Below, piece after piece: positions 1-64,000 of a stretch of 64,000 nucleotides of DNA. The stretch's first letter is position 1. The number at the start of each line of letters is the position of its first letter. The stretch is from positions 1-64,000 of the IMG/VR virus record IMGVR_UViG_3300028361_000012; one strand, 5' to 3'. The stretch comes from a virus. The position numbers were made by a program, and so were the translations under genes. Below the pieces are notes generated by a model, which saw nothing but the letters and a program-made list of their open reading frames with translations, searched no databases and was not told the DNA's origin.

Positions 1-1
1 T

Positions 2-223
2 ATGTTTAGGGACTGTTTTTCAATTCAAAAAATAATAATGCCAGGACTGACACGAGGTGTCTCTGTTCAAAATAATTTACTTACTGAAGCAGCTATAAAC
101 GCTTTTTTTACGAGCCTTGGAACAGCTGCGGGCTCTCAAACAATTGATGTAAGGAATAACCCTGGTGCAGCAACTTGTACCCCGTCAATTGCAACTGGTA
201 AAGGTTTTACGGTGTTATCTTAA
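2..223 (+). CDS. C-terminal part of a fibre-like virion protein (5' partial)
   Basis: The frame is open to the left edge of the window, so the Met at base 2 is probably internal and the gene begins upstream. The tail of the product reads as a structured end with AINAFFTSLG, then IDVRNNPGAATC and a final KGFTVL. Similar ends (FF..LG, then NPGA..C and KG..V) are familiar from surface and phage appendage proteins of Bacteroidota. A role as the tip of a tail fibre or adhesin is an inference from that resemblance and from the neighbouring virion genes. The next gene starts 13 bases after the stop. Confidence 0.5.
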   Translation: MFRDCFSIQKIIMPGLTRGVSVQNNLLTEAAINAFFTSLGTAAGSQTIDVRNNPGAATCTPSIATGKGFTVLS

Positions 224-236
224 AAAAATATTAAAT

Positions 237-1151
237 ATGGAAAGAGGATTTTATAAAGAAAATAATGAACAATGGTATTATGCTAACAATAAAATATCTG
301 GTCCGAATTATGAATTAGATATAAATCTAAAGGATGCTTGGAGTTATCCAGTTGATGGCTGGGTTTATTATGAAACAGCACCACAGGGTTATCTGGATTA
401 TATGCAATCATTAGACGATGGTTTAGGGGATGACTTTTTTGATAGTATCGGGGATGGTAATTATTACAAAATATATGATTATTTATCTATGGATACTATA
501 TCTCAAAAAAATGTTAGAAATAAATACATTACACCACATAGTTTGGATTACAAAAAAGATGTTAATACCAAATTACATCCAGAGTATATATTTGATGAAT
601 TAGGTTTTTTAGTCGAGTGTAATTATTATACAGATTTAAGCGTTAGTATAGATTACAATGGTTTTACAGTCTTCAATTATTCAAATCAAATTTTAAAATA
701 TGTAGCTGTTTACGAACTGCATGATACAGGGCATGTTAAAAAACGTACTGTAACTAGAAGTTGGTATCTAAAAGATGGCACCATATCTAACAATGCTAAG
801 GTAACAGAAAAATTTTACGATGGTATTCGAGCGAGAGATGAAGGAAAAAGGAGGAGAAGAAATTTAATAAATAAATTGATAATAGAAACTGTTGGATTAA
901 TTATTTTAACCTCTGCAGATTTGAGTGGCATATTGGAAGCTGAGTCTGATGCTATGCCTTTTATGAAAGATATATCAAGCGGAATTTCAGATTACTATGA
1001 ATACGGAAACAAAAAAGATTCTCAAAAATCGAATGTTTTGTTGGTGGAAAAAGTATTAAATTCCACCTATTCAAGGTTGGACAATTTTGTGCCAAAAACA
1101 AATGATAAAGTAACAATAAGAGACTATATAGTTTCAAAAATTAACATATAG
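237..1151 (+). CDS. hypothetical protein, possibly virion-associated
   Basis: The product has 304 residues and is not a family I recognise. The first ATG giving a sensible N-terminus (MERGFYKENNEQWYY) is at 237. An in-frame TTG at 165 would overlap the previous gene and is not preferred. The protein is rich in Tyr and Asp, has a basic stretch (GKRRRRN) near residue 200 followed by a hydrophobic segment (LIIETVGLIILTSADL), and shows no signal peptide. It lies between a fibre-like end and a patatin-like gene, only 3 bases before the latter, which suggests one transcription unit. A tail or adhesion accessory role is possible but unproven. Confidence 0.5.
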   Translation: MERGFYKENNEQWYYANNKISGPNYELDINLKDAWSYPVDGWVYYETAPQGYLDYMQSLDDGLGDDFFDSIGDGNYYKIYDYLSMDTISQKNVRNKYITPHSLDYKKDVNTKLHPEYIFDELGFLVECNYYTDLSVSIDYNGFTVFNYSNQILKYVAVYELHDTGHVKKRTVTRSWYLKDGTISNNAKVTEKFYDGIRARDEGKRRRRNLINKLIIETVGLIILTSADLSGILEAESDAMPFMKDISSGISDYYEYGNKKDSQKSNVLLVEKVLNSTYSRLDNFVPKTNDKVTIRDYIVSKINI

Positions 1152-1154
1152 AAA

Positions 1155-2195
1155 TTGATTGTAAAAAGCGAAATAAAAAGAGCTCTTTGCTTAAGTGGTG
1201 GAGCATCTAAGGGAGCATTCACAGGAGGGATGCTGGAGCATATGAAACTCAAAGAAGGTAGAGAGTATGATATGTATCTCAGCACATCAACTGGAACACT
1301 TCTACAAATGCTTGCATCAATCAATGACTTTACAGCTCTAAAGGAGGGTTACACTTCCATGGACATTAAAGGTATGTATGACGTAAGCCCATTCAAAAAA
1401 GTAAAAGACCCAAAAAAGTCAGGGCAGGCAGATATTAATTTATGGTCTGTAGTGAGAATGATTCTTTTTAGAAAAGAACCTACTTTTGGAGACAATAAAA
1501 AGTTTAAAGAAACAATTAAAAAGTTTTTTCCTTACGAGAAATATCTTCTTGCATATGACAGCGGAATCAACATGACATCAACTGTTACAAACATGTCAAA
1601 AAATAAGACGATGTATTTTGACATGAAGTCTCTTGGTAGAAACAGAAAAGGATATGAGGATTTTGTAGAATGGACATGGACTTCTGCATGCGCAGTTCCA
1701 TTCACCTCTATTTCAAGAAAGGTTGTTGATGAAAATGGAAACATAATTCATAACGGAGAACATCCAACGATTTATTCTGATTATTATGCTGACGGTGGAT
1801 TTAAAGAGCATATGCCAATTTCTCAAGCTATTTCTAATGGAGCAACTGAAATTGACGCAATTTCTACAAACACGGAAGAGTACATGGGAGATATGGAGCC
1901 AGAATTTGGAGCAAACCCTCTTAAATTACTTGCCAGAATGTTTGATATTTCTCTTCGTGAGGCAATGGAAAGAGATATTGATAATGCAAAAAATATGGCC
2001 AAAGATAAAGATGTTACTTTAAAAATATACTACGCACCAAGACACCTTACTGATAATGCAATGTACTTTAATAAGGAACAGATGACTAATTGGTGGCAAG
2101 AGGGTTATGAATATATGGAAAACAATCATGCACACAAAGAAGGTTGCTGCAAGGTCATCAAGATGAAGGCAAGAAAGACAAATAAAAAGAAATAA
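1155..2195 (+). CDS. patatin-like phospholipase, copy 1
   Basis: Patatin-family enzymes are Ser-Asp acyl hydrolases acting on membrane lipids. The oxyanion loop is CLSGGASKGAF near residue 12. The nucleophile elbow reads STSTG near residue 45, where most family members have GxSxG, so the first Gly is replaced by Ser. The catalytic Asp is in YADGGF near residue 213. There is no ATG before the oxyanion loop. The likely start is the TTG at 1155, three bases after the previous stop, which implies translational coupling. It is a diverged paralogue of the gene at 2942, sharing KRALC[LI]SGG and a C-terminal MxxWWxEGY. A role in host lipid damage or release is an inference. It ends at a strong terminator. 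Confidence 0.8.
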   Translation: MIVKSEIKRALCLSGGASKGAFTGGMLEHMKLKEGREYDMYLSTSTGTLLQMLASINDFTALKEGYTSMDIKGMYDVSPFKKVKDPKKSGQADINLWSVVRMILFRKEPTFGDNKKFKETIKKFFPYEKYLLAYDSGINMTSTVTNMSKNKTMYFDMKSLGRNRKGYEDFVEWTWTSACAVPFTSISRKVVDENGNIIHNGEHPTIYSDYYADGGFKEHMPISQAISNGATEIDAISTNTEEYMGDMEPEFGANPLKLLARMFDISLREAMERDIDNAKNMAKDKDVTLKIYYAPRHLTDNAMYFNKEQMTNWWQEGYEYMENNHAHKEGCCKVIKMKARKTNKKK

Positions 2196-2217
2196 GATAA
2201 AATTGATTTTATCATAG

Positions 2218-2250
2218 AAAGGAGTTATATTTTTTATAACTCCTTTTTTT
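2218..2250 (+). terminator. rho-independent terminator after patatin copy 1
   Basis: A 12-bp perfect stem (AAAGGAGTTATA pairing with TATAACTCCTTT) with a 5-nt loop is followed by seven T residues. Confidence 0.85.
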
Positions 2251-2331
2251 ATGGCAGAAGAAAAAACATACCAGGAAAACTTAAAAAATTTTGTAATTAG
2301 TGGTGGGGGCAAAAATTTTAACTATTTATAG
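2251..2331 (+). pseudogene. relic 5' end of a patatin-like gene cut off by a HEG
   Basis: A 26-codon frame starts with an ATG directly after the terminator T-run. It encodes an N-terminus with FVISGGG, the patatin oxyanion-loop signature, then ends at TAG inside the TATTTATAG box of the GIY-YIG gene. The same ISGGG reappears near the start of patatin copy 2 at 2942, downstream of the HEG. I infer that a patatin gene was interrupted here, leaving this head behind. It could also be a translated short peptide. Confidence 0.5.
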
Positions 2332-2333
2332 TT
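2323..2333 (+). promoter_or_regulatory. TATTTAT box, GIY-YIG gene
   Basis: TATTTATAGTT ends directly at the ATG of the GIY-YIG gene. The 4-nt gap is the shortest of all copies, so a transcript from here would be almost leaderless. The box also supplies the TAG that ends the upstream relic frame. Confidence 0.5.
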
Positions 2334-2960
2334 ATGAGGACTGTAATTATATATGTGTTGATTGACCCATTAACAAATGATGTTAAGTATGTTGGAAAAA
2401 CTACAAATATTGCAAAAAGATTAAATAGACATATAAATGAAAGCAAAAAATCAACTACATCACACAAGAAGGCTTGGATTAAAAGTCTTCTAAAAAGAGA
2501 TTTAGAACCAGCTATAGAAGTTATTGACGAGATTTTAGAAGAAGATTGGAGGTTTTGGGAGAGTTATTGGATTGAACAGTTTAAGTGCTGGGGATTTAAT
2601 TTGACCAATGAGACTTCTGGTGGAGATGGCGTAGATAAGGGAAATGTACCATGGAATAAAGGTGTTATTGGTTCTATTAAGTCAAACAAAACAACTTTTA
2701 AAAAGGGAAATGAAATCGGAAAAGAGACAAGAATAAAAAAAGGAGAAAGGTTAAGTCCTAAAACTGAATTTAAAAAAGGACAAATACCAGTAAATTCTAA
2801 AAAAGTCAATCAATACGATTTAGAAGGGAGTTTGATAAAAGAATTTAATAGCTATGGAGAGGCTGCAAGAAATATAGGCGTTAATACATCAGCAATCCAA
2901 AATTGTATAAGAAGAGGGACATTTAAGTGTAAAGGATATATATGGGAAGTAAAGGGGTAA
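2334..2960 (+). CDS. GIY-YIG homing endonuclease with NUMOD-type DNA-binding modules
   Basis: A free-standing homing endonuclease of 208 residues. The GIY-YIG core is at residues 4-25 (IIYVLIDP, then KYVGKT) with the family Arg in RLNRH and a Glu-containing segment (FWESYWIEQF) near residue 83. NUMOD3-like motifs (PWNKG, FKKG) occupy the middle, and a NUMOD1-like helix-turn-helix (SYGEAARNIGV) closes the C-terminus. It sits between a patatin-like relic (2251-2331) and patatin copy 2, whose ATG lies inside its last 19 bases in another frame. A TATTTAT box touches its start codon, so it appears to carry its own promoter. Confidence 0.9.
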   Translation: MRTVIIYVLIDPLTNDVKYVGKTTNIAKRLNRHINESKKSTTSHKKAWIKSLLKRDLEPAIEVIDEILEEDWRFWESYWIEQFKCWGFNLTNETSGGDGVDKGNVPWNKGVIGSIKSNKTTFKKGNEIGKETRIKKGERLSPKTEFKKGQIPVNSKKVNQYDLEGSLIKEFNSYGEAARNIGVNTSAIQNCIRRGTFKCKGYIWEVKG

Positions 2961-3880
2961 AAAAAAGAAAACGAGCTTTGTGTATTTCTGGTGGAGGGGC
3001 AAAAGGCGCTTGGGCTGGTGGAGTAATACAACATCTTCTCGAAGACCAAGACAAAGATTATGACCTTTACGTGGGAACATCAACAGGAAGTCTTCTTGCT
3101 CCATTGTCATCTATACGAGAATTAAGCATACTAAAAGAGGGATATACAAGCATTACAACTGAAGATATATTCTCAATAAACCCCTTTAACGAAGATGGCA
3201 GTGTTAGAAGGTGGAATGCAATCAAAAGGTTAATTACATCCAAAAAAACTATTGGAGAAACTGATAACTTAAGGAATTTAATAAAGAAACATTTTACTGA
3301 AAAACATTTTGAAAGACTTTATAAATCCGATAAAGAAGTTATCGCAGTGGTTTCAAACCTTACAGACAAAAGGGCTGAGTTCAAATCTTCAAACGATAAT
3401 TCGTATGAGGATTTCGTTGATTGGCTCTGGGCATCTTGTAATGCTCCAATATACACATCTATTTTAGAAAAAGACGGGAACCAATATGCTGATGGAGCAA
3501 TTCATCAACATATACCAATTCAAGTAGCTATTGAGAATGGGGCAACTGAAATTGATGTAATTGTGTTAAGCCCAGAAGGCTTTGGTGTTGTTAAGAGAGC
3601 TATGATTAATAATTTATTTCAATACTTTGTTAGGCTGATAGAGATTTTGATGAGAAAGATAGCTAAGGATAATATTGACCTTAATAAGCTTGAGTCACAT
3701 GGGAGAGAAATCTCAATAAATATTTATTACACACCATATGGATTGACAGAGAATTCTTTGATATTTGATAAAGAGCAAATGCTTAAGTGGTGGAAAGAAG
3801 GTTATATTAATGCAAAATCTGGAAATGTTAAAAAATATAAGATTACCAGGTCGAATGTATTCAAAGAGGTGGAAGAATAA
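2942..3880 (+). CDS. patatin-like phospholipase, copy 2
   Basis: The 312-residue product has all patatin hallmarks: CISGGGAKGAW (oxyanion loop, residues 14-24), GTSTG (nucleophile Ser, near residue 43) and YADGAI (catalytic Asp, near residue 183). The only ATG ahead of the oxyanion loop is at 2942, inside the 3' end of the GIY-YIG gene, so the two frames overlap by 19 bases. The first residues (MGSKGVKKRK) therefore appear to be borrowed from HEG sequence. It is more canonical at the active site than copy 1. Its substrate and timing are unknown. Envelope damage, virion entry and interference with host lipid signalling are all possible. Confidence 0.85.
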   Translation: MGSKGVKKRKRALCISGGGAKGAWAGGVIQHLLEDQDKDYDLYVGTSTGSLLAPLSSIRELSILKEGYTSITTEDIFSINPFNEDGSVRRWNAIKRLITSKKTIGETDNLRNLIKKHFTEKHFERLYKSDKEVIAVVSNLTDKRAEFKSSNDNSYEDFVDWLWASCNAPIYTSILEKDGNQYADGAIHQHIPIQVAIENGATEIDVIVLSPEGFGVVKRAMINNLFQYFVRLIEILMRKIAKDNIDLNKLESHGREISINIYYTPYGLTENSLIFDKEQMLKWWKEGYINAKSGNVKKYKITRSNVFKEVEE

Positions 3881-3892
3881 TCTTTTTAGTTC

Positions 3893-3904
3893 TATTTATA
3901 TAAA
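3893..3904 (+). promoter_or_regulatory. TATTTAT box
   Basis: TATTTATATAAA lies 14 nt before the ATG of the gene at 3914. Confidence 0.6.
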
Positions 3905-3913
3905 AGACTTAGT

Positions 3914-4222
3914 ATGATAATTGGAACAGGGCAAACCGTGTATGAACAAATAGTGTCTCTCGACTTAGATAACAATCCTGTCGCTGGCGCAACATTTGAT
4001 ACAACAATGTATAGAGACGGGGTTGCGTACACTGGAGCTACCATAAACGTTGCGTTATCTGATGCAGCGAGAGGTGTGTTTACAGCATCTTGGTCAGCAA
4101 GTACAATTGGAGACTATCAATTGTACGCAAAAAACAACATTACATCAGTAGTTTTTGTAGCAAATAACGTATCTGTCAAGCTTGATGAAGAAGTTAGCAC
4201 AAACATATACATAGGTATTTAA
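3914..4222 (+). CDS. small beta-rich (Ig-like) structural protein, hypothetical
   Basis: The 102-residue product has alternating hydrophobic and polar strands (VSLDLDNNPVAGATFDTTMYRDG; SWSASTIGDYQLYA) typical of a bacterial Ig or carboxypeptidase-regulatory-like fold. There is no signal peptide or Cys. It lies directly before the terminase behind its own TATTTAT box, consistent with a late virion decoration or head-completion protein. That function is inferred from position and predicted fold only. Confidence 0.55.
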   Translation: MIIGTGQTVYEQIVSLDLDNNPVAGATFDTTMYRDGVAYTGATINVALSDAARGVFTASWSASTIGDYQLYAKNNITSVVFVANNVSVKLDEEVSTNIYIGI

Positions 4223-4247
4223 TTATCTCGAACTCATTTTTTACCCC

Positions 4248-4260
4248 TATTTATTATAAA
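4248..4260 (+). promoter_or_regulatory. TATTTAT box, terminase
   Basis: TATTTATTATAAA lies 16 nt before the terminase ATG. Confidence 0.65.
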
Positions 4261-4270
4261 ATAAATAAGT

Positions 4271-6016
4271 ATGGTTAATAATCAAATGTTAGAATTCGCA
4301 AAGTGTGCGGCAGACCCAGTGTATTATATGAATACATATGGATATGTGTTTAATGCAAAAGAAAAGCAGGTTACACAAATGACGTGTTTCGAATATCAAA
4401 ACGATTGTCTAAGAAACTTTCACGAATATCAAAATAATATTATTTTAAAGTCCAGACAAACAGGTCTTTCGGTTATTACTGCAGGATATGTTGCTTGGAG
4501 GCTTTTGTTTAGATATGATGAAAAAATTCTAATCATTGCCAATGATGGCGCTGGAGCTGTTCGTTTCCTTGAAACTGTAAAGCAATTTATTGAGCATACT
4601 CCTATTTGGCTTAAACCAGAAGCTATTGAACAAGATAATCAAAAAAAGATTGCGTTTTCAAATAACTCTTATGCAGAAGCAAAAGCGTCAAGTCCGAATG
4701 CTGGTCGTGGAGATTCACTTACAATGTTGATTCTTGATGAAACTGCTTTTATTAAAGATGACGAGGCAATTTGGATGGGAGCTGGTATGGCACTTTCTGC
4801 TACGGGTGGAAAGTGTATTATGATTTCTACACCAAATGGTACATCTGGATTGTATTATAAAACTTGGCGTGAAACAGTTAATGGAGATAGTGACTTTCAT
4901 GCTCAAACGGTTCACTGGACAGAAAATCCAAATAGTGCTGCAGGATTAGAATACAAAAAAGACTCAAACGGAAACGATGTACCTTGGAGCCCTTGGTATG
5001 AAGCTCAGTGTAAAAGGCTTACTTGGGATTCAGTTCAGATTGCACAAGAGCTTGACCTTTCGTTTGAAGGGTCGAAAAGGCTTGCTGTTGATGCTCAGCT
5101 TGTTTCTAAATATCATGCGCTTGTTGAAAAAGATTGTACTCCAGAGGCTTATATTAGATTTGACTTCATGGAAAAGGATGATGTTTCTAAGTTTGCAAAT
5201 CTTACAACTGAACAAACCACGCTTTCAATTTTTAAGAGACCAGAAGAAGGGGCGAGATATATACTTGCAGCTGATGTCGCCAGGGGTGATGGTCAGGATT
5301 ACTCCACAATACAAGTTCTTGATGTAGAAACATTAGAGCAAGTTGCGGAGTATAGAGACAAGATAGGGCCCGACCTATTTCCATTTGTAATCAATGCAGT
5401 TGGAAAAATGTATGGAACAGCTTATGTTGTAATTGAGGCAAACTCATTCGGACTTGGTGTTTGTTTTGATGTTAGAGATAAATTCAAGTACCCAAGAAAT
5501 AGGTTATATTTTTCTAAAAATATAAAAGACATTCACGTAAGGCATTATAGCTACAAAGTTAATGAAGGAACTGAAATCCCAGGATTCCAAACATCGAGAA
5601 AAAACAGAGTGCTTCTTGTGAAAGCTATTATTGAACACATGAGAGAAGGTTCTCTTATTCTTCACTCTAAAAAACTTATGCTTGAGTTCCAGACATTTAT
5701 TATGAATGGAGACAAGCCAGAACATGAGAAAGGTGCTAATGATGATTTAATTATGGCGCTTGGTATCGCTCTTTATATTAGGGATACAGAATTTGAAAAC
5801 GTTACATCATCTACTGAGATGACCAAAAGTATGCTTAACGCAATGATGTTAAACGCAAACTCATCTGTAGGAGCAATAAAAAAACCTATAAACAAAGAGA
5901 CAAGCTCCAAAGGAGGAGGTGGTTTGTTCATATTTAATGGAGACGTTGGTAGCAACGTTAACGGGGGAGGCTCAAACATGGAAGATGACGATGATTTAAG
6001 TTGGTTATTGGGATAA
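4271..6016 (+). CDS. terminase large subunit (T4 gp17-type ATPase-nuclease)
   Basis: This is the packaging motor that drives DNA into the prohead and cuts the concatemer. The ATPase domain has the deviant terminase Walker A KSRQTGLS (residues 60-67) and Walker B MLILDETAF (about 152-160, catalytic Glu after the Asp). The RNase H-like nuclease domain starts with AADVARGDGQD (about 333) and includes the late acidic motif GANDDLIMALGIAL (about 489). The length of 581 residues fits the family. The C-terminus is a Gly-rich stretch ending in an acidic run. The gene is followed by the portal, as usual. No separate small terminase is recognisable in this window. Confidence 0.95.
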   Translation: MVNNQMLEFAKCAADPVYYMNTYGYVFNAKEKQVTQMTCFEYQNDCLRNFHEYQNNIILKSRQTGLSVITAGYVAWRLLFRYDEKILIIANDGAGAVRFLETVKQFIEHTPIWLKPEAIEQDNQKKIAFSNNSYAEAKASSPNAGRGDSLTMLILDETAFIKDDEAIWMGAGMALSATGGKCIMISTPNGTSGLYYKTWRETVNGDSDFHAQTVHWTENPNSAAGLEYKKDSNGNDVPWSPWYEAQCKRLTWDSVQIAQELDLSFEGSKRLAVDAQLVSKYHALVEKDCTPEAYIRFDFMEKDDVSKFANLTTEQTTLSIFKRPEEGARYILAADVARGDGQDYSTIQVLDVETLEQVAEYRDKIGPDLFPFVINAVGKMYGTAYVVIEANSFGLGVCFDVRDKFKYPRNRLYFSKNIKDIHVRHYSYKVNEGTEIPGFQTSRKNRVLLVKAIIEHMREGSLILHSKKLMLEFQTFIMNGDKPEHEKGANDDLIMALGIALYIRDTEFENVTSSTEMTKSMLNAMMLNANSSVGAIKKPINKETSSKGGGGLFIFNGDVGSNVNGGGSNMEDDDDLSWLLG

Positions 6017-6038
6017 CTATTTATTTTACAATATCAAT

Positions 6039-6056
6039 TATTTATATTTTATAAAA
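6039..6056 (+). promoter_or_regulatory. TATTTAT box, portal
   Basis: TATTTAT followed by ATTTTATAAAA lies 21 nt before the portal ATG. A second TATTTAT occurs at 6018-6024 just after the terminase stop. Confidence 0.55.
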
Positions 6057-6066
6057 ACGTGCATAG

Positions 6067-8082
6067 ATGGCAAACGATAATTTAAACAGTGTATTTGGCG
6101 GTGTAACTGACGCAATCAATAGAAATAAAAAAAGAACTCCACAAGTTCAACAACCAGGTGTGGTTCAAAATGTTGGTAACGGACTAATCAACCAAGGTAA
6201 TAGTGTTGAAAACGTTCAGCAACAATTTCTTGATTGGCAGGTTAATAAAATAGCCAATGACCTTTATACGAGAACTATATACTACGATACCGATAGGATT
6301 AATGCTTATCAGGATTTTAGAGCAATGGACCAATCTCCAGAGATTGCGGCAGCTCTTAATATTATTAGAGATGAGTGTATTACCAGAGGAGAAAAAGGTA
6401 AAATTCTTGATATATTTTCAGAGAATTCAAGAGTAAAGACGGTTCTTGAAGATTTGTTTTATAACAGGATTGATATAGATTTTGCTCTTAAATTATGGAT
6501 TAGAGACTTACTTAAGTATGGAGATTTCTTTCTTCACCTTCATATTGATAAAGACGAAGGTATTTATGAAGTTATGGCCTTGCCGTCACAAGAAATTCAT
6601 AGAGAAGAAGGTTTTGATGGTAAAACAGATAACACAAGATTTAGATGGGAAACTACTGGAGATTATTTTGAAGATTGGCAAGTTGCACACTTTAGACTTC
6701 TTGAAGATACAGGGCAACTTCCTTATGGGCGTTCTATTCTTGACCCAGCGAGAAAACTTTGGAAACAATTACAATTGGCCGAAGATTCTATGCTTGTATA
6801 CAGAATTACAAGAGCACCAGAGAGAAGAGTGTTTTATATTGATGTAGGTAACTTAGAGCACGCTGATGTTGCACAATTCGTACAACAATTCCAGATACAA
6901 CTTAAGAAACAGCCTATCGTTGACCAGAAGACTGGTAACATGAATTTGAAGTACAATCCAATGAACGTAACTGAGGATTACTTTATTCCAATGAGAGCTG
7001 ACAGGTCATCAAGAATTGAAACACTTCCAGGAGCATCTAATCTTGGAGATATTCAAGATATTGAATACTTGCAAAATAAATTGTTTGCATCACTTCAGGT
7101 TCCTAAGAATTATTTGAACTATGGAGAGTCTATGCCAGGAGGTTCAACTTTGTCTCAACAAGACCTTAGGTTTGCAAGAACAATTAATACAATTCAACAA
7201 GCAGTGCTTGCTGAGCTTAAAAGGATTGCAAACATCCACCTTTACTTTAACGGGTTTAAGGATGATATAGATAATTTTACACTTACATTAACCAATCCAT
7301 CGACTCAGCAAGAGTTGTTGAAGTTGGAAACAATGAAAGCTCGTCTTGAGGTATTTAAGGAAATGTTCTCTGCTGAAGCGACATCACCAGTGTCTTATGT
7401 TTGGGCGATGGAAAACATACTTGGATTTTCTAAATCTGAAATCAAACTTATTCTTAAGCAGAAAAAAGTTGAGAAGAAAATATTTGCAGAAATTGATTCA
7501 GCCGTTGAAATGTATAAGAAAATTGGACTTTTCAAAGACCTTGATGACAAATTTGAAATTGAAGGCGCTGAGGAAATGATGCAAGCTCAACAAGAAGGTG
7601 GAGATGAAGATGGCGGAGGCGACCTTGGTGGCGGAGGCGGAGGTCTTGGAGGCGACCTTGGTGGAATGGACATGGGCGGAGCTGATGAGCTTGACATGGG
7701 CGCTGAAGGCGGAGAAGACGCTGCAGCCGAAGAAGTTCCTATTGCTGAAAATAGATTTAGAAAAGCACAAAGAGTTTCTGACAAATATGTTGGAAACATG
7801 CTTAATGAACTATTGGGCCCAGATGAGGTTTCGAGCAAAAAGGTTGACGTTGAAGACAACGCTTTGATAAAGAGAAGTAAATCAATGAATCTTGAGTCTA
7901 AGAGGTTAATTGACAGCATGAATAGTAGCTCTACTGGAATAGGTAGAACCGTAATCCAAGAGGTTGTTAAAAAAGCAAACCCTCTTATTGATGGTTCTGA
8001 CAAGGTATCAAAAGATAGCGGAATACTCATGAATGATATTGAAATATTCTTAAGAAACAGGAAAAACAACAACAATGCTTGA
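6067..8082 (+). CDS. portal protein (T4 gp20-type)
   Basis: The 671-residue product is the dodecameric portal at the head vertex through which DNA enters and leaves. It carries gp20-family landmarks: RTIYYDTDRINAYQDFRAMD (about 77-96), an EIAAALNIIRDE segment, GDFFLHLHID, and DIEYLQNKLFASLQVPKNYL in the core. The C-terminal region has an unusual run of Gly, Asp and Met (about residues 508-555), probably a flexible acidic tail. The final helices are rich in Ser and Lys. Its stop overlaps the next gene by 8 bases. Confidence 0.93.
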   Translation: MANDNLNSVFGGVTDAINRNKKRTPQVQQPGVVQNVGNGLINQGNSVENVQQQFLDWQVNKIANDLYTRTIYYDTDRINAYQDFRAMDQSPEIAAALNIIRDECITRGEKGKILDIFSENSRVKTVLEDLFYNRIDIDFALKLWIRDLLKYGDFFLHLHIDKDEGIYEVMALPSQEIHREEGFDGKTDNTRFRWETTGDYFEDWQVAHFRLLEDTGQLPYGRSILDPARKLWKQLQLAEDSMLVYRITRAPERRVFYIDVGNLEHADVAQFVQQFQIQLKKQPIVDQKTGNMNLKYNPMNVTEDYFIPMRADRSSRIETLPGASNLGDIQDIEYLQNKLFASLQVPKNYLNYGESMPGGSTLSQQDLRFARTINTIQQAVLAELKRIANIHLYFNGFKDDIDNFTLTLTNPSTQQELLKLETMKARLEVFKEMFSAEATSPVSYVWAMENILGFSKSEIKLILKQKKVEKKIFAEIDSAVEMYKKIGLFKDLDDKFEIEGAEEMMQAQQEGGDEDGGGDLGGGGGGLGGDLGGMDMGGADELDMGAEGGEDAAAEEVPIAENRFRKAQRVSDKYVGNMLNELLGPDEVSSKKVDVEDNALIKRSKSMNLESKRLIDSMNSSSTGIGRTVIQEVVKKANPLIDGSDKVSKDSGILMNDIEIFLRNRKNNNNA

Positions 8083-8323
8083 TAAGAGTTATTATGAAGG
8101 TTGGAATAAGAATGACGAGTACGGAGCAAAGAAAGATGTTGTAAATTTTCTTGACGAACTTGAAGGGTTTGACGAGCGAATAAAAAAGTTTTTTGGACCT
8201 AATAAAGTCAAAGCCGCAGGCGTTGATGCAAGGCGTAGTTGTAGGAGAATGATAGGTATTTTAAAAGAAATACAATCTAAAATTCAGATGACAAAGCAAG
8301 ATTATGAAAGTGATTATGAGTAA
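8075..8323 (+). CDS. small histone H1/Hc1-like protein
   Basis: The 82-residue product overlaps the portal end by 8 bases. The middle (FFGPNKVKAAGVDARR, then ILKEIQSKIQ) resembles the short helical repeat of Hc1-type histone-like proteins of Bacteroidota, which has the form F..KGNK.AG.R.RK and LK.IQ.EIQ. It is not strongly basic overall and its acidic ends differ from typical nucleoid proteins. Its place beside the portal would also suit a head-assembly role. The family call is tentative. Confidence 0.5.
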   Translation: MLDKSYYEGWNKNDEYGAKKDVVNFLDELEGFDERIKKFFGPNKVKAAGVDARRSCRRMIGILKEIQSKIQMTKQDYESDYE

Positions 8324-8327
8324 AAAG

Positions 8328-8359
8328 TTTGTTTAGTAAATAAAAAGTACATAGTTTTG
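8328..8359 (+). promoter_or_regulatory. host-type promoter for dnaE N-part (TTTG-N20-TAGTTTTG)
   Basis: TTTG at 8328-8331 and TAGTTTTG at 8352-8359 are separated by exactly 20 nt, matching the Bacteroidota housekeeping consensus. The dnaE start is 45 nt further on. No TATTTAT box is present here. Confidence 0.75.
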
Positions 8360-8404
8360 CATAACGTTGGAGTTAGAAAGTAATCCAACAAACAAAAAAA
8401 ACAT

Positions 8405-10606
8405 ATGTATATAGTATTTGATACCGAAACAACTGGTAAGGCAAAGAATTTTAGCGCACCAATTACTGATTTTAACAACTGGCCAAGAATGGTTCAGATT
8501 GCTTGGAAAATCTTTGATGCGAATGGTGTAGAGACAGATTCTCAGAATTTAATTATTAAACCTCAAGGGTTTAGGATTCCTGATGAAGCAATAGCGATTC
8601 ATAGGATTACAAACGAGAGAGCTAAAGAGGATGGAGTTCCTTTGAGGCAGGCGCTTGAAAAGTTTTCAGAAGCTGTAAAGAACAATAAGCATCTTATTGC
8701 TCACAACATTTCCTTTGATGAAAATGTAACAGGCTGTGAATTCCTTAGAGAGGGAATGTACAACTGCATTCCAGACATAAATCACATTGACACCATGAAG
8801 CTCACAACTGACTTCGTGGCAATTCCAAACAAAAGAGGTAGGAGTGGGATGAAATTTCCTTCTCAAACAGAACTTCACCAAAAATTATTTGACAAAGGAT
8901 TCGAAGATGCTCACGATGCACTTGCGGATGTTACTGCGCTTGCAAAATGTTTTTTCGAACTTCAAAGAATAGGCATCCTTGGATTCAAAGAAGAAGAGGG
9001 CGCAGAAGATTTAATGGATTCTCTTACTAAAGTTGCAGAAGAGAAACCTATGCAAGCGGGCGATTCAATCCGAGTAACTCCACTTGGTCTCCATACATTT
9101 CACTCTATTCTTGATGGAGCTGGTTCTGTAGACGAGTATATTAAGCTTGCAAAAGAGTATGGCCACACCTCAATGGCAATAACAGATAACTCAACATTAT
9201 CTGGTTCATTTGAATTCTTCAATAAATGTAAGTCAAAAGGGATTAAACCAGTTTTTGGTGTCGAGTCTTTCTTGAATGACAATATTGGAAAATTTGAAGA
9301 CAGAGAGCTTGAGGGAGATAATTATAAAATAAAGATTTTCATAAAAAATGAAATTGGATATAGAAATCTGAATCATTTGATATACCTCGCAAACACAGAG
9401 GGGTTATTTAAGAAAGAATCAAGAATAACTACAGAGTGGCTTTTGAAATATAAAGAGGGTTTAATAATATCTACCTCAGGTCTTGATAGTAAATTAGCAA
9501 ACCTGGTTCTTAAAGGAAAGGTTATTGACGCAGAGAACTATCTTAACATGCTTAGGAGCGAGTTTGGAGAAGATTTGATAGTGGAGTTTAAGTTTAGTAA
9601 GTTCGCCACTCAGAAGCAGTATAACAACTTCTTGATTAAAATGATGAGTAAGTATAAATTGCTTCCAGTAATGAGCAATGACACCTACTATCCAAGAAGA
9701 GAGGATTCAAAGCTTCAAGATGTAGTTACATCTATTAAGCAACATCGTATGCTTGCCTATTGTTCTCTGAAAGAAAACAGAGAGTTATACTACTTCAATA
9801 GCGATGACTATAGAGAAATGAACGAAAAGTATGGATTTAAGTATCCTGAAAAGTTTCTTGAACTTTGTATGAAAAATACAAACATTATAGCTGATAGGTG
9901 TAATTTTGAATTTGATACTGGTACTGAGAAATATCCAAGATATGAGCCAACTGAAAAAATAATAGAATATTTTGGCACAGATAAGCCAGAGGAGATTATT
10001 GTAAAACTTGCGTTTATTAAGTTAAAGCAAAAAGTTGAGATATATAAGAAAAATGGAATCGTTGAGATGACCGATGAAAAGGTTAATGAGTATGTTGACC
10101 GTCTTAATTATGAGATTAGTATTATTGAATCAAAGAAGATGCTTGATTACTTTCTTGTAAACTGGGAGATTATTAATTTCTACAGAAACGAAGGTCATGA
10201 CATTGGCCCAGCCAGAGGTTCTGCAGCAGGAAGTCTATTGTCGTGGTGTCTTGATATTACAAAGATTGACCCAATAAGGTTTAATCTTTATTTTGAGCGT
10301 TTCCTAAATCCAGAAAGAAACTGTTTAACATCAAACTGCAATGTCATGATGAAAGATGGCTCTTATAAGAACATCGTTGAAGTAGAGGTTGGAGACCCAG
10401 TTCAGACAGAACACGGACTTGGAACCTTGGTTCAAAAGCACGAGAGAGAGCTTAAGGAAAACGAGAATGTTTATGAAATTGAAACTGAAGATGGAGCTAT
10501 AGTTGAGTTGACTGGGTGCCATATTGTTCCTGTTTTTAGGGATGGCGAGAGAATTGAAGTTCGTGTAGATGGTATTATGGAGAGCGACCAATTGTTTGTG
10601 TTTTAA
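8405..10606 (+). CDS. dnaE: DNA polymerase III alpha, N-terminal half fused to split-intein N-part
   Basis: Residues 1-195 form a DEDDh 3'-5' exonuclease with intact motifs (FDTETTG, HNISFD, AHDALADV). Residues 222-330 are a PHP-like domain (LGLHTFHSILDGAGS, then SMAITDN) in which some metal ligands are altered. The palm begins in the last 150 extein residues (GPARGSAAGSLLSW, then ERFLNPERN). At Cys640 (base 10322) the protein turns into an intein: CLTSNCNVMMKDGS is block A and VELTGCHIVPV is the TxxH block B. The 94-residue intein N-part ends at a stop. The remaining polymerase is at 11740. Half-protein joining by trans-splicing is inferred. Transcription appears to start at the host-type promoter at 8328. 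Confidence 0.93.
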   Translation: MYIVFDTETTGKAKNFSAPITDFNNWPRMVQIAWKIFDANGVETDSQNLIIKPQGFRIPDEAIAIHRITNERAKEDGVPLRQALEKFSEAVKNNKHLIAHNISFDENVTGCEFLREGMYNCIPDINHIDTMKLTTDFVAIPNKRGRSGMKFPSQTELHQKLFDKGFEDAHDALADVTALAKCFFELQRIGILGFKEEEGAEDLMDSLTKVAEEKPMQAGDSIRVTPLGLHTFHSILDGAGSVDEYIKLAKEYGHTSMAITDNSTLSGSFEFFNKCKSKGIKPVFGVESFLNDNIGKFEDRELEGDNYKIKIFIKNEIGYRNLNHLIYLANTEGLFKKESRITTEWLLKYKEGLIISTSGLDSKLANLVLKGKVIDAENYLNMLRSEFGEDLIVEFKFSKFATQKQYNNFLIKMMSKYKLLPVMSNDTYYPRREDSKLQDVVTSIKQHRMLAYCSLKENRELYYFNSDDYREMNEKYGFKYPEKFLELCMKNTNIIADRCNFEFDTGTEKYPRYEPTEKIIEYFGTDKPEEIIVKLAFIKLKQKVEIYKKNGIVEMTDEKVNEYVDRLNYEISIIESKKMLDYFLVNWEIINFYRNEGHDIGPARGSAAGSLLSWCLDITKIDPIRFNLYFERFLNPERNCLTSNCNVMMKDGSYKNIVEVEVGDPVQTEHGLGTLVQKHERELKENENVYEIETEDGAIVELTGCHIVPVFRDGERIEVRVDGIMESDQLFVF

Positions 10607-10637
10607 AAATACAAATATCGTTTGAAGTTTTTATCTA

Positions 10638-10646
10638 TATTTATAG
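10638..10646 (+). promoter_or_regulatory. TATTTAT box, intein-linked HEG
   Basis: TATTTATAG lies 19 nt before the HEG ATG at 10664. It separates the two dnaE halves into different potential transcription units. Confidence 0.55.
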
Positions 10647-10663
10647 ATACAGATTTTATAATT

Positions 10664-11743
10664 ATGAAAAAAGAAGAGTTGTTAAATATTGAGTTCGATG
10701 GTCAGAGTGATTTAGTTGCTGGGTTGTGTGAGTTTTTTGACTTTAAAAAAGCTGATAATAACGAAATAGAAATATGGCCATATAAAAGTAAATTATCGGT
10801 TTCTATTGAAAATTTAATTGGAAAAGAATTGTACAATAAAGAAAGTTTTATCGGAATTGTTGAAGATTGCTATTTTGGAAAAGGACCAAGAGGACACAGT
10901 GCTGTTCTTATTAAGTGTGGAAACCAGGATTATTCATTAACTGAGTCAAAGGTTAAAATGTACAATAAGTTTTCCGAGAAAGATGAGCTAATAGACCTAC
11001 ACCCATCAAGAAAGGGTATTAAATTCTGGTCTAATGGACACGTATTATCTGAGAAAGATTATAAATCACTTTATTATAAGACTAAAGAGTATAGAAGTCA
11101 ATATGAAAAGTCTTTGAATAAAAATCTTGGAACAACTGGTCTTAAGGCACCAATTCAATATAAGAAGATTAAGGATAAGATTTCTAAGACCATGGATGAT
11201 AGGTATGGTGTGAGTTGGTTCTTGGAGCGTGGTTGTCATTATTCAGCTGTAACAATGACTATGCAGGATAAGTTTGGAGTAGATAATTTGTTTATGGATA
11301 AAGAGTGGCAAATGGAAAATGCTAAAAAAACAAATAAAAACTTAGGAGAATCCTCTAACTTGGAGAGGGAAATTATTTTAGAATTACAAAATTTAGGATT
11401 AAACGATTCTTATCATTATAATTCTGAATTTGGTCAAAAAGTTTTAATTGTAAACAAAAGTAAATTTTATAAACTTGATTATTATAATAATGAACACAAT
11501 ATAGCTATTGAAATTATGGGTGATTATTGGCATTGTAATCCAATGATTTATAGTCATGATTTTTATCATAAAAACAAAAAAAGATTGGCATCTGAGATTT
11601 GGAGAGATGATAGAAAAAGAAAGAATGAAATTATAAGTGTTATTAATTGTAGTTATATAGAAATTTGGGAAAAAGACTGGAAGGATAATAAAGAAAATGT
11701 TTTAGTATATATAAAAAGTCAAATAGAAGCAAGTAAATTATGA
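10664..11743 (+). CDS. Vsr-like (EDxHD-type) homing endonuclease inside the split-intein gap
   Basis: The best start is the ATG at 10664, because an in-frame TTG at 10622 lies inside the leader. The product is 359 residues. The nuclease domain is C-terminal: LEREIILELQNLG, then IAIEIMGDYWHCNP (about 279-292), a DDRKRKNEI segment and IEIWEKDW (about 331-340). This is the pattern of the very-short-patch-repair-like homing nucleases known from fractured genes. The first 230 residues probably bind DNA. The gene lies exactly between the intein halves and its stop overlaps the ATG of the intein C-part (ATGA). It is homologous in its catalytic part to the protein at 19109. Confidence 0.85.
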   Translation: MKKEELLNIEFDGQSDLVAGLCEFFDFKKADNNEIEIWPYKSKLSVSIENLIGKELYNKESFIGIVEDCYFGKGPRGHSAVLIKCGNQDYSLTESKVKMYNKFSEKDELIDLHPSRKGIKFWSNGHVLSEKDYKSLYYKTKEYRSQYEKSLNKNLGTTGLKAPIQYKKIKDKISKTMDDRYGVSWFLERGCHYSAVTMTMQDKFGVDNLFMDKEWQMENAKKTNKNLGESSNLEREIILELQNLGLNDSYHYNSEFGQKVLIVNKSKFYKLDYYNNEHNIAIEIMGDYWHCNPMIYSHDFYHKNKKRLASEIWRDDRKRKNEIISVINCSYIEIWEKDWKDNKENVLVYIKSQIEASKL

Positions 11744-14079
11744 GATTATCAAAAATAAAATCAATAAATAAAATTGATTATAAAAATAAGGTTTATGATT
11801 TATCTTTTGATAAAGATAATCTTTTTTACAGTTCAAGTAAAACTTTAGATGATTGCTATAACTCATTGATTTCAAGTGTTTTAATTCACAATTCTCCTCC
11901 CGATATTGATATTGATTTTATGACAGGTACAGATGATGTAACAAATCAATTCCTACAAGACAAGTATGGAAAAGAACGTGTTATGTCTGTTGCTACTTTT
12001 TCTACATTTTCTGAGAAGAATACAATTAAGGATGTTGTTCGTGCATATCGTGGAAGCGATGCTACTGGGTTTGATTCTGGAGTGTTTAAATTAACAAAGG
12101 AGATGCCGAACTTCTTAAATTACAACGACACTCTTAGGCATTGGTTTGAAACTTGGCCAGATAAACCAGAGTGTAGTCCAGAAGTTAGAAATTGGATTAG
12201 AGAGCCAAAAAATAAGGAGATGATTGAGACTGCTCTCCAGCTTCATGGAAACATTAGAGGTATTGGACAGCATGCTGCAGGAGTTGTAATTACACCAGGG
12301 TTATCTTGGGATTATATTCCAACCAATGTAATCACATCCAACGGAAGTGTTGTTACAGCGTTTCAGGAGGCGGATAAGTCTGGAAAAGACCTTTCAGCAC
12401 TTGGGATTCTAAAATTGGATAGATTAAAATTAGAAACCTTAAATGTAATTAAGGAAACTGTTGACATTGTAAAAAGAACAACGGGAGAAGATATTTCTCA
12501 AAAAGTTGATTACGTTGACCTTGAAGACCCAAAGTTATTTACAGAATTAAGGCTTGGTCTTAATCATGGGATATTTCAGTTTGAGAGTCATGGTATGAAC
12601 AATCTTATTAGAGGTATTGCAGTTGATAAATTTGAAGAACTTGTTGCTGCCAACGCACTGTATCGTCCAGGCCCAATGGGAATTGGCGCACACGAAGAGT
12701 TTATCGTAAACAAATTCAACCCAGAGAAGATTAAATATATCCACCCTGCGTTGAAGCCGATTCTTGGAGAAACGAATGGAGTACTTGTGTTTCAGGAACA
12801 ACTTATGTTTATTGCTGATAAGATTGGTGGAATGGGTCTTGGTAAAGGAGATATGCTTAGAAGGTATATGGATAAGGCATCTAAAATTATTGCAAGAAAT
12901 TCAGCGGGAGAGACGCTAACTGATACAGAGAAAAACGACAAGAACTGGAAAGGTTTCCAGCAGTATTGGAACATGTTCTTAGATGGGGCTGCAGCTCAAG
13001 GTTATGACAAAGGTGATGTAGATAAAATTAAAGATTGGGTAATTCAATACCTTGGATACTCATTCAATAAGTCTCATGCACTTTCATATAGTTATTTGGC
13101 GATGCAAACTTTGTATTTAAAACACTACTACCCAACCGAGTTTTATACCGCCCTTCTAAATCACCCTAAGTCTGGTAACAAAGAAAAACAGCAAGCTTGG
13201 ATTGGTTCTGCAATTGCTTCTGCGATGTCAAAAGGGATTGAGATAAAGATGCCATCAAGAAAGTCTGGATGGAGATGGACAATGACTGGTGAGCACGAAA
13301 TTTCTATGGGATTCTCTGGTATTAACGGATTGGGCCCAATTGCATACGAAGAGATGCTTGATTTGATTAAAGAAATAAAAGTCAAAGAAGGTCAGGAGAA
13401 AAAAACCCTTGAGACTGTGAGTATGAGTTTGTTCTTTAGATTGCCGTTTAGCAAGTTTAATAAAAGTGCTTTTGAAGCTTGCCTTAAAGCTGGCGTATTT
13501 GATGATTGGAGCGATTCAAGAGAACAGCTTGCTGACCTTAAGTCTAAGACAAAAAAGAAAAAGAAAGTAAACGCAAATCAAACTGTTTTGTTTGATATGA
13601 ATGACGAAGCTTTTGACATTCCAGTTAAAAAAGAAGAGAACAAATATCCTCCAACAAACTGGGCATCGAAAAGAACAGATTTCCTTGAGGTGTGTAATTT
13701 TGACCTTGAAAAAATAAAGTACATTCAGGACATAAAGGCTGATGTAAACAAGAGAGCTAAGAGAGATAAGCTTGTTGAGACAATTATTAATTTTGATGAT
13801 AATGATTTCTACATTTTTGTGGTAGATACCTTTAAGGTTTCTATGAGTAAGAATGGAAAAGAATATTTAACAATGAGAGTTGGTGATGGAATTAGTTTCA
13901 CAACACTTAGAGCTTTCGACCCAGTTGCGAAATCTCTACAACCACTCCTTGCTGCCAATGGCATTTATGTTGCTGAGTTTGAAAAGAACGAAAAAGGTTA
14001 TGTTAATTTTAAGAGAGGAACGAGAATCGTTCGAGTTGATAAAGATTTAAGTAAAAAAGAAGATGAAGCTAACAATTGA
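11740..14079 (+). CDS. dnaE: split-intein C-part fused to DNA polymerase III alpha C-terminal half
   Basis: Residues 1-51 are the intein C-part: KVYDLSFDKDNLFY is block F and VLIHN is block G ending in the splice Asn. The extein starts at Ser52 (base 11893) with SPPDIDIDF, which holds two catalytic Asp of the family C polymerase. The third Asp is probably in LKLDRLKLETL. A clamp-binding-like QTVLF is near residue 614, followed by an OB-like C-terminal domain. Splicing to the N-part would give about 1367 residues, a plausible length for an exonuclease-fused alpha subunit. The start ATG overlaps the HEG stop. The 3' end overlaps a relic start at 14063. Confidence 0.93.
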   Translation: MRLSKIKSINKIDYKNKVYDLSFDKDNLFYSSSKTLDDCYNSLISSVLIHNSPPDIDIDFMTGTDDVTNQFLQDKYGKERVMSVATFSTFSEKNTIKDVVRAYRGSDATGFDSGVFKLTKEMPNFLNYNDTLRHWFETWPDKPECSPEVRNWIREPKNKEMIETALQLHGNIRGIGQHAAGVVITPGLSWDYIPTNVITSNGSVVTAFQEADKSGKDLSALGILKLDRLKLETLNVIKETVDIVKRTTGEDISQKVDYVDLEDPKLFTELRLGLNHGIFQFESHGMNNLIRGIAVDKFEELVAANALYRPGPMGIGAHEEFIVNKFNPEKIKYIHPALKPILGETNGVLVFQEQLMFIADKIGGMGLGKGDMLRRYMDKASKIIARNSAGETLTDTEKNDKNWKGFQQYWNMFLDGAAAQGYDKGDVDKIKDWVIQYLGYSFNKSHALSYSYLAMQTLYLKHYYPTEFYTALLNHPKSGNKEKQQAWIGSAIASAMSKGIEIKMPSRKSGWRWTMTGEHEISMGFSGINGLGPIAYEEMLDLIKEIKVKEGQEKKTLETVSMSLFFRLPFSKFNKSAFEACLKAGVFDDWSDSREQLADLKSKTKKKKKVNANQTVLFDMNDEAFDIPVKKEENKYPPTNWASKRTDFLEVCNFDLEKIKYIQDIKADVNKRAKRDKLVETIINFDDNDFYIFVVDTFKVSMSKNGKEYLTMRVGDGISFTTLRAFDPVAKSLQPLLAANGIYVAEFEKNEKGYVNFKRGTRIVRVDKDLSKKEDEANN

Positions 14080-14140
14080 ATTAGTACCACAGACGGCTTG
14101 GTTTAAAAATTTTCATGTATTTATAATAAAATACATGTAA
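14063..14140 (+). pseudogene. relic 5' end of the HNH gene at 15113
   Basis: A 25-codon frame beginning inside the end of dnaE encodes MKLTIELVPQTAWFKN and then runs out through the HEG leader to TAA at 14138. The HNH protein 1 kb downstream starts MILTIELVPASSFYNN. The shared LTIELVP at a gene start, with the HEG exactly between, shows that this is the abandoned head of that gene. The codons differ from those of the downstream copy (CTA versus TTA for Leu, TTA versus CTT for Leu, GTA versus GTG for Val). Confidence 0.8.
14118..14130 (+). promoter_or_regulatory. TATTTAT box, LAGLIDADG gene
   Basis: TATTTATAATAAA lies 17 nt before the HEG ATG. Confidence 0.6.
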
Positions 14141-14141
14141 T

Positions 14142-15110
14142 ATGAAAAACAAAAGATGGACAGAGCAGGAGGATTTTATTTTAAAAAACAATATAGAATC
14201 TCCAATTAAGTATTTAGCTGAATTAGTTGGAAGAACAATTCCCTCTGTAAAAAATAGAAAAAAAGCACTTGGAATAACAGAAGAAAATTTATGGTCAGAA
14301 ATGGAAGAGAATATTATAATAAAATACTATTCAAACTCTTCTTCTGAAAAATTATTGAAACTTTTGGAAAACAGAAGTTGGAGCTCTATTTTAGCAAAAG
14401 CTAAAAAATTAAAATTAAAAAGAGCAGAATACCAATATTCAACAATGAGAGACTCTAATGTTGAAATTCTATTGAATGAGAGTGTTAAAACATATTATTA
14501 CATAGGTCTATTATTTGCTGATGGATATTTTACAAATAAAAAGATACAACTGAATCAGTGTATGAAAAATAAGGAAGTTGTTATTGGTTTTGCTAATTAT
14601 ATTGGTTGTAAAAATATTAAACTATACGATGAAGTGAAAAAAGTAAATATATTAGGAGTTGATACAGTTAGTAATGGGAGCGCTATATGTTATTTAAAAG
14701 ATTCAAAAGTAATTCCTTTGATAAATAAAAAGTATGATATAAATTATAAAAAGGGAGAAAAAACTAAAACATATTTCCCGCCTTCTTTGAGTGTTTTTAA
14801 TAAAATGTCAGATGAAAATTTTTTAAGTTTTTTAATAGGATTCATTGATGGAGATGGTAGTTTATATTTAAGCAAGAAAAATTCGAGATGTATAACTATT
14901 ACTTCTCATGAAAATTGGAAGTTAATATTAAAATATTGGATAAAACGCTTAGAAGATATTTTTAATGTAACTTTGAGTAAAAAAGCTTTAAAACAAAAAG
15001 ATTCCTATTTTAGACTTAGAATATATAATCCAATTGTTATTGATTATTTAATTGGATTTATTAAGGAAAATAAGTTTATTTGTACACATAAATGGGATAA
15101 ATTTAATTGA
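14142..15110 (+). CDS. LAGLIDADG homing endonuclease with N-terminal Myb/GcrA-like helices
   Basis: The product has 322 residues. Two LAGLIDADG helices are visible: IGLLFADGYF (about 120-129) and LIGFIDGDGSLYL (about 232-244), each with the acidic residue that binds the catalytic metal, so it should act as a monomer. The N-terminus (RWTEQEDFILKNN and WSEMEENIIIKYY) contains two SANT/Myb-like helix-turn-helix segments. It splits the HNH gene from its old 5' end: the relic lies just upstream and the rebuilt gene starts 2 bases after its stop. It is AT-richer than dnaE and carries its own TATTTAT box. Confidence 0.92.
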   Translation: MKNKRWTEQEDFILKNNIESPIKYLAELVGRTIPSVKNRKKALGITEENLWSEMEENIIIKYYSNSSSEKLLKLLENRSWSSILAKAKKLKLKRAEYQYSTMRDSNVEILLNESVKTYYYIGLLFADGYFTNKKIQLNQCMKNKEVVIGFANYIGCKNIKLYDEVKKVNILGVDTVSNGSAICYLKDSKVIPLINKKYDINYKKGEKTKTYFPPSLSVFNKMSDENFLSFLIGFIDGDGSLYLSKKNSRCITITSHENWKLILKYWIKRLEDIFNVTLSKKALKQKDSYFRLRIYNPIVIDYLIGFIKENKFICTHKWDKFN

Positions 15111-15112
15111 TT

Positions 15113-15544
15113 ATGATTTTAACTATAGAACTTGTGCCTGCATCTTCTTTTTATAATAACGTGCGCTCCAATGTATCACAAGCAGAGTGGGATGTCCTTA
15201 GAAAAGACTGCTATAAGAAAGCAGAATATAAATGTGAAGTTTGCAGCGGTAAGGGCCCGAAGCATCCCGTGGAGTGTCACGAAATTTGGAATTATGATGA
15301 TGAGTCTTGTGAGCAGACTCTTAAGGGATTAATTGCGCTTTGTCCAAATTGTCATTCTACAAAGCATTTTGGATATGCAAGAATTTCTGGAAAAGAAAAA
15401 GAAATTAAAGCACATATGATGAAAATAAATTGTTTAACTGATAAGCAGGCAGATGATTATATTGAGGAAGTGTTTAATATTTGGGAAGAAAGAAGTAAGA
15501 AAAAATGGACTCTTGATATATCATTTTTAGAAAAGGGTGAATAA
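15113..15544 (+). CDS. HNH nuclease-fold protein with rebuilt 5' end
   Basis: The 143-residue product has a Cys4 zinc site (CEVC near residue 41, CPNC near 77) around an HNH-like core (VECHEIW, then CPNCHSTKHFG). Its length and the NVRSNVSQAEWDVLR N-terminal region match a compact phage/bacterial HNH family that is not primarily mobile. Start choice: the ATG at 15113 gives MILTIELVP, matching the relic at 14063. Its role in this phage is unknown; DNA processing next to the polymerase and RNase H is reasonable. The HEG insertion removed it from overlap with dnaE. Confidence 0.8.
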   Translation: MILTIELVPASSFYNNVRSNVSQAEWDVLRKDCYKKAEYKCEVCSGKGPKHPVECHEIWNYDDESCEQTLKGLIALCPNCHSTKHFGYARISGKEKEIKAHMMKINCLTDKQADDYIEEVFNIWEERSKKKWTLDISFLEKGE

Positions 15545-15563
15545 GCCTGTTATCAAACAAACT

Positions 15564-15593
15564 ATGGTAAAACATATTTCTTTCTATTTATAA
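15564..15593 (+). pseudogene. possible relic start of the gene at 16226
   Basis: The frame MVKHISFYL ends at a TAA inside the TATTTATAA box of the HNH HEG. The gene after that HEG has no clean in-frame ATG, which would be explained if this was its original start. The frame is too short for a firm homology claim. Confidence 0.3.
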
Positions 15594-15600
15594 ATAAAAA
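15585..15600 (+). promoter_or_regulatory. TATTTAT box, HNH HEG
   Basis: TATTTATAAATAAAAA runs directly up to the ATG at 15601. The box itself ends 9 nt before it. Confidence 0.55.
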
Positions 15601-16203
15601 ATGGAAGAAAGAAAATGCAGAACTTGTAATGAGGTAAAGGATTTAGAAGAGTATCATAAGCATAATAGAAGTTGGAGGTTGGATTGTAAAGTGTGTTTTA
15701 GATTAGCAGAGAAAGAGAGGAGATTAAATAGAATTAAAAAGGAAAATCCAGAGCACGCTAAGAAGATTTTAGAGTATAGAGAAAATTTAGAAAAAAGAGG
15801 AGAATGTCCAGATGAGCATCAATGGTGTTATGATTGTGAGACATATAGAATAAAGGATGATTTTTCACCCAATAGTTTGAAAGTCTATGGTAGATGTAGA
15901 GACTGTAGTGGAAAGCACGATATTGAAAGAGCAAGGGTTTTTAAAAAAAGGGCAATAGAGCATTTGGGTGGGCGTTGTGTAGATTGTGGGTTTAAAGGAC
16001 ATTATGCAAGTTTTGAATTTCACCACGAAAAGCCAGAAGAAAAAGAAATGAATTGGAATAAGATGAGAAAAAAATCTTGGATTAATTTATTGCCTGAATT
16101 AAATAAATGTATTTTACTTTGTTCAAATTGCCACGGAGTAGTGCATTGTAAGTTAAATGACGATGGTACTATAAATGAAAATTATGTACCATCAAATAGA
16201 TAA
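15601..16203 (+). CDS. HNH homing endonuclease with zinc ribbons
   Basis: The 200-residue product starts with a zinc ribbon (CRTCNEVKDLEEY, then CKVC) and a second one (CYDCETYRIKDDF, then CRDC), followed by an HNH domain: CVDCGFKG, FEFHHEKPEEKE and CILLCSNCHGVVH. This arrangement is common in phage free-standing HNH homing endonucleases. It lies between the HNH-fold gene at 15113 and a 128-residue unknown whose start looks damaged, so it probably invaded that intergenic point. It has its own TATTTAT box. Confidence 0.88.
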   Translation: MEERKCRTCNEVKDLEEYHKHNRSWRLDCKVCFRLAEKERRLNRIKKENPEHAKKILEYRENLEKRGECPDEHQWCYDCETYRIKDDFSPNSLKVYGRCRDCSGKHDIERARVFKKRAIEHLGGRCVDCGFKGHYASFEFHHEKPEEKEMNWNKMRKKSWINLLPELNKCILLCSNCHGVVHCKLNDDGTINENYVPSNR

Positions 16204-16225
16204 ATAAGATGAGTAAAAAAAGGGT

Positions 16226-16612
16226 TTGTTCGAACTTGTTCATGTAACAGGAGAAGATTTAAAAAAAGAGTTAGAAGAAACAATTTCAAATCTTACAGAA
16301 GACAAAAAATCTGACTTTAAATTTAAAGGAGAGGATTTGTATGAAATTGGCTCAGGTCATGATTTTGTTCATGGTTGGTTTTTAAAATATGTAACTAAGA
16401 GCGGGGTTCAGGCAACTGATTATGAAAGCTGTTGGGTAATTGGCGGAAACGATTATGAGCTTAAAGATGGTGTTTTTGTAGAGATGCCTAAATTGGAGCA
16501 TAAGCCAATTGATTGGTCAGAAATAAAATTGCCAGCTGTTAAGAATGTAAAGGCGAAAACGATAGGAGAAGATTTAAAACCAGTTAAACCTTTTGAAAAA
16601 TACAGAAAATGA
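16226..16612 (+). CDS. hypothetical protein with disturbed start
   Basis: The 128-residue product (FELVHVTGEDLKKELEE, then a compact region with GHDFVHGWFLKYV and CWVIGG) is not a family I recognise. The first possible in-frame start is TTG at 16226. An ATG at 16209 precedes it but is one base out of frame (MSKKRVCSN, then stop), so a single-base indel or HEG-linked damage is likely. The stop overlaps the RNase HI start by 4 bases, which argues that the gene is still translated. Confidence 0.6.
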   Translation: MFELVHVTGEDLKKELEETISNLTEDKKSDFKFKGEDLYEIGSGHDFVHGWFLKYVTKSGVQATDYESCWVIGGNDYELKDGVFVEMPKLEHKPIDWSEIKLPAVKNVKAKTIGEDLKPVKPFEKYRK

Positions 16613-17091
16613 ATATATACACAGATGGAGCCTGCAAAGACAATAACAGGCAAGAAGATGGAACTGCAGAAGGAAAAGGTGGATGGGCTTTTCTAATTTT
16701 AGAAAATGAACCAGGCAAAAATATGGAGATAACACTTCAAGGTTCTGGGCACGTTGCAGGAACAACAAATCAAGAAATGGAAATAATTGCTGTAGCTCAA
16801 GCGTTTGAGGCTCTGAATGGAAAAGGCAGTGAAATGATAAATCTTTACTCAGACAGTGCTTATGTTATAAATTGCCTGAAGGATAGGTGGTATGATAAAT
16901 GGGTAGCTAACGGGTGGCTTAACAACAAAAAAAAACCTGTAGAAAATCAACAGGCTTGGGAAAGATTAATTGAAGTGGTTGAAAACCATACAGTCAATTT
17001 CTTTCATGTAAAACGCAATACTACAAAATTCATAAGAATGGTTGATGGTATGGCTAAAAAAGCTTCTAAGACAGATACCAACCAAGAATAG
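16609..17091 (+). CDS. rnhA: ribonuclease HI
   Basis: RNase HI cleaves the RNA strand of RNA-DNA hybrids and would remove primers or R-loops during phage replication. The 160-residue length is typical. Catalytic acids can be placed: Asp in IYTDGAC (residue 6), Glu in NQEMEII (about 60), Asp in LYSDSAYV (about 84) and Asp in MVDGMAKKA (about 150). KDRWYDKWVANGW matches the basic handle region. The start overlaps the preceding gene (ATGA). The 3' end overlaps the convergent minus-strand gene by 26 bases, so the last RNase H codons are antisense to that gene's membrane segment. Confidence 0.92.
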   Translation: MNIYTDGACKDNNRQEDGTAEGKGGWAFLILENEPGKNMEITLQGSGHVAGTTNQEMEIIAVAQAFEALNGKGSEMINLYSDSAYVINCLKDRWYDKWVANGWLNNKKKPVENQQAWERLIEVVENHTVNFFHVKRNTTKFIRMVDGMAKKASKTDTNQE

Positions 17092-17494
17092 TAATTGCTG
17101 TAGTTAGAATGAAAAAAGAAATGACTCCAGCCGTAACTACTTTTGTTTTAAAAGTTCTAAGGTCATCAATGTCTTTTTTGTTGGCATCTTTTTCTTTGTC
17201 AACTTCTGTTATTTTGCCTTTATTTTTCTCAATATTTTCTGTGTTTGTCTTAATTTCTGCAACACTTTTTTTCATTTCCTTGAGGTCTGTCTCATTAACA
17301 ACTTTTTCGACATCCTTCTTCCATTCTTTAAGTTCATTAAGAGCGTACCTCATTCCAGAAGTCTTAACTAATTCTTGATTTGTTTTAATAACTTCATCTT
17401 TAAGGTTTTCATAGTTGCTATTCAAACGCTCAAGTTCTTTAAGGACGTGGTTAGACCATTCTTTCCACCCTTGGTTTTCATCTTTTTCTGCCAT
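17066..17494 (-). CDS. coiled-coil protein with C-terminal membrane anchor (XhlA-like)
   Basis: The 142-residue product has a long heptad-like helix (residues 10-115, for example EWKKDVEKVVNETDLKEMKK) and one C-terminal transmembrane segment (VVTAGVISFFILTTAITIL), with only WYLS after it. This N-in, tail-anchored architecture resembles XhlA-type phage lysis accessory proteins, but is longer. Its ATG overlaps the stop of the PAS gene (TAATG), so the two should be made together. It ends inside RNase HI on the opposite strand. A lysis or membrane-docking role is an inference. Confidence 0.65.
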   Translation of the reverse strand: MAEKDENQGWKEWSNHVLKELERLNSNYENLKDEVIKTNQELVKTSGMRYALNELKEWKKDVEKVVNETDLKEMKKSVAEIKTNTENIEKNKGKITEVDKEKDANKKDIDDLRTFKTKVVTAGVISFFILTTAITILGWYLS

Positions 17495-18018
17495 TACTTA
17501 TTGTTTTTTGAATTCATTATTTCAGTAACGTCAGTGTGAGTGCCAATCATTCTTGATGCACTACCATCTTCGTTCCATTTTACAACCGCTCCCTTGCAAA
17601 GTACCCAAACCGTACTTCCGTCTTTATGTGTGTACCTTACTGTTTGTTTATAAGGCGTTTTTCCTTTTGATTTTATGTGCTTATTAAGATTTTCTACAGC
17701 AGCCTCTCCATCTTCTTTGTTAATCATGTCCATCCACGCTTTAACTTTGTGTTCTTTTTCTTCTGGCGAGTATCCAAATATTTCCCAAAATCTTGGAGAC
17801 ATATATTCATATTGCTCTTCAAAAGGTATGTCTTTATCCATTTTCCAGTCCCAATAGCCATCGTTAGAATTTTCTGCTAAGAATTTATAAACTTCTCTTT
17901 CTTCTTCTAAATCTTTATCTCTGTTGTTTAGTTTTTCAGTTAAAGCTTTCAGGCTTTTTGGGCTATTTAGTCCGCTGTCTAATTTTCCTTTTATGTCTTT
18001 ATTTTCATCAGAATTCAT
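17494..18018 (-). CDS. stand-alone PAS-domain protein
   Basis: The 174-residue product has a short N-terminal coiled coil (about 25-42) and one PAS_3-type domain with PAC motif (about 44-165): YWDWKMD, YMSPRFWEIFGYSPEE, then VRYTHKDGSTVWVLCKGAVV and IGTHTDVTEI. No kinase, cyclase or DNA-binding domain follows. PAS domains sense ligands, redox or light, or mediate pairing. It is the middle gene of a minus-strand unit with TAATG overlaps on both sides, so its output probably goes to the small coiled coil upstream or the membrane coiled coil downstream. The ligand is unknown. Confidence 0.85.
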   Translation of the reverse strand: MNSDENKDIKGKLDSGLNSPKSLKALTEKLNNRDKDLEEEREVYKFLAENSNDGYWDWKMDKDIPFEEQYEYMSPRFWEIFGYSPEEKEHKVKAWMDMINKEDGEAAVENLNKHIKSKGKTPYKQTVRYTHKDGSTVWVLCKGAVVKWNEDGSASRMIGTHTDVTEIMNSKNNK

Positions 18019-18194
18019 TAGCTTTTGTTTTTAATACTTGTTTTTAAGGCTTCTATGGGTTCGTGTTTTTTTATAAATTTGTTTCTGGCCTGTTGTAATT
18101 TTTTGATAACTTTTTCAAAGTTTTCGTTAGCCTCAGTCAATTCTTTTATGATTAATTTTGCATTATCATCAAAATCTGTGTCCATTATTTCCAT
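18018..18194 (-). CDS. small coiled-coil protein, first gene of the PAS unit
   Basis: A 58-residue frame starts at CAT 18192-18194 and encodes a charged helix (MEIMDTDFDDNAKLIIKELT, then FEKVIKKLQQARNKFIKK). Its stop overlaps the PAS gene ATG (TAATG), exactly as the PAS gene overlaps the next gene, which supports it as real despite its size. A second ATG is at 18183-18185. No known family is recognised. It may pair with the coiled coil of the PAS protein. Confidence 0.65.
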   Translation of the reverse strand: MEIMDTDFDDNAKLIIKELTEANENFEKVIKKLQQARNKFIKKHEPIEALKTSIKNKS

Positions 18195-18225
18195 TGTGCT
18201 GTTGTGTTTAAAGAGTTTTGTTCCT

Positions 18226-18237
18226 TTTATGTAAATA
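18226..18237 (-). promoter_or_regulatory. weak TATTTAT-like box for the PAS unit
   Basis: On the minus strand TATTTACATAAA occurs 36 nt before the first ATG of the unit. It has one mismatch in the box and a longer spacing than usual. Confidence 0.3.
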
Positions 18238-18292
18238 TGGTTTTTTTTTGCATAAAATACGTTTTTTAGTAATTGAACACCTTTTTATTTCA

Positions 18293-18305
18293 TATTTATA
18301 ATAAA
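18293..18305 (+). promoter_or_regulatory. TATTTAT box
   Basis: TATTTATAATAAA lies 15 nt before the ATG at 18315. Confidence 0.65.
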
Positions 18306-18314
18306 GTTATACGC

Positions 18315-19109
18315 ATGAATAATAAAAAGAAAATAGTAGAGGAATCTTTTAATAAAATGAAAACTTTATTAGAATCAAAAATTAATGAAGCACAGGTTGC
18401 TCCTGCAGCACCCGCTGCGCCTGCGCAAGCTCAAAAACCTGCTGTAGACCCACAGAGAGACCAAAAGATAGGTCAAAACATTGATGCAACTATGGACCAG
18501 GCAATGGCTAAGTTAGTACAAGGTCTTCCTTCTGTTCTTGCTAAGTTTGCAAAATCTGGAGGAGATAAGGATGGTGCATTGGATGCTCCAGGCGTTTATG
18601 ACAACAATGCTCAAGCGCAGCCAGCACAAACTGGGGCTCAACCAATTCAAGAAGGAATGATTAGTGAAATAACATTCAATGAGTCTATGTTCATGGGAGC
18701 AATAGGAGAAGGGTTAAATGAAGAAGACCTAAATGAAGGTGGTATTCTTGGTTTAGCTATGGCAGTTCCAGCTATCTTAAAGTATGGCGGAAAAGCTGCA
18801 GAATGGACAGGGAAGAAAATGAATTCACAGTGGCTTCAGAAGTGGGGTGGAAAAACAGCAAAGGCTGGAGAAAAAATACATCACAAGTATATTGCTATTA
18901 TAGAAAAGGCTATTGCTCCATTTATGCCTAATGCTGACAAGGCGCAAATTCACAAGGCTGCAAATGGTATTTTCATGGGAGGAGTTGCTATTATGTTCGC
19001 AGGCGGATTGGCGCACCCAGGTATTTTAACAGGAGCAAAAGGCGCAGAGCTTGGAGAGTTTAGTCTTGCAAATATAGGCAATATACTTCCTAAATTAGGA
19101 TTTGCTTAA
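18315..19109 (+). CDS. putative internal/virion protein with capsid-targeting-like N-terminus
   Basis: The ATG at 18315 is chosen because it follows the TATTTAT box and yields the shared N-terminal helix MNNKKKIVEESFNKMKTLLE ending in I-N-E at residue 25. The middle is an Ala/Pro/Gln-rich linker. The C-terminal half has hydrophobic helices (GILGLAMAVPAILKYGG; GIFMGGVAIMFAGGLAHPG) on either side of a basic stretch, which suggests membrane insertion or pore formation. The product is 264 residues. The stop overlaps the next ATG (TAATG). A DNA-ejection or head internal protein is inferred. No database family is claimed. Confidence 0.6.
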   Translation: MNNKKKIVEESFNKMKTLLESKINEAQVAPAAPAAPAQAQKPAVDPQRDQKIGQNIDATMDQAMAKLVQGLPSVLAKFAKSGGDKDGALDAPGVYDNNAQAQPAQTGAQPIQEGMISEITFNESMFMGAIGEGLNEEDLNEGGILGLAMAVPAILKYGGKAAEWTGKKMNSQWLQKWGGKTAKAGEKIHHKYIAIIEKAIAPFMPNADKAQIHKAANGIFMGGVAIMFAGGLAHPGILTGAKGAELGEFSLANIGNILPKLGFA

Positions 19110-19588
19110 TGGCTAAGAAAAGAAAGAAGTTGACATATGCTCAAATGGTCAAGAAGGCGATGGCAAAAGCCAGAAGGGAAGCAAGCCCTGAAGCTGCTAA
19201 GTTGATGAAAAAAAAGAAACTGGAGTCACAAGCCAAGAAAATGGCAAATAAAATGACGGCTCCTGAGAGAATTTTTTCTGATATGATGGAAGAGCTTGAC
19301 ATTAAATTTGAAACACAAAAAGTTCTTGGAAACAAGATATATGACTTTTACATACCATCAAAGAATATGATGGTTGAGGTTGATGGGGATTATTATCACG
19401 CAAACCCATTAATATACGAGTCAAAGGATTTGAATAAAATGCAAATTAGAAACGTAAAGAACGACAAGTTTAAAGACGTACTTGCAAAGGGAAATGGTTT
19501 TAGTATTGAGAGAGTGTGGGAGCATGACCTTAATAATGATTACAAAACACAAAGGAAGAGATTTAAAAAATTATTGAAAGATGAATAA
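19109..19588 (+). CDS. Vsr-like (EDxHD-type) endonuclease within the structural operon
   Basis: The 159-residue product has a basic N-terminal 50 residues and then a nuclease domain: PERIFSDMMEELDIKF, DFYIPSKNMMVEVDGDYYH (about 80-98), ANPLIY, a Lys/Asp segment and IERVWEHDL. It aligns with the catalytic part of the HEG at 10664: GDY[WY]HxNPxIY, then I[E]xxWExD. Unlike that HEG it has no TATTTAT box and is embedded by overlaps (TAATG upstream, 8 bases downstream), so it looks domesticated. A role in resolving or trimming DNA during packaging is possible. Confidence 0.75.
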   Translation: MAKKRKKLTYAQMVKKAMAKARREASPEAAKLMKKKKLESQAKKMANKMTAPERIFSDMMEELDIKFETQKVLGNKIYDFYIPSKNMMVEVDGDYYHANPLIYESKDLNKMQIRNVKNDKFKDVLAKGNGFSIERVWEHDLNNDYKTQRKRFKKLLKDE

Positions 19589-19940
19589 GCAACTAAGAGA
19601 AATAATCAAAGAGGAAGTCTACAAGGTTATGATGGAAATAGGGGAAGAAGACCCAATGCAACTAAGTCAGGATATGATTAAATCTGATGAGGAATATATT
19701 AAAGACCTTGAGATTGAACTTAAATATAGAGAAGCTGACTCAAGAGTTTCTGGATTACCAAGAGACGAGAGAGATGCGAGAGTTGCTCAGGCTAAAGTTG
19801 TAAAAGATAGGCTTGAAATGAAAAAGAAAGAGCTTGATATGTCTAAGCAGTCAGAAATAAATGCTGTCAAGTTTTCTCAAATGCAAAGTCAGATACAAAC
19901 TCAAACTGATGGTCAGTCACAAACGAGCCCTCAAATCTAA
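19581..19940 (+). CDS. small putative internal protein with capsid-targeting-like N-terminus
   Basis: The 119-residue product starts MNKQLREIIKEEVYKVMMEI and continues GEED, giving an I-G-E site at residues 20-22. The remainder is a highly charged helix (about 35-95) with a Gln/Ser/Thr-rich end (SQIQTQTDGQSQTSP). It overlaps the Vsr-like gene by 8 bases. The helix suggests a scaffold, core or internal head protein. No named family is recognised. Confidence 0.6.
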   Translation: MNKQLREIIKEEVYKVMMEIGEEDPMQLSQDMIKSDEEYIKDLEIELKYREADSRVSGLPRDERDARVAQAKVVKDRLEMKKKELDMSKQSEINAVKFSQMQSQIQTQTDGQSQTSPQI

Positions 19941-19989
19941 GAGAAACAAAAAATAATTTTTTATTTAGTTTAACTTTTTTATTGCTTAT

Positions 19990-20000
19990 TATTTATTAGA
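19990..20000 (+). promoter_or_regulatory. TATTTAT box
   Basis: TATTTATTAGA lies 24 nt before the ATG at 20021. Confidence 0.55.
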
Positions 20001-20020
20001 AATCATAAAACTGATAAGTA

Positions 20021-20950
20021 ATGGCCGATGACCAAATAAGATTAGGAGGAACTAACTCCAACACACAACCTTCAGGGAAAGAAATTCCAGGAAGAGAAAC
20101 TGCTGGAACAAACATTCCAACAAATCAAAACGAGCAAGCTCCAATTGAAAAAAAGCAAGAAGTTGCTAAGGAGCACAATATCCCAGATGAATATCTTGAC
20201 ATGGAATTTCAAGTTCCAACCGAAGAGGTAGAATTACCATCAGGTGGAGCATTCTATGCAAATGGTAAAAAAACAGTTACAATTAAGTATCTTACAGCAG
20301 AGGAAGATGATATTCTTTATTCTCCAGACCTTATTAAGTCAGGAAAAGTATTAGATGTACTTCTTGACAAAGCTGTTATGGATAAAGACCTTAGACCTGA
20401 AAGCATGCTTTCTGGTGACAGAAACTTTCTTCTTGTTGAAATAAGAAAGACTGGACTTGGAAACGATTATGTTCCAGGAGAAATTACTTGCCCTTCTTGT
20501 GGACAAGTGCATGAGCCAACAATTAATCTTTCTAAGCTTAAATCAAAGCCTCTTGAGATTATGCCAGACTCAGATGGAGAATACGAAGTAGAACTTCCTC
20601 TTATGAAAATGAGAATAAGATTTAGATTGCTTACTGGAACTGATGAAAAAAGGTTAGCAAAACTTTCTGAAGTAAAAGGTGGAAAAAGTGGTGGAATTAG
20701 AGTTTCTAAGCTTGTAACTGAAAAGTACATTATGCAAATAATGGAAGTAAATGGAAATAGAGATAAGCTTTATATTAAAAAGTTTATCGCTGCAATGCCA
20801 ATGAAGGATTCTGGATTCTTTAGAGAATACGTAAGAAGAATTGAGCCAGGATTAGACCTTTCTTATGAGTTCGAGTGTCCAGTGTGCGGAGAATTAGATA
20901 TTAAAGATATTCCAATTACTCCTAAATTGTTCTACCCAGACTTAGATTAA
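20021..20950 (+). CDS. T4 gp26/gp51-like baseplate hub protein, copy 1
   Basis: The 309-residue product has a disordered, Gln/Asn-rich first 50 residues, then the family core: VELPSGGAFYANGKKTVTI, YLTAEEDDILYSPDLIKSGK and VLDVLLDKAV. A zinc ribbon is formed by CPSCGQ (about 157) and a second pair by CPVCGE near the C-terminus. This pattern belongs to the T4 baseplate protein family that includes gp26 and gp51, involved in building the central hub. The next gene is a diverged paralogue. The start is supported by the TATTTAT box upstream. Confidence 0.78.
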   Translation: MADDQIRLGGTNSNTQPSGKEIPGRETAGTNIPTNQNEQAPIEKKQEVAKEHNIPDEYLDMEFQVPTEEVELPSGGAFYANGKKTVTIKYLTAEEDDILYSPDLIKSGKVLDVLLDKAVMDKDLRPESMLSGDRNFLLVEIRKTGLGNDYVPGEITCPSCGQVHEPTINLSKLKSKPLEIMPDSDGEYEVELPLMKMRIRFRLLTGTDEKRLAKLSEVKGGKSGGIRVSKLVTEKYIMQIMEVNGNRDKLYIKKFIAAMPMKDSGFFREYVRRIEPGLDLSYEFECPVCGELDIKDIPITPKLFYPDLD

Positions 20951-20951
20951 T

Positions 20952-22025
20952 ATGTCAGAGAATCATCAAGATAAGGTAATAAAGTCAATTGATGATTTAA
21001 AAGAGGTTGTAGAAAAAAATAAGGATACTAACATTTTAGTTTCTCTTGATGAACTGAAGCAAAAGTTTAGTGAGAACACAGATGAAGTAAGAAATCTTTC
21101 AGCTCTAATTCAACAAGAGAAAAAAGACAAAAATATAGAGAGGCCTTTTGAGATGTTATTCATACCCTCAAGAGGCCTTTTTTATCCAAGCAAAGAAAAC
21201 CACCTTCTTTTAAATCAATTGACTTACGTTGAGGAAAATCTTCTCACCAGCGAGTTCCTTGTGGAGTCTGGAAAGGCAATGGAGTTTGTTCTTAAGAATA
21301 TTCTTGTGGAGCAAAATATAGACCCAAAAGATTTATTAGCTGGAGACGTTCAAGCTATTGGGTTGTTCTTGCGTTCATATGCTTATGGCGACACTCTTGA
21401 GCTTGAACTTAATTGTCATCACTGCAGCTTTGAAGAGGAAGTTCCAATTAGGTTGTCATCATTTCAGATGAAAGATATAGTCGCTCCTCCAGAGAATGGT
21501 CTAATACCAATGTTGCTGGCTGACACTGAGCTTATATTTATGTTTAAGCCGCTTACTTACTTTGAAGAAGTTGGGATGGAAAAAGCAAATCTAAGTAGTT
21601 TGGATAAGTTAATTTACATGACACATTCAATAAATGACTGCGAAGACAAAATGGTTATATCTCAAGTGTGCAGAAAGCTTACTATTCCTCAAATAAGGAG
21701 AGTTAAGAAGTTTGTTGAAAAAGCAACTCCAGGAGTAGACACTGTTATTAAGCATAGGTGTGGTTCTTGCGGTAAAGAGAATGCGATAAACTTTGGGGGA
21801 ACACATAGCTTCCTTGCATTTCCGCCAACATTTAGAGAAAACGTTCAAGAAGAGTGTTTTCTTGTTTCATATTATGGAAAAGGAATTAGTCATGAGAGTG
21901 CAAAGAAAATGCCAGTTACAGAAAGGCGATGGTTGCTAAATAGAATTAACGAAGAGCTTACTAAGAAAAAAGAAGCTGAAGAAAAAGCGCACAGAGCAGC
22001 TAAATCAAAGTCAAAGAGTAGATAA
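20952..22025 (+). CDS. T4 gp26/gp51-like baseplate hub protein, copy 2
   Basis: The 357-residue product begins one base after the previous stop. After a coiled-coil N-terminus (about 1-60) it repeats the same core: IPSRGLFYPSKENHLLLNQL, YVEENLLTSEFLVESGKAME, a first Cys pair (NCHHCSFEEE) and a second (CGSCGKEN). The C-terminus is an added Lys/Ala/Ser-rich tail. Tandem paralogues with paired zinc ribbons suggest a hetero-oligomer in hub assembly. Assignment to gp26 versus gp51 is not possible from sequence reading. Confidence 0.75.
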   Translation: MSENHQDKVIKSIDDLKEVVEKNKDTNILVSLDELKQKFSENTDEVRNLSALIQQEKKDKNIERPFEMLFIPSRGLFYPSKENHLLLNQLTYVEENLLTSEFLVESGKAMEFVLKNILVEQNIDPKDLLAGDVQAIGLFLRSYAYGDTLELELNCHHCSFEEEVPIRLSSFQMKDIVAPPENGLIPMLLADTELIFMFKPLTYFEEVGMEKANLSSLDKLIYMTHSINDCEDKMVISQVCRKLTIPQIRRVKKFVEKATPGVDTVIKHRCGSCGKENAINFGGTHSFLAFPPTFRENVQEECFLVSYYGKGISHESAKKMPVTERRWLLNRINEELTKKKEAEEKAHRAAKSKSKSR

Positions 22026-22054
22026 TGATTAGGTGTTTATTTAAAAAAATAACC

Positions 22055-22068
22055 TATTTATTATTAAA
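22055..22068 (+). promoter_or_regulatory. TATTTAT box
   Basis: TATTTATTATTAAA lies 19 nt before the ATG at 22081. Confidence 0.6.
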
Positions 22069-22080
22069 CTATTCTTTGAA

Positions 22081-23598
22081 ATGGAAGAACAATCAAATAA
22101 ACTACAAAATTTAAGAGAGAGCGCAAATCAAGCGTTTGAAGAGGTTTTTAGTAACCCTTTTAAGAAAAAAGAAACGGGTTCATCTGAGGCTTTATATCAT
22201 GATGATGTGATTGTAATATCTCCTGACCATAAAATTATTTTCCCTAATACAAAAAGTATGATTGCCAACCCTTTGCCTAATTATGGTGCATGGACTAAGT
22301 TGGACTGGTCAAACAAAAACATAAATTGGTTATCTAATTCTACTTTTAAGGCGGACGCAATCCAAATAGAGGGAAAAGGAAGTAGTAGAGCAATAACTTC
22401 TGTTAAGAATTGTCTTTTTGAATCTGGAAACTTTAGAGGTGGAAAATTCATTAGAGGTAAGTTTGCTGGAGATTCGTTTGTTGGTCAATTTGGACCAGGA
22501 GCTGAGTGGTTAACTACGCCATTTGCTTTTGTAGACGGGACAACTAAGGAGTCTGAAACAATTCTTGGGCAAAAAAACATGAAAATATTCAATCAGAATA
22601 AGTTCGAATTTAACATTATTAGAGTGCTGCCAGGCAGTAAAATCACCATTCAATTAAAAGATGGAACTGTTCATGAAATAGCTGTCATAAAGAGGTTGGA
22701 TGATAAAAATTCTATTTTCCAATTCCAAGTTAAAAATGGAATAACAAAAGAGGTGTTTAAGCTTGCTGTTAAGTGGCCTTATTTGAGAGGTAATACAAAA
22801 GGAGAGTTTGTAAGCAATACTGTTTTTAGTAACACACAGATACCAGTTTTATTTAAAGAAAAGTTTAAGCTTGATTTTACATCTTCTGTAATAAAAGTTG
22901 TGGTTGATGAAAACACTTCTTATGAGCCAGAGGTTGTTACGGCTGGTGGAGAAAAAGAAATGTCTCCAGAAGAGCTTGCTGCTCACCAAGAGAGTTTTGA
23001 GCTGATTAAAGCTCCTTTGTTCGGAATCAAAGATATTCCAGGACAACCTATTGCCATAAAAGGAAAGAGAGGTCAATATAAAAATAATTTAGGTAAAGTA
23101 TTTTTTAACTTTACAAACAATGACCAACTAAAAGGGTATAAGGATACTGTAAAAAATCTTGAGAATAAAATATTAAGAGCAGACCTTACAACTCTTAAGT
23201 CTGCTCTTAAAAATAACGTGTTAGATGGCGCTCCAGCTAAATATCCATATCTTTCAAATTTAATAGGACCAGCATCAAAAGAAAAAGAAAAGTCTGTATT
23301 AGACCAAAATCTTGACGGCTCAATGTTTCGTATTGAATCTATGCTTAAAAACTTCGTAGACACTATGGTTCTTAAGGTTAGGAAGAAGGATGGAATTCAT
23401 GATGTTTCTAATGATGAGGTGAAAAATATGGCTAAGTCTGGAATTAAGAGGTTTTTAGGAATTGAAGATGAAAATCAACCTGTTGTACCAGGCGCAAGCT
23501 CTGCTGCGTCAAATAAAACAAACCCAGTAAAAAAGAAAGCAAGAACCCTTCAAGAGGCTGTTCGTGAAATTATTTCACAAAATTTAGAACATTTTTAA
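22081..23598 (+). CDS. hypothetical virion/baseplate protein with helical ends
   Basis: The 505-residue product is not recognised. The N-terminus is a helix (KLQNLRESANQAFEEVFSNP) somewhat like the shared capsid-targeting-like helices, and the C-terminus repeats a related idea (LQEAVREIISQNLEHF). Residues 75-140 contain a short run of pentapeptide-like turns (CLFESGNFRGGKFIRGKF). The middle is beta-rich. Its place between hub proteins and the tape measure suggests a tail or baseplate component. Confidence 0.55.
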   Translation: MEEQSNKLQNLRESANQAFEEVFSNPFKKKETGSSEALYHDDVIVISPDHKIIFPNTKSMIANPLPNYGAWTKLDWSNKNINWLSNSTFKADAIQIEGKGSSRAITSVKNCLFESGNFRGGKFIRGKFAGDSFVGQFGPGAEWLTTPFAFVDGTTKESETILGQKNMKIFNQNKFEFNIIRVLPGSKITIQLKDGTVHEIAVIKRLDDKNSIFQFQVKNGITKEVFKLAVKWPYLRGNTKGEFVSNTVFSNTQIPVLFKEKFKLDFTSSVIKVVVDENTSYEPEVVTAGGEKEMSPEELAAHQESFELIKAPLFGIKDIPGQPIAIKGKRGQYKNNLGKVFFNFTNNDQLKGYKDTVKNLENKILRADLTTLKSALKNNVLDGAPAKYPYLSNLIGPASKEKEKSVLDQNLDGSMFRIESMLKNFVDTMVLKVRKKDGIHDVSNDEVKNMAKSGIKRFLGIEDENQPVVPGASSAASNKTNPVKKKARTLQEAVREIISQNLEHF

Positions 23599-23641
23599 AG
23601 TTTTATCGTATAAGAATATAGAACCAATAATTAAAAATGTT

Positions 23642-24130
23642 ATGAATACTATTAAAAATATATTACTTACAATTGCTAAAGTGCTTATGTACTGGTTTTA
23701 TGTAATTCCTTTTAATCTTACAATAATTGCTTTTATTGGATATAATTTAATGATTTATTTTATATTCGGAGCTATTGACCCAAAGGTTATCCAATCAGTA
23801 CTTGAAGATAATGGTATTGGCATGACTTTAGGTTTTCTTTTGCCATTTGGAATTCCTTACTTTATTTCTTTCTTCAGAATGTTTGGAGATTCAGAAAATA
23901 GAGCAGACACTAATTCTTTAGATAGAGTTATTGCTCATAGAGACAATATCATGTCTCACAAAGACGACAAGGAAGCTTTTAATATTTACCAAAAAACAGC
24001 TAACCTTGACGTTATGAGGGATGGCGCTAAGTCTGGAAGTCCAGTGTTTAAAAAAGCGGTAACAGGTTTTAACGCCACAGTTGGAAACAGCAACCCAGCT
24101 AAAGTGTATAAAGGTTTTATGAATTCTTAA
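23642..24130 (+). CDS. small membrane protein with two N-terminal TM segments
   Basis: The 162-residue product has hydrophobic segments at about residues 15-45 (VLMYWFYVIPFNLTIIAFIG, continuing YNLMIYFIF) and 60-80 (GMTLGFLLPFGIPYFISFF), then a charged, soluble 80-residue tail. That resembles a holin or a membrane partner of the tail rather than a virion protein. It is the last gene before a strong terminator. No specific family is claimed. Confidence 0.55.
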   Translation: MNTIKNILLTIAKVLMYWFYVIPFNLTIIAFIGYNLMIYFIFGAIDPKVIQSVLEDNGIGMTLGFLLPFGIPYFISFFRMFGDSENRADTNSLDRVIAHRDNIMSHKDDKEAFNIYQKTANLDVMRDGAKSGSPVFKKAVTGFNATVGNSNPAKVYKGFMNS

Positions 24131-24152
24131 AAAATATAAATATAATATAGTC

Positions 24153-24184
24153 AGCTGCCCTTTAATTTGGGCAGCTTTTTTTTT
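24153..24184 (+). terminator. rho-independent terminator before tape measure
   Basis: AGCTGCCC and GGGCAGCT form an 8-bp GC-rich stem with an 8-nt loop, followed by eight further T residues. Confidence 0.9.
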
Positions 24185-24190
24185 ATTATT

Positions 24191-24204
24191 TATTTATAAT
24201 AAAA
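24191..24204 (+). promoter_or_regulatory. TATTTAT box, tape measure
   Basis: TATTTATAATAAAA lies 14 nt before the tape-measure ATG and starts only 6 nt after the terminator T-run. Confidence 0.65.
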
Positions 24205-24211
24205 GAAGAGC

Positions 24212-27200
24212 ATGGCTGACAATATGGACGATAATCTGAAAAAGGCAAAAGCCTATCAAGATTCACTCGATGCAATAAACAAAAGAATTCAATCTCAAGA
24301 GCAGGCCGCTTCGAGTCTTGCTAATGAAATGGGTATTGCTTTTAGCGGTTTCATGACTCAAACCAAAAAGACTCAAGAAGAAAGATTAAAAGAAATTAAA
24401 TTAATCAATGACGCTAAGAAGTCAATAGAAGGTCAAAAAGCTGCCATATCTGAAGCGGCAAATCAAATTCTAAATTTAGAAGGCGCATTTAAGACTGTTA
24501 AATCATCTTCTGATTTATTTGCCGCATCTCTTAATTCTATTGACGCATCAAAACTTTCTCAAGAGTTTACTAATATATCAGAAGTTCAAGATAGAATGAA
24601 AACTCTTGGGGGTGATATAAACAAATTACAAGGAGACCAAAAGGATGAATTCGAACAGCTGGTAAAACTTCATGATGATTTTCATAAAAACAAAGAGGAT
24701 TTTAATAGTAAAAATGAAACCCATTTTAACGATTGGCTTGATGCAAACAAAGAAATAAGCGATATATTAGACGAATTACCTCTTAGTTCTATTGCAGATA
24801 AGATGTCTATGATAGAAAGTCTTAGAAACGGAGAGCTTGATGCTGTAGAGCAAATACTTGCAACCGACTCTCTTGATGCTAAGGCAAAACAAGAATTGCT
24901 TGGATTGACTCAACAAATGTCTGACGGACAAGCTGTGTTAAATAATTTACAAGCTGAGTCTGCAAATCAAATGAAGACCGAAACAAGCATTAGAAAGAAC
25001 ATGTGGAGCATGGTCGAAAAAAACTCTGGAAATGCGTTTAAGTCTATATTTGACCACATGAAACAAACCAATCAAGCATTTAAGGATGCTCAAAAGGATT
25101 TTGGTCTTGTATTCGATAGTTCCAATGTAGTTCAGATGACAGAGCTTACCAGTAAGGCTGCTGAGTTTAATATGTCAACTAAAGATACAGTCGCATTAAT
25201 GGGAGCTCTTGGTGAAGAACTTAGAACAATTGATACTCAATATTTAGCTTCGGCAACTGAGCACTTTGTAGCAATTCAAAAGGCTACTGGAATTTCTTCT
25301 GAAGAGGTTTCTAAGATTGCAGGAGAGATGATGAGAGCTGGGCAGTCTGCAGGAGAAGTGGAAGAATATATGGAAGGTTCAAATAAGATGGCTAAGTTGT
25401 TTGGAGTTAATACCAAAAAAGTCCTGCAAGGTGTTGCAAGAAATATTGATAAAATGCGTCAGATGGGATTCCAGGGTGGCGAAGAGTCTTTGACAAGAAT
25501 GGTTGCAACTGCTGAAAGGCTTCGTATGAATGTTGATGAGATATTTGATGTTGCAGCTAAGGCAAGAAATATAGAAGGAGCCATGGATATGGCATCACAA
25601 CTTCAGCTTGCTGGTGGTTCGTTTGCGGCTATTAATCCAATGGATTTGCTTTCTGCAGCTCGTAAAGGCCCAGAAGAGCTTCAAAAGATTCTTACTACAA
25701 TGGGTGATGACATAGGTTCGTTTGCAGAAGATGGAACATTCTCTTTTGATGCAATTGATGTTGACCGTCTTCAAATAGTTGCTGACGCAACAGGTCAGTC
25801 AATGGATTCTATTCAGAAGATGATTCAAAAGAATGCGGAAGATAATAAGAAAATGGATTTCTTACCAGATATGCAGCTGGAAGAAGTTATGGGTCCAGAC
25901 GGAAAGCCTCTTGACCAAGATATGATGAATAATATGCTTCTTGATTCTGTAGATGTTAATGGTAAAGCTCTTGAAGGCGGTATGCTTGATGAAATGGGAA
26001 TAGCAAGTCTTGAAGATTTGACAGCAGACCAGGCACAACAGCTTATTCAGAAAAAAATGGATGACACCAAAACGCTTGAAGAGCAAGCTAAAGCAAATCA
26101 ATCGTTCCAAGAGAGTATAGATGCGTTTAAAAATACTATAATGAATATGTTTACTTTGTTTCAGCCAGTGCTGGACGTTTTGACATCGTTCATTCAAGGT
26201 ATTATGGGAATGCCAGGGCCTCTTAAGTATGTGGCCGCAGCTCTTCTTGCGTTTGTAGCCGCAGCTCCTATGCTTGGAAAATCTCTTGATGGATTTAAAG
26301 CTATGGCATCTGGCGGAAAAAGTCTTATGGGTAAATTGGGAATCGGAAAAGGAAAAGAGATGGCGCAAAGTGCGGCTCCTGAGGTTCCTGGCGCTGGCGC
26401 TACAGATTCTGCACCACAAGGAAAAGGTGAGACAGGATTAGAAAGGCTTGCTAAAGGTCTTAAAGCAATGGGTACAGATTTTGGAACTGTAATGAAAGGT
26501 GTGCTTGCTACAGCGCTTGCTGGGCCAGCATTGTTAATGATGCTTCCAGGTATGCCAACTCTTTTTCTTATGGCTGCTGTTGGAGCGTTAGGTAAATTGG
26601 TGGTATTCGGATTTCAATCTCTCGCAAGAGGTATATCAACGCTTGGTAGGGCTAAGGGTATTATGAAAGGGGCACTTATGATGGTCTTAATTGGAGCGTC
26701 TTTGATTCCGTTTGCATTTGCTCTTGGGTTATTTACAGAAGTTAACTGGAGTGCTGTTGGTATGGCGGTGTTAATGTTATTAGGAACAGTTGTCACCTTG
26801 ATAGGTCTTGGTCTATTATTATCAACTCCAGCTGGAATGTTTTTATTAATTGGAGCTCTTGGTTTAGTCGCTGTTGGTATTGCTTTGATGGCGTTTGGAG
26901 CTTCTCTTATGGTATTTTCTGCTGCAGCTGCAGCAATGCAGGGAATGGAGTTCGGGTGGCTTGGTGACCTTGGTTGGAATTTATTATTAGCAGCGCCAGG
27001 TTTATTGCTTGGTGGGCTTGCTCTTATGATGGCAGCTCCAGCGTTGATGCTTGGTTCTTTAGGGCTTATGGGCATTGCTGTTGCGGCTACTATGGTTTCT
27101 GCTGTGGATTGGACAGCTTTCTCAAAAATGGGAGACGCTCTTCTCGGCATAGTTCCAGGTTTAATTGGATTTGGATTTGCTGGGCTTATGTTCCTTAATC

Positions 27201-27592
27201 CAATATTACTTCTTGGTATGCTTATGATGATTGGAACCCTTTCTGGTCTTGCCGCTGTAATGGCTCCGCTTGGAGAAACGCTTCCTGCTGCTGCAGATGG
27301 GTTGGATAGGATGGCTGAAGGTCTTGAAAGGTTGATGTCTGCAACAAGCAGTCTTGACCTTGAAAAACTTGAGATGCTTAGAAATCTTTCTTGGTCTATG
27401 GCAATTGGCGCTATAGGAGGAGGTCTTATGGGAGACTCAATTAATAAAATCGCTGAAGCTCTTGCTAAACTTAGTAAAGTTGGAGAAGGTGGCGGAAAGA
27501 GCGGTGGAACTCAAAAGATTCAAATTGACCTTAAGCTTAATGGTAGAGACCTTCAGAGTATTATTGTTGATGATACAACGATTGTTACATAA
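24212..27592 (+). CDS. tail tape measure protein
   Basis: The 1126-residue product sets tail length and is ejected during infection. The first 260 residues are coiled coil (for example AKKSIEGQKAAISEAANQIL). The middle has tape-measure-like helical repeats (STKDTVALMGALGEELRTID; SSEEVSKIAGEMMRAGQSAG). Residues 640-1050 hold many hydrophobic Ala/Gly/Leu/Met helices, the usual membrane-active part of tape measures. The C-terminus is a small polar region (KIQIDLKLNGRDLQSIIV). It is isolated between a terminator upstream and the repeat protein downstream, with its own TATTTAT box. Confidence 0.88.
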   Translation: MADNMDDNLKKAKAYQDSLDAINKRIQSQEQAASSLANEMGIAFSGFMTQTKKTQEERLKEIKLINDAKKSIEGQKAAISEAANQILNLEGAFKTVKSSSDLFAASLNSIDASKLSQEFTNISEVQDRMKTLGGDINKLQGDQKDEFEQLVKLHDDFHKNKEDFNSKNETHFNDWLDANKEISDILDELPLSSIADKMSMIESLRNGELDAVEQILATDSLDAKAKQELLGLTQQMSDGQAVLNNLQAESANQMKTETSIRKNMWSMVEKNSGNAFKSIFDHMKQTNQAFKDAQKDFGLVFDSSNVVQMTELTSKAAEFNMSTKDTVALMGALGEELRTIDTQYLASATEHFVAIQKATGISSEEVSKIAGEMMRAGQSAGEVEEYMEGSNKMAKLFGVNTKKVLQGVARNIDKMRQMGFQGGEESLTRMVATAERLRMNVDEIFDVAAKARNIEGAMDMASQLQLAGGSFAAINPMDLLSAARKGPEELQKILTTMGDDIGSFAEDGTFSFDAIDVDRLQIVADATGQSMDSIQKMIQKNAEDNKKMDFLPDMQLEEVMGPDGKPLDQDMMNNMLLDSVDVNGKALEGGMLDEMGIASLEDLTADQAQQLIQKKMDDTKTLEEQAKANQSFQESIDAFKNTIMNMFTLFQPVLDVLTSFIQGIMGMPGPLKYVAAALLAFVAAAPMLGKSLDGFKAMASGGKSLMGKLGIGKGKEMAQSAAPEVPGAGATDSAPQGKGETGLERLAKGLKAMGTDFGTVMKGVLATALAGPALLMMLPGMPTLFLMAAVGALGKLVVFGFQSLARGISTLGRAKGIMKGALMMVLIGASLIPFAFALGLFTEVNWSAVGMAVLMLLGTVVTLIGLGLLLSTPAGMFLLIGALGLVAVGIALMAFGASLMVFSAAAAAMQGMEFGWLGDLGWNLLLAAPGLLLGGLALMMAAPALMLGSLGLMGIAVAATMVSAVDWTAFSKMGDALLGIVPGLIGFGFAGLMFLNPILLLGMLMMIGTLSGLAAVMAPLGETLPAAADGLDRMAEGLERLMSATSSLDLEKLEMLRNLSWSMAIGAIGGGLMGDSINKIAEALAKLSKVGEGGGKSGGTQKIQIDLKLNGRDLQSIIVDDTTIVT

Positions 27593-27593
27593 A

Positions 27594-27627
27594 AGGCTTT
27601 AATTTAATGCCTGAATTTTTTTCTTTT
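27594..27627 (+). terminator. weak terminator-like hairpin after tape measure
   Basis: AGGC and GCCT flank an AT-rich partly complementary core and are followed by a seven-T run. The stem is imperfect. Confidence 0.35.
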
Positions 27628-27629
27628 AT

Positions 27630-27642
27630 TATTTATAAGAAA
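27630..27642 (+). promoter_or_regulatory. TATTTAT box
   Basis: TATTTATAAGAAA lies 15 nt before the ATG at 27652. Confidence 0.6.
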
Positions 27643-27651
27643 CACTAATTA

Positions 27652-30600
27652 ATGGAAGACGGATTCCCTTTATTTGACCCAAACGATGATGCTGCCAGAC
27701 AAGAGGAGAAGCTAAGAGAATACTATGAAGAATTTTCGGCTAACGCAAGACAAAGACTTCTTGCTAAAACTATTGTCAGACCATCCAGCGTTTATGATGT
27801 TCTTTATCCAAGAACAAGGGAAACTCTATTGTCTAAAAATACTCCATTTAAGTCAAATCTTGAAGAGGATGCAAAAATTATAAGAGATAAATTGATTGCT
27901 AAGTTGGTTACTGATGAAACTGACCTTGCAAAAATTTCTGAAGATTTTAGAAACTCAATGCTTGCAAGAGCAAAAATACAAGATGACAAAAATAATCTAA
28001 TGAGGTCTGGAGAGGCTTATAGAAATAATCTTATTGCAAAAAACTCTCCTAAGAAATCTGATATTGAAAAAGATTCAGAACAATTAAGAAGAACCAATTT
28101 AGCGAAGAACAACCCTAATTTATCATTCAACGATGATATTGATAAAAATAGCCAAGCTTTTAGAGAGAATGCTATTGCAAAAAATTCACCAAAGGACCAA
28201 GATTTACTTCAAGATTCTGAATCATTTAGAAATCAATATAGAAAGAATGATGTTCATAAGAACGTACCTATAGATACAGACCTTGAGAAGGACTCTGAAT
28301 CATTTAGGTTAAGAAACCTTCATAAAAATGTTGAAGGTATTAAGAAGCAAGATATAGACGATATTTCTAAAGCTAAGAGAGACCAATCTATTGCAAAGAA
28401 TACTCCTAATGATTCAGACCTTGAAAAAGACTCTGGTGCATTTAGAAAAGGTGATTTAAGTAAGAATCCACCAAAGGACCAAGACCTTCTTAGAGATACT
28501 GAAGATATTAGAAATCAGTATAGAGAGAAAGATTTGAACAGAAATGTTCCAAACAAAACTGATATAGAAAGAGATAACGAACTTTACAGAAGAGATAATA
28601 TTCATAAGAATGTTCCAAACGATTCTGACCTTAAAGCTGATTCTGAAATATATAGAAACAATAATCTTTCAAAAGGCGGAGAAGGCTCTATTGGATTAGA
28701 TGAAATTGGTGATGAAAAAAGAATTGAACTACTTTCTAAAAACGGACCTAATCCTACAAATTTAGAAACAGACTCAGCTCAGTTTAGAGAAGATGACCTG
28801 GCTTTAAATCCTAACAAAAATTCAGACCTTGAAAAAGATTCTGAGAGATTTAGAAGCGATGACCTTTCGGCAAACAAACCAAATACAAGCAATTTAGAAT
28901 TTGACTCAGTTCCATTTAGAGATAGCGACCTGTCAGCAAATAAAGTTAATTTAAGCGATTTAGAAACAGACTCAGTTCAATTTAGAGCTGACGACCTTTC
29001 TGCAAACAAGCCGAGCGAAAGTAGTTTAGAAACAGACTCAGTTCAATTTAGAGCTGATGACCTGTCTGTAAACAAACCAATTCAATCAGACCTTGAAAAA
29101 GACTCAACTCAATTTAGAGCTGATGACTTGTCGTTAAATAAACCAGTTCAAAGTAGTTTAGAAACAGATTCAATTCCATTTAGAAGCGATGACCTTTCTT
29201 TTAATACTCCAAGTTTTACAGATTTAGAAACAGACTCAGTTGTCTTCAGAGATGATGACTTGTCGTTGAACACTCCAAATTTAAGCGACCTTGAGATAGA
29301 TTCAGCAAACTTTAGATTAGATGACCTTTCTGCTAATTCACCAATTGATACGGATTTAGAAGTAGACTCAGTTCCATTTAGAGCTGATGACCTTTCTGCT
29401 AACTCGCCAAATTTTAGTGACCTGGAGGTAGATTCAGTTCCGTTTAGAAATGATGACTTAGCGACAAATGTACCAAACTTTAGTGACCTTTTAGATGACT
29501 CAGCTCCTTTTAGAACTGATGACCTTTCTGCTAATGTTCCTAATAGTTCAAATCTTTTAACTGACTCAGAAGATTTTAGAGATGATGATTTATCAGCTAA
29601 CGTCCCAAGTACAAGTGACCTTGGTGTTGATTCTGCTATTCATAGAGCTACAGACCTTGCGGCTAACGTTCCAAATAATTCAAGTATACTTGCTGATTCT
29701 GTTGCATTTAGAGATAACGCTGTTTCTTCTAATGTTCCGTTGGCTCAAAATCTTCTTACAGATTCGTCAACATATAGAACAGATGCTATTGCAAAAAATG
29801 CTGGATATGGATTGCTTGGAGTAAATGTTAATGGAGCTGGGACCAGCGCATTCTTGGGTATATCAAGAGTATTTACTCAAGGTATAATTTTAAGACAATT
29901 ATTGCTTTCTAAGAATGTTTCTAAGAACACAAATTTAGAAACAGACTCAGAAGTATTTAGAGATAACAATAAGATTTCAAATAGATGGCAAGTTTCAAAT
30001 AATGAATATACATCGAGCAATGAAAACTGGACTTTAGGAAGAATTACTCAAGGTAGTATAAACACTAACAAAGTTGATTATACACGTCTTGACCCATACT
30101 ACACGCCTACAGCAAAGGCTATTTTCTCAACTGACGATTATATCGTCACGAAAGGTAACGAAATTCAAGGTTTATATGGAACCAGTCAAAAAGTAGATTT
30201 TCCAACTGGAAGAAGGCCAAGAGTGATTAGTGATGCTCTTTATTCTGTTAATCCAATAGGAGAAAAAGGTGGTCAATTTGAAGATTCATTCTTTAAGAGA
30301 CAAACATACGTACCATTTAAAGAGGGTCAAGTAACTTCAACTATTAGAAATTATAGTTTAGAAAGAAGTGCGTTTAATTTATACAGACTTCAAGCGGGAG
30401 ACCCTTCTTCTCTTGGAGAGTTAGAATCATTCAATCAAGATGGTTTCCAGGAGTTGATTTCAAATACAATTGGTTCATTTAGAGGGTTGTCTCAATTGAG
30501 AACAAATACAACTCCAGCTTCAGTAATACAAGCAAATGGAGGCGCCTACTATCAAGGTGGTGGTGGTAATATGGATTTATTGAGACCAACTGCAAACGAT

Positions 30601-32010
30601 GCAGTACTTGGTAGTGCGCAATCAATGATGGCTAAGACATCTATTGGAAACCCTTATGAGGATGAAGATTTCTTCCTTGGAAAAAGAGGTGTAAAACATA
30701 TTGTGAACACTATTAAGGCAAGTAACGAACCTCTTGCTCCAAACTTTGACCCACAAAACAATAGAGCTTACATAACAGGTGTTAAGAGAGATGGTAGCCC
30801 AAGAATCTCAAGACAAAGATATACAGTAGCGAATCCTTATGCGCCTTCAGATGCTGGTAAGCTTGTTTTCTTTATAAAAAATTATGCAAGTGAGGAACAG
30901 TTTCATTTTCCTCCTTATATTATGAGTATGCAAAATACTGAGAACGCCAACTGGAATTCAGTTAATTTCCTTGGTAGACCAGAGGCTGTGTATACATACA
31001 ACAATTCAAGTAGAGATGCGTCTATTTCTTTTTTCGTATTAACAGATTACGCTCAAAGTGTTGATGTTGGTAGAGATTGGGACAGTGAAGGTATGGAAAA
31101 GGTTGCTGCAACTTTCGATAAACACTTTACTGATAGCGATAAGGCTCAAAACACAAATATAATAAATCAAATTGAAGCTCTTAAGGCTGAACAAAATAAG
31201 CAAAAAGATGATGCTATAGAGCTTTCTAAAAAAATTGACGAAAATCAAAATGAAGGAGCAGCTATTGAATCAAAACAAGAAGAAATAGAGCAATCTACAG
31301 AACAAGACGATTTTTTCGGATGGTTTCAAACAAAGACTATTGCTGCTAAGAATAAGGCCAAAAATGCTCAAGATGCAATTTTTAATAAAGAGCAGAAGAA
31401 AAATAATGAGGTTGAGTCTGGTATTCTGGATAAAAGAGCTCAAGAACTTAAGACAGAAGCTGGAAAAGTTAATGATGCAATAGGGGAAGCTGATAATAAA
31501 TTTAATGGTCTTACAGATTATTCTGAGAGTAACACGAATGCTGGAAACGTTTATAATATAGATGTAATAAAGAAAGAGTTTATTAATGGAGAGACAGCTT
31601 GTAAGCCTGAAGATACTATAAAGAGAATAAATACGATGAAAAAGAATCTGATGTTCCAGCCTGCCTATTTCTCTGGAGATAAGATTGACTTCGTAAGAAA
31701 AGTTGAGTTCTTGTCTAAACTTACAAGGCCAGCTGCAAATGATAATGGTTCAGAAACTGGATTCTCATTTACTACTCCTCCTATTTGTCACATTCACCTT
31801 GGTGATTGGTGGAACCATGATATTGTTGTAAACAGCGTTAGTTTTGATTATGCAGATGCTCCATGGACACTTGAGGGTGGAAGAGTTCAGCCTATGTGGG
31901 TTCTTGTTTCTCTTAACTTCAATATGATTGGGCCATACAAGTCATTCAATGCAGCTCCGCCTCTTGCAACTGATGCTGGAGGTATGTATAGTCCACTTCG
32001 TGGATTATAA
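27652..32010 (+). CDS. large tail/baseplate protein with 30 copies of a 22-residue repeat
   Basis: The 1452-residue product falls into parts. Residues 63-715 are 29 contiguous repeats with consensus NxPxxSDLExDSxxFRxDDLSA. One more copy lies near residue 755. Next comes a region of tail-like sequence, then a C-terminal domain with FPPYIMSMQNTENANWNSVN, FLGRPEAVYTYNNSSRDASI and a coiled-coil insert (about 1160-1285). The C-terminal motif (F.GR.E.VY.Y.....R..S..F) is seen in phage baseplate proteins near the LysM-type gene, which indeed follows here. The repeats probably form a rod or tether. The protein lacks Cys except one near residue 1320 and one in the last 90 residues. Confidence 0.75.
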   Translation: MEDGFPLFDPNDDAARQEEKLREYYEEFSANARQRLLAKTIVRPSSVYDVLYPRTRETLLSKNTPFKSNLEEDAKIIRDKLIAKLVTDETDLAKISEDFRNSMLARAKIQDDKNNLMRSGEAYRNNLIAKNSPKKSDIEKDSEQLRRTNLAKNNPNLSFNDDIDKNSQAFRENAIAKNSPKDQDLLQDSESFRNQYRKNDVHKNVPIDTDLEKDSESFRLRNLHKNVEGIKKQDIDDISKAKRDQSIAKNTPNDSDLEKDSGAFRKGDLSKNPPKDQDLLRDTEDIRNQYREKDLNRNVPNKTDIERDNELYRRDNIHKNVPNDSDLKADSEIYRNNNLSKGGEGSIGLDEIGDEKRIELLSKNGPNPTNLETDSAQFREDDLALNPNKNSDLEKDSERFRSDDLSANKPNTSNLEFDSVPFRDSDLSANKVNLSDLETDSVQFRADDLSANKPSESSLETDSVQFRADDLSVNKPIQSDLEKDSTQFRADDLSLNKPVQSSLETDSIPFRSDDLSFNTPSFTDLETDSVVFRDDDLSLNTPNLSDLEIDSANFRLDDLSANSPIDTDLEVDSVPFRADDLSANSPNFSDLEVDSVPFRNDDLATNVPNFSDLLDDSAPFRTDDLSANVPNSSNLLTDSEDFRDDDLSANVPSTSDLGVDSAIHRATDLAANVPNNSSILADSVAFRDNAVSSNVPLAQNLLTDSSTYRTDAIAKNAGYGLLGVNVNGAGTSAFLGISRVFTQGIILRQLLLSKNVSKNTNLETDSEVFRDNNKISNRWQVSNNEYTSSNENWTLGRITQGSINTNKVDYTRLDPYYTPTAKAIFSTDDYIVTKGNEIQGLYGTSQKVDFPTGRRPRVISDALYSVNPIGEKGGQFEDSFFKRQTYVPFKEGQVTSTIRNYSLERSAFNLYRLQAGDPSSLGELESFNQDGFQELISNTIGSFRGLSQLRTNTTPASVIQANGGAYYQGGGGNMDLLRPTANDAVLGSAQSMMAKTSIGNPYEDEDFFLGKRGVKHIVNTIKASNEPLAPNFDPQNNRAYITGVKRDGSPRISRQRYTVANPYAPSDAGKLVFFIKNYASEEQFHFPPYIMSMQNTENANWNSVNFLGRPEAVYTYNNSSRDASISFFVLTDYAQSVDVGRDWDSEGMEKVAATFDKHFTDSDKAQNTNIINQIEALKAEQNKQKDDAIELSKKIDENQNEGAAIESKQEEIEQSTEQDDFFGWFQTKTIAAKNKAKNAQDAIFNKEQKKNNEVESGILDKRAQELKTEAGKVNDAIGEADNKFNGLTDYSESNTNAGNVYNIDVIKKEFINGETACKPEDTIKRINTMKKNLMFQPAYFSGDKIDFVRKVEFLSKLTRPAANDNGSETGFSFTTPPICHIHLGDWWNHDIVVNSVSFDYADAPWTLEGGRVQPMWVLVSLNFNMIGPYKSFNAAPPLATDAGGMYSPLRGL
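27838..29796 (+). repeat. 29 tandem in-frame repeats of about 66 bp (22 residues)
   Basis: Copies 1-13 are diverged and basic (ending in xxAK or xxSK, length 22-26 codons). Copies 14-27 are exactly 22 codons and acidic (ending in DDLSA-like), and copies 28 and 29 are diverged but also 22 codons. The shift from basic to acidic versions occurs near base 28740. An isolated copy lies at 29914-29979. Codon use differs between adjacent copies, so most of the expansion is old. Confidence 0.9.
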
Positions 32011-32048
32011 TCTGTAATAGGCTTTGTTTTCACTTTTTTTATTCTTAT

Positions 32049-32060
32049 TATTTATAGAAA
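32049..32060 (+). promoter_or_regulatory. TATTTAT box
   Basis: TATTTATAGAAA lies 16 nt before the ATG at 32072. Confidence 0.6.
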
Positions 32061-32071
32061 AGTAAATAATT

Positions 32072-32377
32072 ATGCCATTCAATTTCTACAGTCTATTAAA
32101 GTCAAACGACAAATTAAAAGATATGCCTCCTGTTTTAATAAAAAAGAGACATACCGATAGAGTCATTATATACAATCAACAAAAAAATAGGTTAGATACT
32201 ATTGCTGGAGATATATATAGAGATGAAACGTTTTGGAGGTTAATACTTTGGGCCAATCCAGAATACTTTATGGAGTTTGATATTCCAGACAATACTGCGA
32301 TTAGGGTTCCGTTCCCGCTTCAGGATGTATTGAATGAAGTGAATATAAAAATTGTTGCAACAAGAGATAGAGGATAA
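32072..32377 (+). CDS. gp53/LysM-like baseplate protein
   Basis: The 101-residue product has the short form expected of tail protein X/gp53-type baseplate proteins: HTDRVIIYNQQKNRLDTIAG, then DIYRDETFWRLILWANPEY and NTAIRVPFPLQDV. The order (a run to a Trp/Asn turn, then IP-type loop) is that of a LysM-like module. The next gene begins 2 bases after the stop, so they form one unit. It probably clamps the hub to the wedge or tube. Confidence 0.7.
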   Translation: MPFNFYSLLKSNDKLKDMPPVLIKKRHTDRVIIYNQQKNRLDTIAGDIYRDETFWRLILWANPEYFMEFDIPDNTAIRVPFPLQDVLNEVNIKIVATRDRG

Positions 32378-32379
32378 AT

Positions 32380-35300
32380 ATGGGAAGAGCACCAGTAAAT
32401 CCACAGCCAGATGGTTTTCGTATGAAAGACCTCTTTATTGACGTTAGGCTTGAAGCTTGCGTTGGAGGGAGTACGTTTGATTTTCTTGGAAGAAAACTGT
32501 TTAGTGCAGAATTCTTCAGACAAAGCGTTGGTTTTGGTATCACATCAATTGATATTGAGATTAACACTTCACTACAACCTCTTGTAACAATTGTGTTTAA
32601 AGATTTGTATGGTCAAACTATTTTCGGAGGTCAAGACAGGCATCCAACAGATAGCAATGTTTCTATTGACTATTCTGTATTATTCAACTGGCCACCACCA
32701 AAGTTCTTATTTTCCTACAAGGGATACCTTGGGGAGCCGTCTACGTGGTTACTTAACCTAAAGAGGACATCTACTTCATTTAATGGAAGCGATGGCTCTT
32801 ATGACGTTAAATGCGAGTTTGTACCAAATCAATGGGGATTCTTTGCTGATTTACCTTTCTTATATTTGCTTGCAGCAAAAAGATTAAGAAAAGATAGGCT
32901 TGGACCAGGAAATGATGATGCTGTAACAAGCATCTTTGACCTTATTAAAATAGGTAAGCAGGTTGAGGTTAAAACACAGGATACAACAAAAGAGTTTGAT
33001 GACCTGGTTAAGAAACTGGGTAGCATGAAGTCTAACTTAGGTAGAGCTCTTACTGTTACAAATATTTTAGAACCTGGAGAAGAAGTTATTGGCTCTGTAA
33101 ACAATCAGTCGGTAGTAGGATTTCAAACTATTACAATTCCTAATATAGCTGATTTTGGAGATGACGTAAATTCAATACCACTTATTGAGAGCAAGCTTAA
33201 AGAGGCAACAACCTTAAATGCATTAAATACTTATTTGTTATTATCTCTTAAGATAAATGCAAACGGAGTAAATGTTAATGGATTTACGAGGTTTGGTGTT
33301 GTAACAAGTAATTTCGCTTCATTTAATAAGGCGTTTAATAATCCTACGCTTAGAATTCCAATTGATTCAGCTAAGACTCAAACTCTCGGTCTTATATCAG
33401 ACAATCTTCAAAAGATTGATGATGAAATAAAAAGGAGAGTTTTTGCTTCATCAGAAAAGAAGCTTGAGAAAATTACTATAGGAGAAATATTTTCACAAAT
33501 AGCAAAAGATTCTGCCTTTTTAATGGGAAGTATTCTTGATGCTGGACTTGATGGATACAGAGGGAGTAGTGACAGACAAGCGGCCAGAGATGAGTTGTTA
33601 GTAAATAAGCAAATTCTTATTGGAGAATCATTTCCTTTGGTTTTGAATGATGATGGAGATGAACTTCCAGCAACAAAGAAGAATTTAGAAGGAGCACAAG
33701 GTGCTGACGGTGTTGAAATTGGTGTTGACGAACACGAAATGGAGTTTGTAAAAAATTTTATCATTGCTATTAGTGAGGGTATTGCAAAAGATTTGCTTGT
33801 AAATAACGCTCAGTCTGGACAAGATGATGCAGCACTCAAGCAAAGGATTAATAACATTGAAATGTCATCCTCAAATCCTTATAAATCATATTATCCAAAC
33901 ATAGCATCAAACATACTTGTTAGGGGTGGCATTGTTGCTTATATGACAAGAAGTAGTGACCCAAATTTACCAGGAGATTTTGGTGGAGATATTTGGAAAG
34001 TTGATAGAGATGATGTTTCGTCAATTGAAGAGCTTGCAGAGAGGGATATTCAGAACATAACTGATTCAATACTTGGAAACCTTTCTGATGTTGATTTTTT
34101 ATTATTAAGAAGGTATTGCCTTTTTATGTCCAACGCATTTACTCAAGACGCAGCATCAATGGCGCATCCAAATGGGGATTCAGGCCTTCAAATAGTTCCA
34201 GGAGGATTTGGGTTTGCAGATGCAGCAGCTACAACAGCATTTCTTGGGTCTGGAATGAGTTATTTTGGAAACCAAAGCCCAGATGATTGGCAAGTAGTTT
34301 TACAAAGCCCTTCAGACCCTGCTGGAGATGATGGGTTTCCTAATGTTTTAGACGCTTTTGAAGCCAGCGAAGATGATGAGATACAATTAAGAACAAAAGA
34401 AGAGAATGCAGCTCTTGGATATGAGACACTCACATTCAAGCAGATATGGGGAGAGCTTGCTGTTCCTGAGGTTTTTTTAGGAGATAATGTGACTCTTGTA
34501 AATGGAAATCTTGTATTTAATACTTATGAGGAAGAAGAGTCTAAAAGAGAAGACCAAATACAGGCAGTTCAAAACGAAGCTCAAAATTTAGCAAACAATC
34601 AAAGTAATTCGCTGTCTGACGCTAAAAGTCTTTCTCCTTCTGGAATTAGAAATGCTCAAAATCCACTATCTTTTGTTGACAGTAAATATACAGCAACAAG
34701 AATAGTAAATAATAGAATTGGCTATACATTCCCGACATCAAATGGCAATGAATACATGGCTGTGTTTTTTAGAGGAGAAGACAACAAAAGAGCTCAAGAG
34801 GCTAATTCTGCACCAACAGATGGTGAGTTTAAAAATTCAGATAAAGACATTACTGATGCTGGTCAAAATGAACCGCTTGGATATGTCCCTATTAATGCTA
34901 AATACGGAGATGAGGGAGATAAAACTACTGCTTTAGATAACTCTCCTAAGTTTATACTTAACAGAATAGGGTCTCTTGTGGGATATAGAGATGGTACGAC
35001 TCAAAGTAGAGCTGGAAATGTAGTTGATTTTGATGAGATGAAAGACCCAGCTCCAGGTTTTTTCGGCTCTAAAGACCCTTTGGTTACGCTTTTTGCGGCA
35101 ACAAATATTAAATGGAATAATTCTATTAAAGAAAATCCGCAAGATAACCCAAACCAAACAACAAATCAAGACGGTGTTGATTACACTGGAAACATAGGGT
35201 ATACAATTGCGGCACATAGTGGTACTGACCCAGATTCTGGTCTTGTATTTGGAATTTTTAGCCCAAGTCAAAGTGGGAGAAATCATAGAGCTTTTGTTAG

Positions 35301-37401
35301 AAAGGCGTGTGACGTTCTTCTTCAGAAGTTGGATGACATTATTGATAAGAGAAATCAAATTATTGGAGAAGTATTAGGTAAGGCTGGAGATAGCGAGGCT
35401 GCTATTTATAAGCAAATGCACGTATTGTTCCATCAATGGCAGTCGCTATCCTATAGCGATAACATAGATAGCAACGGAGCTTTATGTGGAGATGTTGATG
35501 AACACAAGGGGGCAGAAGGGGATGATGCCAAAGCTAAGGTGTTTAATGTAGCTGAAGCTCTTGAGGCAAGGTTTGGAGATAATCACGTAGACCTTTTAAG
35601 GGATGAAAAAGTTTGGGTAACTAAAGAAGAATATGCTGAGGGTACAGATGCTACTGCAGAAGATTTAGTTGAACTATTTCCACCAGGAACAGACCAGGTT
35701 TCTGTAAACATAGGAAGTTCACAAAGCGCTCAAGGAGTTCCAAACGGAACTTTTGTATATGATTATCCTATGCAAAGGATTAACAATCCAGGGGAGCCAA
35801 TTGTTGTAAGAGATTCTATTATAAATTTAGAACCGCTTTATAAGCCAAATGCTAATACAAGTATTTTGAATATAATACAACAGGTGTGTTCCAAGAATAA
35901 CTTTTTATTTATTCCAATTCCTGGAAATCCAGGATACTTGGATGTTGCTAACATTTGGAGCCCAAGCTCAAAACTTGCAAATCTTCAGGTTAGAAATTTC
36001 TTTCACGTATTATTTACTCCAACCCCAGAATCAAGGACTAAGACAAAGAATGCTGACGGAACTTCAATTGCTTTTAGTGATAAGCAAAAAGCCTACAATG
36101 TTGGTTCATATGTTATTAAGTATGGTCATCCAGATAATCAAATCGTAAAAAACATATCAGTTGGAACTGAAGATAATAAAGTTACTGCCGAAAGCATCGT
36201 CAACCTTCAAAGGTTGGTTGACAATGAAAATCAGAACAAAAAAGTAACAACAGACTGTTCAATGCTTCCTGTTCTTGCTGGTCGTTCATACAAAGCGACT
36301 ATTGATGTTCTTGGTAATTCTCAAGTTTATCCAATGCAATTTTTCTTCCTTGAAAATTCTCCATTGTTTGGAGGCCTTTATCAAGTTATGAAAGTTAAGC
36401 ACTCTATATCACCAAATAATATGGACACATCTTTAGAGGGGATTAGAATGAGATTCTCTCCTGGTAGTGGATATGGTTCTATTAAGCCAGTAACGCTTGA
36501 TACATTTAGGGCGCTTGGAGAATCAGAAGCTCCTCTTGCTATTCCTCAAGGGTTTGACCAAGCTGCAAGAGATGCTTTAAAGAACTTTACAGAAGCTCTT
36601 GTTGCTGTGACTGGTAGTTTCTCTGCAAATGCAGCAGATTATCTTGGTCAAGAATTTGTAAATGGAAATTCAGGAGGACCAGTGGCTCTTTCTGTGCCAA
36701 AATTACCATTGAATGAATTGACATCTTCTTATGATACTTCTCTTGGGGTTAGAGACCTATGGTCGGGTGGTGCTGTTATCGGTTCTGAACAATTATATAT
36801 TTTTGACAAATATCCATTAACCGCTCAGATATTGTCTGCATATAAAGCTATGCAAATAGCTGCGGTAGCAGATGGAATTGACTTACATCTTAGTAGTGGG
36901 TATAGAGACCCTTTTAATAATGTTATAGATGGTAATGGAAGGTTTATATCTACTGCTCAGTATAATTTAAGAAAACAGAACGTAATAAATAAAAACAAAA
37001 AGAATGATGATAATTATCTAAGAACTGCAAGTTCTGGTAATTTCGACCCAGCAACAGCACGTCCAGGATATTCTAATCACAATTCAGGACTTGCAATTGA
37101 CCTCAACTGTAAGGGTGCTAAATTTGGAGGTGTTATAATGCCTATTTATGAATGGCTTGTTTTAAATGCTTATAAGTTTGGGTTCGTAAGAACTGTGACT
37201 TCTGAAGAATGGCACTGGGAATATAGACCAGGGAAAGCGCAATTTCAATATGATAGCAGAAAAGGCTCTAAGTGGTACGGGCTTCCAGATAAGCTTGGAA
37301 TACCTATTGATAAACCTACGGCAGCATCAGTTGCGGCAGGTGCAGCAGTGGCTCAAGGAACTAATGTAATGATTGACATTGAATCTGGATTAGATATATA
37401 A
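32380..37401 (+). CDS. giant baseplate hub protein with C-terminal VanY-type peptidase
   Basis: The 1673-residue product begins with tail-hub-like beta structure (FLGRKLFSAEFFRQSVGFGI; ITSIDIEINTSLQPLVTIVF). Residues about 1140-1390 resemble the second half of a gp27/gpD-type hub. The C-terminal domain (about 1467-1640) is a D-Ala-D-Ala peptidase of the LAS/VanY class: SSGYRDP, ARPGYSNHNSGLAIDLN (SxHxxGxAxD-type zinc site) and EEWHWEY (final zinc His). It would cut peptidoglycan cross-bridges during entry. A peptidase replacing the T4 gp5 lysozyme is inferred. It is the largest gene here. Confidence 0.8.
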   Translation: MGRAPVNPQPDGFRMKDLFIDVRLEACVGGSTFDFLGRKLFSAEFFRQSVGFGITSIDIEINTSLQPLVTIVFKDLYGQTIFGGQDRHPTDSNVSIDYSVLFNWPPPKFLFSYKGYLGEPSTWLLNLKRTSTSFNGSDGSYDVKCEFVPNQWGFFADLPFLYLLAAKRLRKDRLGPGNDDAVTSIFDLIKIGKQVEVKTQDTTKEFDDLVKKLGSMKSNLGRALTVTNILEPGEEVIGSVNNQSVVGFQTITIPNIADFGDDVNSIPLIESKLKEATTLNALNTYLLLSLKINANGVNVNGFTRFGVVTSNFASFNKAFNNPTLRIPIDSAKTQTLGLISDNLQKIDDEIKRRVFASSEKKLEKITIGEIFSQIAKDSAFLMGSILDAGLDGYRGSSDRQAARDELLVNKQILIGESFPLVLNDDGDELPATKKNLEGAQGADGVEIGVDEHEMEFVKNFIIAISEGIAKDLLVNNAQSGQDDAALKQRINNIEMSSSNPYKSYYPNIASNILVRGGIVAYMTRSSDPNLPGDFGGDIWKVDRDDVSSIEELAERDIQNITDSILGNLSDVDFLLLRRYCLFMSNAFTQDAASMAHPNGDSGLQIVPGGFGFADAAATTAFLGSGMSYFGNQSPDDWQVVLQSPSDPAGDDGFPNVLDAFEASEDDEIQLRTKEENAALGYETLTFKQIWGELAVPEVFLGDNVTLVNGNLVFNTYEEEESKREDQIQAVQNEAQNLANNQSNSLSDAKSLSPSGIRNAQNPLSFVDSKYTATRIVNNRIGYTFPTSNGNEYMAVFFRGEDNKRAQEANSAPTDGEFKNSDKDITDAGQNEPLGYVPINAKYGDEGDKTTALDNSPKFILNRIGSLVGYRDGTTQSRAGNVVDFDEMKDPAPGFFGSKDPLVTLFAATNIKWNNSIKENPQDNPNQTTNQDGVDYTGNIGYTIAAHSGTDPDSGLVFGIFSPSQSGRNHRAFVRKACDVLLQKLDDIIDKRNQIIGEVLGKAGDSEAAIYKQMHVLFHQWQSLSYSDNIDSNGALCGDVDEHKGAEGDDAKAKVFNVAEALEARFGDNHVDLLRDEKVWVTKEEYAEGTDATAEDLVELFPPGTDQVSVNIGSSQSAQGVPNGTFVYDYPMQRINNPGEPIVVRDSIINLEPLYKPNANTSILNIIQQVCSKNNFLFIPIPGNPGYLDVANIWSPSSKLANLQVRNFFHVLFTPTPESRTKTKNADGTSIAFSDKQKAYNVGSYVIKYGHPDNQIVKNISVGTEDNKVTAESIVNLQRLVDNENQNKKVTTDCSMLPVLAGRSYKATIDVLGNSQVYPMQFFFLENSPLFGGLYQVMKVKHSISPNNMDTSLEGIRMRFSPGSGYGSIKPVTLDTFRALGESEAPLAIPQGFDQAARDALKNFTEALVAVTGSFSANAADYLGQEFVNGNSGGPVALSVPKLPLNELTSSYDTSLGVRDLWSGGAVIGSEQLYIFDKYPLTAQILSAYKAMQIAAVADGIDLHLSSGYRDPFNNVIDGNGRFISTAQYNLRKQNVINKNKKNDDNYLRTASSGNFDPATARPGYSNHNSGLAIDLNCKGAKFGGVIMPIYEWLVLNAYKFGFVRTVTSEEWHWEYRPGKAQFQYDSRKGSKWYGLPDKLGIPIDKPTAASVAAGAAVAQGTNVMIDIESGLDI

Positions 37402-37413
37402 AAAAATTTTATT

Positions 37414-37983
37414 ATGATTAAAAGTGAAGTAAACTTTTCTAAATTAACTACAATTATAAAACAAGAAGCGTTAAAATGGAAAAACGGCAATTTAAACGAA
37501 AAAGTTCCAGAGGCGTACCCAATGTTGAAAAATTATTGGGATAATTTGGGTCTTAACATGTCAGAAGAGCAGATGAGTGATACTGCCACTCAAAATAAGT
37601 GGCCATGGTCAGCTGCTTACATATCTTATGTTATGACGAGAGTTGATTCTACTTTCCCAAAATCCTCTGCGCACAGAGAGTATTTTTTAAAAGCAAAAGA
37701 AAATAGGAATAAAAACGGCTCATTATCATATAAAGCTTATTCACTCTCAAGAGAGAGGGAGCCTATATTATCTCAGATTGGAGATATTCTTGGAAAACCA
37801 AGAAGCGGTTCATATACAGACACTCACAGCGATGTGGTTTATGAAGTAATTGGAAATGTAGCAAAGCTTGCTGGTGGAAACTTAGAAAATACAAATAAAG
37901 TTGATATTCGTATAAATCTTAATACAGATGGTTCATATCCTAAAAATCCAAATAATTACATAGTAGTTATAAAAAAGAGATAA
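37414..37983 (+). CDS. DUF2272-like protein, possible peptidoglycan hydrolase
   Basis: The 189-residue product carries the DUF2272 pattern: WPWSAAYISYVM (about 67-78), FPKSSAHREYF and, later, IGDILGKPRSG with DTHSDVVYEVIGN. DUF2272 is related to NlpC/P60-CHAP folds. The site where many relatives have GDILC reads GDILG here, so the expected Cys is missing and activity is doubtful. The start is 12 bases after the hub gene. A tail-associated cell-wall role is an inference. Confidence 0.65.
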   Translation: MIKSEVNFSKLTTIIKQEALKWKNGNLNEKVPEAYPMLKNYWDNLGLNMSEEQMSDTATQNKWPWSAAYISYVMTRVDSTFPKSSAHREYFLKAKENRNKNGSLSYKAYSLSREREPILSQIGDILGKPRSGSYTDTHSDVVYEVIGNVAKLAGGNLENTNKVDIRINLNTDGSYPKNPNNYIVVIKKR

Positions 37984-37990
37984 TTTTTAC

Positions 37991-37998
37991 TATATTTG
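37991..37998 (+). promoter_or_regulatory. host-type -7 element TATATTTG, polA-like gene
   Basis: TATATTTG ends 5 nt before the ATG at 38004. No good TTTG lies 20 nt upstream. Initiation here would give a nearly leaderless message. Confidence 0.45.
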
Positions 37999-38003
37999 CA
38001 AAT

Positions 38004-39641
38004 ATGTTTAGGATTTGCAAAATTATAGTAGACACGATAGAATCAGCTAATGACTTAAAACAGTTCTTAGGCGGTTATCCTGTTGAAATTACCACAAAAA
38101 TACCAGATGATGGATATTATGAAGTTGCTACACTAATGGTGGGGTGGAATTTTATGAAGAGTAATTTTCCTAATCAGAAAATAAGTGACAGTGAAGTTTC
38201 TGAAAATCTATATTGGACCTATAATTCTGTTGAAGCTTCAGAAATACAAGGTCAAAACTTTCATAGAAATATTGAAGAATTTGTAAACAAAAACTTATAC
38301 GCATGGCTTCCATCGGATTATGATTTGTTTGATTCACTTGTTCATGGTAGCTTTAGTAAGTTTGTTGATGATGTTATAGATGAGAAAATTATAACTTACA
38401 TACACTTCAATGAAGGAGCTTTATACATGCGGAATGGAAACAAAAATTACATTGTAAATGTAAAAAATATGTTTCTTACAGAAGGTAATTATAGATTAGA
38501 GCTATCAAAGGTTTTTAATAGCATGAATTGTTTAATTTATTCTCATGATGGAATAGAGGATTATGTTGACCTTGATTCTCTTGGAGACATCAGAACTCTT
38601 GATATTATCAGGTGGATTAAATTTGGAGTAGAGACTCCTTTGAAATATTTTCAAATAATTACAAATGTAAACATCAGTAAATATGTCCCGTTTCTAATGA
38701 GCAAAATACCTCTTGATGATTTAAGTCTTGATGATGATGAAGAAGTCTTTTTTAAAAGAATGTGCGTTAGAGACAAAATAACAAGATGGATGTCTACAAG
38801 ATACATACCTTTTGTGTATGATTTTGATAAAAATCTTGATTTCATTTATCGTGAAAACGCAAAGCTTGCCAAAATAAACTATTCAAACAAAAGAACAATT
38901 ACAGGAAGGATAACAAGCAAGGACAGGTATAATCCTCAAAACCTTTCAAAAAGCAACGAAGAAAGAACAAAGATAATTTCTAAATTTAGAAATGGTAGGA
39001 TATATCAATTTGACTACACTTCTTTTGAGGTGAGAATTGCGTTGTACCTTAGTGAAGACGAGGAGTTTATTCAAAGGTTTTATGATAAAGATTTGCACTC
39101 TGAGACTGCCAGGATTATTTTTGAATCAATGGAGTTTACGCCAGAGCAAAGAGATGTTGCAAAACTCGTAAATCACTCTATACTTTATGGAGCAAGCGAG
39201 GCTACTGTATTAAAAAAGCTTAAAGGAGAAGAATATCCAATTGAGAAGATGCTAAGGGTCAAAGAATTCTTGAGCCCATTATTCTCCAAATCTAAGGAGT
39301 TAATGCTTCAAGCGGAAGCTGACGGGTATATAATCAACAAATGGGGTTCAATAATAAATCCAGAAAAATCTTATGCTGGATTTAACAATTACATTCAATC
39401 TACAGCTTCTGAAATAGTAATTGATAAAGTTTGTGAGATAAAAGAATTACTAAAAGGCTATTCAAGCAGCTTTCTGTTTCAAGTTCATGATTCTCTTGTT
39501 TTTGACATGCATCCAGATGAAAAATTTCTTGTCGAAGAAATAGCTAAAATTCTTTCATTTCATAGAGGCATGATGTTCTCAATTGACTACAAATCTGGTG
39601 TAAATTATAAAGATTTATCATCAGAAGGGGTTTATTTCTAA
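38004..39641 (+). CDS. family A DNA polymerase (PolI-like, no 5' nuclease domain)
   Basis: The 545-residue product has motif A YQFDYTSFEVRIALYLS (about 334-350, catalytic Asp), motif B RDVAKLVNHSILYG (about 384-397) and motif C FQVHDSLVFD (about 492, catalytic Asp, Ser where VHDE is usual). An upstream RTITGRIT and NPQNL match the thumb/finger region of PolI-type enzymes. The first 270 residues show no DxE exonuclease motif and may be a degenerate exonuclease fold. The 5' nuclease function is in a separate gene at 42319. The phage thus has both family A and family C polymerases. Confidence 0.9.
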   Translation: MFRICKIIVDTIESANDLKQFLGGYPVEITTKIPDDGYYEVATLMVGWNFMKSNFPNQKISDSEVSENLYWTYNSVEASEIQGQNFHRNIEEFVNKNLYAWLPSDYDLFDSLVHGSFSKFVDDVIDEKIITYIHFNEGALYMRNGNKNYIVNVKNMFLTEGNYRLELSKVFNSMNCLIYSHDGIEDYVDLDSLGDIRTLDIIRWIKFGVETPLKYFQIITNVNISKYVPFLMSKIPLDDLSLDDDEEVFFKRMCVRDKITRWMSTRYIPFVYDFDKNLDFIYRENAKLAKINYSNKRTITGRITSKDRYNPQNLSKSNEERTKIISKFRNGRIYQFDYTSFEVRIALYLSEDEEFIQRFYDKDLHSETARIIFESMEFTPEQRDVAKLVNHSILYGASEATVLKKLKGEEYPIEKMLRVKEFLSPLFSKSKELMLQAEADGYIINKWGSIINPEKSYAGFNNYIQSTASEIVIDKVCEIKELLKGYSSSFLFQVHDSLVFDMHPDEKFLVEEIAKILSFHRGMMFSIDYKSGVNYKDLSSEGVYF

Positions 39642-39679
39642 TTACTTATAAAAAACTTTACTTTTTTTTCATTTTTTAC

Positions 39680-39710
39680 TTGATTTTAGTAATCTAATTT
39701 TCTATATTAT
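39680..39710 (+). promoter_or_regulatory. host-type promoter (TTG-N20-TATATTAT)
   Basis: TTG at 39680 and TATATTAT at 39703 are 20 nt apart. The -7 element departs from TAnnTTTG at its last two bases. It would drive the zinc-ribbon and uvsX-like genes. Confidence 0.45.
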
Positions 39711-39752
39711 ATTATAATAATTTAAAGAAAATAATAGAAATTATGGGAAATT

Positions 39753-40169
39753 ATGGGAAATTTCAAAATGAAAATAGAAAAAAAAGTAGGTAAGAGAACC
39801 TATGAATTTACTGTTGAAGGTGGCAATCTTCATGAAGCGGTAATGGAATCAAAAAAGTTGTCATTCTATGATGTTCACAAATGTGGATGTTGCGGTAGCG
39901 ATGACCTTGTGTTAGATGCGCACGTAGCTCAGGGGAAATTCAAATACACTACAGTTAAGTGTAATGGATGTAAAGCTTCTGTTAACTTTGGGCAACAACA
40001 AGAAAATCCAGACGTATTTTACCTTAGAACAAGAAATAAGGCTGATAACTCTGGTAAGGAAATTGAATGGAATGCAGCTCCTGCTTCAGAACAAGCTCCT
40101 CAACAAGTTGCTCAACAACAAGCACAAAACTATACCCAACAACCGAACAACGGTCAGCAAGGTCAATAA
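39753..40169 (+). CDS. zinc-ribbon protein, hypothetical (possible ssDNA-binding)
   Basis: The 138-residue product has a compact N-terminal domain with one zinc ribbon (CGCCGSDD at about 47, then VKCNGCKA at about 69) and a Gln/Asn-rich flexible tail (QQVAQQQAQNYTQQ). The start context has a 10-bp direct repeat (TTATGGGAAA twice), so two ATGs at 39743 and 39753 lie in different frames. Only 39753 leads into the zinc-ribbon frame. It lies directly before the RecA-like gene, suggesting a recombination or repair partner. The family is not identified. Confidence 0.6.
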   Translation: MGNFKMKIEKKVGKRTYEFTVEGGNLHEAVMESKKLSFYDVHKCGCCGSDDLVLDAHVAQGKFKYTTVKCNGCKASVNFGQQQENPDVFYLRTRNKADNSGKEIEWNAAPASEQAPQQVAQQQAQNYTQQPNNGQQGQ

Positions 40170-40189
40170 TCAGTTAACATTTTATAAGC

Positions 40190-41308
40190 ATGGCAAAAAA
40201 GAAGAACTCTCTTCCTGAGGGGTTCGAGGACGTGGATGGTAAAATCATCCACTCCTCTTCTAAGGAAGAGTACACAAAAGAAGGAGATGATTTAATCTGC
40301 ATCTCTACTGGAGAAGTATTTGAAGAGGTTAAAAAAACCAAAGAAGAAGCTCCTAAACTAAAGAAAAAGTTTCCAAAATTAAGTGACTACAAAAAGAAAG
40401 TTAATCATAAATCTGTTGAGTATAAACCTCAAGAGTGGATTGGGATGAGCTCTGCTTTTAAAGAGGTTACAAAATTGCCTGGAATTCCAACTGGTCACGT
40501 AATAATGAACTATGGGAAATCAGATACAGGTAAGAGTACAATGGCTCTGGAAGCTGCTGCATTCGCTCAGAAACAAGGTATAGTTCCAGTATTTATTATC
40601 ACTGAAAATAAATTTAGCTTTGAAAGAGGCGAAAAGATGGGTGTTAATTTTGACGAAGCTATTGTGCATAATGGCGTTGCAACTATTGAGGAAGGTTGTA
40701 AGTATGTGAAAGAAATTCTTGATGCGCAGGAAAAAGGAGACCTACCATATGATGTTTTATTTCTTTGGGATTCTATCGGAGGTACGCCTTCTGAAAAAGA
40801 ACTTGGAAAAATGGAAGATGGTTCAGGTGGTGGAGGTATGATGGTTACTGCCAGAGTTCTTCGTGAGGAAATAACAAGATACCTTGGGCCAAGAATAAAT
40901 GCTACAAGGAATGCAAGTTTTCCTTATACGTCTACTTTGATTGTAATTAATCACGCTTACACTGCGCCTCCAACATTTCCAGGTGGACAGTCGTCTTTGG
41001 TTCCTTATGGTGGAGATGGTGTTTATTATGTATCTACTCTTGTGTTTAGAACTGGAGGAATACTTGGAAGGTCAAGTAAGATTAAAGCTGTCAGCAAGAA
41101 GGTTGAATATGGATTTGGTCTTTTAACAGATTTGATTGTTATGAAAAACCATATTACAAACGCCACGCCTACAAAAGGTAAAATTGTTTGTACTGACGAT
41201 GGGTTCATTTTAAACGAAAAGGCAGATAAAGATGCTTATAAAGCTGCTCACGCACATGAGTGGGGAATGGAAGTTGAAGATATATCTGAAGAAACAGAAG
41301 AAATGTAA
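40190..41308 (+). CDS. RecA/UvsX-like recombinase
   Basis: The 372-residue product is a strand-exchange ATPase. The Walker A is GKSDTGKST (about 109-117), followed by FIITENKFSFERGEKMGV and a Walker B-like VLFLWDSIGGTP (about 185-196). The second half has RYLGPRINATR and a long loop TAPPTFPGGQSSLVPYGG. The first 90 residues are a charged extension. The order after the zinc-ribbon protein and before the nuclease and helicase suggests a replication-recombination block. A strong terminator follows. Confidence 0.85.
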   Translation: MAKKKNSLPEGFEDVDGKIIHSSSKEEYTKEGDDLICISTGEVFEEVKKTKEEAPKLKKKFPKLSDYKKKVNHKSVEYKPQEWIGMSSAFKEVTKLPGIPTGHVIMNYGKSDTGKSTMALEAAAFAQKQGIVPVFIITENKFSFERGEKMGVNFDEAIVHNGVATIEEGCKYVKEILDAQEKGDLPYDVLFLWDSIGGTPSEKELGKMEDGSGGGGMMVTARVLREEITRYLGPRINATRNASFPYTSTLIVINHAYTAPPTFPGGQSSLVPYGGDGVYYVSTLVFRTGGILGRSSKIKAVSKKVEYGFGLLTDLIVMKNHITNATPTKGKIVCTDDGFILNEKADKDAYKAAHAHEWGMEVEDISEETEEM

Positions 41309-41315
41309 AAAGAAA

Positions 41316-41346
41316 AAGCCAAGTATTAACACTTGGCTTTTTTTTG
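41316..41346 (+). terminator. rho-independent terminator after uvsX-like gene
   Basis: AAGCCAAGT and ACTTGGCTT form a 9-bp stem with a 6-nt loop, followed by a T-run. Confidence 0.9.
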
Positions 41347-41355
41347 CTTAAATAT

Positions 41356-41415
41356 ATGAAAACGTTTATTATATATTTTGTAAATTTTTTATTGGTATTT
41401 ATAATAAAAAGATAA
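41356..41415 (+). other. short frame before the GIY-YIG gene, possible relic
   Basis: A 19-codon frame (MKTFIIYFVNF...) ends one base before the HEG ATG, reading through the TATTTATAATAAAA box. It could be the abandoned start of the FEN gene (RTLLIDG) but the resemblance is weak. Confidence 0.2.
41396..41410 (+). promoter_or_regulatory. TATTTAT box, GIY-YIG gene
   Basis: TATTTATAATAAAAA lies 14 nt before the ATG at 41417. Confidence 0.6.
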
Positions 41416-41416
41416 A

Positions 41417-42310
41417 ATGAATAGAAAAAACAGAAATTATTGGACAAAAGAAAAATGTGAAAAAGAGGCGTTGAAGTATAAATTAAGGTCTAAATTTAAA
41501 ACAAACTCAGGAGGAGCTTATAACGCTTCTAATAAAAATGGTTGGTTGAATGAAATTTGTTCTCACATGTCAGTTGTTGGCAATAAATACAGAAGACTTG
41601 TTTATGTATATGAATTTGGCGATAAATCTGTATATGTAGGGTTAACTTATAATATTGAAGAAAGAGACAACAAACACAGGAGAGATGGTAGAAGTAGGGT
41701 TTTTAAGTACATAAAAAAAACTGGAATGAATCCAATATTATCTTATTCAGATTATATAGACGTTGAAGATGCTAAAATTTTGGAGGGAGATAAAATCGAG
41801 TTTTATAAAAAAAATGGATATAATGTTTTAAATTTAGCAGATGCTGGAGCTATTGGTGGAGGAAATTTGAAGTGGACAAAAGAAAAGTGTATAGAAGAGT
41901 CTATAAATTATAAAAAAAGAACTATATTCGCAAAAGAGAGCGGTAGCGCATATAATTCTGCAAGAAAAAATGGATGGCTCGATGATGTTTGTGTTCATAT
42001 GAATAAAATCATCAAAAAACACAAAGGTTATTGGACGAAAGATAAGTGCAAAAAAGAGGCCTTGAAGTATAAAGCAAAGAAAGAGTTGTACAAAAAAAGC
42101 CCAGGAGCATATATGTCAATGTTTAAAAATAATTGGCTTGATGAGCTTTGTCCTCACATGAAGACAAAAAAACCAAATGGATATTGGACCATAGAAAGAT
42201 GTTTTGTTGAAGCTGAAAAATTTGAAACAAAAGGAGAGTTTCAAAAAAATAGCGAAAGTGCTTATAAAGCCTCTTTAAGTAATGGTTGGATAAATAAATT
42301 TTTTAAATAA
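41417..42310 (+). CDS. GIY-YIG endonuclease embedded in four DNA-binding-like repeats
   Basis: The 297-residue product has a GIY-YIG-like core at about 57-140: VYVYEFGDKSVYVGLT, then RDNKHRR and a later Glu in LEGDKIEFY. Around it are four copies of a 45-residue repeat of the form YWTKEKCxxEAxKY, then AYxxSxxNGWLDE and CxHM (starting near residues 9, 154, 209 and 255). The nuclease sits between copies 1 and 2. The repeats are probably minor-groove or zinc-assisted DNA-binding modules. It separates the uvsX-like gene from the 5' nuclease gene and is likely mobile. Confidence 0.82.
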   Translation: MNRKNRNYWTKEKCEKEALKYKLRSKFKTNSGGAYNASNKNGWLNEICSHMSVVGNKYRRLVYVYEFGDKSVYVGLTYNIEERDNKHRRDGRSRVFKYIKKTGMNPILSYSDYIDVEDAKILEGDKIEFYKKNGYNVLNLADAGAIGGGNLKWTKEKCIEESINYKKRTIFAKESGSAYNSARKNGWLDDVCVHMNKIIKKHKGYWTKDKCKKEALKYKAKKELYKKSPGAYMSMFKNNWLDELCPHMKTKKPNGYWTIERCFVEAEKFETKGEFQKNSESAYKASLSNGWINKFFK

Positions 42311-42318
42311 TTAAAAAA

Positions 42319-43350
42319 ATGGATAATAATAAAAATTTTAGAACTCTTTTGATAGATGGGCAATGGAATCTTAAAAGGAACTTTTATAAAAGAAAAGACC
42401 TAATGGGTGCCAATCGCAAGCTTTGTGGTGGCACCTTTGGTTTTTTAGATAGTACCAAATCTGTTATAAACAGATTGATGCCAGACAGGGTTATAGTTTT
42501 TTGGGACGGATTTCACGCAGGAAAACTAAGGTACAACATCTACAAGCCATACAAGGCTAATAGAAAAAAGAATTGGGAGAACGAGACGAGAGTCATTGCA
42601 ACTGAGGGTCATGGTATAACCAATGAAAAAGATGCTGAAGACTTTCAATTATTATCTCAAAAGATAGACGTTCAAGTTTATCTGGAAGAACTATTTGTAA
42701 GGCAGGCGGAGTTAGATTATATTGAGGCCGATGACCTTATCGCTTATTATATACTTGGTTGCAAAAATCCTGACGAACATATCTACATCTACAGTAGAGA
42801 CCAAGATTTCTTTCAACTTATATCAGATAATGTGTCAATGGTTAATCCAGACAGTATGGATATAATCACAAAGACCAACTTTAAAGAAAAGTATGGCTAC
42901 GTTGTTGACAATGCTTTGCTTTTAAAATGTTTTTCAGGAGATAGTTCAGATGGTATTTCTGGAGTTCACGGAGTCGGTGTGCCAACTCTTCTTAAGCATT
43001 TTCCAGATATGATTACTGAAAAGTATACTTATGGTAGATTGGTAGAAGAATGTTATGAGAAGCAGAAAAAGAAGAAGTTAAAAACTTATGAGAAAATAAT
43101 TCAAGCTCAAGATACTTTGTATAGAAACGCAGAGTTAATGAACCTTAAAAAACCTTTCTTAAACCAAGAAGCTATTGATGAAGTAGATAAAATCAGAGTC
43201 AGTACATTCAATGATGAAGGTTCTATTGAAAATGCTATGAAGATGTTTGCAAAAGACGGATTCAATCAATTTTTTGGAACAGATAATTTCTTTGGACCAT
43301 TCTATAATCTGATGGCCAAAGAGAAAGAGTACGAAGAAAGTTTGAAATAA
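42319..43350 (+). CDS. FEN-type 5'-3' exonuclease (T4 RNase H-like)
   Basis: The 343-residue product begins with the metal-binding RTLLIDGQWNLKRNF and has VIVFWDGFHAGKLRYNIYKP (second acidic site and the Arg/Lys clamp), YIEADDLIAYY (acidic cluster), YSRDQDFFQLI and a helix-hairpin-helix region (FSGDSSDGISGVHGVG). These are the classic features of structure-specific 5' nucleases that remove RNA primers. The gene supplies the function missing from the family A polymerase. It lies 8 bases after the GIY-YIG stop. Confidence 0.9.
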   Translation: MDNNKNFRTLLIDGQWNLKRNFYKRKDLMGANRKLCGGTFGFLDSTKSVINRLMPDRVIVFWDGFHAGKLRYNIYKPYKANRKKNWENETRVIATEGHGITNEKDAEDFQLLSQKIDVQVYLEELFVRQAELDYIEADDLIAYYILGCKNPDEHIYIYSRDQDFFQLISDNVSMVNPDSMDIITKTNFKEKYGYVVDNALLLKCFSGDSSDGISGVHGVGVPTLLKHFPDMITEKYTYGRLVEECYEKQKKKKLKTYEKIIQAQDTLYRNAELMNLKKPFLNQEAIDEVDKIRVSTFNDEGSIENAMKMFAKDGFNQFFGTDNFFGPFYNLMAKEKEYEESLK

Positions 43351-43361
43351 TTTAAAACTTC

Positions 43362-43395
43362 TTTGCTTACTTTAGAAAAATAAGTGCTATATTTG
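43362..43395 (+). promoter_or_regulatory. host-type promoter for helicase (TTTG-N22-TATATTTG)
   Basis: TTTG at 43362 and TATATTTG at 43388 are separated by 22 nt. The helicase ATG is 22 nt after the -7 element. Confidence 0.65.
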
Positions 43396-43417
43396 CACGG
43401 AGAGAGAAAGACAACTT

Positions 43418-44812
43418 ATGAGTAATATGAACAGCAATGTATTCAATTCCTTTGCACAAGAGGACGAAGGGGATAGCGCCCTAAACTCAAATTATCAGAA
43501 CAAATTTATTCACGTTTTTTGTGAAGATAGGACTGGTTTTTCTGAGACTATTGTTGACATTCTCGAAAGTAGTTATTTTGACGGCTACCAAAAAATTCTT
43601 GTTGATTACTGTATACAATACTACAACGATAGAGGAACTATTATCAGATTTGGAACTCTGAGAGATAGAGTATCCTTCAAAGAAAGAGGTATTCCAAGAG
43701 AGCATATTCTTGGTCTTATTGATAAAATAGAAGCCTTAAAAGTTGAAGACAAAGTAGAAGTTCAAGAGTCATCGAGGGAGTTTTTTGTAAAAAGAAATGT
43801 TAGAGAAGTAATTCTTAGGGCAGCAGAAAATTGGAAGAAAAATAAGTGGGATAGCATCTTAAAAGATTTTGAAGAAGCATTAAAGGCTGGTCAGCCAAAA
43901 GACTCTGGTCACGATTATTTTAAGGATGTAAACAAAAGGCTTAGTAAAGACTTTAGAATGCCGATTCCATTCATGAGAGACCTTGATGAATATATTGGGG
44001 GCGGATTGTCCCCAGGAGAGCTTGGAGTTGTGATTGCGCCTCCAGGAGGGGGTAAGTCGATGATGCTTGTAAAAGGGGCTGCAACAGCTCTTCTTGAAGG
44101 TAAGAATGTTGTCTACTATTCTATGGAGTTATCAGAAGACGTGGTAGGGCAGAGGTTTGATGCGTGTATTAATGACATTAAGTTAAAGCATGTTTGGGAG
44201 TATCCAGAATACATTACAGAAAAGCTTGAAGATGTTGCAAAGCTTGGTGGTGGATTAAAGATTAAAGAGTTTCTTGAAGGCGGTGTTACAGTTAATACAA
44301 TTAAGGCGCATCTTAAAACTCTTGAACTTGAAGGTTTCGTTCCAGATATTATATTTGTAGATTACCTTGGTCTTATGAAACCTCTTGGTTCTTATGCTGA
44401 AATGAGACATGCTTTAACAGATGTTGCAGAGGGGTTAAGGAATATTGCTAATAATTACAGAATACCAGTTTGGACAGCTCACCAAACAAATCGTTCTGCG
44501 ATTCAGGAGGAGAAAATTAATACTGGACACATTGGGGAGTCGTTGGGTATTATTGCAACGGTTGACCTTGCTTTTGGGCTTGGTAGGCCAGATGAAATGA
44601 AAGAGATAAGTAGAGCTATGCTTGGGATAATTAAGAACAGAAACGGTCAAGATGGGCTTTATAAACTACTGTTGTTTGATACGAGCAGAGTTTTGATTGA
44701 AATGGCAAACGAAAACGAAGAAGGGGTTGTTGCAAGTAGGCCAGCAGAAAACGAACAATCTCTCGATGAGATTGCGTTATTTTTAGATAACGGAGCGTCA
44801 AATTCTGGCTAA
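43418..44812 (+). CDS. replicative DnaB/gp41-type helicase
   Basis: The 464-residue product is a hexameric 5'-3' helicase. The C-terminal RecA-like domain has LSPGELGVVIAPPGGGKSMM (Walker A about 205-212), VVYYSMELSEDVVGQRFDA, DIIFVDYLGLM (Walker B about 309) and AHQTNRSAI (sensor). The N-terminal 150 residues are helical as in gp41. The C-terminus is acidic. It follows the FEN gene with a host-type promoter in between. No primase is recognised in this window. Confidence 0.9.
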   Translation: MSNMNSNVFNSFAQEDEGDSALNSNYQNKFIHVFCEDRTGFSETIVDILESSYFDGYQKILVDYCIQYYNDRGTIIRFGTLRDRVSFKERGIPREHILGLIDKIEALKVEDKVEVQESSREFFVKRNVREVILRAAENWKKNKWDSILKDFEEALKAGQPKDSGHDYFKDVNKRLSKDFRMPIPFMRDLDEYIGGGLSPGELGVVIAPPGGGKSMMLVKGAATALLEGKNVVYYSMELSEDVVGQRFDACINDIKLKHVWEYPEYITEKLEDVAKLGGGLKIKEFLEGGVTVNTIKAHLKTLELEGFVPDIIFVDYLGLMKPLGSYAEMRHALTDVAEGLRNIANNYRIPVWTAHQTNRSAIQEEKINTGHIGESLGIIATVDLAFGLGRPDEMKEISRAMLGIIKNRNGQDGLYKLLLFDTSRVLIEMANENEEGVVASRPAENEQSLDEIALFLDNGASNSG

Positions 44813-44832
44813 ACCTCTTAAGTATAGGAGGT
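44813..44832 (+). other. stem-loop right after the helicase stop codon
   Basis: ACCTCTTA and TAGGAGGT form an 8-bp stem (one T-G pair) with a 4-nt loop. There is no T-run, so it is not a standard terminator. It may be a processing or stability element, or protect the mRNA end. Confidence 0.4.
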
Positions 44833-44879
44833 GTTAAAAACTAATTTGACATCTTTCTTGGATAAAGAATTTTGTTATT

Positions 44880-44892
44880 TATTTATTATAAA
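44880..44892 (+). promoter_or_regulatory. TATTTAT box, small gene
   Basis: Two overlapping copies (TATTTATTTATTATAAAG region) end 17 nt before the ATG at 44904. Confidence 0.5.
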
Positions 44893-44903
44893 GATTGTAG
44901 TTT

Positions 44904-45032
44904 ATGAAAAAGATTTTAGAAAAAAGAGCCAGACCCGTTCAAGAGCCAATTTCAAAAAGTCAATCACTACATCTTTTAATTTACAAATCAATTTTCTTAA
45001 ACAAAAAGGAAGATTTTAGTAAAAGTAATTAG
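44904..45032 (+). CDS. small basic protein, hypothetical
   Basis: The 42-residue frame (MKKILEKRARPVQEPISKSQ, then SLHLLIYKSIFLNKKEDF) is supported mainly by its TATTTAT box at the usual distance. A longer frame starting at 44831 overlaps it but begins inside the post-helicase hairpin and is less convincing. No family is recognised. The stretch from 45033 to the nrdB start at 45121 holds no clear promoter, only a TATTTAT copy at 45052-45058 and an A-rich leader. Confidence 0.45.
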   Translation: MKKILEKRARPVQEPISKSQSLHLLIYKSIFLNKKEDFSKSN

Positions 45033-45120
45033 TTTTTTGCTGAAACCATTTATTTATTCAGTGTAACCCATTGTTATGCTGCAGGGAATTGTCACCTAAA
45101 AAATTAAAAAAAAACAAAAA

Positions 45121-46128
45121 ATGAAAGAAAAAAAAGAAGAAAAAGGAAGTGAATTTATGGAGCCAATATTAAGAGAGAATGATGGTAGATTTGTTCTGTT
45201 TCCTATTGAGCATGATGACATTTGGGAGTTTTACAAAAAGTCTCAAGCAAGCATTTGGACAGCAGAAGAGATAGACCTTGAGCAGGATATAAAAGATTGG
45301 GAAACGCTTAGTGAAAATGAAAAGTATTTCATTAAAAATGTGTTAGCATTTTTTGCAGCATCAGATGGTATAGTAAATGAAAATCTTGCTGAGAATTTTG
45401 TAAACGAAGTTCAGTATACAGAAGCAAAGTTCTTCTACGGATTTCAAATTATGATGGAGAACGTTCACTCTGAAACTTACTCTTTATTGATAGATACTTA
45501 TGTTAAAGATAGCGCTGAACAAAAGAGGTTGTTTAATGCGATTGATACTATTGATGCAGTTAAGAAAAAAGCTGAGTGGGCTTTGAAGTGGATTGATTCA
45601 GATAGTTTTGCTGAAAGACTTATTGCATTTGCTGCGGTTGAGGGAATATTTTTCTCAGGTTCATTCTGTTCTATATTTTGGTTGAAGAAAAGAAATTTAA
45701 TGCCTGGACTTAGTTTTTCTAATGAATTGATTTCAAGAGACGAAGCTCTTCATTGTGATTTTGCAGTCCACCTTCACAATCACCACGTTGTTGATAAGGT
45801 GCCTAAAGAAAGAATTAGAGAGATTATAGAATCTGCTCTTGATATTGAAAAAGAATTTATTTTAGAGTCATTACCAGTTAGTTTGATTGGTATGAATTCA
45901 GCTCTTATGTCTGAGTACCTTGAGTATGTTACTGATAGATTGTTGTTAGATTTAAAGTGTCCTGTAGTTTATGGAACTAAGAATCCATTTGACTTTATGT
46001 CTAATATTGCATTAGAAAATAAGACTAACTTTTTTGAAAAAAGAGTTGGTGACTACGCAAAATCTGGTGTTGGTAATTCAGCTGAAGATAACTCATTATC
46101 ATTCGATGGTGACGAAGATGATTTTTAA
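45121..46128 (+). CDS. nrdB: ribonucleotide reductase beta subunit (class I)
   Basis: The 335-residue product houses the di-iron/radical site. Visible ligands and radical site: Glu/Asp in [10 protein letters not shown], then [15 protein letters not shown] (Glu, His and the candidate radical Tyr), and later [16 protein letters not shown]. The C-terminus ends in an acidic tail (DGDEDDF) for binding the alpha subunit. The start with a 12-residue charged extension is accepted because an A-rich leader precedes the ATG. A later Met (residue 13) is also possible. It is followed 18 bases later by nrdA, in the order beta then alpha. Confidence 0.93.
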
Positions 46129-46146
46129 AAAATAATAAGTTAAAAT

Positions 46147-48708
46147 ATGAAAGTAATAAAAAGAGACGGCTCAGAAGAGACGGTGAAGTTTGATAAAATT
46201 TCAGCAAGAATAAAAAAGCAAACATACGGATTAGATTCTGAGCATGTTGATTATATGGAAATAGCCAAGAAGGTTATTTCTGGTGTTTATGATGGAGTAA
46301 CATCTAAAGAGCTTGATGAGCTTGCAGCAGAAACTGCAGCGGCAATGACAAGAGTCCATCCAGACTATTCTATATTAGCAGCGAGAATAGCATTGACTTC
46401 TTTGAAAAAAGAAACTAAGAAGAGTTTCAAAGAGACTGTTGAAGATTTGTATAACTATATAAGTCCAGAGACTGGAGAGGCAGCGCCTCTTGTTTCAGAA
46501 GAGTTATATAACCTGGTTCAAAATAATGGTAAAAAAATTGAATCAATGATTGTTCATGATAGAGACCTTGATTTCGAATATTTCGGATTTAAGACTCTTG
46601 AGAGGTCCTATTTATTGAAGATAGCTGGTAACATAGCTGAAACACCTCAACACATGTATATGAGGGTTGCGTTGGGTATCTGGGGAGATAACTTTGAACA
46701 AGTTCAAAATACATATGAGTTATTGTCAACTGGTCAATTTACGCACGCAACACCTACTTTGTTTAACTCTGGAACTCCGAAGCCTCAATTGTCTTCATGT
46801 TTCTTGGTTGCAAACAAAGGTGACGATATTAATTCTTTGTTTGATACTGTTAAGGATGTTGCAAACATTTCTAAGTGGGCTGGAGGAATAGGTCTTCATA
46901 TCCATAATGTTAGAGCAAAAGGTTCTTACATAAAAGGTACTGGAGGATATGCTGATGGTATACTTCCAATGCTTAAAACATACAATGAAGTTGCTAAGTG
47001 GATAAATCAAGGTGGTAAAAGAAAAGGCTCTTTTGCTATTTATCTTGAACCATGGCATGCTGATGTTGAACAGTTTATTGACCTTAGAAAAAATCATGGT
47101 AAAGAAGAGCTTAGGGCGAGAGACTTATTTTTAGCACTTTGGGTTCCTGATTTGTTTATGCAGAGAGTTGAAGAAGATAAAAGCTGGTCTTTAATGTGTC
47201 CAAATGAATGCCAAGGGCTTTCTGATGTTTTTGATTCACATGACAATAAAGCGTTTACAGCTTTGTATGAGAAATATGAATCAGAAGGTAAAGTTAGAAA
47301 AACAATGCCAGCAAGGGAATTGTGGGCAAAAATACTTGAGGCTCAGATTGAAACTGGAACTCCTTACATTCTATATAAAGATGCGGCCAACAACAAGTCA
47401 AATCAAAAAAACATAGGTACAATCAAATCTTCTAACTTGTGTACAGAAATTTTAGAGGTTTCGACTCCAGATGAATCCGCTGTATGTAACCTGGCTTCAA
47501 TAGCGCTTCCAAAAATGGTTACAATACCAAGTGGTAGAGTTAAATCGAAAGAAAAGGATTTGAGAGAATATGATTTTGAAAAACTTTATGATGTCGCATA
47601 TCAAACTACACTAAACCTTAATCAGGTTATTGATGTTAATTGGTATCCAACTAAGGAAACTAAGAAATCGAATATGAGACACAGGCCAATTGGTATTGGA
47701 GTGCAGGGTCTTGCGGATACGTTTGCTCTTATGGGTATTCCTTTTGAATCAGATGAAGCTAAAAAGTTAAATAAAGATATTTTTGAGACCATTTACTTTG
47801 CATCTATGACAGCATCTAACGATATATCTAAGAAAGTTAGAAAAGAAGCAATGAAATTAACTCTTCAAGATTCTGAAGAGTTTGAAGATGCATATGGAGC
47901 ATATAAAACATTTAGTGGCTCTCCTCTTTCTGAGGGTCAATTTCAATTTAACCTATGGGGCGTGAATGAGGAAACGCTTTCTGGAATGTGGGATTGGTCT
48001 AAACTTAGAAAGTCAGTAATGAAATATGGTGTTCGTAATTCACTTTTACTTGCTCCTATGCCAACTGCCTCTACTGCTCAGATACTTGGAAACAATGAGT
48101 GTTTTGAACCTTACACAAACAATTTATACAAGAGAAATACCTTGTCTGGAGAATTTGTTGTTGTAAACAGACATTTGGTTGAGGACTTAATAAACCTTGG
48201 CCTTTGGGGTGATGAGATGAGAGTTAAGTTGATACAAAATAGCGGCTCAATTCAAACTATAAGCAACATTCCAGACCAAATTAAGTCTGTTTACAAAACT
48301 GTTTGGGAAATGAAAGCAAGCAATTTGATTGATATGTCGGCTGATAGAGGTGCTTTTATCTGTCAATCACAATCAATGAATTTATTTATTCGTGATGCAA
48401 ATGCTGGAAAACTAAACAAAGCATTGTTCTATGGTTGGAAAAAAGGGCTTAAAACTGGTATGTACTACTTAAGAAGCAATGCTAAAGCTGAAGCAAGAAA
48501 ATCTCTTGGAGTTGACACAGAATCTTCTGAAAAATTAGAAGAGGTTGTAGTAATTCCTGAAGTAATGGCTCCAGTGGTGCCTCAGGTTTCTCAAGTTGCA
48601 GTTATAGAAAAACCCACTGTTGACTTATCAGACGCAGAAGAAGAGGCTTTAAAAGGCTTAAACTGCAGCCTGGATAATCCAGATGATTGTTTGATGTGTG
48701 GAAGCTAA
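46147..48708 (+). CDS. nrdA: ribonucleotide reductase alpha subunit (class I)
   Basis: The 853-residue product makes deoxynucleotides for replication. It starts with a full ATP-cone (about 1-90: MKVIKRDGSEETVKFDKISA), so dATP feedback may be retained. Active-site residues are present: Cys in PQLSSCFLVAN (about 218), the NLCTEI motif (about 430), and NNECFEPYTNN with MPTASTAQILG near 640. The C-terminal redox pair is CLMCGS at the very end. The C-terminal linker is Val/Pro-rich. The stop is immediately followed by the frameshifted DUF4031 gene. Confidence 0.95.
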   Translation: MKVIKRDGSEETVKFDKISARIKKQTYGLDSEHVDYMEIAKKVISGVYDGVTSKELDELAAETAAAMTRVHPDYSILAARIALTSLKKETKKSFKETVEDLYNYISPETGEAAPLVSEELYNLVQNNGKKIESMIVHDRDLDFEYFGFKTLERSYLLKIAGNIAETPQHMYMRVALGIWGDNFEQVQNTYELLSTGQFTHATPTLFNSGTPKPQLSSCFLVANKGDDINSLFDTVKDVANISKWAGGIGLHIHNVRAKGSYIKGTGGYADGILPMLKTYNEVAKWINQGGKRKGSFAIYLEPWHADVEQFIDLRKNHGKEELRARDLFLALWVPDLFMQRVEEDKSWSLMCPNECQGLSDVFDSHDNKAFTALYEKYESEGKVRKTMPARELWAKILEAQIETGTPYILYKDAANNKSNQKNIGTIKSSNLCTEILEVSTPDESAVCNLASIALPKMVTIPSGRVKSKEKDLREYDFEKLYDVAYQTTLNLNQVIDVNWYPTKETKKSNMRHRPIGIGVQGLADTFALMGIPFESDEAKKLNKDIFETIYFASMTASNDISKKVRKEAMKLTLQDSEEFEDAYGAYKTFSGSPLSEGQFQFNLWGVNEETLSGMWDWSKLRKSVMKYGVRNSLLLAPMPTASTAQILGNNECFEPYTNNLYKRNTLSGEFVVVNRHLVEDLINLGLWGDEMRVKLIQNSGSIQTISNIPDQIKSVYKTVWEMKASNLIDMSADRGAFICQSQSMNLFIRDANAGKLNKALFYGWKKGLKTGMYYLRSNAKAEARKSLGVDTESSEKLEEVVVIPEVMAPVVPQVSQVAVIEKPTVDLSDAEEEALKGLNCSLDNPDDCLMCGS

Positions 48709-48710
48709 TC

Positions 48711-48963
48711 AACCAGTTTTTTTTAATAGACTTTCCAAGGAAGGGGTGGTGTCACTTAGTTGCTGATACTATCTCTTCTTTGCATGAGTTTGCAGAAGAG
48801 ATAGGGTTAAATAGATGCTGGTTTGAAAAATAAGCGAGGTAAGAATAGGCCTCATTATGATGTCAAAGGAGATGTGATTAAGAGAGCTATTGATAACGGA
48901 GCGGTTCAGGTGCCATCGAGAGAAATAGTAAAGTTTCTTAAAGAACATTATGAGAAAATTTGA
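48711..48963 (+). pseudogene. DUF4031-like gene with a +1 frameshift
   Basis: Frame A encodes FLIDFPRKGWCHLVADTISS, then LHEFAEEIGLNRCWFE and hits TAA at 48831. Frame B continues with NKRGKNRPHYDVKGDVIKRA and ends EHYEKI at 48961. Removing one A from the five-A run at 48826-48830 joins them into one DUF4031 family protein (WCH...AD, WF and HYD signatures). No ATG precedes frame A; GTG at 48696, inside the nrdA end, is the closest candidate. A true pseudogene, a sequencing indel or programmed frameshifting cannot be told apart here. Confidence 0.75.
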
Positions 48964-49005
48964 TTTATTAAAATGAGTTTCTTATATTTTATAAAAATAG
49001 AAAAG

Positions 49006-49203
49006 ATGAAAAAACCTAAGAGTAGAGTAAAAAGACAGGCAGAGGCAAAAAGAGGCTTAAAAAGAAATAAGCGTTTAAGAGAGTCTCGTATCAAAGTTGC
49101 TAAAGCAAGAGAAGCTGTAATCAACAAGAGACGTGCTGAAAAGAAAAAGTACGAAGAATTCATGAAGAAGATGATGGAGGCCAGGTTAAAAGGTGAATTC
49201 TAA
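49006..49203 (+). CDS. small highly basic protein
   Basis: The 65-residue product (MKKPKSRVKRQAEAKRGLKR...) is almost entirely Lys/Arg/Glu/Ala helix. The ATG at 49006 follows a TATATTTTATAAAAA stretch similar to the one before the portal gene. An earlier ATG at 48973 would add 11 hydrophobic residues. A nucleic-acid-binding or scaffold role is possible. A terminator follows. Confidence 0.6.
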   Translation: MKKPKSRVKRQAEAKRGLKRNKRLRESRIKVAKAREAVINKRRAEKKKYEEFMKKMMEARLKGEF

Positions 49204-49232
49204 AATTAGAATTTCTAATAAAATTGTTAAAA

Positions 49233-49267
49233 AAAGGTGTTTAAAATAGTTAAACACCTTTTTTTTT
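49233..49267 (+). terminator. rho-independent terminator
   Basis: AAAGGTGTTTAA and TTAAACACCTTT form a 12-bp stem with a 5-nt loop, followed by a T-run. Confidence 0.88.
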
Positions 49268-49271
49268 GGAC

Positions 49272-49283
49272 TATTTATTAGAA
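49272..49283 (+). promoter_or_regulatory. TATTTAT box
   Basis: TATTTATTAGAA lies 17 nt before the ATG at 49296 and starts 4 nt after the terminator. Confidence 0.65.
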
Positions 49284-49295
49284 AGTATTTCTGCA

Positions 49296-49604
49296 ATGGA
49301 CGAATTAAGAGAAGAGATTTCAAGCATTTTAAAAGGCGCATTATTGAGCGAGGAGTTTCCTCCTATGCAAGCTCCAGCACCAAAGGTTAAGATGAAGCCA
49401 AAAGCAGTCAGGTTTAATGGCGGCACAGAATCTGAATATGTTATCACATTTTCAGAGAGAGGTTTCTTGGTTGATGACACCAGATTGAGTTTCGAAGAGA
49501 TTCAAAATGCAATATCTAAAGAATACACAATGACTCTTAAAGGAGGTACTGTATTGGATGCTGTTAAAATGCAGCAAATCTTAAAATATAAAGACACTTT
49601 TTAA
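49296..49604 (+). CDS. putative internal protein with capsid-targeting-like N-terminus
   Basis: The 102-residue product starts MDELREEISSILKGALLSEE, giving an L-S-E site at 17-19. After a Pro/Ala/Lys linker comes a small alpha-beta domain (SEYVITFSERGFLVDDTRLS, then ISKEYTMTLKGGTVLDAVKM). The ATG at 49296 is supported by the TATTTAT box. An in-frame TTG at 49266 is upstream of the box and is rejected. The stop overlaps the next ATG (TAATG), pairing it with a second protein of the same N-terminal type. Confidence 0.65.
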   Translation: MDELREEISSILKGALLSEEFPPMQAPAPKVKMKPKAVRFNGGTESEYVITFSERGFLVDDTRLSFEEIQNAISKEYTMTLKGGTVLDAVKMQQILKYKDTF

Positions 49605-50260
49605 TGGACATTCAACAAGAAATAAGAAACATAATAATGGAAGTGTTTAATGAAGCAGCGCCATCAACTCACTTTAAAGATAGAGTTCATGACAGGCTTT
49701 CAAGCACTATGTATACAAGACCTAAGTTTAATTACGATGAAATAAAAGGTGCTGTAGATTTGATTAAGAGAGTTAATTTTCCTGAATATGAATCAGCATC
49801 AATACAGATAAAGAAATATCCAGTTGTATATTCATCTAAAGACCCAGAGACTGGGCATGTTTCTGTTGGGGATGAGCTTTGGGCAGTTGTGAGAGATAAT
49901 GTTATTACGACAATATTTTTTAGAAACTCAAACCAATTGCAGCAAGATACCAGGACCGACCATCAAATGTCAATTTCTCAATTAAAGAAATTTTACGATA
50001 CAGCAGATAAAAATGCTGATGGGACTGTTGATTTTGATACTTTAGAAAAAAAATCTCACAGACAAGGTAAGGGTCAGAGAAAGAAGGTGAAGCTCGATTT
50101 TCCAACTGTTGAGATTGGTAATGCAAAATGGTATATTGACGAACCAAATGAGGAGTTGATATATGCAAAGAATACAAAAAAGAGATTATCTTTTGATGAC
50201 TTAAAAGAAGAAATATTAGAACAAGTCATTGACGCTGTAACGGTTCAAAGTGCAGTGTAG
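49604..50260 (+). CDS. putative internal protein with capsid-targeting-like N-terminus and nuclease/toxin-like region
   Basis: The 218-residue product starts MDIQQEIRNIIMEVFNEAAP, giving an F-N-E site at 15-17 followed by Ala. Then comes HFKDRVHDRLSS and a beta-rich region with GDELWAVVRDNVITTIFFRN, a layout reminiscent of small RelE/colicin-like folds (a charged HF.xRV helix and a final ITTIFFR strand). The rest is Lys-rich. A toxin- or nuclease-like injected protein is only a hypothesis. It is translationally coupled to the previous gene. Confidence 0.55.
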   Translation: MDIQQEIRNIIMEVFNEAAPSTHFKDRVHDRLSSTMYTRPKFNYDEIKGAVDLIKRVNFPEYESASIQIKKYPVVYSSKDPETGHVSVGDELWAVVRDNVITTIFFRNSNQLQQDTRTDHQMSISQLKKFYDTADKNADGTVDFDTLEKKSHRQGKGQRKKVKLDFPTVEIGNAKWYIDEPNEELIYAKNTKKRLSFDDLKEEILEQVIDAVTVQSAV

Positions 50261-50298
50261 AAAAAATAAATTTATAATTTTATAAAAAATAAGAGATT

Positions 50299-50331
50299 AG
50301 AGCGTTCCAATTTGGAATCCGCTCTTTTTTT
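50299..50331 (+). terminator. rho-independent terminator overlapping the next promoter
   Basis: AGAGCG and CGCTCT form the lower stem, with TTCC/GGAA above it and a 2-nt bulge, followed by seven T residues. The TTTG at 50311 in its loop is the -33 element of the next promoter. Confidence 0.8.
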
Positions 50332-50342
50332 GACTATATTTG
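50311..50342 (+). promoter_or_regulatory. host-type promoter (TTTG-N20-TATATTTG) inside the terminator
   Basis: TTTG at 50311-50314 and TATATTTG at 50335-50342 are spaced by exactly 20 nt. The next ATG is at 50367. Confidence 0.75.
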
Positions 50343-50366
50343 TTTATAATAAAAAATTGTGGAATA

Positions 50367-50807
50367 ATGGAAAATAATAACAACAACAGAGGAGTGTTTC
50401 CTGGCAATGCAATCCCATCGCAGGGAAGCATACAAACGGGGCCTCCAGTACAAGAAGTACAAGAAGAACAAAAGATTACAGCAATACCTGCAGTGGCACC
50501 TACGGCACCTACGGCACCTGCTACTAATTTATCACATCATGAATCTGCGGACAACGTTCTCACAGAGGAAGGTAGTAATACTTTTATAAGACTTGAAACA
50601 AAAAACCCTGAAGGGCAAATTTCTGGTATTATAGAAGTTGATTTGATTAGCTTTAGAGAAAGAGGGCAAGAAAGCAGGTTCCTTCAAGTACATACCACTG
50701 GAGCTGACTCAGAAGGTAATGAAAGCACAACTGCTATAAACATTGACAACGAAGAGGACTTTAATAAGTTCAAAAAATTCATTTCCCAGCTTAACTGGAA
50801 TGATTAA
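50367..50807 (+). CDS. hypothetical protein with disordered N-terminus
   Basis: The 146-residue product has an Asn/Pro/Ala/Thr-rich N-terminal half, including a small repeat (APTAPTAPA), then a compact beta-alpha domain (GQISGIIEVDLISFRERGQE; TAINIDNEEDFNKFKKFISQ). The ATG at 50367 is chosen for its distance to the promoter. The sigma factor gene starts 11 bases after its stop, so both are probably cotranscribed from the host-type promoter. No family is recognised. Confidence 0.55.
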   Translation: MENNNNNRGVFPGNAIPSQGSIQTGPPVQEVQEEQKITAIPAVAPTAPTAPATNLSHHESADNVLTEEGSNTFIRLETKNPEGQISGIIEVDLISFRERGQESRFLQVHTTGADSEGNESTTAINIDNEEDFNKFKKFISQLNWND

Positions 50808-50818
50808 TAAATAATAGG

Positions 50819-51715
50819 ATGAATATGTTGAAAGGAGATGAAACAATGCAAAGAGACAACTTGTCGCTTAAGTGCTATTACAAAGAAGTTAGAAGGTATG
50901 ACCAGGTTGATGGAAAGGAGCAAGTAAAATTAGCTATAAAAGCCAGAGACGGAGACCAAAGGGCTTTAAAAGAATTGATTGAGAGTAATTTAAGATTTGT
51001 TCTATCAGTTGCAAAAGAATACACATATACTGGGATGCCGCTGGAAGATTTAATTCAAGAAGGTAACTTAGGTTTAATAAAAGCCGTAGAGCGTTTTGAT
51101 GACACTAAGGGGTTTATGTTTATTTCTTATGCGGTTTGGTGGATTAGACAATCTATATTGCAATCAGCATACGAAAATGGAAGTTCAGTTAGATTGCCAG
51201 TGAATAGAATCAATGCAATCAATAAGGTGATAAAGGCTACGGAAGCGCTTTCTAAAGAGCTTAGTAGGGAGCCGACTATAAAAGAGATTAGTAATTTTTA
51301 TTACAATGAAGAAGAAGGGAAGTCAACTTTGTCTGAAAAAGAGGTTAGGAATGCTTATACCGATAATGGCATAGAGATTTCTCTTAACACAACTGTGTCA
51401 GATGAGTCTGCTACAGAACTTCACGAGTCAATGGCTGGAGATGGATTAAGAGAGATGGAAAACGGAATGAATAAACATGCTCTTCAGACTGAAATAGAAG
51501 ACGTTTTAGATGAGTTGACAGAAAGAGAAGGTGTTATCTTAAAGATGTATTTTGGACTTGATGGAGGAGAAGAGATGACTCTTGCTGAAATAGGAAATAA
51601 AATTGGTCTAACAAACGAAAGAGTTAGACAGATTAAAGAATTTGCTCTTAAAAAGTTAAGAACGTTTAATAATAGTTCAAAACTAAAAGAGTTTTTAAAT
51701 TGTGAAATTAGATAA
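50819..51715 (+). CDS. phage-encoded sigma-70 family factor
   Basis: The 298-residue product is a group 2/3-like sigma factor. Region 2: ESNLRFVLSVAKEYT, then DLIQEGNLGLIKAVERFD and FISYAVWWIRQSI (about 55-125). Region 3 follows (RLPVNRINAINKV). Region 4 holds ILKMYFGLDGGEEMTLAEIG and LTNERVRQIKEFALKKLR. The first ATG is at 50819. The ATG at 50846 is also attractive because an AAAGGAG, rare in this genome, lies 9 nt before it. It is a candidate for recognising the TATTTAT class of promoters. The next gene overlaps its stop (TAATG). Confidence 0.93.
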   Translation: MNMLKGDETMQRDNLSLKCYYKEVRRYDQVDGKEQVKLAIKARDGDQRALKELIESNLRFVLSVAKEYTYTGMPLEDLIQEGNLGLIKAVERFDDTKGFMFISYAVWWIRQSILQSAYENGSSVRLPVNRINAINKVIKATEALSKELSREPTIKEISNFYYNEEEGKSTLSEKEVRNAYTDNGIEISLNTTVSDESATELHESMAGDGLREMENGMNKHALQTEIEDVLDELTEREGVILKMYFGLDGGEEMTLAEIGNKIGLTNERVRQIKEFALKKLRTFNNSSKLKEFLNCEIR

Positions 51716-51978
51716 TGAAAGAAGTTAATGTAGATTATTATATATTAGTTAAAAACAAAGAGATGGGTGATGGCGAAGTTATTCCACATAGCCAAGAGCT
51801 CATCTTAATAAAAGAAGACGAGGACGGTCTTCTTTTTTTTGAAACATATAATAGTGATTATAAAAAGTTGTTTTGGACCTCAAAAACGGAGGTTAATTTT
51901 GTCAAATCTGTACAAGAAAATTGGAGTGATGAAAAAATAAAAGAAAGAAATAATTACATCAATGGTGAGTTTGTGTAA
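51715..51978 (+). CDS. small acidic protein, hypothetical, coupled to sigma
   Basis: The 87-residue product (MKEVNVDYYILVKNKEMGDG...) is acidic with beta-strand-like segments and has no recognised family. Its ATG overlaps the sigma factor stop (TAATG), so it is made in step with it. A partner or anti-sigma role is an attractive guess from this coupling alone. Confidence 0.55.
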   Translation: MKEVNVDYYILVKNKEMGDGEVIPHSQELILIKEDEDGLLFFETYNSDYKKLFWTSKTEVNFVKSVQENWSDEKIKERNNYINGEFV

Positions 51979-52023
51979 TATTTTCACTATATTCGCTTTA
52001 TAAATAACAAAAATTTAGAAGAG

Positions 52024-52863
52024 ATGAGTTTAGATTTAAAATTAAACCTTAAGAAACCTTTGGTATTTTTAAAGGTTGCTACAACTGGATTAGAACCAGT
52101 TCAAAAAAGAGACAGCGACAAACCAGCTGATAGAATCATAGAAATTTCTATAATTAAAGTTGACACTGAAAGGCAAGTTCAAATTGCTACTAAGTTGGTG
52201 AATCCAGGAATGTCAATTCCAGACGAAGCTTCATTGTTGAATGGTTTGACAGATGCAGATGTTGCAGGTGCCCAATCTTTCAAAGAAATTGCGGCAGCTT
52301 TATATTCGTTTATAGGAGATGCTGATTTTGCTGGATTTAGCCTTACAAATTTTGACCTTAAATTCTTAACAGAAGAGTTTAATAATGCTGGTATAGAATT
52401 TACAATTGTTGGTAGAAACATTATTGACTTAAGTTCAATATATCACAATATGGAGAGAAGAGATTTCAGAGCAGCTATCGAAAGATATACTGGAAAAACT
52501 CTTGAGGATACTCCAATTAAATCAGAGCAAGCAAATATTGAGTCTGTAAACATTTTTAATGGAATGGTTGCCGCTTATCCTGAGGATGCAAGGTTTATAA
52601 ATACAAACCCAAACACTCTTCATGACAACTTCAATAGAAACAAAAAAGCTCTTGATGTACGTGGTAATATCATTTTAAATAATGACGGAAGACCAGTGTT
52701 TAATTTTGGTAAGTACAAAAACAATCTTATTGGCGATATGATGCTTGCTGATGCAAGTTACTATGATTGGTGTGTTAATGCTTCAGATATGCCTGGAGAC
52801 ACTAAGTTGTTGCTTAGAAAAATCACAGAAAAAGCAAAACAAGCTCAGGCTCAAAACGTTTAA
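52024..52863 (+). CDS. DnaQ-fold protein with lost exonuclease active site
   Basis: The 279-residue product matches the stand-alone 3'-5' exonuclease of Bacteroidota over its whole length, including the C-terminal FNFGKYKN and YYDWC block (about 226-258). The catalytic residues are gone, however. Motif I reads FLKVATTGL (Lys17 and Ala19 where DxE is required), motif II keeps only the Asp of NFDLKFL, and the HxxxxD of motif III is replaced (KSEQANIES). The fold signature after motif I (IIEISIIKVD; PDEASLLNGLTDADV) is intact. I infer a non-catalytic structural or regulatory role. A host-like TATATTCG lies upstream at 51988. Confidence 0.8.
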   Translation: MSLDLKLNLKKPLVFLKVATTGLEPVQKRDSDKPADRIIEISIIKVDTERQVQIATKLVNPGMSIPDEASLLNGLTDADVAGAQSFKEIAAALYSFIGDADFAGFSLTNFDLKFLTEEFNNAGIEFTIVGRNIIDLSSIYHNMERRDFRAAIERYTGKTLEDTPIKSEQANIESVNIFNGMVAAYPEDARFINTNPNTLHDNFNRNKKALDVRGNIILNNDGRPVFNFGKYKNNLIGDMMLADASYYDWCVNASDMPGDTKLLLRKITEKAKQAQAQNV

Positions 52864-52869
52864 TATATT

Positions 52870-52914
52870 ATGGCCAAGAAAAAGATAAACTTAGTGGTTG
52901 ACCCTATAAATTAA
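52870..52914 (+). pseudogene. probable relic start of the helicase gene at 53799
   Basis: The frame MAKKKINLVVDPIN stops 76 bases before the HEG. The helicase after the HEG starts MGKKKEITIDRGQ, with the same M.KKK start and a following hydrophobic-acidic pattern. The arrangement parallels the relics at 14063 and 2251. Confidence 0.5.
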
Positions 52915-52968
52915 CCTTCATAGTTGCGCACTAAAAAGTTTTTTCGGCTCTTTTAAAATCTTTTATCC

Positions 52969-52981
52969 TATTTATAGAAAA
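52969..52981 (+). promoter_or_regulatory. TATTTAT box, DUF723-type HEG
   Basis: TATTTATAGAAAA lies 14 nt before the ATG at 52990. Confidence 0.6.
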
Positions 52982-52989
52982 GGATAAAG

Positions 52990-53826
52990 ATGAAAAAAGT
53001 TAGAACAAGAAAGTGTAAACTACATCCAGATGGAGGTAGGATAATTATCCCAAACAATGGAACCAGATGTAAGATATGTTACGAAAAATCAAAAAAAGAT
53101 AGGGTTGAGAAAAATATAAACAAAGCCATTGAAGTCCATAGCGGCAGATATGACTATTCTTTGGTTTGGTATGAAAAAGTTAAAGATAAGGCTAAGATAA
53201 TTTGTAAAAAACATGGAGTTTTTGAGCAATGTATATGGAATCATTTAAAAGGTATAGGATGTCCTTGTTGTGCAAAAGAAGAGAAAACAGACGATAAATC
53301 TGATGCTATAAAAAGGTTTGCAGAAGTACATGGAGATAATTATAATTATTCATTAGTTGAATATGTTGGTGATAAAACTAAAGTTAAAATAATTTGTGAA
53401 AATCATGGCGTTTTTGAACAGTCTCCAGGGAAACATAAAGCTGGACAAGGGTGTCCAAGGTGTAGATTGTCTCACGGAGAAAGGGAGGTCAAAAGATTCT
53501 TGGATAACAAAAGGGTTTTATATGAATCTCAAAAGAAATTTGATGAATGTAAGAATATTAACTACCTTCCATTTGACTTTTACCTTCCAAATTATGATAT
53601 GTGCATTGAATATGATGGAGAGCAGCATTTTGAGCCCAGATTCACAATTTCAAAAAAGAGTGATTCGAACTTTAAAAAGATTAAAGAAAATGATTCTATA
53701 AAAAATGAATTTTGCAAAAAAACAAATAAAAAGCTTTTAAGAATACCATATTATGATAAGAAAAATATTGAAGCGATTTTAGAAAAAGAAATTTTAAAAT
53801 GGGAAAAAAGAAAGAAATTACAATAG
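52990..53826 (+). CDS. DUF723-repeat endonuclease (PD-(D/E)XK-like), homing type
   Basis: The 278-residue product has an N-terminal zinc ribbon (CKLH, CKIC), then two DUF723-like repeats (HSGRYDYSLVWY with GIGCPCC; HGDNYNYSLVEY with GQGCPRC). The C-terminal nuclease domain has SHGEREVKRFLDNKRV, LPFDFYLPNYDMCIEYDGEQ and KNEFCKKTNKKLLRIPYYDK, the layout of a PD-(D/E)XK/DUF2726-type phage endonuclease. Its last 28 bases overlap the start of the UvrD-like helicase, whose relic N-terminus appears upstream. It has its own TATTTAT box. Confidence 0.85.
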   Translation: MKKVRTRKCKLHPDGGRIIIPNNGTRCKICYEKSKKDRVEKNINKAIEVHSGRYDYSLVWYEKVKDKAKIICKKHGVFEQCIWNHLKGIGCPCCAKEEKTDDKSDAIKRFAEVHGDNYNYSLVEYVGDKTKVKIICENHGVFEQSPGKHKAGQGCPRCRLSHGEREVKRFLDNKRVLYESQKKFDECKNINYLPFDFYLPNYDMCIEYDGEQHFEPRFTISKKSDSNFKKIKENDSIKNEFCKKTNKKLLRIPYYDKKNIEAILEKEILKWEKRKKLQ

Positions 53827-55313
53827 ACAGAGGTCAAGTTGATTTATTCGAAGGTACATCGCACGCAAAAAAATCAGAGATTCAATATACAGATGAGCAG
53901 AGTGCATTTATAAATTATTCAGAAAAAGATTCTTTAATACTTGCGGCAACAGCTGGTTCAGGAAAGTCATTCAGTTGTGTTCAAAGGTTAAAGTCTCTTG
54001 TTGATAGAGGTGTTGACCCAAACAAGATTATATTTTTCAGTTTCACAAAAGCTGCCACTGATGAGCTTAGAGAAAGGGTTGCGTCTGCAGGGATTCAAGT
54101 TCGTGAGAAAGTAAGTTCTCATGGACAGGGTTGTACGATTACTACTATACATGCATTCTCTAATAGTTTGCTTGCCAGTATGAAAAAGTATAAAGCGATA
54201 GCGTCATTTTATGAGTTTTTAAACTGGTTCAGACAAGAGCATAAACCAAGTAGTCACGCTACTAAAGAACAAAAAGAGGCTCACTTTGAACTTATTGCAA
54301 ACATGTATGAAGATGCTGAACAGCTGTCTTCAGCTATAGGTTCATTTAAGTTGCAGTCTGCTGATAATGTAAAGGCTCCAGTTCCTCAGTTTTATAATGA
54401 TTACAGAAAATTCTTAAGAGTAACAAAGAAAAGAGATTTTTCTGACATGCTTATTGAGGTTCGTGATTTATTAAGAGAGAATAAGTGGCTTAAGATGTTT
54501 AGAGATAAGTATGATTACATATTTGTAGATGAGTATCAAGATACGAGTACTATACAGCTTCAAACACTTCTTTCGTTAAATGCTAAGTATTACTATTTAA
54601 TTGGTGACCGTAATCAAAGTATTTATGGATACTCTGGAGCAAACTGTAGCAAACTTGAGTCAATGCTAAAGAAAAGGCGTGATGTTACCGAAATGAGCCT
54701 CTCTGTCAACTTTAGAAGTGATGAGTTGATTGTAGAGAACTCAAATAAGTATTCGTCTCTTACAGCGACTGCAAATAGCGCAGACAAAGGTGATGTTGAC
54801 AGGAAAGTGATGCTTAGGTTAGATGAGCTTGTTGAATTGTTGAAACAACCAGGAGAAGTTGTTGTGCTGGTTAGGACAAATGCTACAATTAGAAAACTTG
54901 AGAAAGAACTGCTAAAGAGGAAGGTTCCAATGAAGTACTTCAATTTCATCAACGATGCTGATATTAAGAAATACAAAGGAGGAGATGTAGATTCTCACCT
55001 TAGAGGTAAAATGAATAACTTCAAGGGTCACTTCGAAAATGATGCCCAATTAATGACGTTCATAGAGCAGTTCAAAAAGTCTAAGAAATTTATTACTACA
55101 ATACACAAGAGTAAAGGGCGTGAGTTTGATGAGTGTGTTGTTGTTAATTCTGTTTCTCCAGAAGTTCTTCAGGAGTGCGGAATTTACGACAAGCTTGGAA
55201 AAAAACGCCTGGAGAGAGTTTCTTTTACTGAAAAAGATGAAGAGTCTAAGAATATTCATTACGTAGCTGTTAGTCGCTCAAAGCATAAACTATATTTTAT
55301 GATTTATGAATAA
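53799..55313 (+). CDS. UvrD/Rep-type SF1A DNA helicase
   Basis: The 504-residue product carries the SF1 motifs in order: Q-motif YTDEQSAFI, Walker A AATAGSGKSF (about 49-58), SFTKAATDELRERV, TIHAFS, Walker B FVDEYQDTS (about 242), GDRNQSIYGYSGA, NFRS, then TIHKSKGREFDE and YVAVSRSKHKLYF. At about 500 residues it is shorter than cellular UvrD (about 720), lacking much of the 2B insertion. The start ATG is inside the HEG. The N-terminal MGKKKEIT resembles the upstream relic. A clamp- or protein-binding-like QVDLFEG is near residue 13. Confidence 0.9.
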   Translation: MGKKKEITIDRGQVDLFEGTSHAKKSEIQYTDEQSAFINYSEKDSLILAATAGSGKSFSCVQRLKSLVDRGVDPNKIIFFSFTKAATDELRERVASAGIQVREKVSSHGQGCTITTIHAFSNSLLASMKKYKAIASFYEFLNWFRQEHKPSSHATKEQKEAHFELIANMYEDAEQLSSAIGSFKLQSADNVKAPVPQFYNDYRKFLRVTKKRDFSDMLIEVRDLLRENKWLKMFRDKYDYIFVDEYQDTSTIQLQTLLSLNAKYYYLIGDRNQSIYGYSGANCSKLESMLKKRRDVTEMSLSVNFRSDELIVENSNKYSSLTATANSADKGDVDRKVMLRLDELVELLKQPGEVVVLVRTNATIRKLEKELLKRKVPMKYFNFINDADIKKYKGGDVDSHLRGKMNNFKGHFENDAQLMTFIEQFKKSKKFITTIHKSKGREFDECVVVNSVSPEVLQECGIYDKLGKKRLERVSFTEKDEESKNIHYVAVSRSKHKLYFMIYE

Positions 55314-55330
55314 TTTAATTGACTTAATAT

Positions 55331-55477
55331 ATGACAGACAAGACTAAAGAATTTTTACAGAAACTGAAAGACTCTGGTAACTGGAATAATAGGAATGATA
55401 GGAATGATAGGAATGATGGGTATGATTATTCTAATGTTGTGCATGTCAATACTAAAACTAAAGATAATAAATTTTGA
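55331..55477 (+). CDS. small protein with NRD triplet repeats
   Basis: The 48-residue frame encodes MTDKTKEFLQKLKDSGNWNN, then RNDRNDRND from three copies of a 9-bp repeat (AGGAATGAT) at about 55388-55417. It lies 17 bases after the helicase stop. No family is recognised. The in-frame repeat copy number may vary between isolates. Confidence 0.45.
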   Translation: MTDKTKEFLQKLKDSGNWNNRNDRNDRNDGYDYSNVVHVNTKTKDNKF

Positions 55478-55502
55478 ATTATTCGTTTAATTAAAAATTT
55501 AT

Positions 55503-55510
55503 TATCTTTG
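55503..55510 (+). promoter_or_regulatory. possible host-type -7 element TATCTTTG
   Basis: TATCTTTG matches TAnnTTTG but no TTTG lies at the standard 20-nt distance upstream (the nearest is 26 nt). The next ATG is 86 nt downstream. Confidence 0.3.
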
Positions 55511-55596
55511 TAAACTGATTTTTTAGAAATCATGAAACATTTCTTTAAATTTAACGTATAAATAAGTAATAATAATTTAAAAACAAAAAAGTAAAA

Positions 55597-56145
55597 ATGA
55601 TTAGCATTCTAAATCCAAAGAAAGAAATCACAATTGATTTCCCAATAGAAAAAGTAAAATCATCTATTTCTAAAATTTATATCACATCCGATGGTAAATA
55701 TAGAATTCATGATGAGAATGACATTCTTAACCAAGTTATTCTTGAATGCTTTGAGGGTTTATCATTAGGTGTCTATATTGACTTTAATATGACTAAAATT
55801 TCAGATATAAGCACGAAAATTACAATTGAGATTAGACGTAAGCTTGGCTCTTTTGATAACTCAATTGAGGTCCAAAATGCGAATTATCATCTCCAAGATT
55901 TAACAAAATACTTATCTGAAATTGTTAAATTATCCGATGTTGAATTTGAGGTTAAATATGCACAGAATATGCAAAAAATTAAAGAAGATGAGATGGATGC
56001 ATCAAAACCTTGGTATGCACAAAGATATGTCGCTAATGCGTGGTTAATTTTAGGCATCTGTACTTTACCATTGATTATTGGTATTATAATTTTACCGATT
56101 GGTATTTACGCAAAAGCTAAAAAATCAAAATACGATAATAAATAA
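55597..56145 (+). CDS. membrane-anchored hypothetical protein
   Basis: The 182-residue product has a soluble alpha-beta domain (about 1-125) similar in look to START/SRPBCC-like or DUF-type lipid-binding folds, then a C-terminal hydrophobic hairpin (AWLILGICTLPLIIGIIILP and IGIYAKAKK). The soluble part probably faces the cytoplasm. No specific family is claimed. Codon use resembles the host-like genes nearby. Confidence 0.5.
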   Translation: MISILNPKKEITIDFPIEKVKSSISKIYITSDGKYRIHDENDILNQVILECFEGLSLGVYIDFNMTKISDISTKITIEIRRKLGSFDNSIEVQNANYHLQDLTKYLSEIVKLSDVEFEVKYAQNMQKIKEDEMDASKPWYAQRYVANAWLILGICTLPLIIGIIILPIGIYAKAKKSKYDNK

Positions 56146-56162
56146 ATTTAGTACATTAACTT

Positions 56163-56381
56163 ATGAATAAAGAATTTCACGATAAAGTTGATAAAATGTT
56201 TGCGTCAAGACTCAAGAGGCACATCGTGAGAATTAAGGATATGGAGAATGACAAAATTCTTACAGAAGAAGATATGAATTATGATTTAGTTCTATTTGAT
56301 TCAGACCTTAATATTTATAAACTTGTCGATGGGGTTCCTCAGCAGATAGACAATCAAAACTTTAAAGCATTGTTGTTATAA
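56163..56381 (+). CDS. small hypothetical protein
   Basis: The 72-residue product starts with a basic helix (FHDKVDKMFASRLKRHIVRI) and ends in short strands (LVLFDSDLNIYKLVDGVPQQ). No family is recognised. It is followed by a terminator shared with the convergent gene. Confidence 0.5.
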   Translation: MNKEFHDKVDKMFASRLKRHIVRIKDMENDKILTEEDMNYDLVLFDSDLNIYKLVDGVPQQIDNQNFKALLL

Positions 56382-56385
56382 CAAA

Positions 56386-56411
56386 AAAAGACACCCAATG
56401 AGGTGTCTTTT
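56386..56411. terminator. bidirectional terminator between convergent genes
   Basis: AAAAGACACC and GGTGTCTTTT form a 10-bp stem with a 6-nt loop. A-rich and T-rich flanks let it serve both the plus-strand gene at 56163 and the minus-strand gene at 56432. Confidence 0.8.
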
Positions 56412-56431
56412 CTAATTTTATAAAATTAAGT

Positions 56432-57832
56432 TTATTTTGATAATCTTTGCATAACTCTGTTCATAAGAATTTCTATATCGAAACCATCATAGACATCAAG
56501 TCCTTCAAACATTCCTGCGATACCGCTTTCATCTACTTTGTCGGCATAGTTAGTTACTTTACCATAATCAGCTGAGGCATCTCTTGTTCTTTTAACATCA
56601 GCCCAAGCATCTTCAATATCACGAACCTCACTTTCCAATCCAAGGACAGTAAGTTTGTTTATAATTTTTGAAATTTGAGCTCCATTTTGGAAATCAATTT
56701 TATCTTTAACTCCAAGTTTGCTTAAAACATCTGGACCAAGTTCATACATTGAATCGCTCAAATCTTTAAGAGCCGCTTTTGTTTCAGGAGAAGATACGTA
56801 AGAACGTTTTCCATCCCCAGAGAAGCTTGGGTCTTGAGAGATAGTTTGTCTAAGATTTTTAAGAACTATGTTTTTCAAGTCAATATCTCTTTTCTTTGCA
56901 TAAGAAAGCATGTCGCTAAGTCTGTCAAGCGTAAGGGCAGTGTTTCCATCTTCATCTTTTTCTTTTCTCGAAAGTAATTGTGCGAAATTTCTTGAAACAT
57001 CTTTACCAATTCCAAAATGCTCTGGGAAATCTTCAGCAACTTCATTTGGAGTAAATCCTTTTGTAAGTTCTCTAAAGGCGATGTATTGTTTTTCTGAAAC
57101 ATTATTCTTAAGCCATCCATTAACGATTGCCAATAAATCTTGGTCTTCCGATATTGATGCTTCAGTGTCATTGTCTGCTCCTAATGAGTTTGGGTCAGCC
57201 ATTGTCGCTCCAAGTGTGCTATCGTCTCCATAAGGGTCATCCATAGAGCCCATGCTGTTTCCAGCTCTTGAATAAGTATCCTGAGTTCCACCAAGGCCTT
57301 TTCCTCTAAATCCTTTTTGAATTACATCATACATTTTAGAATTCAAGTTGTTTAAAACAATTCCACCAAAACTACTTCCAGCTCCAGGTGTGTATTTGTC
57401 TATAAACCCATCAAAGTTTTTCATGAATGATTCATACGCTGAAGCTGCAGCATCTTGAACTGCATCTCTATCTTTTCCTGGCCATTTTCCCATAAGTACA
57501 TTTAATGTCTTGTTGGGTCTTCCATCTGCATTCATTGCTGGGAAAAAAGCTCCCTGGATACCATTTTTAATTTTTTGCTTAGTATTTTGGTCTTCTGTAC
57601 TTTTGTATTCAGAAATAAGCGCATCTAATATGTAGTTAAAAACATCATTCTGCTTTGTGTTTGCTCCATTGTTTGAGAACCCACTTGCATCTCCATAAGT
57701 TTTAACTCTTGCAATCATTTTATCTGCTGCTGCTTTGTCTGCAGGATTCATACCAGCTTCTGCTTCAGAAATCAAATCTTTATATAGTTCATTGAATGCT
57801 TCTGAAATTATTTTTTTAACGTCTTTGTTCAT
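56432..57832 (-). CDS. sigma-factor-like protein with capsid-targeting-like N-terminus
   Basis: The 466-residue product starts MNKDVKKIISEAFNELYKDL and ISEAEAG, giving an I-S-E site at residues 21-23 followed by Ala. Residues about 115-180 resemble sigma region 2 (DRDAVQDAAASAYESFMKNF, then DKYTPGAGSSFGGIVLNNLN), and about 235-295 resemble a region 4 helix-turn-helix (KQYIAFRELTKGFTPNEVAE). The remaining C-terminal 170 residues are unassigned helices. The resemblance is by pattern only. If right, this may be a virion-carried transcription factor. A minus-strand TATTTAT box precedes it. Confidence 0.55.
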   Translation of the reverse strand: MNKDVKKIISEAFNELYKDLISEAEAGMNPADKAAADKMIARVKTYGDASGFSNNGANTKQNDVFNYILDALISEYKSTEDQNTKQKIKNGIQGAFFPAMNADGRPNKTLNVLMGKWPGKDRDAVQDAAASAYESFMKNFDGFIDKYTPGAGSSFGGIVLNNLNSKMYDVIQKGFRGKGLGGTQDTYSRAGNSMGSMDDPYGDDSTLGATMADPNSLGADNDTEASISEDQDLLAIVNGWLKNNVSEKQYIAFRELTKGFTPNEVAEDFPEHFGIGKDVSRNFAQLLSRKEKDEDGNTALTLDRLSDMLSYAKKRDIDLKNIVLKNLRQTISQDPSFSGDGKRSYVSSPETKAALKDLSDSMYELGPDVLSKLGVKDKIDFQNGAQISKIINKLTVLGLESEVRDIEDAWADVKRTRDASADYGKVTNYADKVDESGIAGMFEGLDVYDGFDIEILMNRVMQRLSK

Positions 57833-57855
57833 TGTTTGGTAATGTTAATGAGTTG

Positions 57856-57868
57856 TTTCTAATAAATA
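57856..57868 (-). promoter_or_regulatory. TATTTAT box on the minus strand
   Basis: TATTTATTAGAAA on the minus strand lies 29 nt before the ATG at 57832. It shows that the motif follows gene direction. Confidence 0.6.
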
Positions 57869-57889
57869 CATCAAAAAAGTCAAAATAAA

Positions 57890-57921
57890 TTTGGATGTTA
57901 ACTAAAAGTGACATAGATTTG
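57890..57921 (+). promoter_or_regulatory. host-type promoter for ssb (TTTG-N20-TAGATTTG)
   Basis: TTTG at 57890-57893 and TAGATTTG at 57914-57921 are 20 nt apart. The ssb ATG is 44 nt after the -7 element. Confidence 0.8.
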
Positions 57922-57965
57922 TAGTCTAATTAAGTGAAACAAATAATAATTTAAAATTAAAAATC

Positions 57966-58475
57966 ATGAATGGATTAAACGATGTTACTATCATGGGTAC
58001 TTTAGGTGCTGATGCAGAAGTAAAACAATTAGATGGTGATAAGGCTGTTGCAAACATGTCTATCGCAATTAACGACTCTTATGCGCCTAAAGCTGGTGGA
58101 GATAGAGTTCAAACTACTGAATGGGTTAAGGTTGAGGCTTGGAATGGTCTTGCTAATTTCTTAGGAAGTTATGGAAAAAAAGGAACTGGGTTTATCGTAA
58201 AAGGTAAATTAAAGACTGATAGCTACGTAAAAGAAGTTAATGGTCAAGAGGTTACTTTTTATTCTACTAAAGTAGTTGCTGACAAAATTTTGTTCACTGG
58301 AACAAAAGCTAACGGTACTGACGCTGCTCCAGCACAAAACTCTGCTCCAGCACAAAACTCTGCTCCAGCACAAAAAGCTAATGCACCAGTTGCAGAGGCT
58401 CAAGCGCAAACTAAGGAGTATGTTGCAACAAATGATTTTGCTAACGCAAAAGCACAGGATGATTTACCATTCTAA
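57966..58475 (+). CDS. ssb: single-stranded DNA-binding protein
   Basis: The 169-residue product has the OB-fold of bacterial SSB: DVTIMGTLGADAEVKQLDGD, TTEWVKVEAWNGLANFLGSY and VKGKLKTDSYV. A flexible Ala/Gln/Pro linker contains tandem APAQNS units. The tail ends DDLPF, the conserved C-terminal interaction motif of cellular SSB proteins used to recruit helicases and nucleases. T4-type gp32 is not seen in this window, so this bacterial-type SSB likely serves phage replication. Confidence 0.95.
   Translation: MNGLNDVTIMGTLGADAEVKQLDGDKAVANMSIAINDSYAPKAGGDRVQTTEWVKVEAWNGLANFLGSYGKKGTGFIVKGKLKTDSYVKEVNGQEVTFYSTKVVADKILFTGTKANGTDAAPAQNSAPAQNSAPAQKANAPVAEAQAQTKEYVATNDFANAKAQDDLPF
58321..58376 (+). 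repeat. 18-bp tandem repeat in the SSB linker
   Basis: GCTCCAGCACAAAACTCT occurs twice exactly, with a third partial copy ending in AAAGCT. The nucleotide identity of the copies indicates recent slippage expansion. Confidence 0.8.
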
Positions 58476-58502
58476 ATTAAGTTTTGTTTATTAAATTAAA
58501 AG

Positions 58503-58532
58503 AACCTTTCAGCAATGCTGGAGGGTTTTTTT
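58503..58532 (+). terminator. terminator after ssb
   Basis: AACCTTTCAGC and GCTGGAGGGTT pair imperfectly around AAT, followed by a T-run. The convergent lysin gene ends at 58531. Confidence 0.7.
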
Positions 58533-59172
58533 ATTTATCTAATTTTGGATAAGACTTGACGTAAAGTTCTGGGTATTTTTTTCTAACCTCTTTGACGATT
58601 TGCATGATAGAAACATATGTTCCCTCGGCATACACCCTCTTGAGGTAAGCGACATAATCTTCTCTGGTCTTCAAATCTCTTGCGTAGGCATCCTGCCACA
58701 TAGCATAGTCAATAACACTTTCTCTCCAGTGACTATAATAAGCGTGACCATTTTGCTCTCCCTTGTGAGTTGTTGTTCTTGAGGTCGCACACTTCATTCC
58801 AAAAAGGTTATTGTTTTTCTCAAACATATTAGCGCCAGGATTGGTCCCCCAGTTTCCGCTTTCATATCTCGCTTGTGCAAACGCAATGTCTGGAAATTTA
58901 ATATTTAACTCAAGAATATAGTTTTTAAGTTTTTCTTCAGAGAATTCATCAGCGTTATTGACAACGACTATAATTTCCTCTGGCTCCATTGAGGATAGGT
59001 TGATAATGTTCGGATTTTCATTAATTTTCTTCTCAACTCTTTTATTAGCCATTAGCGAGCTTATAAAGAGTACAGCAACTGCAATTAGCAATAGAGTTGA
59101 TGTGACAATTATTGCTAATGATTTTTTAGCAAATCTATATTCAAGTTTTTCTTTATCAAAATAGTATAGCAT
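58531..59172 (-). CDS. membrane-anchored FlgJ-type glucosaminidase (candidate endolysin)
   Basis: The 213-residue product has an N-terminal signal anchor (SLAIIVTSTLLLIAVAVLFI, about 18-37), a linker, then the glucosaminidase domain: FAQARYESGNWG (catalytic Glu region, about 98-109), NNNLFGMKCA, HAYYSHWRESVIDYAMWQDA and a C-terminal VYAEGTYVSIMQIV. This family cuts the glycan strands of peptidoglycan. The N-terminal anchor suggests a signal-anchor-release type lysin or a periplasm-facing enzyme. A 10-bp inverted repeat overlaps its start codon and may control translation. Confidence 0.85.
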   Translation of the reverse strand: MLYYFDKEKLEYRFAKKSLAIIVTSTLLLIAVAVLFISSLMANKRVEKKINENPNIINLSSMEPEEIIVVVNNADEFSEEKLKNYILELNIKFPDIAFAQARYESGNWGTNPGANMFEKNNNLFGMKCATSRTTTHKGEQNGHAYYSHWRESVIDYAMWQDAYARDLKTREDYVAYLKRVYAEGTYVSIMQIVKEVRKKYPELYVKSYPKLDK

Positions 59173-59204
59173 AACTTAATGTTCTATTGGTTCAATTAAG
59201 TTAT
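59171..59204 (-). promoter_or_regulatory. inverted repeat covering the lysin start codon
   Basis: ATAACTTAAT and ATTAAGTTAT are perfect 10-bp complements with a 14-nt spacer. In the lysin mRNA the 3' arm includes the AU of the AUG. It could be a translation-blocking stem or an operator. Confidence 0.5.
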
Positions 59205-59234
59205 ACGTAAACAAAAAGAAAATGTTTGGAAAAT

Positions 59235-59630
59235 TTAAGATTCTTTATTTTTTAGATTATCTTTTATGGTGTCTAAATTCTCTTTTACCATAGAATCAAT
59301 TTGGCAATCAATTGCATTAAATCTTCTTGTTAGTTTTTCGTAGAATTTTTCTGTAATATGGTCATGAATCCTGTCATCAATAGGTACATCATAAGGGTAT
59401 CCTCCATTAATAATAGTTAATTTATGTCTTCTAATGCAGATGAATGAGTCTTTATTTTTAACGCCTTTTCTTGAATTTTTGGGGTCCATGATTAATTCGC
59501 TACTGCTACTGTTAATCATTTGAATAACAACTGCAATAGCTTTTTCTTGAACGTCATCCAAAGCTAAGTCTTTATCTTTAGATTTTTTGAGCCTTACTCG
59601 TAGTTTTCTAAGTTTGTATTTTAGTCCCAT
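59235..59630 (-). CDS. hypothetical protein
   Basis: The 131-residue product starts with a strongly basic helix (KYKLRKLRVRLKKSKDKD), followed by a mixed domain (SFICIRRHKLTIINGGYPYD) and an acidic C-terminus. No family is recognised. It lies just upstream of the lysin on the same strand, 62 bases away, and may be cotranscribed with it. Confidence 0.5.
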   Translation of the reverse strand: MGLKYKLRKLRVRLKKSKDKDLALDDVQEKAIAVVIQMINSSSSELIMDPKNSRKGVKNKDSFICIRRHKLTIINGGYPYDVPIDDRIHDHITEKFYEKLTRRFNAIDCQIDSMVKENLDTIKDNLKNKES

Positions 59631-59721
59631 ATTACTTTAAAGGTATATATTATATACGTAAATTTAAAAATAATGTTGCCTTTTTTATAGAATAACGGCT
59701 TATGACACCTTTTTTTTAGAC

Positions 59722-59733
59722 TATTTATATTAA
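59722..59733 (+). promoter_or_regulatory. TATTTAT box
   Basis: TATTTATATTAA lies 16 nt before the ATG at 59745. Confidence 0.6.
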
Positions 59734-59744
59734 ATGATTTTTGT

Positions 59745-60173
59745 ATGAAAAAGCTTACAGACATAGTAAACGAAGAGTTTTCGAAAGTTTTCAAAGAAGA
59801 ACTTTATAAGGAAGAAAGAATTTCCAATAAAGATGCTGCAGAGGAAGTTGCGAATAGACAAAACTTCGTTGGCTCACACACTTATGGTGAAGATTTGGGA
59901 GACCTTGGTCAAATGTATGCAGCGTATTCTTATGGAGAACAACATCCTTTGTATGTATGGGATGGTCAAAGATGGTATCATAATAATGAACAATACATAC
60001 TTCCAGATGGAAGACCGAATAAGTGGACAATGAAACACTTAGATAACCTTAGGCCTAATGGCGAAACTCAAGGTAGGCCAACATCATTTCTTATAAAAAT
60101 ACTTAGCAACTTCAAGCGCAAGCACGGGATAGGAGACAACTCTCACACTGACCTTGCTCCAGGGGAAAAATAA
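59745..60173 (+). CDS. putative internal protein with capsid-targeting-like N-terminus
   Basis: The 142-residue product starts MKKLTDIVNEEFSKVFKEEL, giving an F-K-E site at 16-18. The rest is a small domain with GSHTYGEDLGDLGQMYAAYS and a Trp/Tyr-rich segment (HPLYVWDGQRWYHNNEQY), then a flexible tail. No family is recognised. Its N-terminus and TATTTAT box group it with the proteins at 18315, 19581, 49296, 49604, 61692 and the minus-strand gene at 56432. Confidence 0.6.
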   Translation: MKKLTDIVNEEFSKVFKEELYKEERISNKDAAEEVANRQNFVGSHTYGEDLGDLGQMYAAYSYGEQHPLYVWDGQRWYHNNEQYILPDGRPNKWTMKHLDNLRPNGETQGRPTSFLIKILSNFKRKHGIGDNSHTDLAPGEK

Positions 60174-60183
60174 GTTATTTTTA

Positions 60184-60215
60184 TTTGATTTTTATGTTTA
60201 AAAATCTTAAATTTG
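60184..60215 (+). promoter_or_regulatory. host-type promoter (TTTG-N20-TAAATTTG)
   Basis: TTTG at 60184-60187 and TAAATTTG at 60208-60215 are 20 nt apart. The ATG is only 3 nt after the -7 element, so initiation would be at or next to the AUG. Confidence 0.75.
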
Positions 60216-60218
60216 CAT

Positions 60219-61616
60219 ATGAAAAAATTCTTTAATAAGTACTTTTGGACGCTACTTATAGTGTTGGCGGCTCTTGGTCTCGCTGGTTCTGCAGCGTACT
60301 TTTCTATTTCAGGATTGTCTAAATTATTTGGTGGTGCCGCTCTTGAGGTTATCATTATGGCATCCTTTATAGAGTTTGGTAAGCTTGCTACTACAGCAGC
60401 GCTTCACAGATATTGGACCAAGACAAAGTGGTGGATGAAATACACGCTAACAGCTATGGTGTTGGCTGTAATGCTTATTACCAGTTCAGGTATTTATGGG
60501 TTCCTGGCAGGAGCTTACTCTGAAACGTCAATTCAATTAGACAAAATTCAAGGTAAAATAGAGTTGATAGAGAAGCAACAAGAGCAGAAGCAAACTCAAA
60601 TCGCTGGTATTGACGAAATCAAGACATCAAAATCTGATAGAGTTACTTTACTTAATGACACAAGGGTTCAGCAGGAGGCTCGTCTTGATTCGCTTTATAA
60701 TAAAGGCTGGAGCAGTAGTGCTAAAAAAACACAAATTCTTATAGAGCAGTCAACAGAGGAGATTCAAAAGCTTCAAGCTGAACTGGATACTATTGCTTTA
60801 AAAGTAAATGTGATAAATCAAGAGATTGGAGATTTAGACATCGAAATACTCGACCTTCAAAATTCAGACATAGCTACAGAAATAGGGCCACTTAAATATA
60901 TGTCAACAGTTCTTGATAGGCCTATGGATGATATTATAAACTGGTTCATATTAATGCTTATATTTGTATTTGACCCATTGGCTGTGTTGTTGGTTATATT
61001 TGCCAGCAACATATATGATGCTAACAATGAAGGAAACAGGCTGCCAGAAGATGATAAAAAAAGGTTTTTAGGCCGTCTAAGAGACAGATTCAAAAAACAT
61101 GAACCAGAAGAGGTGATAGAAGAATTGGTTGAAGAAACCGATTTAGATGAGGCAATAGAAAACTCTGATGAAAGGCAGAAAAAAATTGTTGATGCAATTA
61201 ATAGCGTGGATGCTGACTCTGAAATTCTTGATTTTGGTCATGATTTCCCAGAAGAAAAAAGCGAAGAAGTAGCTGAGTATGTTGAAGGTGAAAATGGTGA
61301 ATTCGAAAAAAAAGATGAACCAAAGAAAAGTTTTGCAGCAATACTTCAGGGTATAGAGTCAAATCCTATTTACATGAGCTTATTGGATACTTTGTTCTTA
61401 GATGGTAAAAGAGTTATTGGAGATACTATACCTCCAATAAAAGGTTTGATTAAAGATATTGAGTCAAGAAATATCGTATATGATAAGAGGGTTGTAGATA
61501 ATTTCCTTACCGTTTGTAATCTATTATCAATTACTGACATGAATGACAAGGATAATGTAAAAATTACAATGAGCTATGAGCAAGCTAAGAACGTTGTTTC
61601 CTTGGTGTCAAAATAA
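60219..61616 (+). CDS. polytopic membrane protein with a large coiled coil
   Basis: The 465-residue product has three N-terminal TM segments (about 9-30, 38-62, 75-98), a coiled coil (about 100-215, for example QGKIELIEKQQEQKQTQIAG), a fourth TM (about 227-250, WFILMLIFVFDPLAVLLVIF) and a long acidic cytoplasmic tail with a final folded domain. The start is ATG 60219; a TTG two codons earlier lies within the promoter. Related coil-plus-TM proteins occur in other marine phages without known function. It might remodel or dock to the host membrane. Its host-type promoter suggests expression early in infection. Confidence 0.65.
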   Translation: MKKFFNKYFWTLLIVLAALGLAGSAAYFSISGLSKLFGGAALEVIIMASFIEFGKLATTAALHRYWTKTKWWMKYTLTAMVLAVMLITSSGIYGFLAGAYSETSIQLDKIQGKIELIEKQQEQKQTQIAGIDEIKTSKSDRVTLLNDTRVQQEARLDSLYNKGWSSSAKKTQILIEQSTEEIQKLQAELDTIALKVNVINQEIGDLDIEILDLQNSDIATEIGPLKYMSTVLDRPMDDIINWFILMLIFVFDPLAVLLVIFASNIYDANNEGNRLPEDDKKRFLGRLRDRFKKHEPEEVIEELVEETDLDEAIENSDERQKKIVDAINSVDADSEILDFGHDFPEEKSEEVAEYVEGENGEFEKKDEPKKSFAAILQGIESNPIYMSLLDTLFLDGKRVIGDTIPPIKGLIKDIESRNIVYDKRVVDNFLTVCNLLSITDMNDKDNVKITMSYEQAKNVVSLVSK

Positions 61617-61641
61617 GAAATAGTTTTAGTTTAAAAATATT

Positions 61642-61673
61642 AAAGGTAGGCAATGTGTCTACCTTTTTTTTTT
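61642..61673 (+). terminator. rho-independent terminator
   Basis: AAAGGTAG and CTACCTTT form an 8-bp stem with a 9-nt loop, followed by T residues to 61673. Confidence 0.85.
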
Positions 61674-61677
61674 GCCA

Positions 61678-61687
61678 TATTTATATA
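61678..61687 (+). promoter_or_regulatory. TATTTAT box
   Basis: TATTTATATA ends shortly before the ATG at 61692 (7 nt from the box), right after the terminator. Confidence 0.5.
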
Positions 61688-61691
61688 GGTA

Positions 61692-62039
61692 ATGGAAGAA
61701 AAAGAAATAAGAGAAGAAATAAGGCGAGCGTTGCATGAGGCGATGCAGCAGGAACACCCATCTCATTCGGTAGTTGGTGGTCACAATAGTTTTCCTTATC
61801 ACAAGAAAGATGACATCGTAAGGCTTCCAGAGGAAATAGACACTAAAGAAGATTATTTGATGAATTGGGATGAAGTTTCTGAAAACAATGACCTATACGG
61901 ATTTCCAATGGAGGAATTTGTTAAAGGTATTTATGTGGAAAAAGCAAAGAGAAGTCTCTTTAATATTCTCGACATAGCAGAAATAGTTATCAACAATTTG
62001 AAAGAAAATCATCAATTTTATTCAAATTTAGGAGTTTAG
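61692..62039 (+). CDS. putative internal protein with capsid-targeting-like N-terminus
   Basis: The 115-residue product starts MEEKEIREEIRRALHEAMQQ, giving an L-H-E site at 14-16 followed by Ala. Then comes a His-rich segment (HPSHSVVGGHNSFPYHKK) and an acidic middle, and the C-terminus is a helix (SLFNILDIAEIVINNLKENH). No family is recognised. It has its own TATTTAT box. Confidence 0.6.
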   Translation: MEEKEIREEIRRALHEAMQQEHPSHSVVGGHNSFPYHKKDDIVRLPEEIDTKEDYLMNWDEVSENNDLYGFPMEEFVKGIYVEKAKRSLFNILDIAEIVINNLKENHQFYSNLGV

Positions 62040-62085
62040 CCATTTTTTAGTTTGCTTATACAGTGATTTATTGGTTTCTTCTGAT

Positions 62086-62097
62086 TATTTATAGGAA
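62086..62097 (+). promoter_or_regulatory. TATTTAT box
   Basis: TATTTATAGGAA lies 16 nt before the ATG at 62109. Confidence 0.55.
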
Positions 62098-62108
62098 ACT
62101 TAGAAATT

Positions 62109-62312
62109 ATGGATTTAGTATTAAAAACGATGGAAAAGGTGGTAATCTCAATTACTACAAATGAGATAGAGAAAAAAGGTTTCGAATTCTTTTGGGACAA
62201 AATCAGAAGAACATATCCAACAGAAAAATACGATGTACAATCTATAGGTGCTCTAAAAGATAATGAAAAGATAATCTTTATAGAGCTGGTATATAAAAGG
62301 TTAAAGGAGTAA
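62109..62312 (+). CDS. small hypothetical protein
   Basis: The 67-residue product (MDLVLKTMEKVVISITTNEI, ending IIFIELVYKRLKE) is a mixed alpha-beta domain with no recognised family. It is supported by the TATTTAT box. It lies 85 bases before the Clp-like gene. Confidence 0.5.
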   Translation: MDLVLKTMEKVVISITTNEIEKKGFEFFWDKIRRTYPTEKYDVQSIGALKDNEKIIFIELVYKRLKE

Positions 62313-62344
62313 TTTAAAAAATATACAGAACCTTTTGTTTTCTC

Positions 62345-62375
62345 TTGGTTTTTTGGATTAAAATTCTTAAATTTT
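62345..62375 (+). promoter_or_regulatory. host-type promoter for the Clp-like gene (TTG-N20-TAAATTTT)
   Basis: TTG at 62345 and TAAATTTT at 62368 are 20 nt apart. The last base of the -7 element differs from TAnnTTTG. The ATG follows at 62398. Confidence 0.5.
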
Positions 62376-62397
62376 ACAAACATTTAAAGAGATAATT

Positions 62398-64000
62398 ATG
62401 GACAGAAGAGCTTTTGGACCAGAAGACGATGATTCTAATACAGATAGAATCAAAAAGAATAGTAAGAGCAAAACTCCAATCCTTGACCATTATGGAAAGG
62501 ATTTAACAGCGTTGGCCACTAAAGGTGGACTTGACCCTGTTGTTGGTAGAGATGCAGAGGTTGACAAGTTAGTTCAAATCCTCAATAAGAGAAAGAAAAA
62601 TAACCCTGTACTTGTAGGAGAGGCTGGAGTTGGTAAAACTGCTATCGCAGAAGGTCTTGCTTTAAGAATCGCTAACAAGCAAGTTGATAGATGGCTTTTT
62701 AACAAAAGAATAGTTGAGATTAATTTTACCTCACTTGTATCTGGAACTAAATATAGAGGCGAATTTGAGCAACGCATGGAAGACCTTTTAAAAGAAGTAA
62801 AAGGAAGTCCAGATGTAATTATATTCATTGATGAGCTTCATAATGTAGTTGGAGCAGGTGGAGCATCTGGCTCTATGGATGCATCAAACATCATCAAGCC
62901 AGCGCTTGCCAGAGGTGAGATTAAGGTAATCGGTGCTACAACGGTTGATGAGTACAAGAAGATTATTGAGAGCGATTCCGCTCTTGAAAGAAGATTTCAA
63001 AAAATTTATGTAGACATCCCTTCGCCAGAAGAGACTTTACAGATTCTAAAGCAGCTTAGAGAAAGGTATGAGAATTATCACAATGTGATTTATTCTGATG
63101 AAGTTCTTGAGAAGTGTGTTGAATTTACTGATAGGTATGTTAATTACAGAAACTTTCCAGATAAAGCTATTGACGCATTGGACGAAGTAGGTTCAAGAGT
63201 TAAGTTGAATAACACGCCAGTTCCAGAAGGAATCAAGAAACTTGAAAAAGAGCTTGAAGGAATCCAGGAAAAGAAGAGCGATGCTGCAAAGAGTCAAAAA
63301 TACGAAGATGCAGCAAAGTTTAGAGACAAAGAGAGAGCAATGCTCGTGAAGATAGAAGAAGAAACTATTAAGTGGGAAGAAAAGCTTAGAGAAACAAGAG
63401 TGGTTGTAACCGTTCAGGATGTCGCAGAAGTAATCGCTAATCACGTTGGAGTTCCTATTACAAAGATGACAGATAATGAAAACGAGAGATTAATCAACAT
63501 GAAGAGCTATCTTGAAAAAACAGTTATTGGTCAAAATGAAGCAGTTGAAAAAGTTTGCGAAGCAATACAACGTTCGAGGTTGGGTATTCAAGACCCTAAT
63601 AAGCCAATTGCATCATTTTTATTATTAGGTTCAACAGGTGTTGGTAAAACACACTTAGCGAAGCAATTGTCTAATTTTATGTTTGACAGCGAAGATGCGT
63701 TTATTAGATTTGATATGAGTGAGTACATGGAGAAATTCAATGTAACTAAACTTATTGGTTCACCTCCAGGATATGTAGGTCACGAAGATAGAGGTATACT
63801 TACTGAGGCTGTTAAAAACAAGCCATACTCTATTTTGCTTTTTGATGAGATTGAAAAGGCGCATCCAGATATTTTTAACATCTTCCTTCAAATTCTTGAT
63901 GATGGTATTTTAACTGATGCTACAGGAAGAGAAATTAATTTTAAGAACACTATTATCATCATGACATCAAATATTGGTACTGATAAGATAATGGGCAAGA
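62398..64000 (+). CDS. ClpC/ClpB-like AAA+ unfoldase (3' partial)
   Basis: The frame is open from the ATG at 62398 to the window end (534 codons). The first AAA+ module has [17 protein letters not shown] (Walker A about 74-81), [14 protein letters not shown] and [12 protein letters not shown] middle section carries a UVR-like [15 protein letters not shown] (about 302), as in ClpC. The second module has [28 protein letters not shown] and [15 protein letters not shown]. The usual N-terminal double Clp_N domain is absent; only 30 disordered residues precede the ATPase. It could redirect host proteolysis by pairing with host ClpP. The C-terminal ClpP loop is outside the window. Confidence 0.9.

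What the first reader, a model, noticed from the sequence alone, without database searches (positions are those of the whole stretch)
8405..14079. Replicative PolIII alpha gene fractured by a split intein with a Vsr-like HEG between the halves
The N-part ends with ERFLNPERN followed by an intein N-part starting at Cys640. The C-part begins with a 51-residue intein C-part ending VLIHN and continues SPPDIDIDF. The break is two residues before the first catalytic Asp of the polymerase, so neither half can work alone. A free-standing EDxHD/Vsr-like endonuclease fills the gap. This layout matches the fractured genes with split inteins reported from marine metagenomes (Dassa et al. 2009), here seen in genomic context on a phage with the target, both halves and the nuclease intact.
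Basis: partly seen in the sequence, partly recalled or inferred. Interest (0 to 1): 0.82.

Follow-up and report, generated by a model that had tools for sequence, protein, structure and literature searches.

The report
Phage DNA polymerase split by intein
A phage's replicative DNA polymerase gene is cut in two by a selfish element whose protein-splicing halves should glue the enzyme back together, and relatives of this phage carry up to three such elements in the same gene, so that the polymerase is made as up to four separate pieces.

Summary
dnaE (Pol III alpha with an N-terminal DEDD exonuclease) is split at residue 639/640. The first ORF ends in a 94-aa intein N-half and the last begins with a 51-aa intein C-half. 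A 359-aa nuclease ORF lies between and overlaps the C-half start by ATGA. The nuclease domain models at pLDDT 94.6; Vsr (1CW0) and I-Bth0305I (3R3P) are among its weak best PDB fold matches.

About 80 related dnaE loci from IMG/VR give the context. Most have an empty site. The same element occurs sporadically, with at least 9 gains or losses on the dnaE tree. Element and dnaE trees reject each other, and element parts show purifying selection. So it is a mobile 'fractured gene' element of the kind named by Dassa et al. 2009.

What goes beyond the finding is in the relatives. This dnaE family has three intein sites: A (GPARG|S), B (the window's) and C (SFNK|SHS). Sites A and C occur as continuous mini-inteins, as splits with a nuclease, and as splits with the nuclease decayed or gone. 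One relative has all three split, so its polymerase is four polypeptides, one a 34-residue extein between two intein halves. Splicing itself is inferred, not shown.

The parts
8405..10321 (+). dnaE N-extein, 639 aa: DEDD exonuclease (aa 3-183), PHP domain (aa 229-395), first part of Pol III alpha domain; ends ERFLNPERN
   Evidence: ORF and Pfam; NCBIfam Pol III alpha; closest empty relative L038 88% identical in this part
10322..10603 (+). Split-intein N-half, 94 aa, starts Cys640, block B motif TGCH (TxxH)
   Evidence: Pfam Hint 1.5e-7, Hom_end_hint, Intein_splicing; profile match to hedgehog Hint (E 1.5e-4) and weakly to PI-SceI and gp41-1 in PDB; alignment A3 of 5 loci, Cys1 and TxxH invariant
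10604..10606 (+). Stop codon TAA ending the first polypeptide
   Evidence: Sequence; a stop after the N-half is present at all site-B loci
10616..10663 (+). Nuclease leader: TATTTATA at 10638-10645 (late-promoter-like) inside a predicted stem-loop at about 10623-10658
   Evidence: Consensus AAATCTTTATCTATATTTATAGATAAAGATTT recognisable at 9 site-B loci, less exactly in L059 and L091. TATTTATA 22 in window against 7.2 expected, upstream of nuclease genes and many structural genes. No covariation support for the hairpin beyond shuffles
10664..11743 (+). Free-standing homing-endonuclease gene, 359 aa; middle part with weak DUF7487 match, C-terminal Vsr/EDxHD-like nuclease
   Evidence: pN/pS 0.18 against L041
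11354..11740 (+). Nuclease domain: invariant D, E, GDxxH, WExD across site-B and site-C nucleases
   Evidence: Alignment A5; AlphaFold2 pLDDT 94.6, pTM 0.86; Foldseek to Vsr 1CW0 prob 1.00, E 0.015, TM 0.59 and I-Bth0305I 3R3P prob 0.69
11740..11892 (+). Split-intein C-half, 51 aa, block F VYDLSFDKDNLFY, block G VLIHN; ATG overlaps the nuclease stop (ATGA)
   Evidence: Pfam Intein_splicing 120-146; alignment A4
11893..14079 (+). dnaE C-extein, 728 aa: Ser+1, PDIDIDF catalytic motif, fingers, HHH; site C (and site A in the N-extein) are empty in this phage
   Evidence: Pfam; aligns from residue 1 to Taq DnaE S460; 93% identical to empty relative L038

Best explanation
This is a mobile split-intein/homing-endonuclease element in an essential phage gene. 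Shown from sequence: the polymerase reading frame is broken between N639 and S640; an intein N-half closes the first protein and an intein C-half opens the last; a separate nuclease gene with its own leader lies between, and its stop overlaps the start of the C-half protein. Inferred: the two polymerase halves are translated separately, the intein halves associate and splice in trans (Cys1 nucleophile, Asn cyclisation, Ser+1), restoring an intact alpha subunit. The Vsr-like nuclease cuts the uninterrupted dnaE of co-infecting phages at or near the PERN|SPPD junction, and recombination repair copies the whole intein-nuclease cassette into it. Comparison of relatives shows the stages of a homing cycle: empty site, then split intein with intact nuclease (window, L041, L149, L078, L087 and others), then split intein with broken or missing nuclease (L068; sites A and C likewise). 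Once split, the gene seems to stay split after the nuclease has decayed, because polymerase function then depends on trans-splicing. The continuous mini-inteins at sites A and C are compatible with the split form arising by insertion of a stop-nuclease-start cassette into a continuous intein.
For: Hint/intein matches on both halves and an exact extein join. Same arrangement at about a dozen further distinct family loci, with Cys1, the C-terminal HN and Ser+1 kept. Empty sites in close relatives: L038, 91% identical. Site B presence needs at least 9 changes on the 43-row dnaE tree, every carrier next to an empty relative. Element and dnaE trees conflict in both directions: element data reject L078+L102 (p-AU 0.0018), dnaE data reject W+L041+L078 (p-AU 0.0005). 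L078 shares 76% of the intein but 51% of dnaE with the window. Purifying selection on IntN, IntC and nuclease, pN/pS 0.12-0.22. Nuclease domain fold: Vsr second-best match, I-Bth0305I ninth. At site C, continuous mini-inteins (131-133 aa) and split ones (94 + 37-40 aa) align end to end with one break point.
Against: No splicing or cleavage was measured. Foldseek E-values are modest (best 0.0076, to a mitoribosomal protein; Vsr 0.015), and no Vsr sequence-family match was found. In the window lineage the usual block-F His is Asn (His in L063, L098, L102), and the block F-G stretch is unusually long. No co-conversion tract could be seen in the flanking exons, since sequences are too diverged. 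The element tree has only 2 starred branches. No phage in the annotated collection carries a close copy.
Confidence: 0.92

Rival explanations
1. The intein halves no longer splice; the two polymerase halves work as a non-covalent two-subunit enzyme carrying intein remnants.
For: Split enzymes can assemble non-covalently in engineered cases (general knowledge); the block-F His is changed to Asn in this lineage.
Against: Purifying selection on IntN and IntC with Cys1, TxxH, HN and Ser+1 kept. The junction lies three residues from the first Asp of PDIDIDF, so unspliced intein would sit next to the active site.
Confidence: 0.04
2. The insert is a self-splicing intron carrying a nuclease gene, and the intein-like ends are fortuitous.
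For: Nucleases of the EDxHD/Vsr-like kind also occur in phage introns (PMC12350094).
Against: No Rfam match in the window; the coding frame runs into Hint domains on both sides that are under selection; the extein join is exact at the protein level.
Confidence: 0.01
3. Assembly chimera of an intein-bearing gene and unrelated sequence.
For: All sequences are metagenomic.
Against: Identical structure in three 100% identical contigs from other IMG datasets and in relatives at 45-85% identity.
Confidence: 0.01
4. The nuclease is no longer an active homing enzyme and is kept only because the C-half polymerase is translated by coupling to it (ATGA overlap).
For: Nuclease stop and C-half ATG overlap or nearly touch at most site-B loci.
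Against: Catalytic-type residues invariant across the family; the element is clearly mobile. In L068 the C-half survives after the nuclease frame is broken.
Confidence: 0.05

Closest known systems
'Fractured genes' of Dassa et al. 2009 (NAR 37:2560, PMC2677866; not readable here, cited in PMC12350094 and others)
   Same: Conserved enzyme gene broken by a split intein with a free-standing, often Vsr-related, nuclease gene in between; mainly phage (abstract recalled from memory)
   Different: Here with phage genome context, empty and decayed alleles, lateral-transfer tests, and relatives with two or three such breaks in one gene. Whether dnaE was among their eight gene types could not be checked
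Cyanobacterial split DnaE intein (Ssp/Npu DnaE)
   Same: Split intein in DnaE restoring the alpha subunit by trans-splicing; site C of the relatives lies four residues downstream of the cyanobacterial site (AEY|CFNKSH, from memory)
   Different: Different insertion sites; here a nuclease gene lies between adjacent halves, whereas the cyanobacterial halves are far apart with no nuclease (from memory). The site-C mini-intein of L098 matches gp41-1 (5e-10) better than the deposited DnaE inteins (best 1.5e-7)
gp41-1, NrdJ-1 and related metagenomic split inteins
   Same: Natural split inteins of the metagenomic/phage type; PDB matches to gp41-1 and NrdJ-1
   Different: Other host genes; the site-B C-half has a long block F-G stretch
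Pseudomonas phage MIJ3 split PolB intein with HNH nuclease (PMC6892783)
   Same: Phage replicative polymerase split by an intein with a nuclease ORF between
   Different: Family B polymerase and HNH nuclease; a single break
I-Bth0305I / EDxHD homing endonucleases and Vsr
   Same: Predicted fold of the nuclease domain
   Different: About 14% sequence identity; N-terminal part with only a weak DUF7487 match

Membership tests
Split intein (Hint family) | Two Hint halves on separate polypeptides fused to halves of one host protein | tested here: met
Split intein (Hint family) | Splicing residues: Cys/Ser1, TxxH block B, C-terminal (H)N, Cys/Ser/Thr+1 | tested here: met
   C640; TGCH; IHN|S
Split intein (Hint family) | Splices in trans | not testable with these tools
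   Needs expression or mass spectrometry
Fractured gene (Dassa et al. 2009) | Free-standing endonuclease gene between the two intein-bearing gene halves | tested here: met
   10664-11743
Fractured gene (Dassa et al. 2009) | Empty alleles and sporadic distribution indicating mobility (expected, not strictly defining) | tested here: met
EDxHD / Vsr-like homing endonuclease | Vsr-type nuclease fold | tested here: met
   pLDDT 94.6 model; 1CW0 prob 1.00 (E 0.015), 3R3P prob 0.69; support is modest
EDxHD / Vsr-like homing endonuclease | Conserved acidic/His catalytic set | tested here: inconclusive
   D, E, GDxxH, WExD invariant in 12 sequences; not mapped onto the Vsr or I-Bth0305I active site
EDxHD / Vsr-like homing endonuclease | Cuts the intein-free target | not testable with these tools
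   Needs a cleavage assay
Bacterial-type DNA polymerase III alpha (DnaE) | PHP, Pol III alpha, finger domains and PDxDxDF motif in the joined halves | tested here: met

The most novel reading that the evidence does not exclude
In this phage family one essential gene is colonised at three sites by dissimilar split inteins with different nucleases, so that a natural replicative polymerase is made as up to four polypeptides and needs up to three separate trans-splicing reactions. In L068 and L138 the second piece is a 34-residue extein carrying a C-half of one intein and an N-half of another. The alleles in relatives (continuous mini-intein, split with nuclease, split with nuclease lost) would show both how a continuous intein can become split and that the split outlives the nuclease.
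Probability: 0.8. Interest if true: 0.72.

Novelty: new member of a known kind. Interest (0 to 1): 0.55.

Why it matters
How continuous inteins become split, and why they stay split, is an open question. This family has, at single sites of one gene, uninterrupted dnaE, continuous mini-inteins, split inteins with nuclease and split inteins without it, with break points alignable to the residue. It also offers natural sets of two or three dissimilar split inteins (24-29% identity between N-halves in L068) that must act on one protein without crossing over, which is directly useful for multi-fragment protein assembly.

Tried and rejected
Group I/II intron: no Rfam match. Hairpin before the nuclease as a conserved RNA structure: palindrome conserved and register preferred, but no covariation beyond shuffles, so kept only as a possible T4-like late-promoter/hairpin control. 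Co-conversion tracts next to the junction: none visible. Folding the whole nuclease with 4 sequences failed (pLDDT 50.5); the domain with 12 sequences worked. Sequence search of the nuclease against PDB gave only chance hits. Other inteins in the window's own record: none found with the Pfam profile. The genome-contig scan gave one close hit, a short contig in a MAG named Deltaproteobacteria, possibly a phage contig, so no reliable host information. Dassa et al. 2009 and Carvajal-Vallejos et al. 2012 were not held.

Full report
Observation. The polymerase is Pol III alpha with an N-terminal DEDD exonuclease and PHP domain. The Pfam domain PF07733 is interrupted exactly at profile position 99/99, and extein C residue 1 aligns with Ser460 of Taq DnaE. 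The break therefore sits three residues before the first Asp of PDIDIDF (S, P, P), not two. The nuclease most likely starts at ATG 10664, and its stop overlaps the ATG of the C-half protein (ATGA, 11740-11743).

What the parts are. N-half: Pfam Hint, Hom_end_hint and Intein_splicing matches and a profile match to hedgehog Hint, weaker to PI-SceI and gp41-1. C-half: blocks F and G with IHN|S. Nuclease: no strong sequence-family match (weak DUF7487), but its C-terminal domain, aligned over 12 nucleases from sites B and C, is predicted with pLDDT 94.6. The PDB fold search gives Vsr second (prob 1.00, E 0.015, TM 0.59) and I-Bth0305I ninth (prob 0.69). Mitoribosomal proteins are interleaved with them in the list, so this is moderate, not strong, support for the Vsr/EDxHD label. 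A published phage study describes nucleases of similar architecture, DNA-binding repeats plus an EDxHD/Vsr-like domain, in introns (PMC12350094).

Relatives at this site (B). Scans with dnaE, nuclease and intein queries gave about 80 dnaE loci of this family. Most are uninterrupted, including L038, 91% identical over the whole protein. The split intein plus nuclease is present in the window lineage (three contigs 100% identical over the shared part), L041, L149, L078/L080, L087, L063/L064, L059, L091 and copies, L098 and L102. In L068 the nuclease frame is broken (remnant of the nuclease domain), and in L138 the ORF has in-frame stops. No continuous (cis) form was seen at site B. In L059 the insert also carries a GmrSD-like (type IV restriction-like) ORF.

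Mobility. On a 43-row extein tree site B needs at least 9 changes, and each carrier has empty nearest relatives. Window against L078: exteins 51% identical, IntN 75.5%, IntC 76.5%, nuclease 57%. The element data reject the dnaE grouping (p-AU 0.0018) and the dnaE data reject the element grouping (p-AU 0.0005). The groups were chosen after seeing the first comparisons, so the p-values are somewhat optimistic. Purifying selection on all element parts between window and L041: pN/pS 0.12 (IntN), 0.18 (nuclease), 0.22 (IntC), though synonymous sites are near saturation. Homing by the nuclease is the natural explanation, but cutting was not shown and no co-conversion tract is visible.

Three sites in one gene. 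The same dnaE family carries inteins at two further places. Site A, GPARG|S: continuous mini-intein in L098; split with nuclease in L067, L163 and L138; split without nuclease in L082/L089/L094; split with nuclease remnants in L068, whose 75-aa ORF resembles the C-terminus of the L163 nuclease. Site C, SFNK|SHS: continuous mini-intein in L096, L098 and L102; split with nuclease in L086, L087 and L091; split with decayed nuclease in L068. At site C, continuous and split forms align end to end with a single break point. Some more distant phage DnaE loci (about 28% identical) also have split inteins at site C, and L219 has a continuous intein of about 270 aa containing an HNH-like stretch.

Combinations. 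L068 has A, B and C all split: four polypeptides. L138 has A and B split (contig ends before C). L087 and L091 have B and C split; the L091 type is found in several contigs. L098 has A and C continuous and B split. In L068 and L138 the piece between A and B is a 164-166 aa protein: C-half of A, about 34 residues of polymerase, N-half of B. The three N-halves of L068 are 24-29% identical to each other, as expected if they must not cross-react. Each junction type recurs in other contigs, which argues against assembly error, but the four-piece gene itself rests on one contig.

Control elements. The nuclease leader contains TATTTATA in a palindrome whose consensus, AAATCTTTATCTATATTTATAGATAAAGATTT, is recognisable at nine site-B loci. 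TATTTATA is enriched in the window (22 against 7.2 expected) and stands upstream of nuclease genes and many structural genes, but not upstream of dnaE itself. With a T4-like terminase, portal and UvsX-like protein, a T4-style late promoter is plausible. This would put the two polymerase halves under different promoters. The hairpin has no covariation support. All this is inference.

Known or new. The arrangement is the 'fractured gene' of Dassa et al. 2009. That paper was not readable here, and I do not know whether dnaE was in its list. Held papers report a split PolB with an HNH ORF in phage MIJ3 (PMC6892783) and DNA polymerase genes split by endonuclease sequences in gut jumbo phages (PMC12363816). 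No held paper found here reports one natural gene with two or three split inteins; six searches of an incomplete library do not prove absence. From memory, Trichodesmium dnaE has several inteins of which one is split. I therefore file the window locus as a new member of a known kind, and name the multi-piece polymerase and the allele series as the novel part.

Noticed in passing
window 14064-15544: A LAGLIDADG nuclease gene (14142-15110) is inserted in the 5' part of the next, HNH-type gene. The start MKLTIELVPQTAW.. is cut off at 14064 and a recoded copy (LTIELVPASSFYNNVRSNVS..) begins after the nuclease gene, so the target gene is restored with a diverged 5' end. In L038, L039 and L042 the gene is uninterrupted.
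   Followed up: partly
window 2334-2960, 10664-11743, 14142-15110, 41417-42310, 52990-53826: Five nuclease-type genes (two GIY-YIG, one Vsr-like, one LAGLIDADG, one DUF723/DUF4379) each have a TATTTATA site just upstream of the start, as do many structural genes: probably a late promoter.
   Followed up: partly
window 19109-19588: Second protein of the same nuclease superfamily (DUF559), with apparent counterparts about 5 kb downstream of dnaE in empty relatives; probably a resident gene related to the homing enzymes.
   Followed up: no
window 1155-2195 and 2942-3880: Two patatin-like phospholipase genes flank a GIY-YIG nuclease gene with NUMOD1, suggesting a duplication around the nuclease insertion.
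   Followed up: no
window 8405-8953: The polymerase has a DEDD exonuclease fused in front of the PHP domain; related dnaE genes such as L012 start near the PHP domain without it.
   Followed up: no
L059:5889-7748: The site-B insert of this phage also carries a GmrSD-like (type IV restriction-like) gene beside the homing nuclease: cargo inside a homing element.
   Followed up: no
L222, L224, L229, L234, L238: Distant phage DnaE genes have apparent split inteins at site C that begin with Ser instead of Cys.
   Followed up: no
L068, L091, L138 contigs (G001, G003, G002): These phage contigs have further intein-like matches outside dnaE, some above Pfam's cut-off.
   Followed up: no
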